This document shows positions 1 to 64,000 of a DNA stretch of 64,000 nt, piece after piece. The notes beneath the pieces were generated by a model that was given only the letters and a program-made list of their open reading frames with translations, was not told the origin of the DNA and made no database searches. The stretch is from Shinella sp. PSBB067 (GTDB taxonomy: Bacteria > Pseudomonadota > Alphaproteobacteria > Rhizobiales > Rhizobiaceae): contig NZ_CP069303.1 of NCBI RefSeq assembly GCF_016839145.1, forward strand, positions 3,704,501 to 3,768,500, written 5' to 3'. The translations under genes and the position numbers were made by a program. How positions within the stretch are numbered: the stretch's first letter is position 1; each line of letters opens with the position of its first letter.

Positions 1-837
1 ATCGACTTCCGCTACCAGCAGCATTTCAAGGCCGCGACCGGCACGCACGGCATGGGCCGCAACCGCACCGGCGCCAATGGCGCCGGCGTGACGCTGAAGG
101 TGCCGGTCGGCACGCAGATCTTCGAGGAAGACAACGAGACGCTGATTGTCGACCTCGTCACGGAAGGCCAGCGCTTCAAGCTCGCCGCCGGCGGCAATGG
201 CGGCTTCGGCAACGCCCATTTCAAGTCCGCCACCAACCAGGCGCCGAACTGGGCCAATCCGGGCCTTGCGGGCGACGAAAAGACGATCTGGCTGCGGCTG
301 AAGCTGATCGCCGATGCCGGCCTCGTCGGCCTGCCGAATGCCGGCAAGTCGACGTTTCTTGCAACCTGCACGCGCGCCCGGCCGAAGATCGCCAACTATC
401 CCTTCACGACGCTGCATCCGAACCTCGGCGTCGCCACGGTCGACGGACGCGAATTCATCCTTGCCGACATTCCGGGCCTCATCGAAGGCGCGCATGACGG
501 GATCGGGCTCGGCGACCGCTTCCTCGGCCATGTCGAGCGCACGCGCGTGCTGCTGCACCTCGTCTCCGCGCAGGAGGAGGATGTCGCCAAGGCGTACCGG
601 ACCGTCAAGCACGAGCTCGAAGCCTATGGCGGCGGCATCACCGACAAGCCGGAGATCGTCGCGCTGTCGCAGATCGACGTGCTCGACGAGGAGGAATTGA
701 AGAAGAAGTCCAAGGCGCTCGCGAAGGCCTGCGGGAAGACGCCGCTGCAGCTTTCCGCCGTTGCCGGCGTCGGCATGACGGGCACGCTGCGGGCGCTCCG
801 CGACATCATCGTTGAAGCCCAGGAATCCGGCGAGTGA
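1..837 (+). CDS. obgE: GTPase Obg/CgtA (5' end cut by window)
   Basis: Ribosome-associated GTPase acting in late 50S assembly and stress/cell-cycle control. The frame is open from base 1, and the first visible residues ([12 protein letters not shown]) belong to the middle of the glycine-rich Obg fold, so roughly 65-70 N-terminal residues lie outside the window. 278 residues are visible. G motifs: G1 [10 protein letters not shown]2 [13 protein letters not shown]3 DIPG followed by LIEGA. The G4 position reads SQID rather than the usual NKxD. The stop is followed after one base by proB, so the two are probably co-transcribed; the obg-proB-proA order is typical of Rhizobiales. Confidence 0.96.
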
Positions 838-838
838 G

Positions 839-2008
839 ATGACGAAGAACCGCAAACCGCTCGGGAAACACCGCCGGATTGTGATCAAGATCGGCTCGGC
901 CCTGCTCGTCGACCGGGCGACGGGCCTCAGGAAGGCCTGGCTCGACGCCATGTGCCGGGACATCGCGGCGCTCCGGGCGGGCGGCACGGACGTGCTCGTC
1001 GTCTCCTCCGGCGCCATTGCGCTCGGCCGTTCGGTGCTGAAGGTGCCGGCCGGGGCGCTGAAGCTGGAGGAAAGCCAGGCCGCGGCCGCCGTCGGCCAGA
1101 TCGCGCTTGCCCGCGCCTGGTCGGAGAGCCTGTCGGCGGACGGCATCGTCGCCGGCCAGATCCTGCTGACGCTGGGCGATACGGAGGAGCGCCGCCGCTA
1201 CCTCAACGCCCGCGCGACGATCAACCAGCTCCTCAAGCTCGGCGCCGTGCCGATCATCAACGAAAACGACACGGTCGCCACCACGGAAATCCGCTACGGC
1301 GACAACGACCGCCTCGCCGCCCGCGTCGCCACCATGACAGGTGCCGACCTGCTTGTGCTGCTTTCCGATATCGACGGCCTCTATACCGCCCCGCCGCATC
1401 TCGATCCCGACGCGCGTTTCCTCGAAACCATCGACGCCATCACGCCGGAGATCGAGGCGATGGCCGGCGGCGCCGCGTCGGAACTCTCGCGCGGCGGCAT
1501 GCGCACCAAGATCGATGCCGGCAAGATCGCGACGGGCGCGGGCTGCGCCATGGTCATCGCTTCCGGCAAGGTCGACCATCCGCTGCGCGCCATCGAGGAG
1601 GGCGCCCGCTCCTCCTGGTTCGCACCCTCCGGCTCGCCGGTGACGGCGCGAAAGACGTGGATCGCCGGGCAGTTGCAGCCGGCCGGCCGGCTGGAGATCG
1701 ATGCCGGCGCGGAAACGGCGCTTTCGGCCGGCAAGAGCCTGCTGCCTGCCGGCGTGCGCGGCGTCTGGGGTTCCTTCTCGCGCGGCGACACCGTCTCGAT
1801 CTACGGCACGAACGGCCGCGAGATCGCCCGCGGCCTTGCCGGCTATGACGCGGACGAGGCGCGGCTGATCGTCGGCAAGAAATCGGCGGAGATCGCCGCC
1901 GTCCTCGGCTATGCCGGACGCGCCGCGATGGTGCACAGGGACGACCTCGTGGTGACCGGGCTTTCGGCGCCGACCACCCAGGCGGGAAGGGATTTGAGCC
2001 ATGCTTGA
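839..2008 (+). CDS. proB: Glutamate 5-kinase
   Basis: First step of proline synthesis: ATP-dependent phosphorylation of glutamate to gamma-glutamyl phosphate. 389 residues. The N-terminal amino-acid-kinase fold runs to about residue 260 ([46 protein letters not shown]). A C-terminal PUA domain follows at about 280-370 ([17 protein letters not shown]). The ATG at 839 sits one base after the obgE stop; an in-frame start at 812 inside obgE is possible but would give an unusually long N-terminus. It overlaps proA by 8 bases. Confidence 0.96.
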
Positions 2009-3278
2009 CCAGGCGAAGACCGACATCGACGGCCTGATGGCCGGGATCGGCCGCAATGCCCGCGCCGCCGCCCGCCCGCTCGCCATCGCAACGGCCGAAG
2101 CGAAGAACCGCGCGCTCGACGCCATGGCGGCGGAAATCCTTTCGAACCGCAACGCGATCCTCGCCGCCAACACCATCGACCTCGCCAATGCGAGGCAAAG
2201 CGGCGTCGCCACGTCCTTCATTGACCGGCTGACCCTGACGCCCGAGCGCATCGATGGCATCGCCGCCGCGATCCGCGACATCGCTGCCCTCAAGGACCCT
2301 GTCGGCGACGTCATCGCCGAATGGGACCGGCCGAACGGCCTTCACATCGAGCGCGTGCGCACGCCGCTCGGCGTCATCGGCGTCATCTACGAAAGCCGGC
2401 CGAACGTGACGGCGGATGCCGGCGCGCTGTGCCTGAAGGCCGGCAATGCCGTGATTCTCCGCGGCGGCTCGGACAGCGTGAATTCATCGCAGGCGATCCA
2501 TTCCTGCCTCGTCGCCGGCCTGAAGGCCGCCGGCCTTCCCGAACACGCGATCCAGTATGTGCCGGTGACGGACCGTGCCGCCGTCGGCGCCATGCTGTCG
2601 GGCCTTGGCGGCGCCATCGACGTCATCGTGCCGCGCGGCGGCAAGAGCCTCGTCGCCCGCGTGCAGGGCGAGGCGCGCGTGCCGGTCTTCGCCCATCTCG
2701 AAGGCCTCTGCCATATCTACGTGGACAAGTCGGCCGACCTCGACATGGCCAAGAGGATCGTCGTCAACGCCAAGATGCGCCGCACCGGCATCTGCGGCGC
2801 GATGGAAACGCTGCTGGTCGACCGCGCCGTCGCCGATACGCATCTCGCGCCGCTCGTCGAGGGCCTTGTGGCCGCCGGCTGCGAAGTGCGCGCGACGGAG
2901 GAGATCCGCGCCCGCATCCCCGGCCTCGCCGCAGCGACCGAGACGGACTGGTCGACGGAATATCTCGACGCCATCCTCTCCGTCGCGCTGGTCGACGGCA
3001 TCTCGGGTGCGATCGAGCATATCAACCGCTGGTCCTCCGCCCATACGGAAGCCGTCATCGCCGAGGACCCTGATGTCGTCGCGCGCTTCTTCACCGAGAT
3101 CGACTCGGCCATCCTGCTGCACAACGCCTCCACCCAGTTCGCCGATGGCGGCGAATTCGGCATGGGCGGCGAGATCGGCATCGCGACCGGCAAGATGCAT
3201 GCGCGCGGCCCCGTCGGCGTCGAGCAGCTCACCTCCTTCAAATACCGCGTGCGCGGCACCGGACAGGTGCGGCCCTGA
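2001..3278 (+). CDS. proA: Gamma-glutamyl phosphate reductase
   Basis: Second proline-synthesis enzyme: NADPH-dependent reduction of gamma-glutamyl phosphate to glutamate-5-semialdehyde. 425 residues, normal family length, aldehyde-dehydrogenase fold. Visible motifs are [29 protein letters not shown] and the catalytic cysteine in [13 protein letters not shown]. Its ATG overlaps the end of proB by 8 bases, so translation is probably coupled and the two products of the unstable intermediate are made together. nadD follows directly. Confidence 0.97.
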
Positions 3279-3315
3279 GGTGACGGCGGACACGGTCGCA
3301 GAGCCCTACCTCAGG

Positions 3316-3915
3316 ATGCCCCATGTCGAGAAAGGCATGGCGGTGGGCCTCTTCGGCGGCTCCTTCAACCCGCCGCACCAGGGCCATGCGCTCGTTGCCG
3401 AGATCGCCCTTCGCCGCCTCGGCCTCGACCAGCTCTGGTGGATGGTCACGCCCGGCAATCCGCTGAAGGACCATCGGCAACTGGCGCCGCTCGCCGAGCG
3501 CATCCGCCTCAGCGAGGCGATCGCGCCCGGCCCGCGCGTGAAGGTGACCGCCTTCGAGAAGCGGCTCGGCCAGAGTTATACGGCGAAGACGCTGGAGCGC
3601 GTGCAGGCGCTGAACCGCGGCGTGAACTTCGTCTGGATCATGGGCGCCGACAATCTCGGCACCTTCCATCGCTGGCAGAACTGGCGGAAGATCGCCTGCA
3701 CCTTCCCCATCGCCGTCATCGACCGGCCGGGCTCGACGCTCTCCTATCTCTCCTCGCGCATGGCGAAAACCTTCGACTATGCCCGCGTCGATGAGGAGGA
3801 CGCGATGTCCCTTCCCGGCCGCCGGGCACCGGCCTGGACCTTCATCCACGGGCCGCGTTCGGCGCTCAGCTCCACCGCCCTGCGCGGCCAGACGGCACCG
3901 GGCGGGACCGTTTAG
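3316..3915 (+). CDS. nadD: Nicotinate-nucleotide adenylyltransferase
   Basis: NAD synthesis: adenylates nicotinate mononucleotide to deamido-NAD. 199 residues from the ATG at 3316 (MPHVEKGMAVGLFGGSFNPP). Nucleotidyltransferase signatures are GGSFNPPHQGH near the N-terminus, WWMVTPGNPLK, IMGADNL, and SSTALRG at the C-terminus (ISSTxxR type). A GTG at 3280, two bases after the proA stop, is an alternative in-frame start adding 12 residues. The frame also stays open far back into proA, but that part is a shadow. The gene sits at the end of the obgE-proB-proA run. Confidence 0.94.
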   Translation: MPHVEKGMAVGLFGGSFNPPHQGHALVAEIALRRLGLDQLWWMVTPGNPLKDHRQLAPLAERIRLSEAIAPGPRVKVTAFEKRLGQSYTAKTLERVQALNRGVNFVWIMGADNLGTFHRWQNWRKIACTFPIAVIDRPGSTLSYLSSRMAKTFDYARVDEEDAMSLPGRRAPAWTFIHGPRSALSSTALRGQTAPGGTV

Positions 3916-4044
3916 AACCCTAGAGAAAACCATCCATCAGAAGTGACGTCTTGAAACCGGCACATATTGATGCCTACATTTGGTAGGTATCGGCGGCTTT
4001 TTGCCGGTATGGACGTGCTGTTTTGCATTCGGAAAGGAACGAAC

Positions 4045-4458
4045 CTGACAACAGTGCACGCAAAGGGAAACGTCGTCGGCGTTTTCTCCAGGACCGCGGG
4101 ACGCAGCGACGATGCCGCCGACCGGGCCCTTCAACTGGTCCTCGCCAGCCTCGAGGACTCCAAGGCAGAAGATATCGTCACCATCAACATTGCCGGGAAA
4201 TCGGCGCTGGGCGACTACATGGTGGTCGTGTCCGGACGCTCGAACCGTCACGTCATGGCGATTGCCGATCACCTCATTTCGGATCTCAAGGACGAAGGCC
4301 TGGGCAATGCCCGCGTCGAAGGCCTGGAGGCGGGCGACTGGGTGCTGATCGACACGGGCGACATCATCATCCATGTGTTCCGGCCGGAAATCCGGGAGTT
4401 CTACAACATCGAACGGATGTGGGCGGCTCCCGAGATCGAGGACGGCACGGTACACTAG
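4045..4458 (+). CDS. rsfS: Ribosomal silencing factor RsfS (start uncertain, possibly CTG)
   Basis: Binds ribosomal protein uL14 and blocks subunit joining when nutrients are low (formerly Iojap/YbeB). The core is clear: LVLASLEDSKAEDIVTIN, SALGDYMVVVSGRSNRHV, GDWVLIDTGDIIIHVF, REFYNIERMW. The start is hard to place. A good ribosome site, GGAAAGGA (4031-4038), lies 6 bases before a CTG at 4045 (reading L-TTVHAKGN) and 15 before a GTG at 4054. ATGs at 4009 and 3967 lack a clear site. I give 4045 (137 residues) on spacing alone. nadD-rsfS-rlmH is a conserved order. Confidence 0.88.
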   Translation: MTTVHAKGNVVGVFSRTAGRSDDAADRALQLVLASLEDSKAEDIVTINIAGKSALGDYMVVVSGRSNRHVMAIADHLISDLKDEGLGNARVEGLEAGDWVLIDTGDIIIHVFRPEIREFYNIERMWAAPEIEDGTVH

Positions 4459-4589
4459 CAGTTCCGGCGAAAGCGCGACGCGGTTTTGCTGGAATGCGAT
4501 GAAGACCTGACAAGACGCCGGGCGCCTGTCCGGCGAGGCAGAACGGCGGCGTCGTTTCGAGCGCCGCCCGAACGGACAGGGCACGGGCG

Positions 4590-5072
4590 ATGCGGATTGG
4601 ACTTTTTTCGGTTGGACGGCTGAAGGCCGGCCCTGAGAAGGAACTTGCGGCCCGCTATCTCGATCGTTTCGCGAAGGCCGGCCCCGCCGTCGGCCTGGAA
4701 CTCGGCAGGCTGGCCGAGGTCGGCGAAAGCCGGGCCGGCAATGCCGAGACGCGCAAGCGCGAGGAAGCGGCCATGCTGGAAAAGGCGCTGCCCGACGGCG
4801 CGGTCCTGATCTTGCTCGACGAGCGCGGAAAGTCGCTCGATTCCCCCGCCTTCGCCGATCTTCTCGGCGGCTTCCGCGATGGCGGAAAGCGCGACCTGAT
4901 GATCGCCGTCGGCGGCGCCGACGGGCTCGACCCCGCCCTTTACGAGCGTGCCAATGCCACGCTCTGCCTCGGCAGGATGACCTGGCCGCACCAGCTCGTG
5001 CGCATCCTGCTGGCCGAACAGCTCTACCGCGCCGTCACCATTCTTTCCGGCCATCCCTATCATCGGAGCTGA
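4590..5072 (+). CDS. rlmH: 23S rRNA pseudouridine-1915 N3-methyltransferase
   Basis: SPOUT-class methyltransferase that modifies pseudouridine 1915 in helix 69 of 23S rRNA, using SAM, on assembled 70S ribosomes. 160 residues, normal length. Motifs: N-terminal MRIGLFSVGRLKAGPEKELA, LLDERGKSLDS, the SAM-knot sequence MIAVGGADGLD, and C-terminal MTWPHQLVRILLAEQLYRA plus GHPYHR. The 131-base gap from rsfS holds an 8-base inverted repeat (CCTGTCCG at 4525 and CGGACAGG at 4573), which may be a weak hairpin; I see nothing else there. Confidence 0.96.
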   Translation: MRIGLFSVGRLKAGPEKELAARYLDRFAKAGPAVGLELGRLAEVGESRAGNAETRKREEAAMLEKALPDGAVLILLDERGKSLDSPAFADLLGGFRDGGKRDLMIAVGGADGLDPALYERANATLCLGRMTWPHQLVRILLAEQLYRAVTILSGHPYHRS

Positions 5073-5193
5073 CGGCGACGTCACGGCCGCGCAAGCCTCG
5101 CCGTCCAGGATGGCGAAAGCCGTATTTTCGCGCCGTTTGTTGGCGAAACCGGCAAATCAGCATAGAGCAGATCCAGGGAACGTTCGGGACGCG

Positions 5194-6624
5194 ATGAGGA
5201 AAACCGGCACAGCCAATCCGGGTCGGAATGCCAGCCGCCTGTTGCGGCCGGCCTTGCTCTCGCTCGCCCTGTCGCTGGCCCTCCTTCCCCCGCCGCTCGC
5301 CGCCGAGCCGAACGAAGCAACCGCCGTTCTGGAAAAGACCGGCGCCCTGCCGAAGGCCGAACCCGATCCCGCCGCCGCGCTCGCCCTTCGCCGCGACAGC
5401 ACGCGCCGCGAGCTCGACGCCCTTTCCCAGTCCATCACCGTCTCCGCCGAAAAGACCCGCCAGCTCGAAGCCGAGATCGCCGATCTCGACACGTCGCGCC
5501 AGAGCCTGCGCGAGGCGATCGTCCAGTCGGCGGCCAGGCGCAAGGCAATGGAGGAGAAGATCCTCGACGGCGAGAAGCGGCTGGAGGGCATGCGCGAGCA
5601 GGAAGCCGGCGTGCGCGCCTCGCTGCACGAACGGCGCGGCCTGCTTGCCGAAGTGCTCGCCGCCCTCCAGCGCATGGGCCGCAACCCGCCCCCCGCCCTG
5701 CTGGTGACGCCGGAGGACGCGCTCTCCTCCGTGCGCAGCGCCATCCTGCTCGGCGCCGTCGTGCCCGGCATCCGCAAGGAAACGGACACGCTCGTCGCCG
5801 ACCTTGCCGCCCTCATGGACATCAAGAGCAACATCGACCGGGAAAAGACCGAGCTGACGGACGCCATGCAGGTGCGCATCGAGGAGGAAAAGCGCTCCGA
5901 GCTGCTGATCGCCGAAAACGAGGCACGGGCGGAAACCAACAGCCGCACGCTCGCCGCCGAGCGGCGCAGAGCCGAGGAGCTCGCCGCCCGCGCCACGAGC
6001 CTCGAGGGCCTGATCGGCAGCCTGGAGCGGGAGATCGGCTCGGTGCGCGACGCCGCCGCGCTCGCCCGCACCAAGGAAGAGGAACGCAGGGGCCAGACGG
6101 AGGCCGAGCGCGAGAAGGCAAGGGCGCTTGCCCGCGACAGCGTGCCCGACAAAAACCGTATTGCTCCGGCATACGAATTTTCACAGTTGCAGGCAAAACT
6201 CGACTATCCCGTGGCGGGAGACGTCCTGCGCCGGTTTGGCGAGGCGGATGGCACCGGCCACGATTCACAGGGGCTGATGCTCGCGGCCAATCCGGGCGCG
6301 CTGGTCACGGCCCCCTCGGACGGATGGATCGTCTTTGCCGGAACGTTTCGCAGTTATGGACGCATGATCATTCTCAATGCGGGGGAAGGCTACCATCTCG
6401 TCCTTTCCGGCATGGACAAGGTGAGCGTGCGGGAAGGGCAATTCGTCGTGGCGGGGGAACCGCTTGCGGTGATGGGTGAAAAAAGGGTCGCGAGTGTCAA
6501 CGCTTTGACGCTGGAAACTGACAAGCCGACACTTTACATTGAATTCCGAAAGAACGGAAAACCGGTTGATTCCCGGCCGTGGTGGTCCGCAAAATATTCT
6601 GGAAAGGCACGCAATGATTCGTAG
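5194..6624 (+). CDS. EnvC-like murein hydrolase activator (M23/LytM fold)
   Basis: Predicted periplasmic protein activating amidases during cell separation. 476 residues from the ATG at 5194, chosen because it begins a signal peptide (MRKTG then LLSLALSLALLPPPLAA). A long charged, Glu/Arg/Ala-rich coiled-coil spans about residues 55-320. A C-terminal LytM/peptidase-M23 domain covers about 345-465 (GDVLRRFGEADGTGH, GWIVFAGTFRSYGRM, EGYHLVLSGMDKVSV, VVAGEPLAVMG). The second metal-binding HxH motif reads HLV, so the domain is probably catalytically dead, as in E. coli EnvC. Its end overlaps ctpA by 11 bases. Confidence 0.88.
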   Translation: MRKTGTANPGRNASRLLRPALLSLALSLALLPPPLAAEPNEATAVLEKTGALPKAEPDPAAALALRRDSTRRELDALSQSITVSAEKTRQLEAEIADLDTSRQSLREAIVQSAARRKAMEEKILDGEKRLEGMREQEAGVRASLHERRGLLAEVLAALQRMGRNPPPALLVTPEDALSSVRSAILLGAVVPGIRKETDTLVADLAALMDIKSNIDREKTELTDAMQVRIEEEKRSELLIAENEARAETNSRTLAAERRRAEELAARATSLEGLIGSLEREIGSVRDAAALARTKEEERRGQTEAEREKARALARDSVPDKNRIAPAYEFSQLQAKLDYPVAGDVLRRFGEADGTGHDSQGLMLAANPGALVTAPSDGWIVFAGTFRSYGRMIILNAGEGYHLVLSGMDKVSVREGQFVVAGEPLAVMGEKRVASVNALTLETDKPTLYIEFRKNGKPVDSRPWWSAKYSGKARNDS

Positions 6625-7936
6625 GGCTTCACTTGTTATTGTCGGTGCACTCATGGGTGCCACGGCCATGAGCGTCATCAACACGGTAACGCTGCCCGCC
6701 GAAGCCGCCGGCTCGTCGACCTATCGCGAGCTTTCCATCTTCGGCGACGTGTTCGAACGCGTGCGCGCGCAATATGTGACGCCGCCGAAGGAAGACCAGC
6801 TCATCGAGAATGCCATCAACGGCATGCTCACCTCGCTCGACCCGCATTCATCCTACATGAATTCGAAGGACGCCGAGGACATGCGCACGCAGACGCGCGG
6901 CGAATTCGGCGGCCTCGGCATCGAGGTCACGATGGAGGACGAGCTCGTCAAGGTCATCACGCCGATCGACGACACGCCCGCCGCCCGCGCCGGCGTCCTT
7001 GCCGGCGACTTCATCTCCAAGATCGACGGCCAGGACGTTCGCGGCCTGAAGCTGGAAGAAGCGGTCGAGAAGATGCGCGGCGCCGTCAACACGCCAATCA
7101 AGCTGACGCTGCTCCGCAAGGGCGCCGACAAGCCGATCGAGCTGACCATCATGCGCGACATCATCGCCGTGAAGGCCGTGAAGTTCCGCGTGGAGAACGA
7201 TGTCGGCTACCTGCGCGTCATCTCCTTCACCGACAAGACAACCGACGACCTCGAAAGCGCCATCGCCAAGATCAAGGAAGACGTCCCGGCCGACAAGCTG
7301 AAGGGCTATGTCCTTGACCTGCGCCTCAATCCGGGCGGCCTGCTCGACCAGGCGATCAACGTCTCCGACACCTTCCTCGAGCGCGGCGAGGTCGTTTCGA
7401 CGCGCGGCCGCGATGAGGCGGATACCCGCCGCTTCAACGCGACGCCCGGCGACCTCACCGACGGCAAGCCGGTCGTCGTCATGATCAACGGCGGCTCGGC
7501 CTCGGCCTCGGAAATCGTCGCCGGCGCGCTGCAGGACCTGCGCCGCGCCACGGTGCTCGGCACGCGTTCCTTCGGCAAGGGCTCCGTCCAGACCATCATC
7601 CCGATGGGCGACGCCGGCGCGCTGCGCCTGACGACGGCGCTCTACTACACGCCGTCCGGCAAATCGATCCAGGGCACCGGCATCACCCCCGACATCACCG
7701 TCGAGCAGCCGCTGCCGGCCGAACTGCAGGGCAAGGTCGAGAACGCCAGCGAATCGAGCCTGCGCGGCCACATCCAGGGCCAGAGCGAGACGGAAACGGG
7801 TTCCGGTTCGTCCGCCTATGTCCCGCCGGAGCCGAAGGACGACCTGCAGCTTCAATACGCGCTGGAACTCCTGCGCGGCCAGAAGACCGACCCGTCCTTC
7901 CCGGCCAATCCGGAAAAGGCGGAGCTGAAGAACTAA
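6614..7936 (+). CDS. ctpA: Carboxy-terminal processing serine protease, S41
   Basis: Periplasmic S41-family protease of the tail-specific/CtpA type. 440 residues from the ATG at 6614, with ribosome site GGAAAGG at 6601-6607. An N-terminal hydrophobic segment (about 7-25, LVIVGALMGATAMSV) is a signal peptide or anchor. PDZ domain about 95-180 (GEFGGLGIEV, PAARAGVLAGDFI). The protease core includes LDLRLNPGGLLDQA, NGGSASASE (nucleophile probably Ser297) and FGKGSVQT (general base Lys322). Overlap with the envC-like gene suggests a shared cell-wall operon. Confidence 0.95.
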   Translation: MIRRASLVIVGALMGATAMSVINTVTLPAEAAGSSTYRELSIFGDVFERVRAQYVTPPKEDQLIENAINGMLTSLDPHSSYMNSKDAEDMRTQTRGEFGGLGIEVTMEDELVKVITPIDDTPAARAGVLAGDFISKIDGQDVRGLKLEEAVEKMRGAVNTPIKLTLLRKGADKPIELTIMRDIIAVKAVKFRVENDVGYLRVISFTDKTTDDLESAIAKIKEDVPADKLKGYVLDLRLNPGGLLDQAINVSDTFLERGEVVSTRGRDEADTRRFNATPGDLTDGKPVVVMINGGSASASEIVAGALQDLRRATVLGTRSFGKGSVQTIIPMGDAGALRLTTALYYTPSGKSIQGTGITPDITVEQPLPAELQGKVENASESSLRGHIQGQSETETGSGSSAYVPPEPKDDLQLQYALELLRGQKTDPSFPANPEKAELKN

Positions 7937-7945
7937 GACGCCCGC

Positions 7946-7973
7946 ACAGGGCCCGTCACCCGGCGGGCCCTGT
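7946..7973 (+). terminator. Terminator-like hairpin after ctpA
   Basis: A 10-base perfect stem (7946-7955 pairing with 7964-7973) with an 8-base loop, followed by TTCT. It has only a weak T run, so it may be a partial terminator or a 3' processing hairpin between ctpA and the deacetylase-like gene. Confidence 0.45.
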
Positions 7974-8008
7974 TCTCCACCGGACCTTTCGGCCAGCACG
8001 GACCGACC

Positions 8009-9208
8009 TTGGGCACAGACATTCACGCACCTCTCGGCCAGGACCGCAAGGCAAGGCCCGGACCGGCGGGACCCTCGCGGTTCTCCGCCGGCACCGTTAT
8101 GTCTGCCCTCGTCGCCGCCGGTCTCCTCGGTTTTTCCGGCTGGACCGCCCTGGCGCCGAGCGGGCTTGCCACCACGCCCTTCGCGCCTCCGGCGGAGGAG
8201 GCCGCCGAAAGGACGAGCGGACCGGAAGCCGACCGGAAAACCGCCGAGGCAAAGGACGGCGTGCGCCGTGCCAACGGCCTTTCCGGCGCCCGCGTCGAGG
8301 AAACGCAGACCGGCAACGGCGATGTCGTGCGGAAATACTCGCCCGGCACGCGCGACGGCACAGGCCCGCTGCTCATCGAGGCGAACCGCGTCGGCCAGGA
8401 CCCGCGCACCGCCGCCTTCCCCAACGAAGACCTGCTGGAAGACACCCCTGACGGCAAGATCCCCGTCATCGGCCTCGATGGCACGCGACCTCTGGACCAG
8501 TACGCCCGTCCGTGGTCGGGTGCCCGCGGCACGCGCGTCGCCATCGTCGTCGGCGGCCTCGGCCTCAGCCAGACGGGCACGCAGCGCGCCATCCGCGACC
8601 TGCCGGCCGAAGTGACGCTCGCCTTCGCGGCCAGCGGCAACAGCCTGCCGCGCTGGATGCAGGAGGCGCGCCGGGGCGGCCACGAGATCCTGCTGCAGGT
8701 GCCGCTGGAACCCTTCGACTATCCGCAGAACGATCCCGGCGCCTATACGCTGCGCACCGATTTCAGCGAGGCAAAGAACCTCGCCGAACTGCATCGCGCC
8801 ATGGCGCGGATCACCAACTATACCGGCATCGTGAACTTCATGGGCGGGCGCTTCCTTTCCGATGCCGATGCCCTGGAGCCCGTGATCCGCGACGTCGCCA
8901 GCCGCGGCCTCGTGTTCCTCGATGACGGCAGCACGGCACAGTCGCTGTCCGGCACGATCGCCGGCGCCGTCGAGGCGCCGCATGCCTTTGCCGATCTCCA
9001 GCTCGATGCCGACCTGTCGCGCGAGGCGGTGCTGAAGAAGCTCGACGAGTTGGAACGCATCGCCCGGCGCAACGGCACGGCGATCGGCATCGCCTCGGCC
9101 TTCGACGAAAGTGTGGACGCGATCGCCAAATGGTGCGAGGAAGCACAGACCCGCGGCATCGAGATCGTCGGCGTCGCCTCGCTCGCAGCCGTTCCCGCCA
9201 AGAAATAG
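8009..9208 (+). CDS. Divergent polysaccharide deacetylase family protein (YibQ-like)
   Basis: 399 residues from a TTG at 8009. An N-terminal cytoplasmic stretch is followed by a single membrane segment (about 28-50, GTVMSALVAAGLLGFSGWTA), then a disordered Pro/Glu-rich linker. The C-terminal domain (about 165-395) is the divergent polysaccharide deacetylase fold: RVAIVVGGLGLSQTGTQRAI, VTLAFAASGNSLPRW, HEILLQVPLEPFDYPQNDPG, NFMGGRFLSDADALEPV, FLDDGS. It is placed between ctpA and rppH as in other rhizobia. The substrate is unknown; an envelope role is inferred from context. No strong ribosome site precedes the TTG. Confidence 0.86.
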   Translation: MGTDIHAPLGQDRKARPGPAGPSRFSAGTVMSALVAAGLLGFSGWTALAPSGLATTPFAPPAEEAAERTSGPEADRKTAEAKDGVRRANGLSGARVEETQTGNGDVVRKYSPGTRDGTGPLLIEANRVGQDPRTAAFPNEDLLEDTPDGKIPVIGLDGTRPLDQYARPWSGARGTRVAIVVGGLGLSQTGTQRAIRDLPAEVTLAFAASGNSLPRWMQEARRGGHEILLQVPLEPFDYPQNDPGAYTLRTDFSEAKNLAELHRAMARITNYTGIVNFMGGRFLSDADALEPVIRDVASRGLVFLDDGSTAQSLSGTIAGAVEAPHAFADLQLDADLSREAVLKKLDELERIARRNGTAIGIASAFDESVDAIAKWCEEAQTRGIEIVGVASLAAVPAKK

Positions 9209-9217
9209 GACCTTTCG

Positions 9218-9745
9218 ATGGGCAAGGAAAAGGACAAGTTGGTGAGGGCCGAAGACCTGCCGTACCGCCCCTGCGTCGGCATCATGGTGCTGAATGCGGA
9301 CAACCGGGTCTGGGCCGGCCGGCGGCTCGCCGTCGGCAATTCCGAATATGACGGCTCGCCGCAGCTCTGGCAGATGCCCCAGGGCGGCATAGACAAAGGC
9401 GAGGATCCGCTGGAGGCGGCCTACCGCGAGCTTTACGAGGAAACCGGCATCCGGAACGTGTCGCTGATCGCCGATGCCGGCCGCTGGATCAACTACGACC
9501 TGCCGGCCCACCTGATCGGCATCGGCCTCAAGGGCAGGTATCGCGGCCAGACGCAACGCTGGTTCGCCTTCCGCTTCACCGGCAAGGAGAGCGAGATCGC
9601 CATCAACCCACCGCCCGGCGGCCACGAGCCGGAATTCGACGCCTGGGAATGGAAGGCGATGCGCGACCTGCCGGAGCTGATCGTGCCCTTCAAGCGCAAG
9701 GTCTACGAGGAGGTCGTCGCGACCTTCGCGCACCTGGCACCGTGA
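9218..9745 (+). CDS. rppH: RNA pyrophosphohydrolase (Nudix)
   Basis: Removes pyrophosphate from 5'-triphosphate RNA or hydrolyses dinucleoside polyphosphates; the ortholog is called invasion-associated IalA in Bartonella. 175 residues. The start [20 protein letters not shown] is followed by [17 protein letters not shown], and a full Nudix box beginning GGIDKGEDP and ending [20 protein letters not shown] and [10 protein letters not shown] are RppH-specific. It lies 9 bases after the deacetylase-like gene and probably ends the operon; a bidirectional terminator follows at 9911. Confidence 0.95.
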
Positions 9746-9794
9746 CCGGGTCCGGGGGCAGGCCCGCACTTCGACACCGGCAGTACGGCCCTCA

Positions 9795-9890
9795 AACCCT
9801 CGATGGGTCATCCTTAGCCTTGAGCCGGGGATCCATGCGGCACCCGTGGCATGGATGGTCGGGGCGAGCCCGACCATGACGGAGGCGAGG
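9795..9890. repeat. Mosaic palindromic intergenic repeat (copy A)
   Basis: About 95 bases between rppH and bfr made of palindromic blocks. It opens with GTCATCCTTAGCCTTGAGCC, contains ATGCGGCACCCGTGGCAT, and closes with a hairpin around GGTCGGGGCGAGCCCGACC. The opening block resembles the one at 29176 and the closing block resembles those at 11575 and 29246, so this looks like a short rhizobial REP/RIME-type element. No ORF or promoter is evident in it. Confidence 0.6.
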
Positions 9891-9910
9891 CGACATGCCC
9901 CGACAAATAA

Positions 9911-9935
9911 AAAACCCCGGCAAAGCCGGGGTTTT
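9911..9935. terminator. Bidirectional terminator rppH / bfr
   Basis: Perfect 11-base stem AAAACCCCGGC / GCCGGGGTTTT with an AAA loop. It ends in T runs on both strands and so serves the convergent rppH (+) and bfr (-). Confidence 0.88.
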
Positions 9936-9958
9936 CCATATCTGCAGGCGCAGAAAGC

Positions 9959-10444
9959 TTATTCGGCTTCGTTCGCCGGCGCGGCGTTGAGCTGGCCATA
10001 CTTTTCCTCCCCGAGCTTGCCGAGCAGCTCGAGCTGCGTCTCGAGGAAGTCGATATGGCCTTCCTCGTCCTTCAGCAGTTCTTCGAACAGTTTCATGCTG
10101 ACATAGTCGCCGGCCGCGTGACAGATGTCGCGCGAATTCTTGTAAGCCGTGCGGGCGTCGTATTCGCCCGCAAGATCGGCTTCCAGCACTTCCTTGACGG
10201 TCTGGCCGATGCGCAGCGGTGCGACGGTCTGGAGGTTCGGGTGGCCTTCCAGGAAGATGATGCGGGCGACGAGCTTGTCGGCGTGCTGCATTTCCTCGAT
10301 GGATTCGGCCCGCTCCTTCTTGGCGAGAAGCGTGTAACCCCAGTCCTCCAGAAGGCGGTAGTGGAGCCAGTACTGGTTGACAGCACCCAGCTCGAGATAG
10401 AGCGCTTCGTTAAGCTGCTCGATGACTTTTTTGTCGCCTTTCAA
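9959..10444 (-). CDS. bfr: Bacterioferritin (TTG start)
   Basis: 24-subunit iron-storage cage with ferroxidase centres and haem between subunits. Read from a TTG at 10444 it is 161 residues ([20 protein letters not shown]), the classic Bfr length, and an AGGAGA site lies 7 bases upstream. An ATG at 10468 would add 8 residues but would bypass that site. Ferroxidase ligands are visible in [20 protein letters not shown] (Glu18), [12 protein letters not shown] (Glu51, His54), [10 protein letters not shown] (Glu94) and [13 protein letters not shown] (Glu127, His130). The gene overlaps the 3' end of bfd by 35 bases. Confidence 0.96.
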
Positions 10445-10721
10445 GGTCCGCTCTCCTGTTTTCTTCATGGAATTGTTTGAGGCGGATCATGAAATCAAAT
10501 ATCTCGGCGTCCGTCGAGTCGCGGCGGGCGTGATACTGCTCCGTGGTGCGGATGATGATGTCGGCGACATTCGGGAAACAGCCGCAGCAGCGGCCGCGCT
10601 TCTGCATCGCATGATAGACTTTTGCGGGCACGATGAGCTGCCAACAGTCCTCGTCGAGGAGGCCGTTGATCGTGTCGACGATTTCCTTTTCGGTGATGAA
10701 ATTGCAGCTGCAAACCAGCAT
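10410..10721 (-). CDS. bfd: Bacterioferritin-associated ferredoxin (2Fe-2S)
   Basis: Small electron donor that docks on bacterioferritin to reduce and release stored iron. 103 residues from the ATG at 10721 ([16 protein letters not shown]). The 2Fe-2S ligands are Cys4, Cys6, Cys45 and Cys48 (CSC then GRCCGCFP). The C-terminal tail is longer than in E. coli Bfd (64 residues) and reads across the bfr ribosome site, so bfr translation is probably coupled. An upstream -35-like TTGACA (10790-10785) and an Irr-box-like palindrome (10823-10839) suggest iron control of both genes. Confidence 0.92.
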
Positions 10722-10760
10722 TTCGTCTTGCCCATCATACGCAAAGCACTGAGTTTCCGG

Positions 10761-10790
10761 GATTAAGCAAAAGAGGACACCGGGTGTCAA
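10761..10790 (-). promoter_or_regulatory. Candidate promoter for bfd-bfr
   Basis: On the minus strand, TTGACA (10790-10785) is followed after 18 bases by TTAATC (10766-10761). The -35 is a perfect match and the -10 is weak. It lies 40 bases upstream of the bfd start. Confidence 0.45.
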
Positions 10791-10822
10791 GAATAAACAG
10801 GTCAGCCCTCCTGACTCATGAA

Positions 10823-10839
10823 TTTAGACTCGTTCTAAA
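10823..10839. promoter_or_regulatory. Irr-box (ICE)-like palindrome
   Basis: TTTAGAC-TCG-TTCTAAA matches the rhizobial Irr iron-control element, as I recall its consensus (TTTAGAA-N3-TTCTAAA), in 13 of 14 arm positions. It lies about 100 bases upstream of bfd. Irr normally represses iron-storage genes when iron and haem are scarce, which fits the neighbouring bfd-bfr pair. Confidence 0.65.
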
Positions 10840-10943
10840 CTTGAATAAAAATATCGTCTTTTCATGCAGTTATCGGTGACGCCATGGCCAAAACCGCGGC
10901 GCGGCCTGCGGCAAACTGACCGATCACATTTTGTTGCAAAACG

Positions 10944-10986
10944 CGCTCCCGGACGGCCCGTTGCCCATCCCGCCCGTCCGGGAGCG
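10944..10986. repeat. 13-base perfect inverted repeat in the bfd / zincin gap
   Basis: CGCTCCCGGACGG (10944-10956) and CCGTCCGGGAGCG (10974-10986) are perfect complements around a 17-base loop with no T run. The 388-base gap 10722-11109 otherwise holds the bfd promoter and Irr-like box at its left end. I see no convincing ORF in the rest. Confidence 0.55.
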
Positions 10987-11109
10987 GACAGGAAAAGATC
11001 GAATCGCCCCGGGCAGGTGCGCGCCTGCGCTTATCCCATGGTCCCGGCATGCAAATTCGACCCTCGAAAAACGCTGGAAATCGTCTATATGACGGGCAAA
11101 GGAGAGCCC

Positions 11110-11544
11110 ATGGCCCGCATTGACCAGACCGAGGATTGGCGCAACCGCCATGCCCCGACGATCAGCACGTTCGAATCCCTGGCGCTGGAGGCCTATGGCC
11201 ACCTGCCGGAGGAGTTCCGGGCGCTGACGGGCAACCTCATCATCGAGATCTCCGAATTCCCGAGCGACGACGTTTTCGAGGACATGGCGCTGGAAACGCC
11301 CTTCGACCTGCTCGGCCTGTTCGAGGGCCGCGGCATCAGCGAGCGCTTCACCGTCGAGACCGGCGAGATGCCCAACCGCATCACCCTCTACCGCCGCCCG
11401 ATCCTCGATTACTGGGCGGAGAACGAGGAAACCCTCGGCGACATCGTCACCCACGTCCTCATCCACGAGATCGGCCACCATTTCGGCCTGTCGGACGACG
11501 ACATGGAGCGGATTGAGGCCAGCACGGAAATTGCGGCGGGGTAA
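11110..11544 (+). CDS. Small zincin-like metallopeptidase family protein
   Basis: 144 residues from the ATG at 11110, with AAAGGAGA just upstream; an ATG at 11089 would add 7 residues. The zinc-binding helix HEIGHH (His119-Glu120-His123) is followed by FGLSDDDM, the signature of the alpha/actinobacterial zincin_1 group. No signal peptide, so it is probably cytoplasmic. The substrate is unknown. A perfect 25-base inverted repeat follows at 11562-11618. Confidence 0.85.
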   Translation: MARIDQTEDWRNRHAPTISTFESLALEAYGHLPEEFRALTGNLIIEISEFPSDDVFEDMALETPFDLLGLFEGRGISERFTVETGEMPNRITLYRRPILDYWAENEETLGDIVTHVLIHEIGHHFGLSDDDMERIEASTEIAAG

Positions 11545-11561
11545 GGGCCGAATTCATCGAG

Positions 11562-11618
11562 CCGCTCACCTCTTCGTCATGGTCGGGTTAGGTCCGACCA
11601 TGACGAAGAGGTGAGCGG
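11562..11618. repeat. Perfect 25-base inverted repeat (palindromic repeat copy B)
   Basis: Positions 11562-11586 and 11594-11618 are exact reverse complements with a 7-base loop (GTTAGGT). The inner part, CGTCATGGTCGG and its complement, matches the closing hairpins of the repeats at 9795 and 29176, so this is probably a half-element of the same family. It may also terminate transcription of the zincin gene and of the convergent DUF1737 gene. Confidence 0.7.
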
Positions 11619-11667
11619 GCTTAAAACGCCGCCAGCCGATACCGGCCGCTGCCGCGGCAGCGTTGCC

Positions 11668-11874
11668 TTACTGCTCCGAAAGCTTGATATCGGGCGCATA
11701 TTCCTTGCCCGGAACGTCCTTCACGACGGCCTGGCCGCATTGCATGAGCTTCGCCTCGGCATTGTAGGCATAGCTCGGCGAGCCATGCAGCTCCCAGCCC
11801 CTGTTCAGCGCCAGCGTCACCTTGTGGCAGAACGAGGCATCGTCCGGGCCGGTCAGGAAGCGATAGACTTTCAT
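11668..11874 (-). CDS. DUF1737 domain-containing small protein
   Basis: 68 residues (MKVYRFLTGPDDASFCHKVT at the N-terminus). The central motif LALNRGWELHGSPSYAY is the hallmark of the DUF1737 family, whose function is not known. No signal or membrane segment. Its ATG overlaps the stop of the upstream CoA-ester-lyase gene by four bases (ATGA), so the two are almost certainly translated together; a link to that enzyme is inference only. Confidence 0.88.
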   Translation of the reverse strand: MKVYRFLTGPDDASFCHKVTLALNRGWELHGSPSYAYNAEAKLMQCGQAVVKDVPGKEYAPDIKLSEQ

Positions 11875-12782
11875 GCGTTTTTCTTTCTCTCGTTGATGAG
11901 GTCCGCCTTGGCGAGGAGGCGCTCCGCCTGCTCGGCATGGAGCTTCTCGACCATGCGGCCGGCGATGTTGACGACGGCCTTGCCGGCATTGTCGGGCGCG
12001 GCGAAGGCCGCGACGATGGCGAGCGCCTCCGCGGCCTCGGCTTCCGTCACGCCGTAGGCATCGTTGGCGATGGCGATCTGCGTCGGATGGATCAGCATCT
12101 TGCCGTCGAAGCCCATCTGGCGGCCCTGCCGGCATTCCGCCCGCAGCCCCTCCTCGTCGGCAAAGTCGTTGAAGACGCTGTCGACGACGTCGAGCCCCGA
12201 CGCGCGGGCGGCCACCACCGCCTGAAGCAGCAGCGGCACGAGGAACGGACGGCCCGGAATGTCGGCGATGCCGGTTTCCTTGCGCAGGTCGTTGAGCCCG
12301 ACGACGAAGCAGTCGAGCCGTCCGCCATGGGTGCGCCCCGTCTCGGCGATGGCGGCAAGGTTGAGGATGCAGGCGGCCGTCTCGACCATCGCCCACAGGC
12401 GCGGCCCGTCGTCGGCGCCCGCCTCCGAGAGCCAGTCGGCGACGGTGAGCACGTCCTGCGGCTCGGACACCTTCGGCAGCAGAACCGCGTCCGGCATGCA
12501 GTCGAGCACGGTTGCAAGGTCGAGCGCCCCGTCGGGACCATCGAGCGGATTGATCCGGATGACGTGCTCGCAGCCGGACGACCGGTCCAGCGCCGAGAAA
12601 TGCGCGGCGAGCGCGGCTCGCGCCTCCGCCTTCTTTTCCGGCAGCACCGAATCCTCCAGGTCGAAGATGATCGCGTCGCAATCGAGCGCGGCGGACTTGG
12701 CGAGCGCCCGCGGATTGACGGCGGGAACGCTCAGCACCGAGCGGCGCAGGCGAAGCGGATGGTGGTGCGGTGTCCTGTTCAT
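11871..12782 (-). CDS. CoA ester lyase of the CitE / HpcH family
   Basis: 303 residues from the ATG at 12782; an upstream extension to 12863 is open but unlikely. TIM-barrel CitE-like lyase: RRSVLSVPAVNPRALAKS, AIIFDLEDSVLPEKKAEAR, VIRINPLDG, AVLLPKVSEPQDV, WAMVETAACILNL, VGLNDLRKETG, FDGKMLIHPTQI. Relatives cleave malyl-CoA, beta-methylmalyl-CoA or citramalyl-CoA, or are citrate lyase beta subunits. No citD or citF lies nearby, so a malyl/citramalyl-CoA lyase-type role is more likely, but the substrate cannot be fixed. Confidence 0.87.
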   Translation of the reverse strand: MNRTPHHHPLRLRRSVLSVPAVNPRALAKSAALDCDAIIFDLEDSVLPEKKAEARAALAAHFSALDRSSGCEHVIRINPLDGPDGALDLATVLDCMPDAVLLPKVSEPQDVLTVADWLSEAGADDGPRLWAMVETAACILNLAAIAETGRTHGGRLDCFVVGLNDLRKETGIADIPGRPFLVPLLLQAVVAARASGLDVVDSVFNDFADEEGLRAECRQGRQMGFDGKMLIHPTQIAIANDAYGVTEAEAAEALAIVAAFAAPDNAGKAVVNIAGRMVEKLHAEQAERLLAKADLINERKKNA

Positions 12783-12890
12783 CCGTTCTTTGTGACGCGC
12801 TTTGCCGCAGGTCGCAAGCGCTACGAAATTCGGCCTTGCAATGGACAAAATCGCCCCCCACATTGCTTGACAGAGAAAGGGCCAATCAAA

Positions 12891-13139
12891 ATGCAGCGCA
12901 TCCGCTCCATCGTCTTCACCGTCTTCGCCATGCTGGTCGCCGGCGCGACGTTCCTGTTCGCCGCCTCCGTCGGCCTTGCCATCGCCGGCATCGTCGCCGT
13001 GCTGATGCTCGGCTCCATGCTTGCGAACAAGCTCCAGCCGGCCCCCGTGCGCGCCGCCGCCCGCAACGACCGCAGGGCGCCCGGACAGCGCGAGCCGCGC
13101 ATCTGGAACGACGGCCGCGGCACGATCATCGACCTCTGA
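12891..13139 (+). CDS. Small membrane protein, unknown function
   Basis: 82 residues (MQRIRSIVFTVFAMLVAG at the start) with ribosome site GAGAAAGGG upstream. Residues 7-45 form one or two hydrophobic helices rich in Ala, Val and Leu. The C-terminal 35 residues are basic and end in RIWNDGRGTIIDL, which resembles tails of small rhizobial membrane proteins. It is divergent from the CoA lyase gene and ends in a clear terminator at 13163. Function unknown. Confidence 0.7.
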   Translation: MQRIRSIVFTVFAMLVAGATFLFAASVGLAIAGIVAVLMLGSMLANKLQPAPVRAAARNDRRAPGQREPRIWNDGRGTIIDL

Positions 13140-13162
13140 CGAGGCTTTCCCCTGAAGGGATA

Positions 13163-13187
13163 CCGGGCGTCTAGCACGCCCGGCTTT
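13163..13187 (+). terminator. Terminator of the small membrane protein gene
   Basis: CCGGGCGT (13163-13170) pairs with ACGCCCGG (13176-13183) around CTAGC, then CTTTT. Confidence 0.75.
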
Positions 13188-13285
13188 TGCGTTTGCGGCC
13201 GGCGATCAAGATTCTCCTTCAAATTCCGGGGAAACTGATCTAAACGCTTGGCCAACCGACATCACCGCATTTCGAGGGTTTTCGC

Positions 13286-13891
13286 ATGGACAAGTTCGTC
13301 AAGCTGACCGGCGTCGCCGCGCCGCTTCCCGTCGTCAATATCGACACGGACATGATCATTCCGAAGGATTACCTGAAGACGATCAAGCGCACCGGCCTCG
13401 GCAAGGGCCTCTTCGCCGAAGCGCGCTACAACGAGGACGGCAGCGTCAACGAAAGCTTCGTGCTGAACAAGCCTGCCTACCAGAACGCGACGATCCTGGT
13501 CGCCGGCGACAATTTCGGCTGCGGCTCCTCGCGCGAGCACGCCCCCTGGGCGCTGCTCGACTTCGGCATCCGCTGCGTGATCTCCACGAGCTTCGCCGAC
13601 ATCTTCTACAACAACTGTTTCAAGAACGGCATCCTGCCGATCGTCGTCAGCCAGGAAGACCTGGACAAGCTGATGGACGACGCCAGCCGCGGCTCCAACG
13701 CCATCCTGACGGTCGACCTCGAAGCCCAGGAGATCACCGGTCCCGACGGCGGCCGCATCGGCTTCGAGATCGACGCCTTCCGCCGCCATTGCCTGCTGAA
13801 CGGCCTCGACGACATCGGCCTGACGCTGGAGAAGGCGCCCGCCATCGACAGCTTCGAGAAGCAGAACGCGTCCGCGCGCCCCTGGGCCTGA
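13286..13891 (+). CDS. leuD: 3-isopropylmalate dehydratase small subunit
   Basis: Swivel-domain subunit of the aconitase-like enzyme that isomerises 2- to 3-isopropylmalate in leucine synthesis; the large subunit LeuC is not in this window. 201 residues, standard length. Motifs: [67 protein letters not shown]. It is followed after 4 bases by a RidA-family gene and then leuB. Confidence 0.97.
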
Positions 13892-13895
13892 TCCG

Positions 13896-14276
13896 GTGCG
13901 CCGGCTGATCTCGTCCGGCTCCCCCTTCGAAACGACGGCGGGCTATTCGCGCGCCGTTGTTCAGGGCGACTGGTGCTTCGTTTCCGGCACGACCGGCTAC
14001 GACTATGCCACCATGACCATGCCCGAAAGCGTCGAGGACCAGACGCGCAACTGCCTTTCCACCATCGGCAGGGTTCTCGAAGACGCCGGCTTCTCCTTCG
14101 CCGATGTGGTGCGCTGCCATTACTACGTGACCGAGGCGGCCTTCGCCGACCGCGTCTTCCCGATCCTCGGCGAGACGTTCGGCGCCATCCGCCCTGCCGC
14201 CACCATGATCGTCTGCGATCTGATCCGCCCGGAAATGCGGATCGAGATCGAGGTCACGGCGCTGCGCCGAGGCTGA
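13896..14276 (+). CDS. RidA/YjgF family protein (GTG start)
   Basis: 126 residues from a GTG at 13896, four bases after the leuD stop. RidA-type enamine/imine deaminases clear reactive 2-aminoacrylate made by PLP enzymes. Motifs: FETTAGYSRAVVQGDW, FVSGTTGYD, LEDAGFSFADVVRCHYYVTE, RPAATMIVCDLIRPEMRIEI, the last containing the conserved substrate-binding Arg. The position between leuD and leuB fits the known link between RidA and branched-chain amino-acid metabolism. The exact substrate is unknown. Confidence 0.88.
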   Translation: MRRLISSGSPFETTAGYSRAVVQGDWCFVSGTTGYDYATMTMPESVEDQTRNCLSTIGRVLEDAGFSFADVVRCHYYVTEAAFADRVFPILGETFGAIRPAATMIVCDLIRPEMRIEIEVTALRRG

Positions 14277-14373
14277 ACATCCCGCGCAAAAATCTTTCCT
14301 TTCGGCGATTTTCCTTGAACGGAAGTTGCGCTAAGAAGCGCGCGACCCTTTCCGTGACATCAAGGAAAATCCC

Positions 14374-15486
14374 ATGACAGCGCGTACCCTCCTCCTTCTG
14401 CCAGGCGACGGCATCGGCCCGGAAGCCATGGCGGAAGTCCGCAAGATCATCGCCTACATGAACGCCGAGCGCGGCGCGGGTTTTACGACCGACGAAGGCC
14501 TCGTCGGCGGCTCGGCCTATGACGCCCATGGCGCGGCGATCTCGGAAGGCGACATGGAGAAGGCGCTTGCAGCCGACGCCGTGCTGTTCGGTGCCGTCGG
14601 CGGCCCGAAGTGGGATGCCGTTCCTTACGAGGTGCGCCCGGAAGCCGGCCTCCTGCGCCTGCGCAAGGACCTGAAGCTCTTCGCCAACCTGCGCCCGGCC
14701 ATCTGCTACCCGGCGCTTGCCAACGCGTCCTCGCTGAAGCCGGAACTCGTCGAGGGCCTCGACATCCTCATCGTGCGCGAACTGACCGGCGGCGTCTATT
14801 TCGGCGAGCCGAAGGAGATCATCGACCTCGGCAACGGCCAGAAGCGCGGCATCGACACGCAGGTCTACGACACCTACGAGATCGAGCGCATCGCAGGCGT
14901 CGCCTTCGAGCTGGCCCGCACGCGCAATAACCGCGTCTGCTCGATGGAAAAGCGCAACGTCATGAAGTCCGGCGTGCTCTGGAACCAGGTCGTGACGGAA
15001 ACGCACAAGCGCAGCTATTCCGACGTGCAACTCGAGCACATGCTCGCCGATGCCGGCGGCATGCAGCTCGTGCGTGCCCCCAAGCAGTTCGACGTCATCG
15101 TCACGGACAACCTCTTCGGCGACATGCTCTCCGACGTCGCGGCCATGCTGACCGGCTCGCTCGGCATGCTGCCGTCGGCCTCGCTCGGCGCGCCGGACAC
15201 CAAGACCGGCAAGCGCAAGGCCCTCTACGAGCCCGTGCACGGCTCGGCGCCCGATATCGCCGGCAAGGGCATCGCCAACCCGATCGCCATGATCGCCTCC
15301 TTCGCCATGTGCCTGCGCTACTCGTTCAACATGGTCGAGGACGCCGACAACCTGGAAAAGGCCATCGCCGAAGTCCTCGACAGCGGCACCCGCACCGGCG
15401 ACATCATGGCCGAAGGCTGCCGCAAGGTCGGCACCGGCGAAATGGGCGACGCCATCCTCGCCGCCTTCAGGAAGCTCTCGGCCTGA
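14374..15486 (+). CDS. leuB: 3-isopropylmalate dehydrogenase
   Basis: NAD-dependent oxidative decarboxylation of 3-isopropylmalate, third step of leucine synthesis. 370 residues, normal length. Motifs: [90 protein letters not shown]. The ribosome site AAGGAAAA lies just upstream of the ATG. The 97-base gap from the ridA-like gene holds a possible promoter but no clear leader. Confidence 0.97.
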
Positions 15487-15492
15487 GAAAAT

Positions 15493-15609
15493 CCCCCTCA
15501 TCCGACCCTTCGGGCCACCTTCTCCCCAATGGGGAGAAGGAGAAATGCAGCCCCGGCCGTGTTCCCCTTCTCCCCTCGGGGAGGAGGTGCCGGCAGGCGG
15601 ATGAGGGGG
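15493..15609. repeat. RIME-like rhizobial intergenic repeat
   Basis: A 117-base element bounded by perfect 12-base inverted ends, CCCCCTCATCCG (15493) and CGGATGAGGGGG (15598). It contains two internal hairpins built from CCTTCTCCCC/GGGGAGAAGG and CCCCTTCTCCCC/GGGGAGGAGG blocks. This matches the layout of known Rhizobium-specific intergenic mosaic elements. It sits between leuB and its terminator. Confidence 0.75.
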
Positions 15610-15626
15610 CCGATATCCGCTTGAAA

Positions 15627-15659
15627 GGTTCCCGGCGCAGGTGCTCCGGGAGCCTTTTT
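15627..15659 (+). terminator. Terminator downstream of leuB
   Basis: GGTTCCCGG (15627-15635) pairs with CCGGGAGCC (15646-15654) with one G-U pair, followed by TTTTT. Confidence 0.75.
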
Positions 15660-15720
15660 CGTTTGCGTCCCTTGAATTGCCGGCAGCGGCCAGCACATGG
15701 AAGCAACGCCGTATCAAGGG

Positions 15721-16425
15721 ATGACCATGAACCGATCGCTCGCGACCTCCTCGCTCTGGATCCTCGCCGCCACCGCCGTTCTGGTCGTGGCCCTCGTCCC
15801 CTTCGATCCGCTGCTGTCGGAGCGTGCCCGGGGGCTGCCGGGCGCCGTGGTCGCCTTCAACGTGCGCATCACCGATTTCGGCACCTTCCGCTGGATGATC
15901 TACGGCTCCGGTTTCCTCGTCATCCTCGCCTATGTCGTCGGCCGGGCAAGCGCCGACGAGAGCACGGCGGGACGGGCGAGGACCGGCGGGCGGCTGTCGC
16001 TCTACTTCTTCCTGACGATCGGCGCGACGAGCGCGCTCGTCCATCTCGTCAAGCTGATCGTGGGGCGGGCGCGGCCGGAGCTTTTCGGCGAATACGGCGC
16101 CTACAGCCTCACGCCCTTTGCCTATGACGATCTCTATTCCAGCTTTCCCTCCGGCCACTCGGCGGCCGTCGGCGCCTTCTTCGGCGCCTTCTCCATGCTG
16201 GTGCCGCGGCTGCGCCCGCTCTTCCTCCTCGGCGCGCTGGCGATCGGCGTCTCGCGCGTCATCGTCGGCGCGCATTATCCAAGCGACGTGGCTGCCGGCC
16301 TGTTGCTCGGGCTGTGGACCGCGATTGCCACCGCCTATGTCTTCGCGCGCAAGGCGTGGCTCTTCCGCCTGGATGCGCGCGGCTGGCCCCTGCCGAAATC
16401 CCTGCTGCCACCGCCCGCCGAATGA
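15721..16425 (+). CDS. PAP2 superfamily phosphatase, membrane
   Basis: 234 residues from the ATG at 15721; ATGs at 15697 and 15727 are alternatives. Integral membrane phosphatase with the three PAP2 motifs: KLIVGRARPE, SFPSGHSA, and SRVIVGAHYPSDV containing the catalytic His. About six membrane segments. Relatives dephosphorylate undecaprenyl pyrophosphate, phosphatidic acid or lipid A; the substrate cannot be told from sequence. The gene stands alone between the leuB terminator and a bidirectional hairpin. Confidence 0.88.
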   Translation: MTMNRSLATSSLWILAATAVLVVALVPFDPLLSERARGLPGAVVAFNVRITDFGTFRWMIYGSGFLVILAYVVGRASADESTAGRARTGGRLSLYFFLTIGATSALVHLVKLIVGRARPELFGEYGAYSLTPFAYDDLYSSFPSGHSAAVGAFFGAFSMLVPRLRPLFLLGALAIGVSRVIVGAHYPSDVAAGLLLGLWTAIATAYVFARKAWLFRLDARGWPLPKSLLPPPAE

Positions 16426-16428
16426 AAA

Positions 16429-16454
16429 GCCGGCCCGTGTCGCCACGGGCCGGC
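16429..16454. terminator. Hairpin between PAP2 gene and MHS transporter gene
   Basis: Perfect 11-base stem GCCGGCCCGTG / CACGGGCCGGC with a TCGC loop between two convergent genes. It is preceded by AAAA, so it ends in T on the minus strand. Confidence 0.7.
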
Positions 16455-16482
16455 TCGCCATGAATTCATCGGAAGGGGGTGA

Positions 16483-18372
16483 TCAATCCATGGCGTGGAT
16501 GTCGCGGTCCTTCGTTTCCGGCAGGAAGAGAAGGCCGATGACCAGCGTGATGCCCGCGAAGATGATCGGGTACCAGAGGCCGTAGTAGATATCGCCCTTG
16601 GCCGCGCTCATCGCGAAGGCCATTGCCGGCAGCAGGCCGCCGAACCAGCCGTTGCCGATATGGTAGGGCAGCGACATGCCGGTATAGCGGATGCGGGTCG
16701 GGAAGAGCTCGACCAGCAGGGCGGCGATCGGGCCGTAGACCATCGTGACGTAGATCACGAGGACGGTCAGCACGGCGATGGTCATGATCCAGTTCACCTG
16801 CGCCGGATCGGCGACCATGGTGAAGGCGCCGCCCTTGTCGACCGTATAGACCGGCATGTCGGCGGCCCCGGCGGCTTCTTCCGCCGTCAGCAGCTTGCCG
16901 GCAACGAGATCGGCCGAGGACATGGTGGCCTTCTCGCCGCCGCGAACGGCAGCCGCATCGAGGCCGAGTTCCGGGTTGGCCGCGATGAAGGCGTCCAGCT
17001 TGGAGTCCGGGACCTTCGCCGCGCCGCGAACCAGCGGATAGCCGGCATCGTGAAGCGCAATGTTGATGCCCTTGCGGAAGGCCGCCTCGTGCGCCTTGGC
17101 GTCGTCGCCGGAAGCGACGGCGTCGTAGCTGGTGATCGTCTCTTCGCCGATCTTGACCGTCGCGGCCGTCCCGGCCGGCGCCGTGGTGACGACGTCGTAG
17201 GGAACGGAGTTCTGCGTCAGGAACGAAGTGGCGATGTCGCACGAGGTTGTGAATTTCGCCGTGCCGGTCGGGTTGAACTGGAACTTGCAGTCGCCCGGAG
17301 CGGCGGTGACCGTGGCGCGGATCGTCGCCTGGGCCTGGGCCAGTGCCGGGTTGCCGGCCCAGGTCATTGCCTTGAACAGCGGGAAGTAGGTCAGCATGGC
17401 GAGCAGCAGGCCGGCCATGATGATCGGCTTGCGGCCGACCTTGTCGGACAGCCAGCCGAAGAAGACGAAGAAGCCGGAGCCGATGAGCAGCGCGACCGCC
17501 ACCATGATATTGGCGGACTGGCCGTCGACCTTGAGCACGCCCGTCAGGAAGAACAGCGCGTAGAACTGGCCGGAATACCAGACGACGGCCTGGCCGACGA
17601 CGGCGCCGAACAGCGCGAGCAGCGCGATCTTGGCGTTGCGCCACTGGCCGAAGGCTTCCGTCAGCGGTGCCTTGGAGCCCTTGCCCTCTTCCTTCATCTT
17701 CGCGAAGGCGGGCGATTCGTTCATCTTCATGCGGATCCAGACGGAAACGCCGAGCAGGACGACGGACACCAGGAACGGAATGCGCCAGCCCCAGGCGGCG
17801 AAAGCTTCCTTGCCGACGATGAACTGCACCGCGAGGATGACCACCAGCGACAGGAACAGGCCGAGCGTCGCCGTCGTCTGGATCCACGAGGTGAAGTAGC
17901 CGCGCCTGCCGTGCGGGGCGTGCTCGGCGACATAGGTCGCAGCACCGCCGTATTCGCCGCCGAGCGCCAGGCCCTGCAGCATGCGCAGCGCGATCAGGAT
18001 GATCGGCGCGGCGATGCCGATCGTCGCGGCGCCGGGCAGGAGGCCCACGACGAAGGTCGAGAAGCCCATGATCAGGATGGTGACGAGGAAGGTGTACTTG
18101 CGGCCGACGATGTCGCCGAGACGGCCGAACACCAGGGCGCCGAACGGACGCACGAGGAAGCCCGCAGCGAAGGCGAGCAGCGCGAAGATGTTGCGCGTCG
18201 TCTCCGGATACTGGCTGAAGAAGGTCGCGCCGATATAGATCGCCAGCGAACCGTAAAGATAGAAATCGTACCACTCGAAGACGGTGCCGAGCGAAGAGGC
18301 GAAGATCACCTTCTTCTGCTCGCCCGTCATGGGCGCCGCCTTGGCGTTGCCCACGGTCGAAACATTGGCCAT
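16483..18372 (-). CDS. MHS-type MFS transporter with a ~190-residue periplasmic insertion
   Basis: 629 residues; GGAGGA lies 7 bases before the ATG. Metabolite:H+ symporter branch of the MFS (ProP/ShiA/KgtP relatives): SSLGTVFEWYDFYLYGSLA, RPFGALVFGRLGD, RMLQGLALGGEYGGAA, VELFPTRIRYTGMSLPYHIG, FLPETKDRDIHAMD. Twelve membrane helices are predictable. Between helix 9 (about 316-334) and helix 10 (about 527-550) lies a soluble insertion of about 190 residues with two cysteines (362 and 378), predicted periplasmic. Usual family length is 430-450. The substrate is unknown. Confidence 0.88.
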   Translation of the reverse strand: MANVSTVGNAKAAPMTGEQKKVIFASSLGTVFEWYDFYLYGSLAIYIGATFFSQYPETTRNIFALLAFAAGFLVRPFGALVFGRLGDIVGRKYTFLVTILIMGFSTFVVGLLPGAATIGIAAPIILIALRMLQGLALGGEYGGAATYVAEHAPHGRRGYFTSWIQTTATLGLFLSLVVILAVQFIVGKEAFAAWGWRIPFLVSVVLLGVSVWIRMKMNESPAFAKMKEEGKGSKAPLTEAFGQWRNAKIALLALFGAVVGQAVVWYSGQFYALFFLTGVLKVDGQSANIMVAVALLIGSGFFVFFGWLSDKVGRKPIIMAGLLLAMLTYFPLFKAMTWAGNPALAQAQATIRATVTAAPGDCKFQFNPTGTAKFTTSCDIATSFLTQNSVPYDVVTTAPAGTAATVKIGEETITSYDAVASGDDAKAHEAAFRKGINIALHDAGYPLVRGAAKVPDSKLDAFIAANPELGLDAAAVRGGEKATMSSADLVAGKLLTAEEAAGAADMPVYTVDKGGAFTMVADPAQVNWIMTIAVLTVLVIYVTMVYGPIAALLVELFPTRIRYTGMSLPYHIGNGWFGGLLPAMAFAMSAAKGDIYYGLWYPIIFAGITLVIGLLFLPETKDRDIHAMD

Positions 18373-18584
18373 TTGTTTGTCCTCCACAAAAACGGCGTAT
18401 CGGGGCAGCCCGTATGCGGTCCGGTGTTTCTCCCTAAAAACGCCGGGCAGGGTGCGCCTGATGAAAGGATGGCAGAAAACCAATTGTCATATCAGCGCTG
18501 CTTTGGGCTTATGACTTTCGGTGTACGACTTAAGTCGCGAATGCGGGGCAGCGGCCGTGAAACGCCCGATCGGCCACGGAACGC

Positions 18585-18612
18585 TTGACTCTTGGCCAGA
18601 TGAGCGTATTCA
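18585..18612 (+). promoter_or_regulatory. Candidate promoter for the asd leader
   Basis: TTGACT (18585-18590), 16-base spacer, TATTCA (18607-18612). Predicted transcription would start near 18619, placing the leader ORF start about 16 bases into the RNA. Confidence 0.55.
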
Positions 18613-18634
18613 GCACGCACGCAAGGGAACCGCC

Positions 18635-18754
18635 ATGTATCGCTTTGGGATCGCCATCGCCCGCATGATCGCTCCGGCCTTCAACGCCGGACGGGTTCGC
18701 CATTGCGTGTCCATTTCCAAAACAACGGCCAAAACGACGACGAAAACCGTCTGA
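18635..18754 (+). CDS. Putative 39-residue Thr/Lys-rich leader peptide upstream of asd
   Basis: A short ORF starting ATG with AAGGGAA 6 bases upstream. Its last eleven codons read KTTAKTTTKTV: six threonines and three lysines, the lysines all AAA. It lies between a good promoter and a terminator-like hairpin, directly ahead of asd, whose product feeds threonine, lysine and methionine synthesis. By analogy with the threonine-operon leader of enterobacteria it may sense charged tRNA-Thr and tRNA-Lys. It could instead be a chance ORF. Confidence 0.5.
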   Translation: MYRFGIAIARMIAPAFNAGRVRHCVSISKTTAKTTTKTV

Positions 18755-18776
18755 CGTCTCTGGCCCACCGCTCTCT

Positions 18777-18838
18777 CCCCGGTATGGCCGGGGACCGAAA
18801 CCCGCGTCACGGCCGGCGGGTTTTACCTCCTGACCCGC
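18777..18838 (+). promoter_or_regulatory. Possible transcription attenuator of asd
   Basis: Three elements follow the leader stop. First, hairpin CCCCGG-TATGG-CCGGGG (18777-18793). Second, terminator-like hairpin AAACCCGC (18798-18805) with GCGGGTTT (18816-18823), followed by T at 18824. Third, another ACCCGC at 18833-18838 that can pair with GCGGGT (18816-18821) and so competes with the terminator. The presence of mutually exclusive stems is seen in the sequence; the regulatory role is inference. Confidence 0.5.
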
Positions 18839-18866
18839 GGAGAGACAGAGAAAGAGAGCTTTAGAC

Positions 18867-19901
18867 ATGGGTTTCAAGATCGCAGTCGCCGGCGCGACCG
18901 GCAATGTCGGCCGCGAGATGCTGAACATCCTTTCCGAGCGCGGCTTCCCGGCCGATGAGGTCGTGGCGCTCGCCTCCGCCCGCTCGCAGGGCACCGAAGT
19001 CTCCTTCGGCGACAGGACGCTGAAGGTGCAGAACCTCGAGAACTACGATTTCTCCGACACCGACATCTGCCTGATGTCGGCCGGCGGCACGGTTTCGCAG
19101 AAGTATTCGCCGAAGATCGGCGCGCAGGGCTGCGTGGTCATCGACAACTCCTCGGCCTGGCGCTACGACGCCGACGTGCCGCTGATCGTTCCGGAAGTGA
19201 ACCCGGACGCCATCACCCAGTTCACCCGCAAGAACATCATCGCCAACCCGAATTGCTCGACCGCCCAGCTCGTCGTCGCGCTGAAGCCGCTGCATGACCG
19301 CGCCACCATCAAGCGCGTCGTCGTCTCGACCTACCAGTCCGTCTCGGGCGCCGGCAAGGACGGCATGGACGAGCTCTTCAACCAGACCCGCGCCGTCTTC
19401 GTCGCCGACCCGATCGAATCGAAGAAGTTCACCAAGCGCATCGCCTTCAACGTCATCCCGCACATCGACAGCTTCATGGAAGACGGCTACACGAAGGAAG
19501 AGTGGAAGGTTCTCGCCGAGACCAAGAAGATGCTCGACCCGAAGATCAAGGTGACCTGCACGGCCGTGCGCGTCCCGGTCTTCATCGGCCATTCCGAATC
19601 GGTCAACATCGAGTTCGAGAAGGAAATCACCGCCGACGAGGCCCGCGAAATCCTGCGCGAGGCGCCGGGTTGCCAGGTCATCGACAAGCACGAGAACGGC
19701 GGCTACATCACCCCGTATGAATCGGCCGGCGAGGACGCCACCTACATCTCGCGCATCCGCGAGGACGCCACCGTCGAGAACGGCCTCAACATATGGGTCG
19801 TCTCCGACAACCTGCGCAAGGGCGCGGCGCTCAACGCCATCCAGATCGCGGAGCTGCTGGTCGCCCGCGGCCTGATCAAGGCGAAGAAGCAGGCCGCCTG
19901 A
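18867..19901 (+). CDS. asd: Aspartate-semialdehyde dehydrogenase
   Basis: NADPH-dependent reduction of aspartyl phosphate to aspartate semialdehyde, the branch point toward lysine/diaminopimelate, threonine and methionine. 344 residues. Motifs: KIAVAGATGNVGREML, SAGGTVSQKYSP, VIDNSSAWRYDADVP, VPEVNPDAI, the catalytic cysteine in NPNCSTAQ (Cys130), and VPVFIGHSESVNIE with a His of the substrate site. GAGAGACAGAGAAAGAGAG forms a purine-rich ribosome site region upstream. It is preceded by the leader ORF and hairpins described separately. Confidence 0.97.
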   Translation: MGFKIAVAGATGNVGREMLNILSERGFPADEVVALASARSQGTEVSFGDRTLKVQNLENYDFSDTDICLMSAGGTVSQKYSPKIGAQGCVVIDNSSAWRYDADVPLIVPEVNPDAITQFTRKNIIANPNCSTAQLVVALKPLHDRATIKRVVVSTYQSVSGAGKDGMDELFNQTRAVFVADPIESKKFTKRIAFNVIPHIDSFMEDGYTKEEWKVLAETKKMLDPKIKVTCTAVRVPVFIGHSESVNIEFEKEITADEAREILREAPGCQVIDKHENGGYITPYESAGEDATYISRIREDATVENGLNIWVVSDNLRKGAALNAIQIAELLVARGLIKAKKQAA

Positions 19902-19959
19902 CTGGAAACTGCATTTCGGTAAAAATGGCAACGTTCCGTTAACAGGTTATAAATAAAAG

Positions 19960-19998
19960 TCCCGGTTGTCCCGTCCAAGGGCAATCGGGATTTCGTTT
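19960..19998 (+). terminator. Terminator downstream of asd
   Basis: An imperfect stem of about 12 bases, TCCCGGTTGTCCC (19960-19972) with GGGCAATCGGGA (19979-19990), followed by TTTCGTTTT. Confidence 0.75.
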
Positions 19999-20086
19999 TG
20001 GACGATTTCACGGCAAGGTGCGGTGACAGCAAAAGGGGAGCATGCCATGCTCCCGCAGCGGAATTGACGAGATCACGGGGTTTTTC

Positions 20087-20908
20087 ATGGGCATGACAAA
20101 GAGCGTGGCCAGGGTTCTGGCCGCAATGATCGCCACGGCGGCGCTGCCGGCGGCGGCCGAGGCTGCCAGGTGCGGCAACGATGCGAGCGGTTTCCCGGCC
20201 TGGGTCGAGGCCTTCAAGGGTGAGGCGGCCGCGCGCGGCATCAGCCGCGCGACGCTGGACAAGGCCTTCGCCAATGTCGGCTACGCCCGCGCCACGATCC
20301 GCGCCGACCGCGGCCAGAAGAGCTTCAAGCTCTCGCTCGAACAGTTCATGCAGAAGCGCGGCGGCCAGGCGATCATCCGCCGTGGCAAGAGCCTGAAGCA
20401 GCAGAACGCCGCCCTCTTCAACCGCATCGAGGCGCGCTATGGCGTGCCGGCCGGCCCGCTGCTGGCGATCTGGGGCATGGAAACCGGCTTCGGCGGCTTC
20501 CTCGGCAAGGAGCACACGCTCTCGGCCGTCGCGACGCTCGCCTATGACTGCCGCCGCCCGGAATATTTCACCAACCAGCTCTATGCCGCCCTGCAACTCG
20601 TGCAGAACGGCACGCTGAGCACGACGGCACGCGGCGCGGCGCATGGCGAAATCGGCCAGACGCAGTTCCTGCCGGCGAACGTGCTGAAATACGGCGTCGA
20701 CGGCGACGGCAACGGCCGCATCGACCTCGTCGGCTCGAAGGCCGACGCGCTCGCCTCGACGGCGAACTTCCTGCGCGGCCACGGCTGGAGCGCCGGTGCG
20801 GGCTACCAGCCCGGCCAGTCGAACTTCGGCGCCCTGCAGGGCTGGAACGCCGCCAGCGTCTACCAGCGCGCCATCGCCATCATCGGTGCGGAAATCGACG
20901 GCAACTGA
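20087..20908 (+). CDS. Lytic murein transglycosylase, MltB/SLT_2 type
   Basis: 273 residues from the ATG at 20087; 20042 would add residues ahead of the signal peptide. Signal peptide about 1-27 (MGMTKSVARVLAAMIATAAL then PAAAEAA). SLT_2 lytic transglycosylase fold: FPAWVEAFKGEAAARGIS, RADRGQKSFKL, and AIWGMETGFGGFLG with catalytic Glu132, then GEIGQTQFLPANVLKYG and FLRGHGWSAGAGYQPG. No peptidoglycan-binding domain is attached. It cleaves glycan strands to 1,6-anhydro ends in the periplasm. It ends at a strong bidirectional terminator. Confidence 0.9.
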   Translation: MGMTKSVARVLAAMIATAALPAAAEAARCGNDASGFPAWVEAFKGEAAARGISRATLDKAFANVGYARATIRADRGQKSFKLSLEQFMQKRGGQAIIRRGKSLKQQNAALFNRIEARYGVPAGPLLAIWGMETGFGGFLGKEHTLSAVATLAYDCRRPEYFTNQLYAALQLVQNGTLSTTARGAAHGEIGQTQFLPANVLKYGVDGDGNGRIDLVGSKADALASTANFLRGHGWSAGAGYQPGQSNFGALQGWNAASVYQRAIAIIGAEIDGN

Positions 20909-20928
20909 GCCGGCATCCACGGCATTCG

Positions 20929-20958
20929 AAAGCCGGCGCGGGAAACCGCGCCGGCTTT
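20929..20958. terminator. Bidirectional terminator, transglycosylase / carbonic anhydrase
   Basis: Perfect 13-14-base stem AAAGCCGGCGCGG / CCGCGCCGGCTTT with an AAA loop between convergent genes. Confidence 0.88.
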
Positions 20959-20961
20959 CTG

Positions 20962-21603
20962 TCATGCACTCGGTCGTTTGAAGTCGCCCGTGGCGCCGTC
21001 CATGATCCAGAGCTCGCCGGTCGAGATGTCGAACCAGGCGCCGTGGAGCTGGAGACGCCCCTTCTCTTCGAGGATGCGAACGCAGGGGAACGTCCGCAGA
21101 TTGGCAAGCGAATTGCGGATCGAGACGCGCTCCAGCGCGCGCTGGCGCTCGGCCTGGGTCAGCATTTCGGCACCCTGGATCTGTTCGGCGACAGGCTTGA
21201 GCATGCCCATCCATTTGCCGATGAAATCGCCGGGCGAGAGCGGCTCCGCATCCGGGTCGAGCGCGGCGGAAATGCCGCCGCAGCGGCCATGGCCCATCAC
21301 GAGGATGTCGCTGACCTTCAGCGACTGCACGGCGAATTCGAGCGCGGCGGAGGTGGCGTGGAACTGGCCGTCCGGCTCGTAGGGCGGCACGAGGTTCGCC
21401 ACGTTGCGCACGACGAAGAGCTCGCCCGGCCCGCTGTCGAAGATCGTCTCCGGCGCGGCCCGCGAGTCACAACAGGCGATCACGAGCGTCTTGGGTTTCT
21501 GCCCGGTCTCGGCCAGCGCCCTGTAGCGCGCCGACTGTTCGGCATAGCGCCCGGACATGAAGTTGCGGTAGCCATTCAGAAGACGATCGGGAAAGCGGTT
21601 CAT
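20962..21603 (-). CDS. Beta-class carbonic anhydrase
   Basis: Zinc enzyme interconverting CO2 and bicarbonate. 213 residues. Zinc ligands and active site: VIACCDSRAAPETIF (Cys and the Asp-Arg dyad) and MGHGRCGGISAAL (His and Cys). FVVRNVANLVPPYE and HATSAALEFAVQSL are also family signatures. The C-terminus (GAWFDISTGELWIMD) is the usual end of this group. No signal peptide. It probably supplies bicarbonate to carboxylases in ambient air. It stands alone and converges with the transglycosylase gene. Confidence 0.95.
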   Translation of the reverse strand: MNRFPDRLLNGYRNFMSGRYAEQSARYRALAETGQKPKTLVIACCDSRAAPETIFDSGPGELFVVRNVANLVPPYEPDGQFHATSAALEFAVQSLKVSDILVMGHGRCGGISAALDPDAEPLSPGDFIGKWMGMLKPVAEQIQGAEMLTQAERQRALERVSIRNSLANLRTFPCVRILEEKGRLQLHGAWFDISTGELWIMDGATGDFKRPSA

Positions 21604-21697
21604 GGTGTCGGAATACCCCGTGCGAGCGATCTACCGGATGAGGCCCCATCCGGATGTGCATAAACCACTCCGAAGCATGCGGCGCAAGACCGGATGT

Positions 21698-22573
21698 TCA
21701 GGGACGGCGGGTCTGCGCCGGGTGCACGAGGCGGCGCATGTGCACCATGGCCATGGGCGTCGCGATGCTGGAAGCGTCCTGCTCCAGCGTCAGCTCGTCG
21801 GCACCGCGCTTGGCCGTGCGCGCGACGATCTCGAAGACGCTGGCCGTCGCCGTCATCAGGGCCCGCTCCTCCGGCAGGCCCTCCATCAGGCGTGACAGGA
21901 AGATCGCCGACAGGAGGTCTCCGGTTCCGTTCGGCGGGTTGGGCACGAGCCGGTGTTCGGCCAGGAGCGCGTGGCGCCCGGAGAGATAGAGATTGCCCGT
22001 GCTGCCGGCCATCAGCGCCAGCGAGGACGTGACGAGCATGCGCGAGGGACCGAGCGAGAGCGCCGCGTCCATGATCGCCGCATTGGTCTCGAGCGGCGCG
22101 CCGGCAAGCCAGGCAAGCTCGAACCGGTTCGGCGTCGCGACGGAGGCGAGCGGGATCAGGCAGTCGCGGATCGCCACCGCCGTTTCTTCCGGCACGTAGA
22201 GGCCGCGATCGTCGCCGCAGACCGGATCGCACATATAAAGAAGGTCCGGATTGTCCGCCCGCAGGCTTTCGACAAGCCGCGCGACGGAGCGGGCCTGCGC
22301 GGCGCTGCCGAGATAGCCCGACAGCACCGCCTTCACCTCGCCGCGCCAGGGCGCGCGGATGAGGTCGGAGATGATCGCGTCGAAATCCTCCGCGGATATG
22401 GCGACGCGCGTGGCGCGGCCGTGGCCGGGATGCCAGGGCAGGATGACGGTCGGCAGCGCCCAGACCGGATGGCCGAGCGTCTCGAGCGCGAAGACGGCGG
22501 CCCGGTTGCCGACCGTGCCCCGCACCACATGGCTCGAAATCACGATGACGGTGCCCTTGTCGCTCTCGTTCAT
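21698..22573 (-). CDS. pdxY: Pyridoxal kinase
   Basis: Vitamin B6 salvage: ATP-dependent phosphorylation of pyridoxal to PLP. 291 residues from the ATG at 22573, with GGGAG upstream. Ribokinase-like PdxK/PdxY fold: VIVISSHVVRGTVGNRAAVF, VWALPTVILPWHPGHG, LSGYLGSAAQ, CDPVCGDDRGLYV, TPNRFELAWL, and the anion hole PNPPNGTGDLLSAIF. It is transcribed away from the glutamate dehydrogenase gene. Confidence 0.93.
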   Translation of the reverse strand: MNESDKGTVIVISSHVVRGTVGNRAAVFALETLGHPVWALPTVILPWHPGHGRATRVAISAEDFDAIISDLIRAPWRGEVKAVLSGYLGSAAQARSVARLVESLRADNPDLLYMCDPVCGDDRGLYVPEETAVAIRDCLIPLASVATPNRFELAWLAGAPLETNAAIMDAALSLGPSRMLVTSSLALMAGSTGNLYLSGRHALLAEHRLVPNPPNGTGDLLSAIFLSRLMEGLPEERALMTATASVFEIVARTAKRGADELTLEQDASSIATPMAMVHMRRLVHPAQTRRP

Positions 22574-22849
22574 AGCCGGCTCCCTTTCCTGACGGCGAGT
22601 GATCGCAAGGGGGGCAATGCCTGTCAACGCCGGCACCGAAAATCCTTCCGCGCCGGATGGCCGCATCGGGCGGCTCCGGACGGTTTCGGGCTGCTTTTCG
22701 ACGAGAAAAGCCGATTTTCATGACGAAACGACAGCAATATTGACCTGTTCCGGACAAAATCGATTGAATTTTCTCGCGATTCCACAAATTTCGTCGCAGG
22801 TATTTTTTCTTCTGCTAACGTCCCGGCATCGGATTCGAGGGAGCATTCC

Positions 22850-25800
22850 ATGGGTGCCAGGACCAACGTGAAACGAGAAAAACACATCGAGGCCGCAAAG
22901 GCCGCAGCCGCCGCCCTCGGCGCAAAGACGCTCCAGCCCGACATTCTTTTCGGCCGTGCCAGCAAGGACGACCTGGAGCACTATACGGGCGAGATGCTGG
23001 CCGCAGCCGCCGCCCATGCGATGGCCGAGATCGAAGCCTTCGACGGCACCGAACCGCGCGTCACCGTCACCACGCTCCCCGGGGTCGATCCGCAGGGCGA
23101 GCCGGTTTCCGTGCTTTCCGTCACCGACCGCAACCAGCCCTTCCTCTACGATTCGGTGATGGGCGAGGTGACGAGCACGCATCGCGACATTCATCTCGCG
23201 GTCCACCCGATCCTCGTCGTGACGCCGGGCGAGGCGCCGAGGCTCTTCTCGCCCGACGAGGACAGCGATCCGCAGCACCGCGTCAGCCACATCGAGATCC
23301 ACCTGTCGGAACTGTCGCCCGGCGAAGCCGCCTCGCTCGCCGAGCGCGTGAAAAGCGTGCTGGCGCAGGTTCACCTCGCCGTCGACGACTGGCCCGCCAT
23401 GGTGAAGAAGATCGACAGCGCCATGGCGGACATGGAGCGCTATGCCAAGGCCAAGCCCGGCAAGGACGAGGCGCTGGCCTTCCTCACCTGGCTGCGCGCC
23501 AACAACTTCACCTTCCTCGGCATGCGGGAATACAGCTATTCCGGCAAGGGCGAGGCGGCGACGGTCGAACGCGGCGGCGAGGGCCTCGGCATCCTGTCCG
23601 ATCCCGACGTGCGGGTACTGCGCCTTGGCAAGGACGCCGTGACGACAACGCCGGAAATCCTCGAATTCCTCGAGGGCCCGGATTTCCTGATCGTCACCAA
23701 GGCCAATGTGAAATCCGTCGTGCACCGCCGCGCCTACATGGATTATGTCGGCCTGAAGCGCTTCGACGAAAAGGGCAGGGTGATCGGCGAGCTGCGCATC
23801 GTCGGCCTCTTCACCTCCACCGCCTATACGCATGCCGCCGGCCAGATTCCGTTGCTGCGCTCCAAGGTGGAAGCGGTGATCGAGAACTTCGGCTACGATC
23901 CGAAGAGCCACTCCGGCAAGATGCTGATCAATACGCTGGAATCCTATCCGCGTGACGATCTCTTCCAGATCGATACCGGCCTGCTCGCCACCTTCTGCGA
24001 GCAGATCAACGAACTTTCCGACCGGCCGCGCATCCGCGTCCTGCCGCGCATCGACCGGTTCGACCGCTTCGTCTCCGTCATCGTCTACGTGCCGCGCGAG
24101 CAGTACGATTCCGATGTCCGCGAAAAGATCGGCAGCTACCTGAAATCGGCCTATGACGGCCGCGTCTCCGCCTATTACCCGGCCTTCCCGGAAGGCGGCC
24201 TTGCCCGCGTCCACTTCATCATCGGCCGCTCCGGCGGCAAGACGCCGCGCATTCCGCAAGGCAAGCTCGAACAGGCGGTGCGCGAGATCGCGACCCGCTG
24301 GACCGACCGCTTCGAGGCGCTTTCCGGCGCCGAAGGCGTGCGCCTCGTCACCGACCGCGGCTACCAGGAGGACTTCACCCCGGCCGAGGCCCATGCCGAT
24401 CTTGCCCTGATCACCACGGCGACGCCGGAAAACCCGATCCGCATCGCCTTTTACCGCAAGGCATGGAACACGGATCTCGCTTCCGTCGAGCTGAAGATCT
24501 TCCATGCCGGCGAGCCGGTTTCGCTCTCCAGGCGCGTGCCGCTCCTTGAAAACCTCGGCTTCGGCGTGGTCAGCGAGCAGACGCACGACCTGACCGTCGC
24601 CGGCCTCGACGGCGACGAGCGCCGCGTCATCCTGCACGACATGGAACTTCGGCAGCGCGACGGGCAGGAGGTCAATCTCGCCAGGTTGAGCCCGATGCTG
24701 GAGGACGCCTTCCTCGCGGCCTGGCACGGCGAGGTGGACGACGACGCGCTGAACCGCCTGATCCTCACCGCCGGCCTTTCCGCCCGCGAGATCATGGCGC
24801 TGCGCACCTATTCGCGCTACCTGCGCCAGACCGGCATCGCCTATTCGCAGGGCTACATCGCCGATACGCTCAACAAGTATCCGGCCATTGCCGCCAACCT
24901 CTTCCGCCTGTTCGAGACCCGCCTCGATCCGAAGCTCTCGGACCGCCAGCGCGAGAAGAAATCCGCGGAGGTCGCCGCCGCGATCGAGGAAGCGCTCGCC
25001 GCCGTCCCGAGCCTCGACGAGGACCGGATGCTGCGGCGCTACGTCAACGCCATAGAGGCGACGCTGCGCACGAACTATTTCCAGAAGGATGCCGACGGCA
25101 GGCCGCGCAAGACGCTGGCGATCAAGCTCGACCCGAAGGCCCTCGACGGCCTGCCGGAGCCGCGCCCGTTCCGCGAGATCTTCGTCTACGGCGCGGAGGT
25201 GGAGGGCGTGCACCTGCGCTTCGGCAAGGTCGCCCGCGGCGGCCTGCGCTGGTCCGACCGCGCGCAGGACTACCGCACGGAAGTGCTCGGCCTCGTCAAG
25301 GCGCAGCAGGTGAAGAACGCGGTCATCGTGCCGGTCGGCGCCAAGGGCGGCTTCTATCCCAAGCAGCTTCCCGCCGGCGGCAGCCGCGACGCGGTCTTCA
25401 AGGCCGGCACCGAGGCCTACAAGACCTATATCCGCACGCTGCTCTCCGTCACCGACAACATCGTCGGCCAGGACGTCGTGCCGCCGGCCGATACGGTCCG
25501 CATCGACGGGGACGACCCCTATTTCGTCGTCGCCGCCGACAAGGGCACGGCGACCTTCTCCGACACGGCGAACGGGCTTGCCCAGGAGGCCGGCTTCTGG
25601 CTGGACGATGCCTTCGCCTCGGGCGGCTCGGCCGGCTACGACCACAAGAAGATGGGCATCACCGCCCGCGGCGCCTGGGAAACCGTCAAGCGCCACTTCC
25701 GCGAGATGAACATCGACATCCAGAAGACCCCCTTCACCGTCGCCGGCGTCGGCGACATGTCGGGCGACGTCTTCGGCAACGGCATGCTGCTGTCGCGCAA

Positions 25801-27631
25801 GATCCGCCTCGTCGCGGCCTTCGACCACCGCGACATCTTCATCGATCCGTCGCCGGATACCGACACGTCCTTCGCCGAGCGCCGCCGCATGTTCAACCTG
25901 CCGCGCTCCAGCTGGCAGGACTATGACCGCACGGTGCTCTCCAAGGGCGCGATGATCATTCCGCGCACGGAGAAATCCGTGACGCTGACGCCGGAAGCCC
26001 AGGCCGTGATCGGCCTCGACAAGGCCAAGGCGACACCCTTCGAGATCATGACGGCGATCCTGAAGGCCCCCGTCGACCTCCTGTGGTTCGGCGGCATCGG
26101 CACCTATATCCGCGGCCAGAGCGAGACGGACGCGGAGGTCGGCGACCGCGCCAACGACCCGATCCGCATCGTCGGCGAAGACGTGCGCGCCAAGGTGATC
26201 GGCGAGGGCGCCAATCTCGGCGTCACCCAGCGCGGCCGCATCGCCTTCGGCCTCAAGGGCGGCCGCTGCAACTCGGATGCCATCGACAACTCGGCCGGCG
26301 TGAACTCGTCCGACGTCGAGGTGAACATCAAGATCGCGCTCGCCTCGGCCATGCGCGAGGAGCGGCTGACGCACGCCAAGCGCAACGTGCTGCTCGCCTC
26401 GATGACGGACGAGGTGGCCCATCTCGTGCTGCGCAACAACTACCTGCAGTCGCTGGCGATCTCGCTGACGGAACGGCAGGGCCTTGCCAACCGCGCGCCG
26501 CTGACACGTCTGATGGACCGCCTGGAGGCCGCCGGCCAGCTCAACCGCAAGGTCGAGACGCTGCCCGACGACCGCACCGTCGCCGAGCGCTACCAGGCCG
26601 GCAAGCCGCTGACGCGGCCGGAGATCGGCGTGCTGCTCTCCTATGCCAAGCTGGTGCTGTTCGACGAGCTGGTTCATACCAGCCTGCCGGACGAGCCCTA
26701 TTTCGAACCGATGCTGACGGGCTACTTCCCGGCCAGGATGCAGAAGGCCTATGCGGACGATATCCGCTCGCATCGCCTGCGCCGCGAGATCATCGCGACG
26801 ATCCTCGCCAACGAGGTGATCAACCGCGGCGGCCCGGCCTTCATCAACACGCTCACCGACGGCACCGGCTTCGGCCCGGGCGATGCGGTCAAGGCCGCCA
26901 TCATCGCCCGCGACGGCTACGGCCTGTCGGCGCTCTATGCCGGCGTCGATGCGCTGGACACCCTGGTCTCCGGCTCCGTCCAGAACGATCTCTACGAGGA
27001 GATCGGCCGCATCTATGCGTCCGTGACCGGCCTGCTTCTGACGACCGGCGCCGTCTCCGGCCCGATGGACCAGGCGGTGCACAGGCTGAAGCAGGCGCTC
27101 AGGCAGCTCCGCCCGCACCTTGCGACGCTGATTTCCGAGGCGGCCGCCGAAGAAGCCCGCCGCAAGGCCCATGCCTATGAGGACGAGGGCGTGCCGTCGG
27201 ACCTCGCCGAGGAAATCGCCACGCTGTCGATGCTGACCTTCGTGCCGGAGGTCATGCTGATCGCGGCCGCGACAGGCGATTCGCTCGGCAAGACGGCACA
27301 GGTCTTCGCCGGCATCAGCGGCGCCCTCAATATCGGCCGCCTGCTTTCGGCAGCCGGCCGCATTCCGACCGGCGATCTCTACGAGGCCCTCGCCCTGCAG
27401 CGCAGCCTCGCCGACATCGCCAATGCCCGCCGCGACCTCGCAAGCGCCGTGCTGGCGCGTCACAAGGGTGACAAGGCCCCGCTCGCCGCCTGGCAGAATG
27501 CCGAGAAGGAGCGGCTTGCGCGCGTGACGGCGAACCTCTCGGCGCTGACGGAATCGGGCGAAGCCACCCTCGCCAAGGTCAGCGTTGCCGCGGGCGTCCT
27601 CAGCGACCTTGCGCAGGAAGGGGCGAAGTGA
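22850..27631 (+). CDS. NAD-specific glutamate dehydrogenase, large (180-kDa) type
   Basis: 1593 residues, the normal size for the large bacterial NAD-GDH family that oxidatively deaminates glutamate to 2-oxoglutarate. N-terminal ACT-like regulatory segments occupy about 1-500 (SVLSVTDRNQPFLYDSVMGE, FTFLGMREYSY). The catalytic and Rossmann region is about 720-1230: ARGGLRWSDRAQDYRTEV, VGAKGGFYPK with the substrate lysine near 830, WFGGIGTYIRG, KVIGEGANLGVTQRGRIAF. A long helical C-terminal domain follows. The protein is probably hexameric and allosterically controlled. A very long open frame on the opposite strand is a shadow. Confidence 0.95.
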   Translation: MGARTNVKREKHIEAAKAAAAALGAKTLQPDILFGRASKDDLEHYTGEMLAAAAAHAMAEIEAFDGTEPRVTVTTLPGVDPQGEPVSVLSVTDRNQPFLYDSVMGEVTSTHRDIHLAVHPILVVTPGEAPRLFSPDEDSDPQHRVSHIEIHLSELSPGEAASLAERVKSVLAQVHLAVDDWPAMVKKIDSAMADMERYAKAKPGKDEALAFLTWLRANNFTFLGMREYSYSGKGEAATVERGGEGLGILSDPDVRVLRLGKDAVTTTPEILEFLEGPDFLIVTKANVKSVVHRRAYMDYVGLKRFDEKGRVIGELRIVGLFTSTAYTHAAGQIPLLRSKVEAVIENFGYDPKSHSGKMLINTLESYPRDDLFQIDTGLLATFCEQINELSDRPRIRVLPRIDRFDRFVSVIVYVPREQYDSDVREKIGSYLKSAYDGRVSAYYPAFPEGGLARVHFIIGRSGGKTPRIPQGKLEQAVREIATRWTDRFEALSGAEGVRLVTDRGYQEDFTPAEAHADLALITTATPENPIRIAFYRKAWNTDLASVELKIFHAGEPVSLSRRVPLLENLGFGVVSEQTHDLTVAGLDGDERRVILHDMELRQRDGQEVNLARLSPMLEDAFLAAWHGEVDDDALNRLILTAGLSAREIMALRTYSRYLRQTGIAYSQGYIADTLNKYPAIAANLFRLFETRLDPKLSDRQREKKSAEVAAAIEEALAAVPSLDEDRMLRRYVNAIEATLRTNYFQKDADGRPRKTLAIKLDPKALDGLPEPRPFREIFVYGAEVEGVHLRFGKVARGGLRWSDRAQDYRTEVLGLVKAQQVKNAVIVPVGAKGGFYPKQLPAGGSRDAVFKAGTEAYKTYIRTLLSVTDNIVGQDVVPPADTVRIDGDDPYFVVAADKGTATFSDTANGLAQEAGFWLDDAFASGGSAGYDHKKMGITARGAWETVKRHFREMNIDIQKTPFTVAGVGDMSGDVFGNGMLLSRKIRLVAAFDHRDIFIDPSPDTDTSFAERRRMFNLPRSSWQDYDRTVLSKGAMIIPRTEKSVTLTPEAQAVIGLDKAKATPFEIMTAILKAPVDLLWFGGIGTYIRGQSETDAEVGDRANDPIRIVGEDVRAKVIGEGANLGVTQRGRIAFGLKGGRCNSDAIDNSAGVNSSDVEVNIKIALASAMREERLTHAKRNVLLASMTDEVAHLVLRNNYLQSLAISLTERQGLANRAPLTRLMDRLEAAGQLNRKVETLPDDRTVAERYQAGKPLTRPEIGVLLSYAKLVLFDELVHTSLPDEPYFEPMLTGYFPARMQKAYADDIRSHRLRREIIATILANEVINRGGPAFINTLTDGTGFGPGDAVKAAIIARDGYGLSALYAGVDALDTLVSGSVQNDLYEEIGRIYASVTGLLLTTGAVSGPMDQAVHRLKQALRQLRPHLATLISEAAAEEARRKAHAYEDEGVPSDLAEEIATLSMLTFVPEVMLIAAATGDSLGKTAQVFAGISGALNIGRLLSAAGRIPTGDLYEALALQRSLADIANARRDLASAVLARHKGDKAPLAAWQNAEKERLARVTANLSALTESGEATLAKVSVAAGVLSDLAQEGAK

Positions 27632-27720
27632 GACAGTCCCCTGCCGGCTGACGGATCAGGCATTCCGTTAGCCGGCTTCAGGACGGGCGCGGTCGTCGCC
27701 CCCGCAACCGAGGAGGGGCG

Positions 27721-29106
27721 ATGACGATCGCAACGGAAAGCCGCAAGCCCCGGGCGGGCCGCCTCGGCATTGCCGGCTGGATGCTGTTCGACTGGGCGGC
27801 CCAGCCCTTCTTCACCGTCATCACCACCTTCATCTTCGGCCCCTATCTCGTCTCGCGCCTGACCGAAGACCCCGTGGCAGGCCAGGCGGCCTGGAGCTAC
27901 ACGCTCACCCTCGCCGGCATCGCCATCGCGCTGCTCGCGCCCGTCATGGGCTCCATCGCCGATGCCTCCGGTGCGCGAAAGCCCTGGATTGCCGCCTTTG
28001 CGGTGGTGAAGATCCTGTCGCTTTCCGCCCTTTGGCTGGCTGTTCCCGGCAGCAGCCTCGCCTTCGCCATGGCGATGGTCGTCCTCGCCACCGTCGCGGC
28101 GGAATTCTCCATCGTCTTCAACGATTCCATGATGCCGCGGCTCGTGCGCCCGGAAGACACCGGTCGCATCTCCAACATCGCCTGGGGCCTCGGCTATCTC
28201 GGCGGCATGATCGTGCTGATCGCCGTCGTGACGCTGCTCGCCGCCAATCCCGAGACCGGGAAAACCGCCATCGGCATCGCACCGCTCTTCGGCATCGACC
28301 CCGCTACGGGCGAGGACGCGCGCATCACCGGCCCGATCTCGGCGCTGTGGTACTTCGTCTTCATCCTGCCGATGTTCTTCTTCACCCCGGACCAGAGCCG
28401 CGGCCTGCCGATCGCCGCGGCCGTCCGCACCGGCTTTGCCGATCTCTCAACCGCGCTGCGCGACCTCAGGAACAAGCCGGGCATCCTGCGCTTCCTTATC
28501 GCCCGCATGATCTACCAGGACGGCGTCAACGGCCTGCTCGCGCTCGGCGGCACCTTCGCCGCCGGCATGTTCGCCTGGCGGACCTTCGAGCTCGGCATCT
28601 ACGGCATCATCCTCAATGTCGTGGCAATCGGCGGCTGCCTCTATGCCAGCCGCCTCGACAGGCGCCTCGGCTCCAAGGCCGTCGTCGTCATGAGCCTCCT
28701 CTGCCTCACCGTCGCGACCGTCGGCATCGTCTCCACCGGCCCCGGCTTCACGCTCTTCGGCCTTATCCCGCTGCCGACGGCCGACAGCGGCGGCCTGTTC
28801 GGCACCGCGGCGGAAAAGGCCTATATCCTCTACGGCCTGCTCGTCGGCCTTGCCTTCGGCCCGGTACAGGCGTCCGCCCGCTCCTATCTCGCCCAAAGCG
28901 TCCATCCGGACGAGGCCGGCCGCTATTTCGGCCTCTATGCCCTTTCCGGCCGCGCGACGTCCTTCCTCGCGCCGCTCTCGGTGGGCATCCTCACCACCGC
29001 CACGGGCTCGGCGCGCCTCGGCATGATGGCGCTCATCGTCTTCCTCGTCGCCGGCTTCCTGCTCCTCCTGCGCACACCCTATCCGGCCGCGAAGGTCGAG
29101 GGCTGA
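27721..29106 (+). CDS. UMF1/Atg22-family MFS transporter
   Basis: 461 residues with about twelve membrane helices. The start [20 protein letters not shown] is preceded by GAGGAGGGGC. Signature sequences of the UMF1 (Atg22-like) group are [69 protein letters not shown], and [12 protein letters not shown]. The substrate is unknown; the yeast relative exports amino acids from the vacuole. It lies 89 bases after the glutamate dehydrogenase gene and ends in a terminator. Confidence 0.88.
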
Positions 29107-29114
29107 AACGCAAG

Positions 29115-29144
29115 ACGCCCCGCGAACGGGGCGTTTCGATTTTC
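29115..29144 (+). terminator. Terminator of the UMF1 transporter gene
   Basis: ACGCCCCG (29115-29122) pairs with CGGGGCGT (29127-29134) around CGAA, then TTCGATTTTC. Confidence 0.8.
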
Positions 29145-29170
29145 TGGGAGCAAATCATGCTTCCCTCGCT

Positions 29171-29265
29171 ACCGTCATCCTCGGCCTTGTGCCGAGGATC
29201 TGCCGACGCATCGAAAGATCGAGACGTTGCAAATGCTCGGGACTGGCCCGAGCATGACGAAAGAG
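29171..29265. repeat. Mosaic palindromic intergenic repeat (copy C)
   Basis: It opens with CCGTCATCCTCGGCCTTGTG and its partner GCCGAGGATC. It closes with the hairpin GCTCGGGACTGGCCCGAGC followed by ATGACG. A CGATCTTTCGATG-type palindrome (GCATCGAAAGATCGAGACG) lies in the middle. Same block order as the repeat at 9795. It fills most of the 175-base gap between the UMF1 gene and purH. Confidence 0.6.
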
Positions 29266-29281
29266 CGTTGATGCGCTTTAA

Positions 29282-30892
29282 TCAATGCCGGAAATGCCGC
29301 ATGCCCGTGAAGACCATCGCGACGCCGGCCTCATCCGCCGCAGCAATGACCTCCGCATCGCGCATCGAGCCGCCCGGCTGGATCACCGCCGTCGCGCCGG
29401 CGGCGATGGCCGAGAGCAGGCCGTCGGCGAAGGGCAGGAACGCCTCGGAGGCGACCGCCGAACCGCGCGTCAGCGGCTCGGCGAGGCCCATGGCCTTCGC
29501 GGCTTCCTCGGCCTTGAGGCCGGCGATGCGCGCGGAATCGACGCGGCTCATCTGGCCGGCACCGATGCCCGCCGTCTGGCCGTCCTTGGCATAGACCACG
29601 GCATTCGACTTCACATGCTTGGCGACCTTGAAGGCGAACTTCATGTCTTCCAGCTCCTGCGCGGTCGGCGCGCGCCTGGTGACGACCTTCAGCTCCAGGT
29701 CCTCCACCATGCCGTTGTCGCGGCTCTGGACGAGGAGGCCGCCGGAAACGGTCTTGGCGGAAAGACCCGGAACGCGCGGATCGGGCAGGGCGCCCGTCAC
29801 CAGAAGGCGCAGGTTCGGCTTGCCGGCGATGATGGCGCGCGCCTTCTCATCCGCGTCGGGCGCGATGATGACCTCGGTGAAGAGCTTGACGATCTCCTCC
29901 GCCGTCTCGCCGTCGAGCGTCGAATTGAGCGCGATGATGCCGCCGAAAGCCGAGACCGGGTCGCAGGCGAGCGCCCGCGCATAGGCCTCCTTCAGCGTCC
30001 TGCCGGTGGCGACGCCGCAGGGATTGGCGTGCTTGATGATCGCGCAGGCCGGGCCGTTTTCCGGCAGGAACTCGGCGACCAGCTCGAAGGCCGCGTCCGT
30101 GTCGTTGATATTGTTGTAGGAGAGCTGCTTGCCCTGCAGCAACGTCGCGGTGGCGACACCGGGACGGTTCTCGCCGGTGACGTAGAAGCCCGCCTTCTGG
30201 TGCGGGTTCTCGCCGTAGCGCATCTCTTCCTTGAGGACACCGCCGAGGACGCGGTGGCGCGGCATGGATATATCGAGCGCCTCGGCGAACCAGTTGGAGA
30301 TCGCCGCGTCATAGGCTGCCGTGCGGGCATAGGCCTTGGCGGCCATCTGCTGGCGGAAGGCATAGGTGGTCGAACCGTCGGCAAGCTCTTCCAGAAGGGC
30401 GGGGTAATCGGCCGGGTCCGTGACGATGGTCACATAGGCGTGGTTCTTGGCCGAGGCGCGGATCATCGCCGGGCCGCCGATATCGATGTTCTCGACGGTG
30501 GTCGGATAGTCGCCGCCCTTGGCGCGCACCTCCTCGAACGGATAGAGATTGATGACGGCAAGGTCGATCGCGCCGATGCCGTGCGCCTTCATCGCCTCGA
30601 CATGCTCCGCATCGTCGCGGATGGCGAGCAGGCCGCCATGCACCGAAGGATGCAGCGTCTTGACGCGGCCGTCCATGATTTCCGGAAAGCCGGTGACGTC
30701 GGAGACATCAGTCACCGCAAGTCCCGCGTCGGACAGCGCCTTGTGCGTGCCGCCGGTCGAAAGCAGCCGCACGCCCTTTCCGGCAAGCGCCCGGGCGAGG
30801 TCGACGATGCCGGCCTTGTCGGACACGGACAAGAGCGCCGTGCGGACGGCGACGCGATCGGGGGCGGGGATTTTCTTGGAAATGACGGCCAT
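29282..30892 (-). CDS. purH: Bifunctional AICAR formyltransferase / IMP cyclohydrolase
   Basis: Last two steps of purine synthesis: formylation of AICAR with 10-formyl-THF, then cyclisation to IMP. 536 residues. The N-terminal MGS-like cyclohydrolase domain covers about 1-200 ([69 protein letters not shown]). The C-terminal formyltransferase follows ([42 protein letters not shown]). The heparinase-like gene lies upstream in a separate transcription orientation-matched block of minus-strand genes. Confidence 0.97.
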
Positions 30893-31013
30893 GGGACGCT
30901 CCGTTCTGACGGCCCGGGAGGAGGGGCCGGATGGTCATGCGCCCCGTTATCACAGGCGCCGCCCCGAGAAAACCGCGAAAGGACCGGAATCGCGGAGCAT
31001 TTCGCCAATCGCC

Positions 31014-32693
31014 CTAGCGGCGCCGCACCAGCGACCACTGAATCTCCGGCGTCTCGCCGAGCGGCATGGTGAGCGTGAGTTGGCGGGACGGCCGCACGCC
31101 CGAGGGGTCGGCGAAGAAGACGTCGTCTTCCTCCTCCACCGCGACATCGAGGCAGGTGAGCGCCCAGGCCTCGCCATCGGGCGCCACCAGCCGCTTCTCG
31201 TTGTCGGAGGCGGGATAGAGCTGGATGGCGGGATGAATGTGGAAGCGCACCACCGCCACGCCTTCGACCGGCCCGTCCGGGTGGCCCGGCCTGAAGAAGC
31301 GCTCGCGCCCGCGGATCTCGTTGCCCGAGACCGCGACGAAGATGTCGCGCTCGTAGAGAAGGCCGAAGCGCTCCAGATAGCCGTCATGCGTCGCGGTCAC
31401 GCCGTCGGCCCCGGACACGCGCTCGGCGCGCGAAACCTCCACCTTGCCGACGCCGCCCACGATGATCGGCCCGAGGAAGCGCGAGATCGAGATGCGCGAG
31501 GAGGACGTGTCGTTCAGCGTCGCCACCGAGTGGGCCGCCGTCATGCGCGCCATCTGACGCATGACCTCGCCGGCAAAGAGCGGGCGCCCGGAATTGACGA
31601 TGAAGCGGTTCTTCCCCGAGGACATCTCGATGGAAAGCGTGCCCGCCGCCGCGGTCGCGGAAAGATCGACGGATCTCGGCAGGCCCGTATCCATCAGCAC
31701 CACCGTCTCCTTCACGGCCAGCCGGTGGTAGCTGGTGGAGGGCAGGGCCTTGAAGGGCGCGCCGCCGGTCTCGTCGTAGCGCAACGCCGACATCAGCTCG
31801 TTCGCCAGCGTATAGGTCGCCCCGTTGAAAAGCGCGAGTTCGCCGCCCTGGTGGCGGAAGAAGCGCAGCGCCGGGAAGATGCGGTCGATGCAGGGAATAA
31901 GCTGCGACGGCATGTCATGGCCGAGATTGACATAGGTCTGGCGCAGCGGCAGCAGGTCGAGCAGGAGATCGAGCGCGGCGCGCGGATTGCGCGAGCAATG
32001 CCCGCCATCGGGCAGGATCTGCCGGTCGAGCTCCGCATCGAGATGCTGGGCCGCCTTGCGCATCCTCGAGACGGAAGCGGGCATGGCGATCGAGGCCATG
32101 GCGAGTGCGATGCGCACGCGCAGCCTTGGCTCGCCGTCGCGGGTCGTTTCGGCCACATGGCGAAGGTAGCGCACCTGGAAGGCAAGGCTCTTCAGGAAAC
32201 GCCGGTAGAATGGGTAGTCGGCATCCTTGAGCACGACCGGGGAATGCGAAAGCCAGGCGATGATGCGCTTTGCCGTGACATCCGGCCGCCAGGCCAGCCC
32301 GCCGATCACGCGGCCGTGGCTTTGCAGCCAGTCGTCGACGATGAACCGCGCGGTCTGCGCCGCCTTTTCCGGATCGACCAGCCGCATATGCCGAAGCCAG
32401 CCGAAGGAATGAAGGCGAACGGCGAATTCCTCCGACGGCAATTCCAGCGCGAAGGGCGATTCGCCGTCGCATTCCAGAACGCGGCCCGCCAGCGGAAACC
32501 GCCCGGCCGTGATTTCTTCGCCGGCAAAGGAATCGGCGGGGTGAAGGTCCGTCGGCGCGACGATCAACCGGTCCGGCGTGCTGCCGGAAAATCGCATGGC
32601 ACTGATGCGGCCGAGCGCAAGCCGACGCGAGAACCGGCGCCAACCCTCACGCATATACAGATAGAGAAGCCGCTGCCGGTCGGAAAGCTGCAT
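31014..32693 (-). CDS. Heparinase II/III family protein
   Basis: 559 residues from the ATG at 32693. AGGAGG lies 12 bases upstream; a GTG at 32714 is an alternative that would consume that site. No signal peptide is visible. The N-terminal alpha-helical toroid region is about 50-300 (WLQSHGRVIGGLAWRPDVTA, DGGHCSRNPRAALDLLLDLL). The C-terminal heparinase II/III beta-domain is about 320-555 (SYHRLAVKETVVLMDTG, GTLSIEMSSGKNRFIVNSGR, HDGYLERFGLLYERDIF, VRFHIHPAIQLYPA). Presumed polysaccharide lyase or related protein. The substrate is unknown. It lies between purH and rsmB as in other rhizobia. Confidence 0.88.
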   Translation of the reverse strand: MQLSDRQRLLYLYMREGWRRFSRRLALGRISAMRFSGSTPDRLIVAPTDLHPADSFAGEEITAGRFPLAGRVLECDGESPFALELPSEEFAVRLHSFGWLRHMRLVDPEKAAQTARFIVDDWLQSHGRVIGGLAWRPDVTAKRIIAWLSHSPVVLKDADYPFYRRFLKSLAFQVRYLRHVAETTRDGEPRLRVRIALAMASIAMPASVSRMRKAAQHLDAELDRQILPDGGHCSRNPRAALDLLLDLLPLRQTYVNLGHDMPSQLIPCIDRIFPALRFFRHQGGELALFNGATYTLANELMSALRYDETGGAPFKALPSTSYHRLAVKETVVLMDTGLPRSVDLSATAAAGTLSIEMSSGKNRFIVNSGRPLFAGEVMRQMARMTAAHSVATLNDTSSSRISISRFLGPIIVGGVGKVEVSRAERVSGADGVTATHDGYLERFGLLYERDIFVAVSGNEIRGRERFFRPGHPDGPVEGVAVVRFHIHPAIQLYPASDNEKRLVAPDGEAWALTCLDVAVEEEDDVFFADPSGVRPSRQLTLTMPLGETPEIQWSLVRRR

Positions 32694-32786
32694 GGTTAAC
32701 GAATGCCTCCTCACCTATAGGTAGGCTGAGGAGGCAAGCGGCGTCAATTCACCGGATACTGATGGACTGTTGATGACGATGATGGC

Positions 32787-34196
32787 CTACCCGTTCCGGC
32801 GCAGGCGCACCGCGTAAAAGCCGTCCACCCCGCCTGCATGCGTTGCGGTCGCCGGCAGCATGGCGGGTGTCGTGCGGAATTCGCCGCGCGGCGTGACCGC
32901 CGCCTCAAGCCCAGGCCAGCCGGCAGGATCGACGGGATCGATCCGCCATTCGGGATTGTCCGCAAGCACCTGGGAAACCATGTCCTCGCCCTCGCTCGGA
33001 TCGAGAGAGCAATTGGAAAAGACCAGCACGCCGCCCGGCTTCACCAGCGTCAGCGCATGGCGAAGCAGCCGTTCCTGCAGGCGCGCGAGCTTGGCGATAT
33101 CGTCCGGCCCCTTGGTCCAGAGCACATCGGGGTGGCGGCGGATCGTCCCGGTGGAGGAGCAGGGCGCGTCGAGCAGCACGGCGTCGAACAGGATTTCGGG
33201 CCGGTATTCCGCCATGTTCGCCTCCACGGCCGTCGCCGACAGGCCGAGCCGCTGGAGGTTGCCGACCAGCCGTTTCAGGCGGTTACCGGACTGGTCGAGC
33301 GCCGTCACCTCGGCGCCGGCCAGTGCAAGCTGCGCCGTCTTGCCGCCGGGCGCCGCGCACAGATCGGCGACACGCTTTCCGGCAAGGTCGCCGAAGAGTT
33401 TTGCCGGCAGGCTCGCCGCCGCGTCCTGCACCCACCATTCCCCCGCCTCGAAACCGTCCAGCGCCGGGATGGCGCCGGAGGGGGCCGGCAGGCGCACCGA
33501 GCCGGTGGGCAGGACCGAGCCGCCGAGCCGCGCAGCCCAGCCTTCCGGATCGGATTTGACGGTGAGGTCGATGGCGGAGGGTTCCAGCAGCGATTCGCCG
33601 ATACGCGCCGCGTGCTCCCGGCCATAGATCGTGACGAGCCGCTCAAGAAACCAGGCCGGAATGACGGAGACCGTGCGGGTGGCGGTGAGGTGCGAGGCCT
33701 TTTCGCGCGAAAGCCGGCGCAGCACGGCATTGGTAAGGCTGGCAAAGCGGCGGTTGCGCGGATCGAGCTGGGCCTGTTCCACCGCAAGGTCGACGGCCGA
33801 ATGATCCGGCACGTCGAGATAGAGGATCTGCGCCGCGGCGACCGTCAGCACATGGTGCAGCGCCCGCGCGCCCTCGGGCAGGGGCGTGCCCACCAGCGTA
33901 TCGAGGATGGCCTCGATGCGGGGGAGGTGGCGCAGCGACGTATTGAGGATGGCCCGGACAAGGGCGCGGTCCGCATCGTTCAGCTGGCGGTAGGCGGGAT
34001 TGCCGTTTTCGAGGTCCAGCATGCCGTCGAGCGGCGTCTTGCGGTCCACGACGGCGGCAAGGATCTTGGCCGCCGCCTGCCGGGCGCGAAGGCCCGGCTT
34101 TTCCGGCAGGTTCGCGGCGTCTTCACCGGGGTTCTGCCGGCGGCCGGCGCCATGTCGTTTCGGGTGGGCTTTGTTTTTGCGCTTGTCGTCGTTCAA
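32787..34196 (-). CDS. rsmB: RsmB/NOP-family RNA m5C methyltransferase (TTG start)
   Basis: Predicted 16S rRNA C967 methyltransferase. 469 residues from a TTG at 34196 that overlaps the htpX stop (TTGA). A basic N-terminal extension is followed by an N-terminal NusB-like RNA-binding domain (about 35-165: [29 protein letters not shown] [17 protein letters not shown]). The C-terminal SAM-methyltransferase carries [33 protein letters not shown] (Cys of motif IV) and [14 protein letters not shown] (nucleophile Cys of motif VI). The basic extension is unusual compared with E. coli RsmB (429 residues). Confidence 0.9.
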
Positions 34197-35158
34197 GACC
34201 AGGGACCTTTGGGCGGTTCGGAACCACCGCGTCCCCAGCCGGTCGTCGGGACGGAGCGCGATTTGCGTGTCGGATTATCAGCCCTGACCGGTTCCGTCGA
34301 GCGCGCCTGCATGCCGCGGGCCATTTCCTCGAGGGCGGCGATGCGGTTCTCGGTATTCGGATGGGTGGAGAAGAGGTTGTCCATGCGCTCGCCCGACAGC
34401 GGATTGATGATGAACATGTGCGCTGTCGCCGGATTGTGCTCGGCGGCCTCGTTGGGGATGCGCCCGGCGGCCATGGCGATCTTGCGCAGCGCCGAGGCGA
34501 GCGAGAGCGGACTGCCGCAGATTTCCGCGCCGCGCCTGTCGGCGGAATACTCGCGCGTGCGGCTGATCGCCATCTGCACGAGCATGGCGGCGAAGGGCGC
34601 GACGATCATGGCGATCAGCACGCCGACGAAGCCGAGCGGATTGTTGTTCTCGCGATTGTGCCCGCCGCCGAAGAACATGGCGAAGTTGGCGAGCATGGAA
34701 ATCGCGCCGGCGATCGTCGCCGTCAGCGTCATGGTCAGCGTGTCGCGGTTCTGGATGTGGGCGAGTTCGTGCGCCATCACGCCCGCCACTTCCTCGTAGC
34801 TGAGCGCCTGGAGGAGGCCGGTCGAGGCCGCGACGGCCGCGTTCTGCGGATTGCGGCCGGTCGCAAAGGCATTCGGCTGGTCGCTGTTGATGACATAGAC
34901 GCGCGGCATCGGCAGGCCGGCGTGCCGGGCGAGGTCGCGCACGATGCCGTAATATTCCGGCGCCGAACGCTCGTCGACTTCCTTGGCGCCGTACATCGAC
35001 AGCACCATCCGGTCCGCGTTCCAGTAGGAGAAGAAGTTCATGGCGATCGCGACGAGAAGCGCGATCATCATCCCGCCCTTGCCGCCGATGAGCAGGCCCA
35101 CGCCCATGAAAAGCGCCGTCATGACGGCGAGCAGCATGGCTGTGCGAACGGTGTTCAT
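34193..35158 (-). CDS. htpX: Membrane zinc metalloprotease HtpX
   Basis: Inner-membrane quality-control protease, M48 family. 321 residues. Two N-terminal membrane segments (about 5-22 and 28-45), the zinc site HELAH (His130, Glu131, His134) inside [20 protein letters not shown], two more segments (about 145-195), then [14 protein letters not shown] with the third zinc ligand (Glu). The C-terminus is a polar tail. It overlaps the rsmB start by four bases, so the two are probably co-translated. Confidence 0.95.
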
Positions 35159-35215
35159 GCGTTTCCGACTCCTTTGGGTCTCTCACCCGGTTGCTGCACC
35201 CCCATGTCAAGGGTG

Positions 35216-35231
35216 TGTTTCACGTGAATCA
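35216..35231 (+). other. parS-like site 1
   Basis: TGTTTCACGTGAATCA differs from the widely conserved ParB site TGTTTCACGTGAAACA at one base. It lies in the gap between htpX and the SDHAF4-like gene, about 10 kb from parB and 19 kb from the predicted origin. Confidence 0.75.
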
Positions 35232-35315
35232 GCGCTTTCCACAACGCCGTCACGCCCCTATATGATGGTTAGCCAAGAGGAATTCTTCAATATCCCGGGA
35301 AGGATGCCGAATTTC

Positions 35316-35513
35316 ATGCAAAGCGACAACGACAATCATTCCGACGGCCGGAAGGTGCTTCCGCCCGCAGCCCTTCGCGCCCTCCAGGAGGCTGAGGAGC
35401 GGCGCAAGGCCGCCCCGCCCGTCGAGCGTGCGCCGGAAATCGGCGGCCGCGGCGGCGAGGACCCAGCCCGCTTCGGCGACTGGGAAATCAAGGGCCGGGC
35501 TATCGATTTCTGA
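35316..35513 (+). CDS. DUF1674 / SDHAF4-like succinate dehydrogenase assembly factor
   Basis: 65 residues from the ATG at 35316; ATGs at 35304, 35265 and 35262 are in frame, and GGGAAGG (35297-35303) lies between them. The C-terminal motif GEDPARFGDWEIKGRAIDF is the DUF1674/SDHAF4 signature. In mitochondria the family helps flavinylated SdhA join the complex. The N-terminal half is charged and probably disordered. No sdh genes are nearby, so the role rests on the family alone. Confidence 0.85.
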   Translation: MQSDNDNHSDGRKVLPPAALRALQEAEERRKAAPPVERAPEIGGRGGEDPARFGDWEIKGRAIDF

Positions 35514-35586
35514 GACTCCGGCTCACGACTTTGCTTGTGAAGCGGGTCGGGTGACGTTCAAGGAGGGGAATCACCCCTTAAAACGA

Positions 35587-35618
35587 AAACGGCGGCCAAT
35601 GGCCGCCGTTTCGCTTTT
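35587..35618. terminator. Bidirectional terminator, SDHAF4-like gene / acs
   Basis: Perfect 11-base stem AAACGGCGGCC / GGCCGCCGTTT with an AAT loop (35587-35611). It is followed by TCGCTTTT on the plus strand and TTCGTTTT on the minus strand. Confidence 0.88.
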
Positions 35619-35630
35619 ATGTGGAAGCAA

Positions 35631-37586
<1,956 letters not shown>

Positions 37587-37709
37587 GGTTTCCTCCCTAG
37601 ACTGCCATGCACGGGGTCCGGTCTCCTCCGACCCCGCGGCTCCTGGCAGCATACATAACAGGTCAACATCTTCGGGCAATTAGACAAAAGGTCATTTGCG
37701 CTTGAAGAA

Positions 37710-37737
37710 TTGCATTTCTGCGACAGTGGCGTTATAG
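37710..37737 (+). promoter_or_regulatory. Candidate promoter for the TrcR-like gene
   Basis: TTGCAT (37710-37715), 16-base spacer, TTATAG (37732-37737), 78 bases upstream of the start codon in the acs/trcR divergent gap. Confidence 0.4.
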
Positions 37738-37815
37738 AGGGCCGATTTCCCGGAACATAGTGGTTACGACCCACGGCCCGCGACACCGGCGCGGACGGAC
37801 AGAAGGACTATATCC

Positions 37816-38520
37816 ATGGCTCAACAGCTGCTCATGCCAAAGGCGACCGCGGTCTGGCTGGTCGACAACACGGCGCTGTCGTTCGACCAGATCGCCACAT
37901 TCTGCAAACTGCACCCGCTCGAAGTGAAGGCCATCGCCGACGGCGAATCGGCCCAGGGCATCAAGGGCCTCGACCCCATCTCCACCGGCCAGCTCTCGCG
38001 CGAGGAGATCGCCCGCGCCGAGGCGAACCCGAATCACAAGCTGAAGCTTTCCGAACCGAAGGTCCGCGTGCCGGAATCCAAGCGCAAGGGCCCGCGCTAC
38101 ACGCCGGTCTCCAAGCGCCAGGACCGCCCGAATGCCATTCTCTGGCTCGTGCGCAACCACCCCGAACTCAAGGATGCGCAGATCTCGCGTCTCGTCGGCA
38201 CCACCAAGTCGACGATCGAGCAGATCCGCGAGCGCACCCACTGGAATTCCGCGAACCTTGCGCCGATGGATCCCGTCACGCTCGGCCTCTGCTCGCAGAT
38301 CGACCTCGACCTCGAGGTTGAACGCGCCTCGAAGGGCCGTCCGCTGCCGACCGCCGCCGAACTCGGCGCCACGCTCGAATCGGCACAGGAAACGGAAAAG
38401 CTGCCCTACAGCACCGACCGCGAAGAGGAGAAGGAGATCGACGCCGATGCCGTCTTCGCCAAGCTCAAGTCGCTGAAGTCGGCAACGCCGGACGAGGACG
38501 ACGAGGACGACCGCTTCTGA
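37816..38520 (+). CDS. trcR: DUF1013 family regulator, TrcR-type
   Basis: 234 residues (MAQQLLMPKATAVWLVDNTA at the N-terminus). The family is confined to Alphaproteobacteria and carries helix-turn-helix-like segments: LSFDQIATFCKLHPLEVKAI near the N-terminus and AILWLVRNHPELKDAQISRL followed by VGTTKSTIEQIRERTHW in the middle. The C-terminus is acidic (DEDDEDDRF). As I recall, the family has been named cell-cycle transcriptional regulator TrcR. No direct operon partner. It lies between two acyl-CoA synthetase genes on the other strand and ends in a strong terminator. Confidence 0.82.
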   Translation: MAQQLLMPKATAVWLVDNTALSFDQIATFCKLHPLEVKAIADGESAQGIKGLDPISTGQLSREEIARAEANPNHKLKLSEPKVRVPESKRKGPRYTPVSKRQDRPNAILWLVRNHPELKDAQISRLVGTTKSTIEQIRERTHWNSANLAPMDPVTLGLCSQIDLDLEVERASKGRPLPTAAELGATLESAQETEKLPYSTDREEEKEIDADAVFAKLKSLKSATPDEDDEDDRF

Positions 38521-38544
38521 GCCTCGCCGCACCATGAAAAATCG

Positions 38545-38576
38545 AAACCCGGCCGTTCGCACAGCCGGGTTTTTTG
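38545..38576 (+). terminator. Terminator of the TrcR-like gene
   Basis: AAACCCGGC (38545-38553) pairs with GCCGGGTTT (38564-38572), followed by TTTTG. Confidence 0.85.
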
Positions 38577-38605
38577 TTGGCGTCTTTTCGTCCGGGCGGA
38601 GACGG

Positions 38606-40504
38606 TCAGCCGATGCGCCGCTCCGACAGCACCGCCGTGATCTCCTCGAGGATCGTCGGATCGTCGATGGTCGCCGGCATCTTCCATTCCTCGCGGTCGG
38701 CGATCTTCTGCATGGTGCCGCGTAGGATCTTCCCCGACCGAGTCTTCGGCAGGCGTTTCACGCAGATCGCCGTCTTGAAGGCCGCGACCGGGCCGATACG
38801 CTCGCGCACCAGCGCGACCACCTCCTGCTCGACCACCGATGATTCACGTGAAACACCGCTCTTCAGAACGAGGAAGCCGGCGGGTAGCTGGCCCTTCAGA
38901 GCGTCGGCGACGCCGATGACCGCGCATTCCGCCACATCCGGATGACTGGCACAGACCTCCTCCATCGCGCCCGTCGAAAGGCGGTGGCCGGCGACATTGA
39001 TGATGTCGTCCGTGCGCGCCATGACGAAGACATAGCCCTCCTCGTCGACATACCCGGCATCCGCCGTCTTGTAGTAGCCCGGAAACTCCGAAAGGCAGGC
39101 GGTGCGGAACCGTTCGTCGGCATTCCAGAAGGTCGTCAGGCAGCCCGGGGGGAGGGGCAGCTTGAGCGCGATGTTGCCGAGGGTTCCGGGCGGCACCTCA
39201 TGGCCGGCATCGTCGAGCACATGCAGCTCGTAGCCGGGCATCGGCACGCTCGGCGATCCGTGTTTCACGGGCAGCCGGTCAAGGCCGAGCGGGTTGCCGA
39301 CGATGGCCCAGCCCGTCTCGGTCTGCCACCAGTGATCGATGACCGGCACGCCCAGCACCGTCTCGGCCCATTGCACCGTCTCGGGATCGGCCCGCTCGCC
39401 GGCGAGGAACAGCGCCCGCAGGCTGGAAATGTCGTGGTGTTTCACGAGCGCGCCCTCGGGATCCTCCTTGCGGATCGCGCGGAAGGCCGTCGGGGCCGTG
39501 AAGAGGACGGACACCCTGTACTCTTCCACGACCCGCCAGAAGGCGCCGGCATCGGGCGTGCCGACCGGCTTGCCCTCGTAGAGCACCGTCGTGCTGCCGT
39601 TCAACAGCGGCGCATAGACGATGTAGGAATGGCCCACCACCCAGCCGATGTCCGACGCCGCCCAATAGACCTCGCCGGGCGCGACGCCGTAGAGCGCCCG
39701 CATCGTCCAGGCGAGCGCCACCATGTGCCCGCCATTGTCGCGGATCACGCCCTTCGGCTGGCCGGTCGTGCCCGATGTATAGAGGATGTAGAGCGGATCG
39801 GTGGCCGCGAGCGGGGCGCAGGGCACCGTTCGCCCCGCTGCCGCCTGCAGCGCCGGTCCGAGATCCACGTCGCGGCCATCCATGAGCGCGGCTGCCAGCT
39901 CCGGCCGCTGCAGCACGAGGCAGCGCTCCGGCTTGTGATGGGCAAGCGCGATCGCCGTATCGAGCAGCGGCTTGTAGGCGACCACCCGGTTGGGCTCGAT
40001 GCCGCAGCTTGCCGTAACGATGAGCCTTGCCCCGCAATCGTCGATGCGTGTGGCCAGTTCGCTCGCGGCGAAGCCGCCGAAGACCACGGAATGGATGGCC
40101 CCGATCCGGGCGCAGGCGAGCATGGCGAAAATCGCCTCCGGGATCATCGGCATGTAGAGGATGACGCGGTCACCCTTCACGACACCATGATCGGCAAGCA
40201 CGGCCGCCATCGCATTCACATGCGACAGGAGCTCGCCGTAGCTGTAGCGCGCCTTGCGCCCGGTGACGGGGCTGTCGTAGATCAGCGCCGGCTGGTCGCC
40301 GCGCCCGGCCGCCACATGCCGGTCGACGCAATTGTGACAGGTATTGCCGACCGCATCGGGAAACCAGCGGCCGTAGACGCCCTGCGCGGCGTCGAAGATT
40401 TCCGTCGGCTCCGTGAACCACTCGATCGCCCGCGCCACCTCGGTCCAGTGGGCGGCAGGATCGTCCCTCCAGGCACCATAGATCTCGGCATAGGTCTTGT
40501 TCAT
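38606..40504 (-). CDS. prpE: Propionyl-CoA synthetase (PrpE-type)
   Basis: 632 residues from the ATG at 40504, preceded by GGAGGAT. ANL-superfamily acyl-CoA synthetase closer to PrpE than to Acs: N-terminal MNKTYAEIYGAWRDDPAAHW, LYILYTSGTTGQPKGVIRDN, YWAASDIGWVVGHSYIVYAP, DHWWQTETGWAIVGNPLG, FVMARTDDIINVAGHRLS, and [17 protein letters not shown]. It activates propionate, and possibly other short acids, with ATP and CoA. No prpB, prpC or prpD lies nearby. A parS-like site lies inside the coding sequence at 38840. Confidence 0.9.
   Translation of the reverse strand: MNKTYAEIYGAWRDDPAAHWTEVARAIEWFTEPTEIFDAAQGVYGRWFPDAVGNTCHNCVDRHVAAGRGDQPALIYDSPVTGRKARYSYGELLSHVNAMAAVLADHGVVKGDRVILYMPMIPEAIFAMLACARIGAIHSVVFGGFAASELATRIDDCGARLIVTASCGIEPNRVVAYKPLLDTAIALAHHKPERCLVLQRPELAAALMDGRDVDLGPALQAAAGRTVPCAPLAATDPLYILYTSGTTGQPKGVIRDNGGHMVALAWTMRALYGVAPGEVYWAASDIGWVVGHSYIVYAPLLNGSTTVLYEGKPVGTPDAGAFWRVVEEYRVSVLFTAPTAFRAIRKEDPEGALVKHHDISSLRALFLAGERADPETVQWAETVLGVPVIDHWWQTETGWAIVGNPLGLDRLPVKHGSPSVPMPGYELHVLDDAGHEVPPGTLGNIALKLPLPPGCLTTFWNADERFRTACLSEFPGYYKTADAGYVDEEGYVFVMARTDDIINVAGHRLSTGAMEEVCASHPDVAECAVIGVADALKGQLPAGFLVLKSGVSRESSVVEQEVVALVRERIGPVAAFKTAICVKRLPKTRSGKILRGTMQKIADREEWKMPATIDDPTILEEITAVLSERRIG
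38840..38855 (-). other. parS-like site 2 (inside prpE)
   Basis: TGATTCACGTGAAACA, the exact reverse complement of the sites at 35216 and 49967. One mismatch to the ParB consensus. It falls inside the 3' part of prpE, encoding the segment read as GVSRES. Confidence 0.72.
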
Positions 40505-40640
40505 CGCATCCTCCATGCCCGGCCGCCGGGCGGCCGGTTCCTCCATGGAGAACAATAAGAGAGGGCGGCTCTTCCGCAAAGCCAGACGAAAGCCTGAGAC
40601 CGGGGGATGCCGGCTTGCCCTTCGTCAAGCGGAAGAAGCG

Positions 40641-41300
40641 TCAGCGCGTGCCGAAGATCGCCGAACCGACGCGCACGCCGGTCGCGCCGAAGCCGATGGC
40701 GACCTCGTAGTCGCCGGACATGCCCATCGAGAGCTTGTCGAGGTTGCATCGCCCGGCGAGCTTGGCGAGCAGGGCGAAATGCGGGCCGGGATTTTCGTCC
40801 GCCGGCGGAATGCACATCAGGCCCTCGATGGAAAGGCCGAGCTCCTCACGGCAGAAGGCGACGAAGGCGACCGTGTCATCGGGCGCGATGCCGGCCTTCT
40901 GCGGTTCGAGCCCCGTATTGACCTGGACATAGAGCCGCAGCACGCGCCCCTGCCGCTTCATCTCCTCCGCGATCGCGCGGGCGATCTTCTCCCGGTCGAC
41001 CGTTTCGATGACGTCGAACAGCGCCACCGCCTCGGCCGTCTTGTTGGATTGCAGCGGGCCGATCAGGTGCAGCTCGATGCCGGCCGTCTCGGCGCTCAGC
41101 TCCGGCCACTTGCCCTGCGCTTCCTGCACGCGGTTCTCGCCGAAGACGCGTTGGCCCGCGGCGATTACCGGGCGGATGGCCTCGGCGTCGAAGGTCTTCG
41201 ACACAGCCACCAGCGTCACCGCCTCCGGCTTGCGGCCCGCTTCGCTTGCGGCCTTGCGCATCCGGCTGCGAACGTCTTCGAGACGATCCTGAAGGTCCAT
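40641..41300 (-). CDS. YggS/PROSC-family PLP-binding protein
   Basis: 219 residues. PLP homeostasis protein with an alanine-racemase-like TIM barrel but no known catalysis. Motifs: VTLVAVSKTFDAEAIRPVIA (Lys carrying PLP), RVFGENRVQEAQGKWPELS, LHLIGPLQSNKTAEAV, YVQVNTGLEPQKAGI, LMCIPP, and LSMGMSGDYEVAIGFGATGV followed by RVGSAIFGTR. The frame stays open far upstream through leuS on the opposite strand; the start is fixed by homology at 41300. It is divergent from leuS, and the 174-base gap shows no clear leader. Confidence 0.93.
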   Translation of the reverse strand: MDLQDRLEDVRSRMRKAASEAGRKPEAVTLVAVSKTFDAEAIRPVIAAGQRVFGENRVQEAQGKWPELSAETAGIELHLIGPLQSNKTAEAVALFDVIETVDREKIARAIAEEMKRQGRVLRLYVQVNTGLEPQKAGIAPDDTVAFVAFCREELGLSIEGLMCIPPADENPGPHFALLAKLAGRCNLDKLSMGMSGDYEVAIGFGATGVRVGSAIFGTR

Positions 41301-41474
41301 GGTCACTCTCCATCGGCTATGACGCCCCGGACCTAGCGAAATCGGCGCCGCTTGCCAAGCGCGGCCCGGAAAACTTGACGCTCCGGCGGTTTCATGATGA
41401 AGGTCTCGGCACCATATTCGCATGGGCGGACCGCCCGCCAAACCTCCAAAAGACTTTCCGGAAACATCAAAGAC

Positions 41475-44105
41475 ATGGCCACAGAACGCTACAATCCGCG
41501 CGATGCCGAGCCCCGCTGGCAGGCAAGATGGAACGACGAGAACGTCTTCCTGACGGATAACGACGACCTGCGCGAGAAGTACTACGTCCTCGAGATGTTC
41601 CCCTATCCCTCGGGCCGCATCCATATGGGCCATGTGCGCAACTATGCCATGGGCGACGTCGTCGCCCGCTACAAGCGCGCCCGCGGCTACAACGTGCTGC
41701 ACCCGATGGGCTGGGACGCCTTCGGCATGCCCGCCGAGAACGCCGCCATGCAGAACAAGGTGCATCCGAAGGGCTGGACCTACGACAATATCGCGACGAT
41801 GCGCAAGCAGCTCAAGTCCATGGGCCTGTCGCTCGACTGGTCGCGCGAATTCGCCACCTGCGACGTTGAATACTATCATCGCCAGCAGCACCTCTTCCTC
41901 GATTTCCTGGAAAAGGGCCTCGTCTACCGCAAGCAGTCCAAGGTGAACTGGGACCCGGTCGACCACACGGTTCTCGCCAACGAGCAGGTCATCGACGGCC
42001 GCGGCTGGCGCTCGGGCGCGCTCGTCGAGCAGCGCGAGCTGACGCAGTGGTTCTTCCGCATCACCGATTTCAGCCAGGACCTGCTCGATTCGCTGGAAAC
42101 GCTCGACCAATGGCCGGAAAAGGTCCGGCTGATGCAGAAGAACTGGATCGGCCGCTCCGAGGGCATGCTGGTGCGCTGGGAAGTCGCCGACGCCGCCGGC
42201 CTGACGACCGAGAAGGACGTCACCGTCTATACGACCCGCCCCGACACGCTGTTCGGCGCCTCGTTCCTGGCGATCTCCGCCGATCATCCGCTGGCGAAGG
42301 AAGTCTCGGCGAAGAACCCCGAGATCATGGCCTTCTGCGAGGAATGCCGCCGCGCCGGCACCTCGCTCGCCGCGCTCGAAACCGCCGAGAAGAAGGGCAT
42401 GGACACGGGCATCCGCGTCCGCCATCCCCTCGATCCCGCCTGGGAACTGCCGGTCTATGTCGCGAACTTCGTGCTGATGGACTACGGCACCGGCGCCATC
42501 TTCGGCTGCCCCTCCGGCGACCAGCGCGACCTCGATTTCGCCCGCAAGTACGACCTGCCGGTCGTGCCCGTCGTCATGCCGAAGGACGGCGACGCCGCCA
42601 CCTTCGCCATTGCCGACGAGGCCTATGTCGGCGACGGCGTGATGATCAATTCGCGCTTCCTCGACGGCCTTAGCACCGAGGACGCCTTCGAAGAGGTGGC
42701 ACGGCGCCTCACCGCCGCCACGCTCGGCAATGCGCCGGTGGGCGAGCGCAAGGTGAACTTCCGCCTGCGCGACTGGGGCATTTCGCGCCAGCGCTACTGG
42801 GGCTGCCCGATCCCGGTCATCCATTGCGACGACTGCGGCGTGGTGCCGGTCCCGAAGGCCGACCTGCCGGTGAAGCTGCCCGACGACGTCACCTTCGACA
42901 AGCCTGGCAACCCGCTCGACCGCCATCCGACCTGGCGCCACGTCGCCTGCCCGCATTGCGGCAAGGACGCCCGCCGCGAGACGGACACGATGGACACCTT
43001 CGTCGATTCCTCGTGGTATTTCGCCCGTTTCACCGCCCCGTGGGAAGACAACCCGACGGACCCCGCCGCCGCCAATGCCTGGCTGCCGGTCGACCAGTAT
43101 ATCGGCGGCATCGAGCATGCGATCCTGCATCTCCTCTATTCCCGCTTCTTCACCCGCGCCATGCAGGTGGCCGGCCATCTCGACCTGAAGGAGCCCTTCA
43201 AGGGCCTCTTCACGCAGGGCATGGTCGTGCACGAGACCTATAGCCGCGCCGTCGACGGCAAGCGCGAATGGGTGATGCCGGCGGAAATCCGCATCGAGGA
43301 AGTCGACGGCAAACGCCGCGCGACCCATCTCGAATCCGGCGAAGAAATCGCCATCGGCTCCATCGAGAAAATGTCGAAGTCGAAGAAGAACGTCGTCGAC
43401 CCGGACGATATCATCGCCTCCTACGGCGCCGATACCGCCCGCTTCTTCGTCCTCTCCGATTCCCCGCCGGACCGTGACGTCATCTGGTCGGAAGCCGGCG
43501 TCGAGGGCGCCCACCGCTTCGTCCAGCGCGTCTGGCGCCTCATCGCCGAAGCCGCTCCCGCCCTCAAGGCAGCCGAAGCCCGTCCGGGAACGGAAGGCGA
43601 GGCGCTCGCCGTCTCGCAGGCCGCGCACAGGACGCTGAAGGCCGTGCAGGGCGACTATGACAAGCTCGCCTTCAACAAGGCCGTGGCGCGCATCTACGAA
43701 TTCGTCAATGCGCTCGCCGCGCCGCTCACGACGGCCGCCGCCGGCAAGGCGTCGCCCGACCTTGCCGCCGCGCTGCGCGAGGCCGTCGGCATCCTGATCC
43801 GCATCGTCGCCCCGATGACGCCCCACCTTTCGGAAGAATGCTGGCGCGAGATCGGCGGCGAGGGCCTCGTCGCAGACACCGCCTGGCCGGCCTATGACGA
43901 CCGGCTGGTGGCGGAAAACGAGGTGACGCTGCCGGTGCAGATCAACGGCAAGAAGCGCGCGGATTTGACAATCGCCCGCGACGCAGACCAGAGTGCGGTC
44001 GAAGAGGCCGTGCTCGCACTCGAGGCGGTCCAGGCCGCGCTCGGCGGCCAGCGTCCCAAGAAGATCATCGTCGTACCGCAGAGGATCGTGAATGTTGTTG
44101 TCTGA
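41475..44105 (+). CDS. leuS: Leucyl-tRNA synthetase
   Basis: Charges tRNA-Leu. 876 residues from the ATG at 41475 ([20 protein letters not shown]). Class Ia motifs: the HIGH-type [15 protein letters not shown], an editing CP1 domain about 220-420 ([18 protein letters not shown], the editing Asp in [17 protein letters not shown]), [35 protein letters not shown] (KMSKS loop), and the anticodon-binding domain from about 640. It overlaps lptE by 14 bases, beginning the leuS-lptE-holA operon typical of Gram-negative bacteria. Confidence 0.97.
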
Positions 44106-44616
44106 CGGAACCGGCCTCTCGCGGCTCGCCAAGGCGCTTGCCGGCATCGCCCTTGTCGGCGTGCTGGCCGGCTGCCAGGTGCGCCCGCTCTATTCCACCG
44201 ACGCCGGCACCGAGGCCAAGCTGGCCTCCGTCTCCATTTCGGAGGCGGACGACCGGGTGGAGCAGCAGGTCCGCAACGACCTGGTCTTCCTCTTCACCGG
44301 CGGCGGCGGCGAAGCGCAGTCCGCGGCCTATCATCTGGAGATGGACGTGAACGTGCGGACCATCGGCGTCCTCACCGACGTCGTGAAGGACAGAGCACGC
44401 GCCGGCCGCGTCACCGTCTCGGCGGACTACAATCTGACGAAGGCCGACACCGGCGAGACATTGGCATCCGGCAAGCGCTCCGCCGTCGCCATGGTCGATT
44501 TTCCGACGCAGGAATTCGCAAAGCTGCGAGCCATCCGGGATGCGGAGAACCGCGGCGCCCGCGAGCTTGCAGAACTGATCCGCGCGGACGTCGCAGCAGC
44601 CCTCGCCCGGCGCTGA
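44092..44616 (+). CDS. lptE: LPS-assembly lipoprotein LptE
   Basis: Outer-membrane lipoprotein that plugs the LptD barrel for lipopolysaccharide insertion. 174 residues. Signal peptide with lipobox LVGVLAGC (lipidated Cys28), then VRPLYSTD, a short family motif, and a beta-rich body. Its ATG overlaps leuS by 14 bases, and holA follows after 7 bases. Sequence conservation in LptE is low, so the call leans on lipobox, size and operon position. Confidence 0.9.
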
Positions 44617-44623
44617 ACCGGCC

Positions 44624-45658
44624 ATGGCAGAGGTCAAGTCGCACGAGTTCGATGCTTTCGTGAAACGCAAGCCCTTGCCCGCGCGGCTTTTCCTCGTCTA
44701 CGGACCGGACCGCGGCCTCGTTTCCGAAAGGGCGGCCGCGCTCGCGGCGGCGAGCGGCGTCGATCTCGATGATCCCTTTTCCGTCGTCAGGCTGGATGCC
44801 GGCGAAGTCGGCAGCCAGCCGGGCCGCCTGGTGGACGAGATGAACGCCATAGGCCTTTTCGGCGGTGATCGCCTCGTCTGGATCCGCAACGCCGGCAGCG
44901 AGAAGGGCATCGCAGACGGGCTCGACATCCTCGCCGCCATGCCGGCCGGCACATCCACCCTCATCATCGAAGCGGGCGACCTCAGGAAGGGCGCCGCCCT
45001 TCGCAAGGCTGCCGAATCCGCTTCCCAGGCCGTCGCCATCGCCTGCTACGCGGACGACGGCCGCGCCCTGCAGGCCCTGATCGATCAGGAGCTCTCGGCC
45101 GAGGGCCTGCGCATCTCCCCCGCCGCTCGCCAGCGCCTCATCGACACGATCGGCGGCGACCGGCTCGCCTCGCGCAACGAGCTGCGCAAGCTTGCCCTTT
45201 ACTGCCGCGGCAAGGAAGTGGTGGAAGAGGAGGATGTGGAAGAGATCGTCGGCGATGCCAGCGCGATTTCCACCGACGATGCCATCGATGCCATCCTCAA
45301 GGGCGACCGTGAAGGCTTCCTGCATGCGATCCAGAAGATCGTGTCGTCCAAGACGCCGGTGTTTCTGGTCCTGCAGGGTTGCCTGCGCCAGTTCCAGCTT
45401 CTGGAACTGATGCGCGCCGAAATGGATGAAAAGCGCGCACCCGCCGCGCAGGCCATGGCGACGCTCGGACGCCATCTGCACTTTCGCCGCAAGCCGTTCG
45501 TCGAGAATGCGTTGAAGACCTGGACCGCGCCGGCGATCCGCCGGGAAACCCAACGTCTCCAGGCCGCCATCCTGCAAAGCCGGCAGCGCCCTGCGCTGGA
45601 GGATACGATCGCCATGCACACGATGCTCGCAACCGTACTGCAATCTGCGCGGCGCTGA
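44624..45658 (+). CDS. holA: DNA polymerase III subunit delta
   Basis: Clamp-loader subunit that opens the beta clamp. 344 residues. Motifs: FLVYGPDRGLVSERAAALA, NAIGLFGGDRLVWIRNAGS, IIEAGDLRKGAALRKAAE, LIDTIGGDRLASRNELRKLA, and a C-terminal helical collar domain ending LEDTIAMHTMLATVLQSARR. It is the third gene of leuS-lptE-holA. It converges with parB, leaving a 15-base gap without a clear terminator. Confidence 0.95.
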   Translation: MAEVKSHEFDAFVKRKPLPARLFLVYGPDRGLVSERAAALAAASGVDLDDPFSVVRLDAGEVGSQPGRLVDEMNAIGLFGGDRLVWIRNAGSEKGIADGLDILAAMPAGTSTLIIEAGDLRKGAALRKAAESASQAVAIACYADDGRALQALIDQELSAEGLRISPAARQRLIDTIGGDRLASRNELRKLALYCRGKEVVEEEDVEEIVGDASAISTDDAIDAILKGDREGFLHAIQKIVSSKTPVFLVLQGCLRQFQLLELMRAEMDEKRAPAAQAMATLGRHLHFRRKPFVENALKTWTAPAIRRETQRLQAAILQSRQRPALEDTIAMHTMLATVLQSARR

Positions 45659-45673
45659 ATCCGGCTAAATAAT

Positions 45674-46564
45674 CTACCGCCGCTCAAGAAGCCGGCAGAT
45701 TTCCTCAAGTTGTTCGAGCGTCTTGTAGGCGATGCGAAGATGGCCGCCGTTGCCCTTATGGTTGACGGTTACGTCGAGGCCGAGCACGTCCGACAGCGTG
45801 CGCTCCAGCGCCATTGTGTCGGCATCCTTTTCATCCTTTCGCGGCACCTGGCCATGGCTCGGGTCGCCCTGCGCCTTGATGTCGTGCTGCGCGATACGCT
45901 CGGCATCGCGAACGGACATGCCTTTGGCGACGATCGTCTTCGCCAGCGCGACCGGATCGGAGGTCGGTATGAGCGCACGTGCATGACCGGCGGAAAGAGA
46001 CCCGGAAGCAAGCATTTCGCGCACCGGCTCGGGCAGCTTCAACAGCCGGAGGCTGTTGGCCACATGGCTGCGGCTCTTGCCGATGATTTCGCCGAGGTCG
46101 TTCTGCGTGTAGCCGTGATCCGCGATCAGGAGCTCGTAGCCCATCGCCTCTTCGAGCGGATTGAGATCCGAGCGCTGGACGTTTTCCACGATGGCGATTT
46201 CCAGCGCCGTGCGGTCGTCCACGTCGCGAATGATCACCGGAATCTCGATCAAACCGGCAAGTTGCGCCGCGCGCCAGCGGCGTTCGCCGGCAATGATCTC
46301 ATAGCGGCTGTCGGCCGTGCTGCGCACGACGACCGGCTGGACGATGCCGTGCTGGCGGATCGATGACGCCAGGTCCTGCAATTCGGACTCGTCGAAATAG
46401 CGCCGGGGATTTCGCGGGTTGCGGCCGACGAATTCGATCGGAACCAGCCGGTCCGGATTGGCCGTCGGGCGTTCGCCGAGATCGGCGGCCGGAAGCTGGT
46501 CCATTTCACCGATCAGGGCGGCAAGGCCGCGGCCAAGGCGCCGCTTGGAGTTGTCTTCATTCAT
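45674..46564 (-). CDS. parB: Chromosome-partitioning protein ParB
   Basis: CTP-dependent DNA clamp that loads at parS and organises the origin region. 296 residues. N-terminal basic tail (NSKRRLGRGLAALIG), ParB/CTPase domain with NPRNPRRYFDESELQDLASS and GERRWRAAQLAGL (CTP-binding box), EIAIVENVQRSDLNPLEEAM, HTH domain with YTQNDLGEIIGKSRSHVANS and RLLKLPEPV, and the C-terminal dimerisation domain. Six parS-like sites lie in this window within about 20 kb of the origin. It is downstream of parA by 23 bases. Confidence 0.97.
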   Translation of the reverse strand: MNEDNSKRRLGRGLAALIGEMDQLPAADLGERPTANPDRLVPIEFVGRNPRNPRRYFDESELQDLASSIRQHGIVQPVVVRSTADSRYEIIAGERRWRAAQLAGLIEIPVIIRDVDDRTALEIAIVENVQRSDLNPLEEAMGYELLIADHGYTQNDLGEIIGKSRSHVANSLRLLKLPEPVREMLASGSLSAGHARALIPTSDPVALAKTIVAKGMSVRDAERIAQHDIKAQGDPSHGQVPRKDEKDADTMALERTLSDVLGLDVTVNHKGNGGHLRIAYKTLEQLEEICRLLERR

Positions 46565-46587
46565 CGGTTCTACTCACGGATACGGGG

Positions 46588-47382
46588 TCAGGCAGCCTTC
46601 CGCTGCCTTTCGCGCTGGATCACCTCGGAAGCGAGCTGAAGATAGGCCTGGCTTCCGGCACATTTGAGATCGTAGAGGATCGCCGGCTTGCCGTAGGAAG
46701 GGGCTTCGGAAACGCGCACGTTGCGCGGAATGAGCGTGTGATAGACCTTCTCGCCGAGATGGGTCCGCACGTCGTTGACGACCTGCTGTGCCAGATTGTT
46801 GCGCGAATCGAACATGGTGAGCACGATGCCCTGGATATCGAGCCGCGGATTGACGGTGCGGCGCACCTGGTCGACGGTCTCCAGCAACTGGCTGAGACCC
46901 TCCAGCGCGAAGAACTCGCATTGCAGCGGGACGAGCACCGAGTGCGCGGCAGCAAGCGCATTCATCGTCAGGAGGTTGAACGACGGCGGGCAATCGACCA
47001 GCACGTAAGAGTAAGCCAGCGCATCCGTCGCCGCGAGCGCGCGCTTCAGCCGGAAGACCCGGTCGTTCTGCTGGGCGATCTCCATCTCGATACCCAGCAG
47101 GTCCATGGTGGAGGGAATGATCGCCAGGTTCGGTACGGCCGTCTCCAGAACCGTGTCGGCAACGCTGTGGCTACCGATCAGGAGGTCATAGGAGGACAGT
47201 TCCCGGCTGCGCCGGTCGATGCCAAGTCCGGTGCTGGCATTTCCCTGTGGGTCGAGGTCGACGATCAGCACGCGCTCGCCAATAGCGGCAAGCGCAGTTG
47301 CCAGATTGATCGCGGTCGTCGTCTTGCCGACGCCGCCCTTCTGGTTCGCAATGGTGATGATCCGGTTCTTCTCGCCTATCAT
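46588..47382 (-). CDS. parA: Chromosome-partitioning ATPase ParA
   Basis: Walker-type ATPase forming a nucleoid-bound gradient that pulls ParB-parS complexes apart. 264 residues from the ATG at 47382 (MIGEKNRIITIANQKGGVGK); a TTG at 47394 next to the rsmG stop would add four residues. Deviant Walker A KGGVGKTT, VLIVDLDPQGNASTGLG, YVLVDCPPSFNLLTMNAL, and FALEGLSQLLETVDQVR. Order rsmG-parA-parB as in most alphaproteobacteria. Confidence 0.97.
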   Translation of the reverse strand: MIGEKNRIITIANQKGGVGKTTTAINLATALAAIGERVLIVDLDPQGNASTGLGIDRRSRELSSYDLLIGSHSVADTVLETAVPNLAIIPSTMDLLGIEMEIAQQNDRVFRLKRALAATDALAYSYVLVDCPPSFNLLTMNALAAAHSVLVPLQCEFFALEGLSQLLETVDQVRRTVNPRLDIQGIVLTMFDSRNNLAQQVVNDVRTHLGEKVYHTLIPRNVRVSEAPSYGKPAILYDLKCAGSQAYLQLASEVIQRERQRKAA

Positions 47383-47394
47383 GGACGCCGCCAA

Positions 47395-48027
47395 TCAATG
47401 AGGTTTTCGCGAAAGATTCGCAATTTCGAGCACGACGGAGTCCGGCTCGACGATGCTGGCATGTTTTACCAGATCGAATCTCCATCGACCAAGCGCTTTA
47501 TCGAGCTCGCGCTGGTAATCCCGGCCTTTGTGCAAAAAGAATCGGAGATCCGGGTTACGCTTGGCCCAGGGCAGGCCGAATTCCATCAGCAGATCGATAT
47601 CCGCCAGCGCACGGGCGGAAATGGCGTCGCATCGCTCGATCTCCTCGGGCGCGTCCTCGATTCGGATCGCGTGAACGGAGGCGCGCGCGCCGGTTTCGAG
47701 GATGGCAGTACGCAGGAACGCGGCCTTCTTGTTGTTGCTTTCGACCAGATGAACCCAGCCATCGCCCAGGCCCGCAAGGAGAATCCCCGTCACGATCCCC
47801 GGAAACCCGCCGCCGCTGCCGAGATCGACCCAGATGCGCGGGCCGGGATGAAGTGCATGAACCTGTGCACTGTCCACGACATGCCGGCGCCACACTTCGG
47901 GAAGCGTGGAAGGCGCAACGAGATTGATCGCTTTCGCCCACTTCCGGAAAAGCGCAACAAAGGTATTCAGCCGGTCCACGGTTTCACGTGAAACATTCAG
48001 GCCTAGCGCGTCGGGCAATTCATTCAT
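47395..48027 (-). CDS. rsmG: 16S rRNA G527 N7-methyltransferase
   Basis: Also called GidB. SAM-dependent methylation of G527 in 16S rRNA; loss gives low-level streptomycin resistance in many bacteria. 210 residues from the ATG at 48027, which overlaps the mnmG stop by four bases (ATGA). Motifs: [45 protein letters not shown] (SAM loop), [32 protein letters not shown] parS-like site (47980) lies in its first codons, encoding VSRET. Confidence 0.96.
47980..47995. other. parS-like site 3 (inside rsmG)
   Basis: GGTTTCACGTGAAACA contains the perfect 14-base palindrome GTTTCACGTGAAAC and differs from the consensus only at the first base. It lies in the start of rsmG, about 1.4 kb from parB. Confidence 0.82.
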
Positions 48028-49913
48028 GCTGTGGCAGTCCGGTGGTTTTCTTCTGTCGAAAGGCGCTTGAGGTAGGCAAGCAGCAGCGTCAGAGCAGCCG
48101 GTGTCATACCATCGACACGGGCGGCTTGTGCGAGATTGGCTGGCCGCGCGGCCGTCAGTTTCTGGCGGAGCTCGATCGACAGGCCGGGAAGCATGGTGAA
48201 GTCGAAATCCTGCGGGATTCGCCGCGCCTCTTCCCGCCGCGCCTCGGCAATATCCGCCTCCTGCCGATCGAGATAGACCGCATAACCGGCTTCGATCTCC
48301 AAAGCCGCCCGTACACGCGACGAAAATGCGCCGAGTTCGTCGGGCCACACTGCCGCGAGCCTGTTATAGTCGATATCGGGATGTGCGAGAAGATCGTAGG
48401 CGCTTCGTCGCACGCCGTCCTGGTTGAGGCGCAGACCGTGCACGGCGGCCTCGTTGGGCGAAAGCTTCAAGTGCCGCAAGCGCTCACGGGCGACCGCCAT
48501 CTCCTCGGACCATTGTCCGAAACGCTTCCGGCGGTCTACGCCTACAATTCCCAGCTCGATGCCGAGGGGCGTCAACCTGACATCGGCATTGTCGGCGCGC
48601 AGGGAAAGCCGGTACTCGGCACGCGAGGTGAACATGCGATAGGGCTCCGTCACCCCGCGCGACGTCAAGTCGTCGATCATCACGCCGATATAGCTGTCGG
48701 TCCGGCTGAAGACATGCCCTTGCGCCCCCGCCGCAAAGCGGGCGGCATTCAAGCCGGCAACGAGGCCCTGCGCTGCAGCCTCCTCGTAGCCCGTGGTGCC
48801 ATTGATCTGCCCGGCAAGGAAAAGCCCGGGCTGGCGCCGGACTTCCAGCGTCGCCGTCAGCTCGCGCGGATCGACATGATCGTATTCGATCGCATAGCCC
48901 GGCTGAAGGATCGAGACACGCTCAAGCCCCGGGATGGTCCGGATGAAAGCCTCCTGCACATCCGCCGGAAGCGACGTCGATATTCCGTTCGGATAGACGG
49001 TGGGATCGTCCAGCCCTTCTGGTTCAAGAAAGATCTGGTGCCCATCCCGCTCACCGAACTTGACGATCTTGTCCTCGATCGATGGGCAGTAGCGTGGGCC
49101 AACGCCGCCGATCTGGCCGGAATACATCGCCGACTTGCCGATATTCTCCTCAATGATTCGATGCGTGGCCGGGGTCGTCCGTGTCACGCCGCACTCGATC
49201 TGCGGCACGGTAATCCGATCCGTCATGAAGGAAAACGGGACGGGGTCCTCATCCGCCGCCTGGCGGCCAACGGCGCTCCAGTCGATTGTTCGACCGTCGA
49301 GCCTGGCGGGCGTTCCGGTCTTCAGGCGCCCGAGCGCCAGTCCCAGCCGCTCGAACGTCGCCGAAAGACCAAGGGAAGGCTGCTCGCCCACCCGGCCCGC
49401 GGGAATCTTTTCGTTGCCGATATGAATAAGGCCGCGCAAAAATGTCCCGGTCGTGATGACGATCGAACGACAGGAGAGCCGGCGCCCATCCTTCGTAACA
49501 ATAGCGGAAATCTCACCGCCCTGCCGCTCCAGATCGGATGCATCCCCCTCGATTACATCCAGATTGCCGATGGCGGCAATCTCCGCCTGCATCGCCTCGC
49601 GGTAGAGCCTGCGATCCGCCTGCGTGCGGGGTCCGCGTACAGCTGGGCCCTTTCGACGGTTAAGCAGGCGAAACTGGATGCCGGCACGGTCGGCGACACG
49701 ACCCATAAGGCCGTCAAGGGCGTCGACTTCCCGCACGAGGTGCCCCTTGCCGAGGCCGCCGATGGCGGGATTGCATGACATCACGCCGATCGTTGCCGCC
49801 TTGTGAGTCAACAACGCCGTCCTGGCGCCGGACCGCGCGGCGGCGGCGGCGGCCTCGACGCCTGCGTGGCCGCCGCCAACGATTACGACATCATAGCTGT
49901 TCATACCTGTCAT
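48024..49913 (-). CDS. mnmG: tRNA uridine-34 carboxymethylaminomethyl modification enzyme MnmG
   Basis: Also called GidA. FAD- and folate-dependent partner of MnmE in wobble-uridine modification. 629 residues from the ATG at 49913, with AGGTAGG upstream; 49904 is an alternative. Motifs: [20 protein letters not shown] (FAD dinucleotide fold), [102 protein letters not shown]. Gene order mnmE-mnmG-rsmG-parA-parB is strongly conserved. Confidence 0.97.
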
Positions 49914-49924
49914 ACGTACCTACC

Positions 49925-49940
49925 TGTTTCACGTGAAACG
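49925..49940. other. parS-like site 4 (mnmE/mnmG gap)
   Basis: TGTTTCACGTGAAACG has the perfect 14-base core and mismatches the consensus only at the last base. It lies 12 bases upstream of the mnmG start and 27 bases from the next site. Confidence 0.85.
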
Positions 49941-49966
49941 CATCAAACGACTCGCAGGCGTTGTGT

Positions 49967-49982
49967 TGTTTCACGTGAATCA
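49967..49982 (+). other. parS-like site 5 (overlapping the mnmE stop)
   Basis: TGTTTCACGTGAATCA, identical to the site at 35216. Its last three bases are the mnmE stop codon. Sites 4 and 5 are 42 bases apart and form a pair. Confidence 0.8.
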
Positions 49983-51308
49983 TTTGCCTATACAGAATTC
50001 GGAAAAGATGACGTCGAGAAGATTCTCGACATCGACGCGTCCGGTTACCCGACCGAGCGCAACGCCCGCCAGGCGCAAATTCTCCGCCTGGATATCCAGG
50101 CCCGCACCCCCGGACGCGATAGCCCTGGCAATATGCTCTTTCGCTTCCACAAGATTGGCGACATGGCGCCGGCGTGTGGGTAGAGCCAATGCGTTTCCTT
50201 GCGCAAGATCCGGGAGATAATCGCCAACAGCCGCCAGAAGGCTCGCCATACCGACGCCTGACCTCACAGAAATTATAACATCGGCGCTTCCAGCAGGCCA
50301 GAAGCGATCCGGCTTGTCGGCCTTCGTGCTGACACGGAGAAGTGGACCGCTATAAGAGCCCGCCAAAGCGTTCCAGTCTGTATCGGGGTCATCGGACAGC
50401 AGCAAGACAAGATGCGCCTCGGCCATGGAGAGCCAGGCCCGGCGAATACCCTCCTGCTCGACGAGATCCTCCGTTTCGCGAAGGCCCGCCGTGTCGTAAA
50501 GGCGAACCGCAAAGCCGGAAATATCGAGATCGACGTGCAAAACGTCGCGGGTCGTGCCGGGAATATCGGTGACTATGGCGATATCCCGCCTCGCCAGGTA
50601 GTTCAAAAGGCTTGATTTCCCGGCATTGGCCGGCCCTGCGATGACGACCTTCAGGCCGTCACGCGCTATCTCACCGACGCGTGCTTCGGCAAGATGGTTA
50701 AGAATGTCCTGCTGCAAGGCGTGCATGTCATCCCAGATCTGCGATGCCACGGAACCGGGAACGTCGTCTTCGTCGGCAAAATCCAGTTCCGCCTCGATCA
50801 TCGCCCGTGCGTGGGTCAAACGTTTCGCCCACGAATCGTAAAGCCGTGACAACCCGCCCGACGCCTGCTCCGCAGCGAGCCGGCGCTGGATCTCCGTCTC
50901 GGCAGCTATGAGATCGGCCAGACCTTCGACCTCCACCAGGTCCATTCGGCCGTTCAGAAAGGCGCGACGGGAGAATTCGCCCGCCTCGGCCGCACGCATG
51001 CCCTCGAATTCAGCCAGCGCAGCCAGCACCGCCTTCACCGTCGCCCGGCCACCATGAATCTGCAACTCGGCGCTGTCTTCCCCGGTGAAGGAGTGCGGCC
51101 CCGGGAAGAACAGAACGATGCCCTCATCCAGAACATCGCCGTTACGGTCTCGAATCGATCTTAGGGCCGCGTGTCGTGGAGCAGGCACCGTTCCGCACAT
51201 TCGAGCGATCACCTCGCGGCTTTGCAAACCGCTGAGGCGAATGACCGCCACGCCGGACGGAAGTCCGCCGCTGGAAAGCGCAAAGATGGTATCGGCAGCA
51301 CTGCTCAT
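49980..51308 (-). CDS. mnmE: tRNA modification GTPase MnmE
   Basis: Also called TrmE. K+-activated GTPase acting with MnmG on wobble uridine 34. 442 residues from the ATG at 51308 (MSSAADTIFALSSGGLPSGV). N-terminal folate-binding domain (IVLFFPGPHSFTGEDSAELQ, RAFLNGRMDLVEVEGLADLI), helical domain, and inserted G domain from about 210: G1 GPANAGKSS, G3 DTAGLRET. The C-terminal CIGK carries the essential cysteine. An in-frame extension to 51407 is not supported by homology. Confidence 0.96.
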   Translation of the reverse strand: MSSAADTIFALSSGGLPSGVAVIRLSGLQSREVIARMCGTVPAPRHAALRSIRDRNGDVLDEGIVLFFPGPHSFTGEDSAELQIHGGRATVKAVLAALAEFEGMRAAEAGEFSRRAFLNGRMDLVEVEGLADLIAAETEIQRRLAAEQASGGLSRLYDSWAKRLTHARAMIEAELDFADEDDVPGSVASQIWDDMHALQQDILNHLAEARVGEIARDGLKVVIAGPANAGKSSLLNYLARRDIAIVTDIPGTTRDVLHVDLDISGFAVRLYDTAGLRETEDLVEQEGIRRAWLSMAEAHLVLLLSDDPDTDWNALAGSYSGPLLRVSTKADKPDRFWPAGSADVIISVRSGVGMASLLAAVGDYLPDLAQGNALALPTRRRHVANLVEAKEHIARAIASGGAGLDIQAENLRLAGVALGRVTGRVDVENLLDVIFSEFCIGK

Positions 51309-51370
51309 CGCAAATATTCCGGTATCGAATCGATCCGACTCGTTTCGGAAAAGAATCGAATCTTCGCCAT

Positions 51371-51403
51371 GAAACGAAAAAGGTCCCGCCTCGCAGCGGG
51401 ACC
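51371..51403 (-). terminator. Terminator downstream of rho
   Basis: On the minus strand, GGTCCCGC (51403-51396) pairs with GCGGGACC (51389-51382), followed by TTTTTCGTTTC. It begins 30 bases after the rho stop and lies upstream of mnmE. Confidence 0.85.
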
Positions 51404-51432
51404 ACATCTGTTTTCAAGCCTGCCCTCCGAGG

Positions 51433-52698
51433 TCAGGTATTCATCGAATCGAAGAAGTCGCCGTTGGTCTTGGTCTGCTTCAACTTGTCGATGAGGAACT
51501 CGATTGCGTCGGTGGTGCCCATCGGGGCGAGGATACGACGCAGGACGAAGATCTTCTGGAGGTCCTGGCGCGGCACGAGGAGGTCTTCCTTGCGCGTGCC
51601 GGACTTAAGGATGTCCATGGCCGGGAAGATGCGCTTGTCGGCGACCTTGCGGTCGAGCACGATTTCCGAGTTGCCGGTGCCCTTGAACTCTTCGAAGATC
51701 ACCTCGTCCATGCGGCTGCCGGTGTCGATGAGGGCCGTCGCGATGATTGTCAGCGAGCCGCCTTCCTCGATGTTGCGCGCCGCGCCGAAGAAGCGCTTCG
51801 GGCGCTGCAGGGCGTTGGCATCGACGCCGCCCGTCAGGACCTTGCCGGAGGAGGGGACGACGGTGTTGTAGGCGCGGCCGAGACGCGTGATCGAATCGAG
51901 CAGGATGACGACGTCGCGGCCGTGCTCGACGAGGCGCTTGGCCTTCTCGATGACCATTTCGGCAACCTGGACGTGGCGCGTCGCCGGTTCGTCGAAGGTG
52001 GAGGAGACGACCTCGCCCTTCACCGACCGCTGCATGTCCGTCACTTCCTCCGGACGCTCGTCGATCAGCAGGACGATGAGGTAACATTCCGGATGGTTGG
52101 CGGTGATCGAATGGGCGATGTTCTGGAGCAGAACCGTCTTACCCGTGCGTGGCGGCGCGACAATCAGGCCGCGCTGGCCCTTGCCGAGCGGCGCCACCAG
52201 ATCGATGACGCGCGGGGAAAGATCCTTCGAGGTCGGGATCTCCAGCTCCATCTTGAAGCGCTCGTTGGGATAGAGCGGCGTCAGGTTGTCGAAGTGGACC
52301 TTGTGGCGGATCTTTTCCGGATCGTCGAAATTGATCGTGTTGACCTTGAGGAGGGCGAAATAGCGTTCGCCTTCCTTGGGGCCGCGGATCGGGCCTTCGA
52401 CGGTGTCGCCGGTCTTCAGCGAGAAGCGGCGGATCTGCGAGGGTGAGATGTAGATGTCATCTGGACCCGGCAGGTAGTTGGCATTGGCCGAACGCAGGAA
52501 GCCGAAGCCGTCCTGCAGGACTTCCACGACGCCTTCGCCGATGATTTCCACATCCTGCTCGGCCAGCATCTTGAGGATGGCAAACATGAGCTCCTGCTTG
52601 CGCATCGTGCTCGCGTTCTCGACCTCGAGCGATTCGGCAAAGGCGAGGAGGTCGGTCGGAGTCTTGTTCTTGAGGTCTTGTAGCTTCATTTCGGCCAT
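51433..52698 (-). CDS. rho: Transcription termination factor Rho
   Basis: Hexameric RNA helicase for factor-dependent termination. 421 residues, normal length. N-terminal domain [20 protein letters not shown], the RNA-binding cold-shock fold [20 protein letters not shown], the P-loop [40 protein letters not shown], the Q-loop [20 protein letters not shown], and [20 protein letters not shown]. Its 186-base leader (52699-52884) includes a CCCCGCAAGGGG hairpin just after hemJ; I see no other element there. Confidence 0.98.
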
Positions 52699-52884
52699 GA
52701 ATGGTCCATGCTGCGGGTCATCGGGATGGGAAAAGGCGTGCGGGTCAGGGACGAACTGCGCGGGTTCTGGTGCAGCTCACTGAACGAATACACATGCCAC
52801 GATAGATGAGATGCGCGGAAAATAGCGGTTCCGGTGCCGCCCCGCAAGGGGGCCTTTGAATTTCGTCCGATTTGTCGCGGCCAC

Positions 52885-53424
52885 TCAGAACGGCTTGACC
52901 ACGACCATGACGACGATGAGGACCAGCAGCAGCGCCGGCGCCTCGTTCCAGATGCGCCATTGCCGCCCGGTTTTCACGTTGCGATCCTCGGCAAAGGCCT
53001 TCACGGCGCGGCCGTAATACTGGTGCACGCCGGACAAAAGAACGACGAAGGCGAGCTTGGCATGCAGCCAGCCGCCCTGGAAACCGTAGACCGACCAGGC
53101 GAGGTAGAGACCGAGCAGCCAGGAAAGGCCCATGGCCGGCTGCATGATGGTGCCGTAGAGCCGCTGCTCCATCACCTTGAAGGTCTCGGACTGGGCGGAC
53201 CCGACGGGCGCATCCGTGTGGTAGACGAAGAGCCGCGGCAGGTAGAGCAGGCCTGCCATCCAGGACATCACGGCGATGATGTGCAGCGCCTTGATCCAGA
53301 GGTAGAGATCACCGGGCGGATAGAGGACGAGGACAAGCGCGAGCAGGGCGAAGGCGGCAAGGGCGACCCCGGCCCGCAGGCGCGCGCGGCGTCCGGCGCT
53401 TTCCCCCGTCTGCTTCTCGCTCAC
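52885..53424 (-). CDS. hemJ: Protoporphyrinogen oxidase HemJ (GTG start)
   Basis: Membrane haem-synthesis enzyme (UPF0093/CopD-like) oxidising protoporphyrinogen IX. 179 residues from a GTG at 53424 that overlaps the hemE stop (GTGA). About five membrane helices. Family motif [20 protein letters not shown] followed by YLPRLFVYH, containing the conserved His and Trp. C-terminus [20 protein letters not shown]. The hemE-hemJ-rho order is typical of rhizobia and makes a haem/termination operon next to the origin. Confidence 0.9.
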
Positions 53425-54455
53425 CGCTTTTCTCCGCGCACCCGCGCCACCAGCCGCGTCACGTTTTCGGGGTCCGCCTGCGGCGTGATGCCGTGGCCGA
53501 GGTTGAAGATCAGCGGTCCGTTGCCGAGCGCCTGCAGGATGGCGTCGATACCCTCGTCGAGCGCAGCACCGCCCGCGACCACGCGCATCGGATCGAGATT
53601 GCCCTGCACGGGACCATCCTTCTGCAGCTCGGCCGCGAAGGAGAGCGGTACCGACCAGTCGAGGCCGATGGCGTCCGCGCGCGTTTCCTGCCGGTAGGAT
53701 CTGAGGAGCAGGCCAGCACCCTTGGCAAAGGCGATGACCTTTGCCTGCGGCCTGCGGGCCTTCACCGAATCGACGATGCGCCGCACCGGTCGTACGGCAT
53801 ATTCCACAAATTCCTTCTCGCCGAGCACGCCGGCCCAGGAATCGAAGATCTGCACCGCATCCGCACCGGCATCGATCTGCGAGACGAGGTAGTCGGCCGA
53901 AAGATCGGCAAGCACGTCGAGCAGATGCGCGAAGGCCTTCGGCTCCTTGTAGGCGAAGAGGCGGGCCGGCGCCTGGTCCGGGGTGCCGTGGCCGGCGATC
54001 ATGTAGGTCGCAACCGTCCACGGCGCGCCGCAGAAGCCGAGCAGGGCCGTTTCTTCCGGCAGGGCCTTGCGGATGCGTCCGACCGCCTCGATGACCGGCC
54101 GAAGGTGATCCTGGACGCCGTCCGGCTTCAGGGCGAGGATGCCATCGACGTCGATCGGCTCGAGGCGCGGCCCGTGGCCTTCCTCGAAGCGCACGTTCCG
54201 CTTCAGCGCATCGGGGATGACGAGGATGTCGGAAAAGAGGATCGCCGCGTCGAACGCATAACGGCGGATGGGTTGGAGCGTGACTTCCGTCGCCAGCTCC
54301 GGCGAGTAACAGAGATCGAGGAAACTTCCGGCCTCCGCGCGCGTTGCCCTGTATTCCGGCAGGTATCGCCCCGCCTGACGCATCAGCCAGAGGGGAGGGG
54401 GAGACACCGTGTTCCCGTTCAGGACATCGACGATCTTGCGGCTTTTCGCAGACAA
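53421..54455 (-). CDS. hemE: Uroporphyrinogen decarboxylase (TTG start)
   Basis: Converts uroporphyrinogen III to coproporphyrinogen III in haem synthesis. 344 residues from a TTG at 54455, with GGGAGA nine bases upstream. Motifs: [62 protein letters not shown], and [20 protein letters not shown]. It overlaps hemJ by four bases. In related alphaproteobacteria hemE borders the chromosomal origin, as appears to be the case here. Confidence 0.97.
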
Positions 54456-54860
54456 TGCGGGGTTCTCCCAATCAAGAAATAATCTCTTTTAAGAAGGTTT
54501 CTATTTCTTAGAGTCGGTGAGTATCAAGGATTAAATCCTCTCCACAAAATCCCCGGTGGTCCGGCCGTCCGAAGAAAAAGACGCGCGACACGCAGGCCTT
54601 TTTCAGGAAAAACCGGGAAAACGGGATTCCCTCCATGAAATCAATGTCATCGAAAGGCGCAAGATAACGCCCTCCTGTGGATCGGCTGTGGACAAGCGCG
54701 ACACTTTGCCATGACCATGAGTCTTTTCCACAAAGGTGCGGAAACCGTTTCCCGGAATCTGCCGATTGTGGATAAACAGGCGGTTGTCCTCTTGCCTCCG
54801 GCCACCGCCCGTCCTTACCTCACGCTTGTCCCGGGTCATCAACAGGGGGCGGAGGATATT
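54456..54860. other. oriC: Predicted chromosomal replication origin (oriC)
   Basis: A 405-base gene-free region between divergent hemE and ppsR, the position of oriC mapped in Caulobacter and Sinorhizobium. The hemE side, about 54471-54540, is AT-rich and may be the unwinding element. DnaA-box-like 9-mers follow: TGTGGATAA at 54767 (perfect), TGTGGACAA at 54687, TTTTCCACA at 54724 and TGTGGATCG at 54676. CTCTCCACA (54538) and TGTGGAAAG (54860) are weaker. Genes on both sides point outward. The functional extent is inferred. Confidence 0.82.
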
Positions 54861-55682
54861 GTGGAAAGCACCAGAAACTACTTCCATCTGCACCTCATTT
54901 CGGACTCGACGGGCGAGACCCTGATTGCGGCAGGGCGTGCGGCGGCGGCGCAGTTCCAGTCCTCCCAGGCGCTGGAACACGTCTATCCGCTGATTCGCAA
55001 CCGCAAGCAGCTCATGCCGGTGCTCGATGCGATCGACGGTGCGCCGGGCATCGTGCTCTATACGGTCGTCGACCGGGAGCTTTCCGAAATCATCGACCAG
55101 CGCTGCCGGGAGATGGGCGTGCCCTGCGTCTCCGTGCTCGAACCGGTGATCGACCTTTTCCAGTCCTATCTCGGCGCGCCCTCGCGCCGCCGGGTGGGGG
55201 CGCAGCATGTGATGAACGCGGAATATTTCGCGCGCATCGAGGCGCTGAACTTCACGATGGACCATGACGACGGGCAACTGCCCGCCGATCTCGACGAGGC
55301 GGATGTCATTCTCATCGGCATCAGCCGCACCTCGAAGACGCCGACCAGCATCTATCTCGCCAATCGCGGCATCAAGACCGCCAACGTGCCCATCGTGCTC
55401 GGCGTGCCGCTGCCGGATCGTCTCTCCACGGCGACGAAGCCGCTGATCGTCGGACTCATCGCGACGACCGACCGTATCGCCCAGGTCCGGCAGAACCGGG
55501 TGCTCGGCCAGACGCAGGATTTTCGTGGCGACGATTATATCGACCGGGCGCAAATCTCCGAGGAGTTGAAATATGCCCGCGCCATCTGCGCGCGCAACAA
55601 CTGGCCGATCATCGACGTCACGCGCCGGTCCATCGAGGAAACGGCCGCCGCCATCGTTGCTCTTCGCCCCAAGCTCCGTTAA
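54861..55682 (+). CDS. ppsR: Pyruvate,phosphate dikinase / PEP synthase regulatory protein (GTG start)
   Basis: DUF299-family ADP-dependent kinase and phosphorylase that inactivates and reactivates PPDK or PEP synthase. 273 residues from a GTG at 54861 with GGAGG five bases upstream, giving the usual N-terminus ([19 protein letters not shown]). An ATG at 54711 is in frame, but its 50 extra residues run through the DnaA boxes and lack family similarity. P-loop [18 protein letters not shown] and [14 protein letters not shown] at the C-terminus. Divergent from hemE across oriC. Confidence 0.95.
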
Positions 55683-55706
55683 CGCGGAAGGCGACAGGAG
55701 ATTTCA

Positions 55707-56306
55707 ATGACACCGCCGCTGATCCTCGCCTCGCAAAGCCCCTTCCGCCGCATGCTGATGGAGAATGCGGGCCTCGCCTTCACGGCAGAGGCTGCGCTGA
55801 TCGACGAGCGCGCCGCCGAGGCGGCGCTGGCCGCGCGCAATCCGACGCCGCCGGAGGTCGCCGCGGCGCTGGCGATCGAGAAGGCGCTGGACGTTGCCGG
55901 CCGCAATCCCGGCGCGCTCGTCATCGGCTCAGACCAGACCCTCTCGCTCGACCGCCGGGTGTTCCACAAGCCCGCCGACATGGCCGAGGCGAAGTCGCAC
56001 CTTGCGGCTATGTCCGGCCGCACGCACGCGCTGAACTGCGGCATCGCGCTGGTCCGCGACGGCGAAACCCTGTGGTCCGACGTCTCCATCGCGCGGCTGA
56101 CGATGCGGCCGCTGTCGGAAGCCTTCATCGACCGTCATCTCGCCCGGGTCGGAACGCGGGTTCTCGCAAGCGTCGGTGCCTACCAGCTCGAAGGGGAGGG
56201 CGTCCAGCTCTTCGAGCGGATCGACGGCGACTACTTCACCATTCTCGGCCTGCCGCTTCTTCCGATGCTGGCTAAACTTCGCGAACTCGGTGCCATCGAT
56301 GCATGA
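55707..56306 (+). CDS. maf: Maf-family nucleotide pyrophosphatase
   Basis: Hydrolyses non-canonical or modified nucleoside triphosphates. 199 residues. N-terminal [19 protein letters not shown] (SxSxxR motif with Gln and Phe where many members have Ala and Pro/Arg), [69 protein letters not shown]. Specific substrate not predictable. Its last 8 bases overlap the aroE start, and a parS-like site sits at that junction. Confidence 0.93.
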
Positions 56307-57156
56307 TTCACGTGAAACATCTGCCCGCCATGCCTTCGTCGCCGGCTATCCGGTCAGGCATTCGCGCTCCCCGTTGATCCACGGCCACTGGCTGGAGAAG
56401 CTCGGTTTGGCGGGATCCTATACGCGGCAGGAGATTCCGCCTGAAGACTTCGCCGGCTTTGTTTCGAGATTGAAGAGCGGGGAATCCGGCTTCACGGGGG
56501 GCAATGTCACCATTCCCCATAAGGAGACGGCCTTCAGGCTGGCCGACAGGCCGGATGCGCTGAGCGAGGAACTCGGTGCGTCGAACACGCTCTGGCTGGA
56601 AGATGGCCGGCTGTGCGCCACCAATACCGACGGCCATGGCTTTCTCGCCAATCTCGACGCCGCCATGCCCGGCTGGGACAGGACGGATCGCGCGGTCATC
56701 CTCGGTGCGGGCGGCGCCAGCCGCGCCGTCATCCAGGCGGTGCGCGACCGCGGTGTCCGTGAGATCCATGTCGTGAACCGCACCGTTGCGCGCGCCCGGG
56801 AACTGGCGGACCGCTTCGGGCCGAAGGTGCATGCCCATGGCATGGACGCGCTTGCCGAGGTTGCCAAGGGCGCGGGTCTTTTCGTCAATACGACCTCGCT
56901 CGGCATGGATGGCGAACCGGCGCCCGATTTCGATTTCTCGCCGCTGGCGGACGGCGCTATCGTGACGGATATCGTCTACGTACCCTTGATGACGCCGATC
57001 CTGCGGCAGGCTGCGGCGCAAGGCCGTGCCACGGTCGACGGCCTCGGCATGCTCCTGCACCAGGCGGTGCCCGGCTTCGAAAAGTGGTTCGGCGTTCGGC
57101 CGGTGGTCGACGACGAACTGCGCCGCCTGATCCTTGCCGACATGGAGAAGCATTGA
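56299..57156 (+). CDS. aroE: Shikimate dehydrogenase
   Basis: NADPH-dependent reduction of 3-dehydroshikimate in aromatic amino-acid synthesis. 285 residues from the ATG at 56299, inside the end of maf. Motifs: [37 protein letters not shown] (catalytic Lys), [14 protein letters not shown] (catalytic Asp), [16 protein letters not shown] (NADP fold), [35 protein letters not shown]. The stop shares one base with the coaE start. The second to eighth codons contain a parS-like sequence. Confidence 0.96.
56304..56319 (-). other. parS-like site 6 (maf/aroE junction)
   Basis: TGATTCACGTGAAACA, identical to the site at 38840 and the reverse complement of those at 35216 and 49967. It starts on the maf stop codon and reads through aroE codons 2-7. 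It is the only site found to the right of the predicted origin, about 1.4 kb from it. Confidence 0.78.
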
Positions 57157-57746
57157 TGATCGTGCTCGGCCTTACCGGATCGATCGGAACGGGCAAGTCG
57201 ACGACGGCTGCGATGTTCCACGATCTCGGCGTGCCGGTCCACGATGCGGATGCGACGGTGCACGATCTCTACCGCAACGAGGCGGTGGCGCCGGTGGCGG
57301 CGCTGTTTCCGGAAGCGCTGGCGGATGGCGTCATAGACCGCAAGGCGCTTTCGGCCGCCCTTTCGGCCGCCCCGGAACGCTTTCGCGAACTGGAAGAGGT
57401 CATCCACCCGCTGGTGCGGGCGCGTGAAACGGCCTTTCTCGCTGCGGAGCGTCAGAACGGGTCGCCATTGGTGGTGCTCGATATTCCGCTGCTTTACGAG
57501 ACGGCTGGAGAAACGCGCGTGGACAAGGTCGCGGTCGTCACCTGCGACCCGCAGACGCAGAGGCACCGGGTGCTCGCCCGGCCGGGCATGACGGAGGAGA
57601 AGTTCCAGCTCATCCTGTCGCGCCAGATGCCGGATGCGGAAAAGCGGCGGCGGGCCGATTTCGTCGTGGATACGGGCAGGGGGCTTGAAGCGGCGCGCGA
57701 ACAGGTGAAAGAGATAATTGCGAAACTGACGGAACGGCGGAACTGA
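57156..57746 (+). CDS. coaE: Dephospho-CoA kinase
   Basis: Final step of coenzyme A synthesis. 196 residues from the ATG at 57156, which shares its A with the aroE stop. P-loop GLTGSIGTGKSTTAAMF, VPVHDADATVHDLY, VIHPLVRARETAFL, LVVLDIPLLYETAGETRVDK, RQMPDAEKRRRADFVVDTGR. It is one-base overlapped by dnaQ (TGATG), so maf-aroE-coaE-dnaQ form a tightly coupled operon leading away from oriC. Confidence 0.96.
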   Translation: MIVLGLTGSIGTGKSTTAAMFHDLGVPVHDADATVHDLYRNEAVAPVAALFPEALADGVIDRKALSAALSAAPERFRELEEVIHPLVRARETAFLAAERQNGSPLVVLDIPLLYETAGETRVDKVAVVTCDPQTQRHRVLARPGMTEEKFQLILSRQMPDAEKRRRADFVVDTGRGLEAAREQVKEIIAKLTERRN

Positions 57747-58450
57747 TGCGCGAGATCATCTTCGATACGGAAACGACCGGCCTCGACAACAAGCTCGACC
57801 GCGTCATCGAAATCGGCGGCGTCGAGCTGGAAAACCATTTCCCGACAGGCCGCACGCTTCACATCTTCATCAATCCCGGCGACCGCAAGGTCCATCCGGA
57901 TGCGCTTGCCGTCCACGGCATCACCGACGAGTTCCTTCAGGACAAGCGCCCCTTTGCGGACGTCGCGCAGGACATCATCGACTTCTTCGGCGAGGCCCGC
58001 TGGGTGGCGCACAACGCCAGCTTCGACATGGGCTTCATCAATGCCGAGTTCGACCGGCTCGGCCTGCCGCCGGTCGCGTCCGACCGGGTGACCGACACGC
58101 TGGCGCTCGCCCGCCGCAAGCACCCGATGGGGCCGAATTCGCTCGACGCGCTCTGCCGGCGCTACGGCATCGACAACTCGCACCGCACGAAGCACGGCGC
58201 CCTTCTCGACTCCGAACTGCTCGCCGAAGTCTATATCGAGATGATCGGCGGCCGGCAGGCGGCCCTCGGTCTCGGCACGGCGGAAGCCGGCCGCCGGACG
58301 CTGGTCGATGCGGAGGACGAGGTCGTCCAGCCGCTCGGCCTGCGCCCGCGCGCCCTTGCGCCGCGCCTGTCGGAGGAAGAGCGCGCCGCCCATGCCGCCA
58401 TGGTGGAAACGATGGGCGCCAAGGCGATCTGGGCGAAATACGGCCCCTGA
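57746..58450 (+). CDS. dnaQ: DNA polymerase III subunit epsilon (proofreading exonuclease)
   Basis: 3'-5' exonuclease of the replicative polymerase. 234 residues. DEDDh motifs: ExoI EIIFDTETTGLD, ExoII WVAHNASFDMGFINAEF, and ExoIII RTKHGALLDSELLAEVY with the catalytic His. The C-terminal region after about residue 180 would bind the polymerase alpha subunit. It is last in the maf-aroE-coaE-dnaQ operon and ends at a perfect 13-base bidirectional terminator. Confidence 0.96.
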   Translation: MREIIFDTETTGLDNKLDRVIEIGGVELENHFPTGRTLHIFINPGDRKVHPDALAVHGITDEFLQDKRPFADVAQDIIDFFGEARWVAHNASFDMGFINAEFDRLGLPPVASDRVTDTLALARRKHPMGPNSLDALCRRYGIDNSHRTKHGALLDSELLAEVYIEMIGGRQAALGLGTAEAGRRTLVDAEDEVVQPLGLRPRALAPRLSEEERAAHAAMVETMGAKAIWAKYGP

Positions 58451-58473
58451 ATCCGGCTCACGAACCTGTAAAC

Positions 58474-58508
58474 GAAAACGCCCGGCCACATCGTAGCCGG
58501 GCGTTTTC
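58474..58508. terminator. Bidirectional terminator dnaQ / secB
   Basis: Perfect 13-base stem GAAAACGCCCGGC / GCCGGGCGTTTTC with a 9-base loop, T-rich on both strands, between convergent genes. Confidence 0.9.
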
Positions 58509-58529
58509 TTTTGAAACGGGATGGTGGCC

Positions 58530-59006
58530 TCAGTTGGCCTGGACCTTGGCCTTGACCTGCTCTTCGGCCATGCGCTGGGCGAACATCTGGGCAAAATCGA
58601 TCGGGTCGATCATCAGCGGCGGGAAGCCGCCGTTGCGGGTGGCGTCGGCGATGATCTGGCGGGCGAAGGGGAACAGGAGGCGCGGGCACTCGATGAAGAG
58701 GACCGGCAGCATGTGCTCCTGCGGGAAGCCTGTGATGCGGAAGACGCCGCCATAGGCGAGCTCGGCGTTGAAGAGGACCTTGTCGCCGTCGCGGGCTTCC
58801 GCATTCAGCGAAAGGATGACGTCGAAATCCGCTTCGGCGAGCGGGTTGGCGTTGACGTTGACGCTGATATTGATTGCCGGCGCGCCTTCGCGAGCCTGCA
58901 GCGACCGCGGCGCGCCCGGATTTTCGAAGGAGAAGTCCTTCACATACTGCGCAAGGATATTGAGCGAGGGGCTCGCGGCGTTGTTCTGGGAGGCTGCGTC
59001 GGTCAT
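58530..59006 (-). CDS. secB: Protein-export chaperone SecB
   Basis: Tetrameric cytosolic chaperone that hands unfolded preproteins to SecA. 158 residues. Family motifs: [91 protein letters not shown] candidate promoter lies upstream (TTGTAA-17-TAGATG, 59069-59041 on the minus strand). Confidence 0.97.
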
Positions 59007-59040
59007 GGAGAATATCCTCGGGGACTCTGGAAAGTCAGGC

Positions 59041-59069
59041 CATCTAGCATTTCGGCAAAAGGCTTACAA
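59041..59069 (-). promoter_or_regulatory. Candidate secB promoter
   Basis: On the minus strand TTGTAA (59069-59064), 17-base spacer, TAGATG (59046-59041), about 35 bases upstream of the secB start. Confidence 0.45.
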
Positions 59070-59537
59070 CCCTGGGCCTCGGCGCGGCCCGTCGCGATGG
59101 AAATCGCTTTCGTCGAGGTCGATCGTGCGGTCGGGCCCGGTCTGCGGGCGCCGGTGCGGGCCCGCCCCGCCGATATCGACAACAACGACATTGCGCATCA
59201 GCCGGTTCCAGAGAAAGCGCCGCACCGGTGGAAGAAAGAGGGCAAGGCCGATGATGTCGGTCAGGAAGCCGGGGATGAGGAGCAGGATCCCGGCGATCAT
59301 GATCATCGCGGCATCGAGCATCTCCTTGCCCGGCACGCGGCCCTCCTGTCCGGACTGCCGCAACCGCGCGAGCACGCCGAACCCCTGGATGCGCATCAGG
59401 ACGATGCCGGCGACGGCCGACAGCGCCACCAGCGACAGGGTGGCAAAGACGCCGATCCGCCGCCCGACCAGGATGAAACAGGCGATTTCCGCCAGCGGCA
59501 GCAGGAGAAAGAAGAGGGGAATGAGAAGTCTCGGCAT
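59064..59537 (-). CDS. fxsA: FxsA family membrane protein
   Basis: 157 residues from the ATG at 59537; an upstream extension to 59594 is not supported. Overexpression of the E. coli relative relieves F-plasmid exclusion of phage T7; its normal function is unknown. Four membrane segments within about 3-125: LIPLFFLLLPLAEIACFILV, LVALSAVAGIVLMRIQG, DAAMIMIAGILLLIPGFLTD, IIGLALFLPPVRRFLW. The C-terminal cytoplasmic tail is rich in Asp, Arg and Pro. Divergent from timA. Confidence 0.92.
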   Translation of the reverse strand: MPRLLIPLFFLLLPLAEIACFILVGRRIGVFATLSLVALSAVAGIVLMRIQGFGVLARLRQSGQEGRVPGKEMLDAAMIMIAGILLLIPGFLTDIIGLALFLPPVRRFLWNRLMRNVVVVDIGGAGPHRRPQTGPDRTIDLDESDFHRDGPRRGPGL

Positions 59538-59622
59538 GGTTTCCAGTGTCGCACAGATTTTCGCCGGCCGATACTGCGGCGTGCCGTTTCGCATGTCTTC
59601 GCGGCATTCACGTCATCGCCAT

Positions 59623-59651
59623 TTGAATGATCCGTCTTTGCGGACTATATG
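59623..59651 (+). promoter_or_regulatory. Candidate timA promoter
   Basis: TTGAAT (59623-59628), 17-base spacer, TATATG (59646-59651), 37 bases upstream of the timA start. Confidence 0.55.
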
Positions 59652-59688
59652 GAAAGGAACAAAAATCAGAAACCGCAGCGGATCGATA

Positions 59689-60393
59689 ATGGGCTCATTC
59701 GACTTTGTAACGATTTTCTTCCTTGTGGCTGCGGTGGTGATCTTCCTGCAATTGCGCAGCGTGCTCGGCCGTCGCACCGGGAGCGAGCGCCCGCCCTTCG
59801 ATCCCTATTCCAAACGCGAGAGCGCCGCCGAGACTGATTCGGCCGATCGCGGCAAGGTCGTCACGCTGCCGCGCCGCGACGGCACGGAGGAAGAGGAAAG
59901 CCCCTACGCGTCCGTCGACAGCTTCGCTCCGCCCGGCACGCCGCTCAACGACCAGCTTCGCGCGCTCGTCAGGACGGACCCCGCCTTCAACCCGAAGGAA
60001 TTCGTCGCCGGCGCCCGCATGGCCTACGAGATGATCGTCGTCGCCTTTGCCGACGGCGACCGCAAGACGCTGAAGAACCTCCTGTCGCGCGAGGTCTACG
60101 AAGGCTTCGACGCCGCCATCTCCGAGCGCGAGAGCAAGGGCGAGGTTGTTCGTTCCAGCTTCGTCGGCATCGAGAAGGCCGATATCGTCTCGGCCGAGGC
60201 CAAGGACAGCGAGGCCAATGTCACGCTGCGCATCGTCAGCCAGTTGATTTCCGCCACCTACGACAAGGCCGGCGAGCTGGTGGAGGGCGACGCGGACACG
60301 GTGGCCGAGGTGAACGATCTGTGGACCTTCTCCCGCGACATCCGCTCGCGCGATCCGAACTGGAAGCTGATCGCCACCGAATCGGAAGGCTGA
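59689..60393 (+). CDS. Tim44/TimA family protein
   Basis: 234 residues from the ATG at 59689 (MGSFDFVTIFFLVAAVVIFL). A single N-terminal membrane helix about 5-22, then a polar linker, then a Tim44-like domain about 90-232 (FVAGARMAYEMIVVAFADGD, LLSREVYEGFDAAISERE, DLWTFSRDIRSRDPNWKLIA). Bacterial TimA proteins are relatives of the mitochondrial import-motor anchor; their bacterial role is not established. It is immediately upstream of the mltA-smr-xre genes. Confidence 0.9.
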   Translation: MGSFDFVTIFFLVAAVVIFLQLRSVLGRRTGSERPPFDPYSKRESAAETDSADRGKVVTLPRRDGTEEEESPYASVDSFAPPGTPLNDQLRALVRTDPAFNPKEFVAGARMAYEMIVVAFADGDRKTLKNLLSREVYEGFDAAISERESKGEVVRSSFVGIEKADIVSAEAKDSEANVTLRIVSQLISATYDKAGELVEGDADTVAEVNDLWTFSRDIRSRDPNWKLIATESEG

Positions 60394-60406
60394 GAAAGGC
60401 CACCCC

Positions 60407-61522
60407 ATGGACTATCGTCTGGTTCCGGCCCGGTTTTCGGCGCTTCCCGGCTGGGACGAGGACGATCCCACCCCCCTGATGGCGGCCATGGGCCGCTGTC
60501 TGGACCATATCCGCAAGGTCAAGCCCTACAAGACAGGCTCGCTCGGCATCACGGCCGGCGAGCTTTTGACGCTTCTGGAGGCGGCCGAAGAGGAAAGGCC
60601 GGACGGCGCCGCGGCGGTGCGCGCCTTCTTCGAGACCCATTGCGTGCCCTTCCGCATCGAGAAGGCGGACGGTTCCGCCGGCTTCGTCACCGCCTTCTAT
60701 GAGCCTGATGTCGCCGTGAAGGCCGAGCCGGACGAAAACCACCGCTACCCCTTCTATCGCCGGCCGGACGACCTGGTGGATGTCGACGACGGCAACCGCC
60801 CGACCGGTTTGCCCGAGGGCTTTGCCTTCGGGCTGCAGAAGGATGGGGTCGTCGTCGAGCATCCGGATCGCGGCGAGATCGAACGCGGCTTTCTTGCGGG
60901 CCGCGGGCTGGAAATCGCCTATGCGCGTTCGAAGGTCGACGTGTTCTTCGCCCATGTCCAGGGCGCAGCAAGGCTCGTCTATCCCGACGGCGCGACGAAG
61001 CGCATCACCTATGCCGCGAAATCCGGCCATCCCTTCTCGCCCATCGGCAAGCTGCTGATCGATCGCGGCGAGATCGATGCCGCCACCGTCTCCATGGCCT
61101 CGATCCGCGACTGGCTGGCCTCTCATGAGGATCAGGTGGACGCGGTGCTCTGGCACAACCGCTCCTTCATCTTCTTCAAGGAAGCACCGGTGGACGATGC
61201 CGCCCTCGGCCCGATCGCCGCCGCCAAGGTGCCGCTGGTCGCCGGCCGTTCGCTGGCCGTCGACCGGCAGATCCACACGTTCGGCCTGCCCTTCTTCATT
61301 TCGAGCGACAGCCTCACGCACATGGATGGCGCAAAGCCTTTCCGTCGCCTGATGCTGGCGCTCGACACGGGAACGGCCATCGTCGGCCCTGCGCGGGGCG
61401 ACATCTTCACGGGCTCGGGCGATGCGGCCGGCGCGCTGGCGGGCCATGTGCGCAATGCCGCGACCTTCCACATCCTCATCCCAAGGGCGGCGGCGGAGCG
61501 CTACCTCCATGCCGAAGGATAA
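60407..61522 (+). CDS. mltA: MltA-family lytic murein transglycosylase without visible signal peptide
   Basis: 371 residues. MltA barrel domain about 90-250 (VTAFYEPDVAVKAEPDENHR, YPFYRRPDDLVDV, RGFLAGRGLEIAYARSKVDV, FFAHVQGAARLVYPDG) and 3D domain about 255-365 with the catalytic aspartate region (LALDTGTAIVGPARGDIFTG, and AGHVRNAATFHILIP). The N-terminus MDYRLVPARFSALPGWDEDD has no signal peptide or lipobox, unlike E. coli MltA, and no in-frame upstream start exists. It overlaps the smr gene by 14 bases. Confidence 0.9.
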   Translation: MDYRLVPARFSALPGWDEDDPTPLMAAMGRCLDHIRKVKPYKTGSLGITAGELLTLLEAAEEERPDGAAAVRAFFETHCVPFRIEKADGSAGFVTAFYEPDVAVKAEPDENHRYPFYRRPDDLVDVDDGNRPTGLPEGFAFGLQKDGVVVEHPDRGEIERGFLAGRGLEIAYARSKVDVFFAHVQGAARLVYPDGATKRITYAAKSGHPFSPIGKLLIDRGEIDAATVSMASIRDWLASHEDQVDAVLWHNRSFIFFKEAPVDDAALGPIAAAKVPLVAGRSLAVDRQIHTFGLPFFISSDSLTHMDGAKPFRRLMLALDTGTAIVGPARGDIFTGSGDAAGALAGHVRNAATFHILIPRAAAERYLHAEG

Positions 61523-62072
61523 GGCGCTCTCCGGCGAGGACCGCATCCTCTGGGGCAAGGTGGCGCGCAGCACGCGGGCGCTGCCGGGCCGGCTCGATGC
61601 CCTGACGGAGTTCGAGGCGGCCTTTACCGAGACGGTCGAGGAGCCGAAGGCGCCGGAAGCGAAGAAGGCGAAGGCCGGCACGGCGGCGGAAGGCATTGCG
61701 CTCACCATCGGCCGCGGCGACAAGACCCGCCACCACCCGCTGGAGCGCCCCGTCAAGCGCAAGATCGCCAAGGGCCGCCTTGCGCTCGAGGCGCGCATCG
61801 ACCTGCACGGCATGGTCCAGAGCGAGGCGCACGGCTTCCTGCTCGGCTTCCTGATCAGGGCGCATGAGCGGGGCATGCGCCATGTGCTGGTCATCACCGG
61901 CAAGGGCACCTCGCTCGGCAGCGACGGCGCGCTGAAGCGGGCGGTGCCGCTGTGGTTCTCGCTGCCGGAGTTCCGGTCGCTGATCTCCTCCTACGAGCCG
62001 GCGGCCCGCAACCATGGCGGGGAGGGCGCCCTTTATGTCCGGCTCGCCCGCCAGCCGGGGGACAAGCGATGA
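61509..62072 (+). CDS. Smr/MutS2-type domain protein
   Basis: 187 residues from the ATG at 61509, inside the end of mltA. A basic, Ala-rich N-terminal region precedes an Smr endonuclease-like domain (about 98-185): RIDLHGMVQSEAHGFLLGFL, HVLVITGKGTSLGSDGALKR, and HGGEGALYVRLARQ. Smr domains bind or cut nucleic acids; the precise role of stand-alone Smr proteins (YdaL/SmrA) is uncertain. Start and stop overlap both neighbours (14 and 4 bases), so it is part of the mltA-smr-xre operon. Confidence 0.9.
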   Translation: MPKDKALSGEDRILWGKVARSTRALPGRLDALTEFEAAFTETVEEPKAPEAKKAKAGTAAEGIALTIGRGDKTRHHPLERPVKRKIAKGRLALEARIDLHGMVQSEAHGFLLGFLIRAHERGMRHVLVITGKGTSLGSDGALKRAVPLWFSLPEFRSLISSYEPAARNHGGEGALYVRLARQPGDKR

Positions 62073-62449
62073 CGACACCCTTCGGCAAGGCCGTGCGGCA
62101 CCTGCGCGACCGCAAGGGCGTCTCGCAGAAGGACATGGCCAGGGCGCTCGGCGTCAGCCCCGCCTATCTGTCGGCCCTAGAGCACGGCAAGCGCGGCACG
62201 CCGAGCTTCGATTTCCTCCAGCGCGTGGCGGGATACTTCAACGTCATCTGGGACGAGGCCGAGGAACTCTTCCGCATCGCGGAGATTTCCGACCCGCGCG
62301 TCGTGGTCGATACCGCCGGCCTCCCGCCCGAATACACCGCCTTTGCCAACCGGCTTTCGGCCGAAATCGCGAGCCTTCCGCCCGAGACGGTGCGCCGCCT
62401 CGCCGGCATTCTCGAAAAAGCATGCAATAACCGGGTAAAACCCGGCTGA
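62069..62449 (+). CDS. XRE-family helix-turn-helix regulator
   Basis: 126 residues from the ATG at 62069, overlapping the smr stop by four bases. N-terminal HTH about 8-65: AVRHLRDRKGVSQKDMARAL and GVSPAYLSALEHGKRGTPSF. The C-terminal half (VVVDTAGLPPEYTAFANRLS, LPPETVRRLAGIL) has no recognised sensor fold. Target genes unknown; its conserved place just ahead of gyrB suggests local or cell-wall regulation, but this is inference. Confidence 0.9.
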   Translation: MTTPFGKAVRHLRDRKGVSQKDMARALGVSPAYLSALEHGKRGTPSFDFLQRVAGYFNVIWDEAEELFRIAEISDPRVVVDTAGLPPEYTAFANRLSAEIASLPPETVRRLAGILEKACNNRVKPG

Positions 62450-62485
62450 TCCCCTGAATTCTGCCGTGTTTGCGGCCTCTCTGGT

Positions 62486-62514
62486 TTGGAACTTCAGGCC
62501 AAAATCCCTATATT
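62486..62514 (+). promoter_or_regulatory. Candidate gyrB promoter
   Basis: TTGGAA (62486-62491), 17-base spacer, TATATT (62509-62514), 72 bases upstream of the gyrB start; the best sigma-70-like match in the 136-base gap after the XRE gene. Confidence 0.6.
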
Positions 62515-62585
62515 CCAGGAATCCGGAAAGCCGTGATTCGCCCCGCTTTCCCCGCCTGTCGCGAAAACTCTGGAAAGACTTTTGA

Positions 62586-64000
<1,415 letters not shown>

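Follow-up and report, generated by a model that had tools for sequence, protein, structure and literature searches.

Conserved leader upstream of asd in Shinella and other Rhizobiales that probably senses threonine and lysine shortage without the usual transcription stop signal

Classical attenuators such as those of trp, thr and ilvIH have leader codons for the sensed amino acids and an element 2 that starts beside the leader stop codon. In translational attenuators of the ermC type, the position of a ribosome on the leader selects the structures that close or open a downstream start. Examples of the classical type in the available text of two papers are ilvL/ilvIH of Caulobacter (PMC4117421) and trpL of Sinorhizobium meliloti (PMC10117765). 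For the actinobacterial LEU element that precedes leuA, the accessible part of the 2005 report (PMC1262725) cites mutational evidence at odds with classical attenuation. The asd RNA motif RF01732 is assigned to Lactobacillales in the available text of PMC2864571. In S. meliloti, SEP5 was reported to be translated based on Ribo-seq and Western blotting (Microlife 2023; PMC10117765). According to the accessible part of that paper, SEP5 has six Thr codons and three Lys codons close to its 3' end, is located in the 5' UTR of a gene named there aspartate dehydrogenase, is conserved in Sinorhizobium only and is "possibly a leader peptide". No RNA structure or mechanism is given in the same text, whereas coevolving pairings in many families are described here. 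A first-pass annotation of the DNA analyzed here knew of no described asd attenuator in rhizobia, which is not entirely correct: a leader peptide, with no mechanism, was suggested there in 2023. Neither the broad distribution of the asd leader nor its RNA architecture was found in the open-licence literature, and the available portions of PMC1273637, PMC2245857, PMC2864571 and PMC4239095 do not mention such an element in rhizobia.

The window, the whole 64,000-nt stretch of Shinella sp. PSBB067 DNA that was analyzed, contains the leader and asd with their associated elements (Table 1). The parts were located where the first-pass annotation had placed them, with small corrections. The closest named match to Asd was that of Shinella zoogloeoides with 99% identity. 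Structured RNA of ∼110 nt lies between the leader ORF and asd (fold z of -1.70 versus shuffles for 18700-18866), with element 1 beginning one base past the leader stop codon. At least seven Thr or Lys residues in the last 12 codons were found in only one of the 1475 ORF ends (732 + 743) in the six frames of the window, which is that of the leader ORF.

Table 1. Features of the asd leader region, in positions of the window.
Feature	Position	Strand	Remarks
Promoter-like site TTGACT-16-TATTCA	18585..18612	+	TTGACT 18585-18590, 16-nt spacer, TATTCA 18607-18612
Shine-Dalgarno-like AAGGGA of leader ORF	18623..18628	+	Many relatives have a similar purine box ahead of the leader ATG
Leader ORF, 39 codons	18635..18754	+	ATG 18635, TGA 18752-18754; homologue SEP5 reported translated
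Control codons KTTAKTTTKTV (6 Thr, 3 Lys; last eleven codons)	18719..18751	+
Element 1, 5' strand of hairpin S1	18756..18770	+	GTCTCTGGCC 18756-18765, ACCG 18767-18770
A, TCTCTCC	18772..18778	+	Within S1 apical loop 18771-18779
B, 3' strand of S1	18780..18795	+	CGGT 18780-18783, GGCCGGGGAC 18786-18795
Rival hairpin A:B (P2), GC hairpin	CCCCGG 18777-18782 / CCGGGG 18788-18793	+
Variable hairpin P3	18798..18823	+	AAACCCGC 18798-18805 / GCGGGTTT 18816-18823; "terminator" of the first-pass annotation
Third ACCCGC	18833-18838	+
D, GGAGAGA	18839..18845	+	Partner of A; 28-22 nt before asd start
AGAGAGC	18853..18859	+	14-8 nt before asd; can pair with GCTCTCT 18770-18776 in predicted fold
asd, aspartate-semialdehyde dehydrogenase, 344 codons	18867..19901	+	ATG 18867; orthologue so annotated in CP090106.1
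Divergent ORF upstream of leader	16483-18483	-	MHS transporter, as named in the first-pass annotation

Conservation of the leader was evaluated in regions upstream of asd from 282 loci, comprised of 80 named records and 202 loci drawn from the genus, family and order; the set includes the window's own copy, and a few loci were entered twice. A leader was scored where at least six of the last 12 codons were Thr or Lys in an ORF whose end lies 60-260 nt upstream of asd. Such ends were found at 232 of the 282 loci and in 4 of 1410 dinucleotide shuffles. The nearest set had the Thr/Lys end at all of its 101 loci, so that the small ORF and its codons are conserved in close relatives. The next set, drawn mostly from the family of the window with five loci from its order, had it at 92 of 116 loci, and the order set at 39 of 65. 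The families of the order that were sampled numbered 36, in 21 of which at least one locus had the leader, while two reached a score of five and 13 had none. A score below five was obtained for 42 loci, and among the 24 of these inspected eight have very short ORFs of Thr, Lys and Ile codons (L174, L195, L207, L208, L213, L215, L220 and L229), an example being MSARSLIKTTT in L213. In other orders of the class, the Thr/Lys end was present at three (L287, L308 and L309) of the 28 best-matching loci, taken from 64 genomes with a match, the window's own genome and one of its order among them. The proposal of a Thr/Lys leader ORF before asd is supported, as is its conservation, and the S. meliloti homologue is reported to be translated.

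The Thr/Lys end is kept among the relatives, and the N-terminus of the leader peptide is poorly conserved. In 126 sequences picked by the pattern of the end, codon -9 was Lys in 52, Thr in 50, Met in 16 and another residue in 8; Ile was found at -10 (10 sequences), -4 (6) and -2 (3). Lys, Thr, Met and Ile all derive from the product of Asd. The replacements among control codons are suggestive of sensing of the aspartate family, and no more than suggestive since changes from Thr to Ile or Met are easy C-to-T transitions. A small hairpin within the control codons (18728-18751 in the window, and in relatives) was also observed to coevolve (GACG..CGTC, GACC..GGTC and CACC..GGTG; z of 4.05 in the swap test described below), and perhaps competes with element 1. 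For homoserine dehydrogenase, a hom-like ORF was located in seven of 13 loci (L313, L314, L316, L318, L319, L320 and L325), and in these seven no ORF end with six Thr, Lys, Ile or Met in 12 codons was found.

In S. meliloti CP090106.1, RKTTAKTTTKTV is found upstream of the gene annotated as aspartate-semialdehyde dehydrogenase. This leader is identified as SEP5 from the description in the paper and not from a coordinate. The leader ORF of the window, likewise in the asd 5' UTR, carries six Thr and three Lys codons at its 3' end, and the sequence comparisons place leaders of the SEP5 type far beyond Sinorhizobium. Annotation of CP090106.1 gives this leader 57 codons from a TTG start, in an ORF overlapping a TTGAC box (L334, 267-437); translation more likely begins at the ATG that would make it 39 codons long. 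The CP090106.1 record is titled pSymB, yet is 3.7 Mb and carries asd; mislabelling is possible. A separate function for the encoded small protein, the RNA being incidental, is highly improbable. Accumulation of tagged SEP5 in the soluble fraction of S. meliloti, as stated in the available text of PMC10117765, speaks for such a protein, but the N-terminus and length vary where the Thr/Lys end and the junction of the stop codon with S1 are kept, some leaders have just 10-13 residues, and the RNA pairings coevolve.

At the promoter-like site, a TTGAC box was present 278-293 nt upstream of asd in all 24 sequences compared, including that of the window. They differ in the -10 part, and a strict promoter scan of 18370-18900 gave no promoter. 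GTG 18707 was considered as the start of a shorter leader and rejected as a conserved start, since the codon is GTA in the 12 other Shinella-type sequences compared. In L207, L208, L213, L215, L220 and L229, leaders of 11-12 codons in the last 170 nt before asd nearly abut a TTGACA box and may be translated without a 5' leader.

The first-pass annotation had also proposed a classical transcription attenuator, with P3 as the intrinsic terminator. The + strand of 18370-18900 showed no terminator-like site in the scan, and at least six T in 8 nt between stop+33 and asd were found in only three of 80 representative sequences and four of the 228 distinct sequences; in the 150 nt that follow asd, which make up a longer stretch, 27 of 78 had such a T-rich window. 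P3 is variable, and most relatives inspected either lack it or have no T-run after it. These results argue against a conserved intrinsic terminator and make the classical attenuator very unlikely, in spite of the TTTT at P3 in the window and of L161, which has GCTTTGTTTT after an A:B hairpin. Of the four T at 18821-18824, three fall inside the P3 stem. The same arrangement of A:B hairpin and GCTTTGTTTT lies between the leader stop and asd of L243, and the family to which L161 and L243 belong may, from this sequence, use an intrinsic terminator. Pairing of the third ACCCGC with the 3' arm of P3, likewise proposed, was recognized by eye in Shinella and a few near relatives (L011, L023 and L024) and was not found in the Rhizobium, Sinorhizobium and Agrobacterium sequences inspected. 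Directly 3' of asd, 19958-19999 of the window has a hairpin followed by a T-rich stretch, like an ordinary terminator and unlike the leader.

Structure following the leader stop codon was analyzed in 80 representatives of the 228 distinct sequences, chosen to be less than 80% similar to one another after the stop. Recurring elements are element 1 (∼stop+4 to +20), a CUCUCC-like A, a G-rich B and, at ∼-40 to -15 of asd, a GGAGAG-like D. Elements 1 and B form hairpin S1 with A in the apical loop, the sequence of which is CUCUCUCC; in the window S1 is GUCUCUGGCC-C-ACCG(CUCUCUCCC)CGGU-AU-GGCCGGGGAC. Pairings 1:B and A:B share B and are mutually exclusive, S1 starts close enough to the leader stop to be reached by a ribosome positioned there, and local folding favoured 1:B over A:B in 40 of the 80 representatives. 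Compensating changes in A:D were found as CGCTTCCC:GGGAAGCG (L132), CGCTCTTTCC:GGAAAGGGCG (L249), ATGCTCTCCCG:TGGGAGAGCAT (L156) and CGTTTTGCTCTC:GAGAGCAAGACG (L233).

Coevolution was evaluated by a swap test in which partners were exchanged between sequences and the pairing score of own partners compared with that of swapped ones. With the first windows chosen for the elements, z was 5.44 for A x D, 4.81 for 1 x B, 4.66 for A x B, 2.27 for codons x 1 and 2.56 for codons x B, a control. With later windows, picked when these results had already been seen, A x D scored 19.96 for own and 17.69 for swapped partners (z 7.28), with z of 6.95 for A x B and 4.58 for 1 x B over the 80 representatives; the controls gave -0.36 (codons x D), 0.44 (1 x D) and 1.30 (codons x B). 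The 26 sequences of the GGCC type gave 6.12 for A x D, 3.81 for A x B and 3.18 for 1 x B, and the other 54 gave 5.03, 5.77 and just 1.97, respectively. Among the stems upstream of asd, for which the first-pass annotation had suggested a test of covariation, 1:B, A:B and A:D coevolve. A swap test with duplex energies gave nothing clear, the energies probably being dominated by GC content, and column covariation over 161 aligned sequences was dominated by a split into two groups.

The energy of S1 together with loop:D stacking was no less favourable than that of 95% of 100 shuffles in 44 of the 80 representatives, where approximately four are expected; S1 alone passed in 21 and loop:D alone in 34. 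This support reaches 15 families besides the window's own. When stop+3 to +12 was masked in the manner of a terminating ribosome, rearrangement of the remaining RNA amounted to 12.4 pair units versus 9.3 in shuffles (KS p 6e-8), an effect seen individually in 17 of the 80. The three helices are compatible with a candidate H-type pseudoknot of S1 and A:D. In a 25-row alignment (A1), 81.1% of cells were paired compared with 77.6% when shuffled, and the covariation score was greater than that of all 500 shuffles; pairs with changes on both sides were not above chance in this alignment (4 versus 3.4).

A covariance model of S1 (R1) was built from 25 sequences. Its 15 matches outside the window at E ≤ 0.05 include 11 in which the first position of R1 coincides with the leader stop, and among these L134 is a seed sequence; the remaining four were in L259, L109 (twice) and L213. 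Up to E of 10 there were 45 matches outside the window, 22 of them at the leader stop. Beyond the window's own family, only L253 and L149 matched at E ≤ 0.05. A scan of the whole genome returned the asd site at 1.4e-14 and the next at 0.14, with no second strong copy. Rfam gave 14 matches in 15000-22000 (E up to 5), all of them outside 16461-19831. Neither RF01732 nor the Thr leader (RF00506) gave a covariance model match at the leader with this cutoff. Vitreschak et al. 2004 is not known to describe an asd attenuator. Elsewhere in the window, sub-threshold Rfam matches cluster between two genes at 15495-15666 (ctRNA_p42d with 32.2 bits versus a threshold of 50, and microRNA families); this is perhaps a palindromic intergenic repeat.

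Clustered codons for pathway products and mutually exclusive structures, which characterize a ribosome-dependent attenuator of any output, are both recognizable in the sequences. The reading that we favour, with moderate confidence, is a cis-acting ribosome-dependent attenuator of asd that functions without an intrinsic terminator, most likely on initiation of translation; the leader would probably sense Thr/Lys shortage without the usual transcription stop signal. We infer the output level from the lack of a conserved intrinsic terminator and the direction from the supply of the sensed amino acids by asd, since stalling should then raise asd and S1 is taken to be the ON state. When charged Thr- or Lys-tRNA is low (perhaps also that for Ile or Met), a ribosome would stall in the control codons, S1 would fold during transcription with A held in the loop (perhaps in a pseudoknot with D), and the start region of asd would remain open. 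With ample supply, a ribosome at the stop codon would cover ∼12 nt and block S1, leaving A available to pair with B, and with D or the purine-rich start region of asd. In the window, the freed GCTCTCT would pair with AGAGAGC, lowering translation of asd (OFF); folding with S1 blocked predicted this pairing of A with 18853-18859. Points against the favoured attenuator are the low 1 x B score outside the GGCC type, the control at 2.56 with the first windows, the two R1 matches only beyond the window's own family and the 13 families in which the leader was not seen. The mechanism is directly testable in S. meliloti, since the leader there is already reported to be translated. Narrowing this attenuator to an order-wide, terminator-free H-type pseudoknot, in which 1:B and A:D oppose A:B and the place of the ribosome gates the asd start so as to pool Thr, Lys, Ile and Met supply in a single signal at the shared branch point of the aspartate family, is put forward tentatively and may well prove wrong.

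An unlikely alternative, although one to be taken seriously, retains the same sensing with Rho-dependent transcription termination in the untranslated RNA that separates the leader from asd, S1 or A:D altering access of Rho or RNA polymerase. The long untranslated leader, the pyrimidine-rich A and the lack of a conserved T-run are consistent with Rho, which was proposed for terminator-less leaders of actinobacterial cys operons according to the available text of PMC1262725. However, D is the best coevolving partner of A and adjoins the asd start, a site that termination does not need.

Nested folding, which takes no account of pseudoknots or folding during transcription, gave an asd start that is harder to open with a stalled ribosome than with one at the stop codon in 55 of the 80 representatives and easier in 16. 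This is the wrong sign for a start that is ON when the ribosome stalls and counts against the proposed direction. The greater openness with the ribosome at the stop is expected of an attenuator of opposite sign, in which the pseudoknot of S1 and A:D represents OFF and is opened by a ribosome finishing the leader, so that translation of asd is coupled to completion of the leader. A:B hides A and frees D, and the D pairing of L161 abuts the Shine-Dalgarno (SD) sequence, as this arrangement would also have it. Asd would then be off in Thr/Lys shortage, which from knowledge of the pathway is hard to square with a Thr/Lys run before the gene that supplies these amino acids, and the opposite sign is considered quite improbable.

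Sequestration of the SD was considered for several partners and found no support across the order. For element 1 the z was -0.24, and 1b was barely coevolving with the SD (1.87). For the region with S1 blocked, the opening cost of the SD was 4.44 kcal and not above the 4.33 kcal of shuffles, counting nested folds only; it was weakly higher than the 3.98 of the S1 state (p 0.11). With S1 blocked, A:B outweighed A:D plus A:SD in 49 of the 80 representatives, pseudoknots being outside the model. For the direction proposed above, these outcomes are equivocal or adverse.

The element is real and widely conserved, and its peptide had been noted before in one genus. If the favoured attenuator is correct, one RNA switch would read several amino acids for a branch-point enzyme in much of the order. 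The asd RNA motif RF01732 shares with the leader that it is a structured RNA tied to asd by name, and differs in coming from another phylum and in having no match here. Translational attenuators of the ermC type respond to an antibiotic whereas the asd leader would respond to amino acid supply; SD sequestration is predicted in the window but not supported across the order. Classical attenuators likewise have leader codons and structure beside the stop, while the asd leader has no conserved terminator and has a distal partner, D, beside the start. The logic of the trp and thr leader peptides would, if the reading holds, be tied here to structure beside the start codon and not to a terminator. 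The nearest described architecture is the LEU element, which in the available text of PMC1262725 has a leader of product codons, a pseudoknot, an alternative hairpin, no obvious terminator and a biosynthetic gene downstream, a layout that the asd leader resembles with its candidate pseudoknot. The LEU element belongs to another phylum, with a different gene and sequence, and according to the same text its base stem is formed between the leucine codons and the leuA SD, whereas codons x SD in the asd leader gave 9.00 for own and 9.15 for swapped partners (z -0.80).
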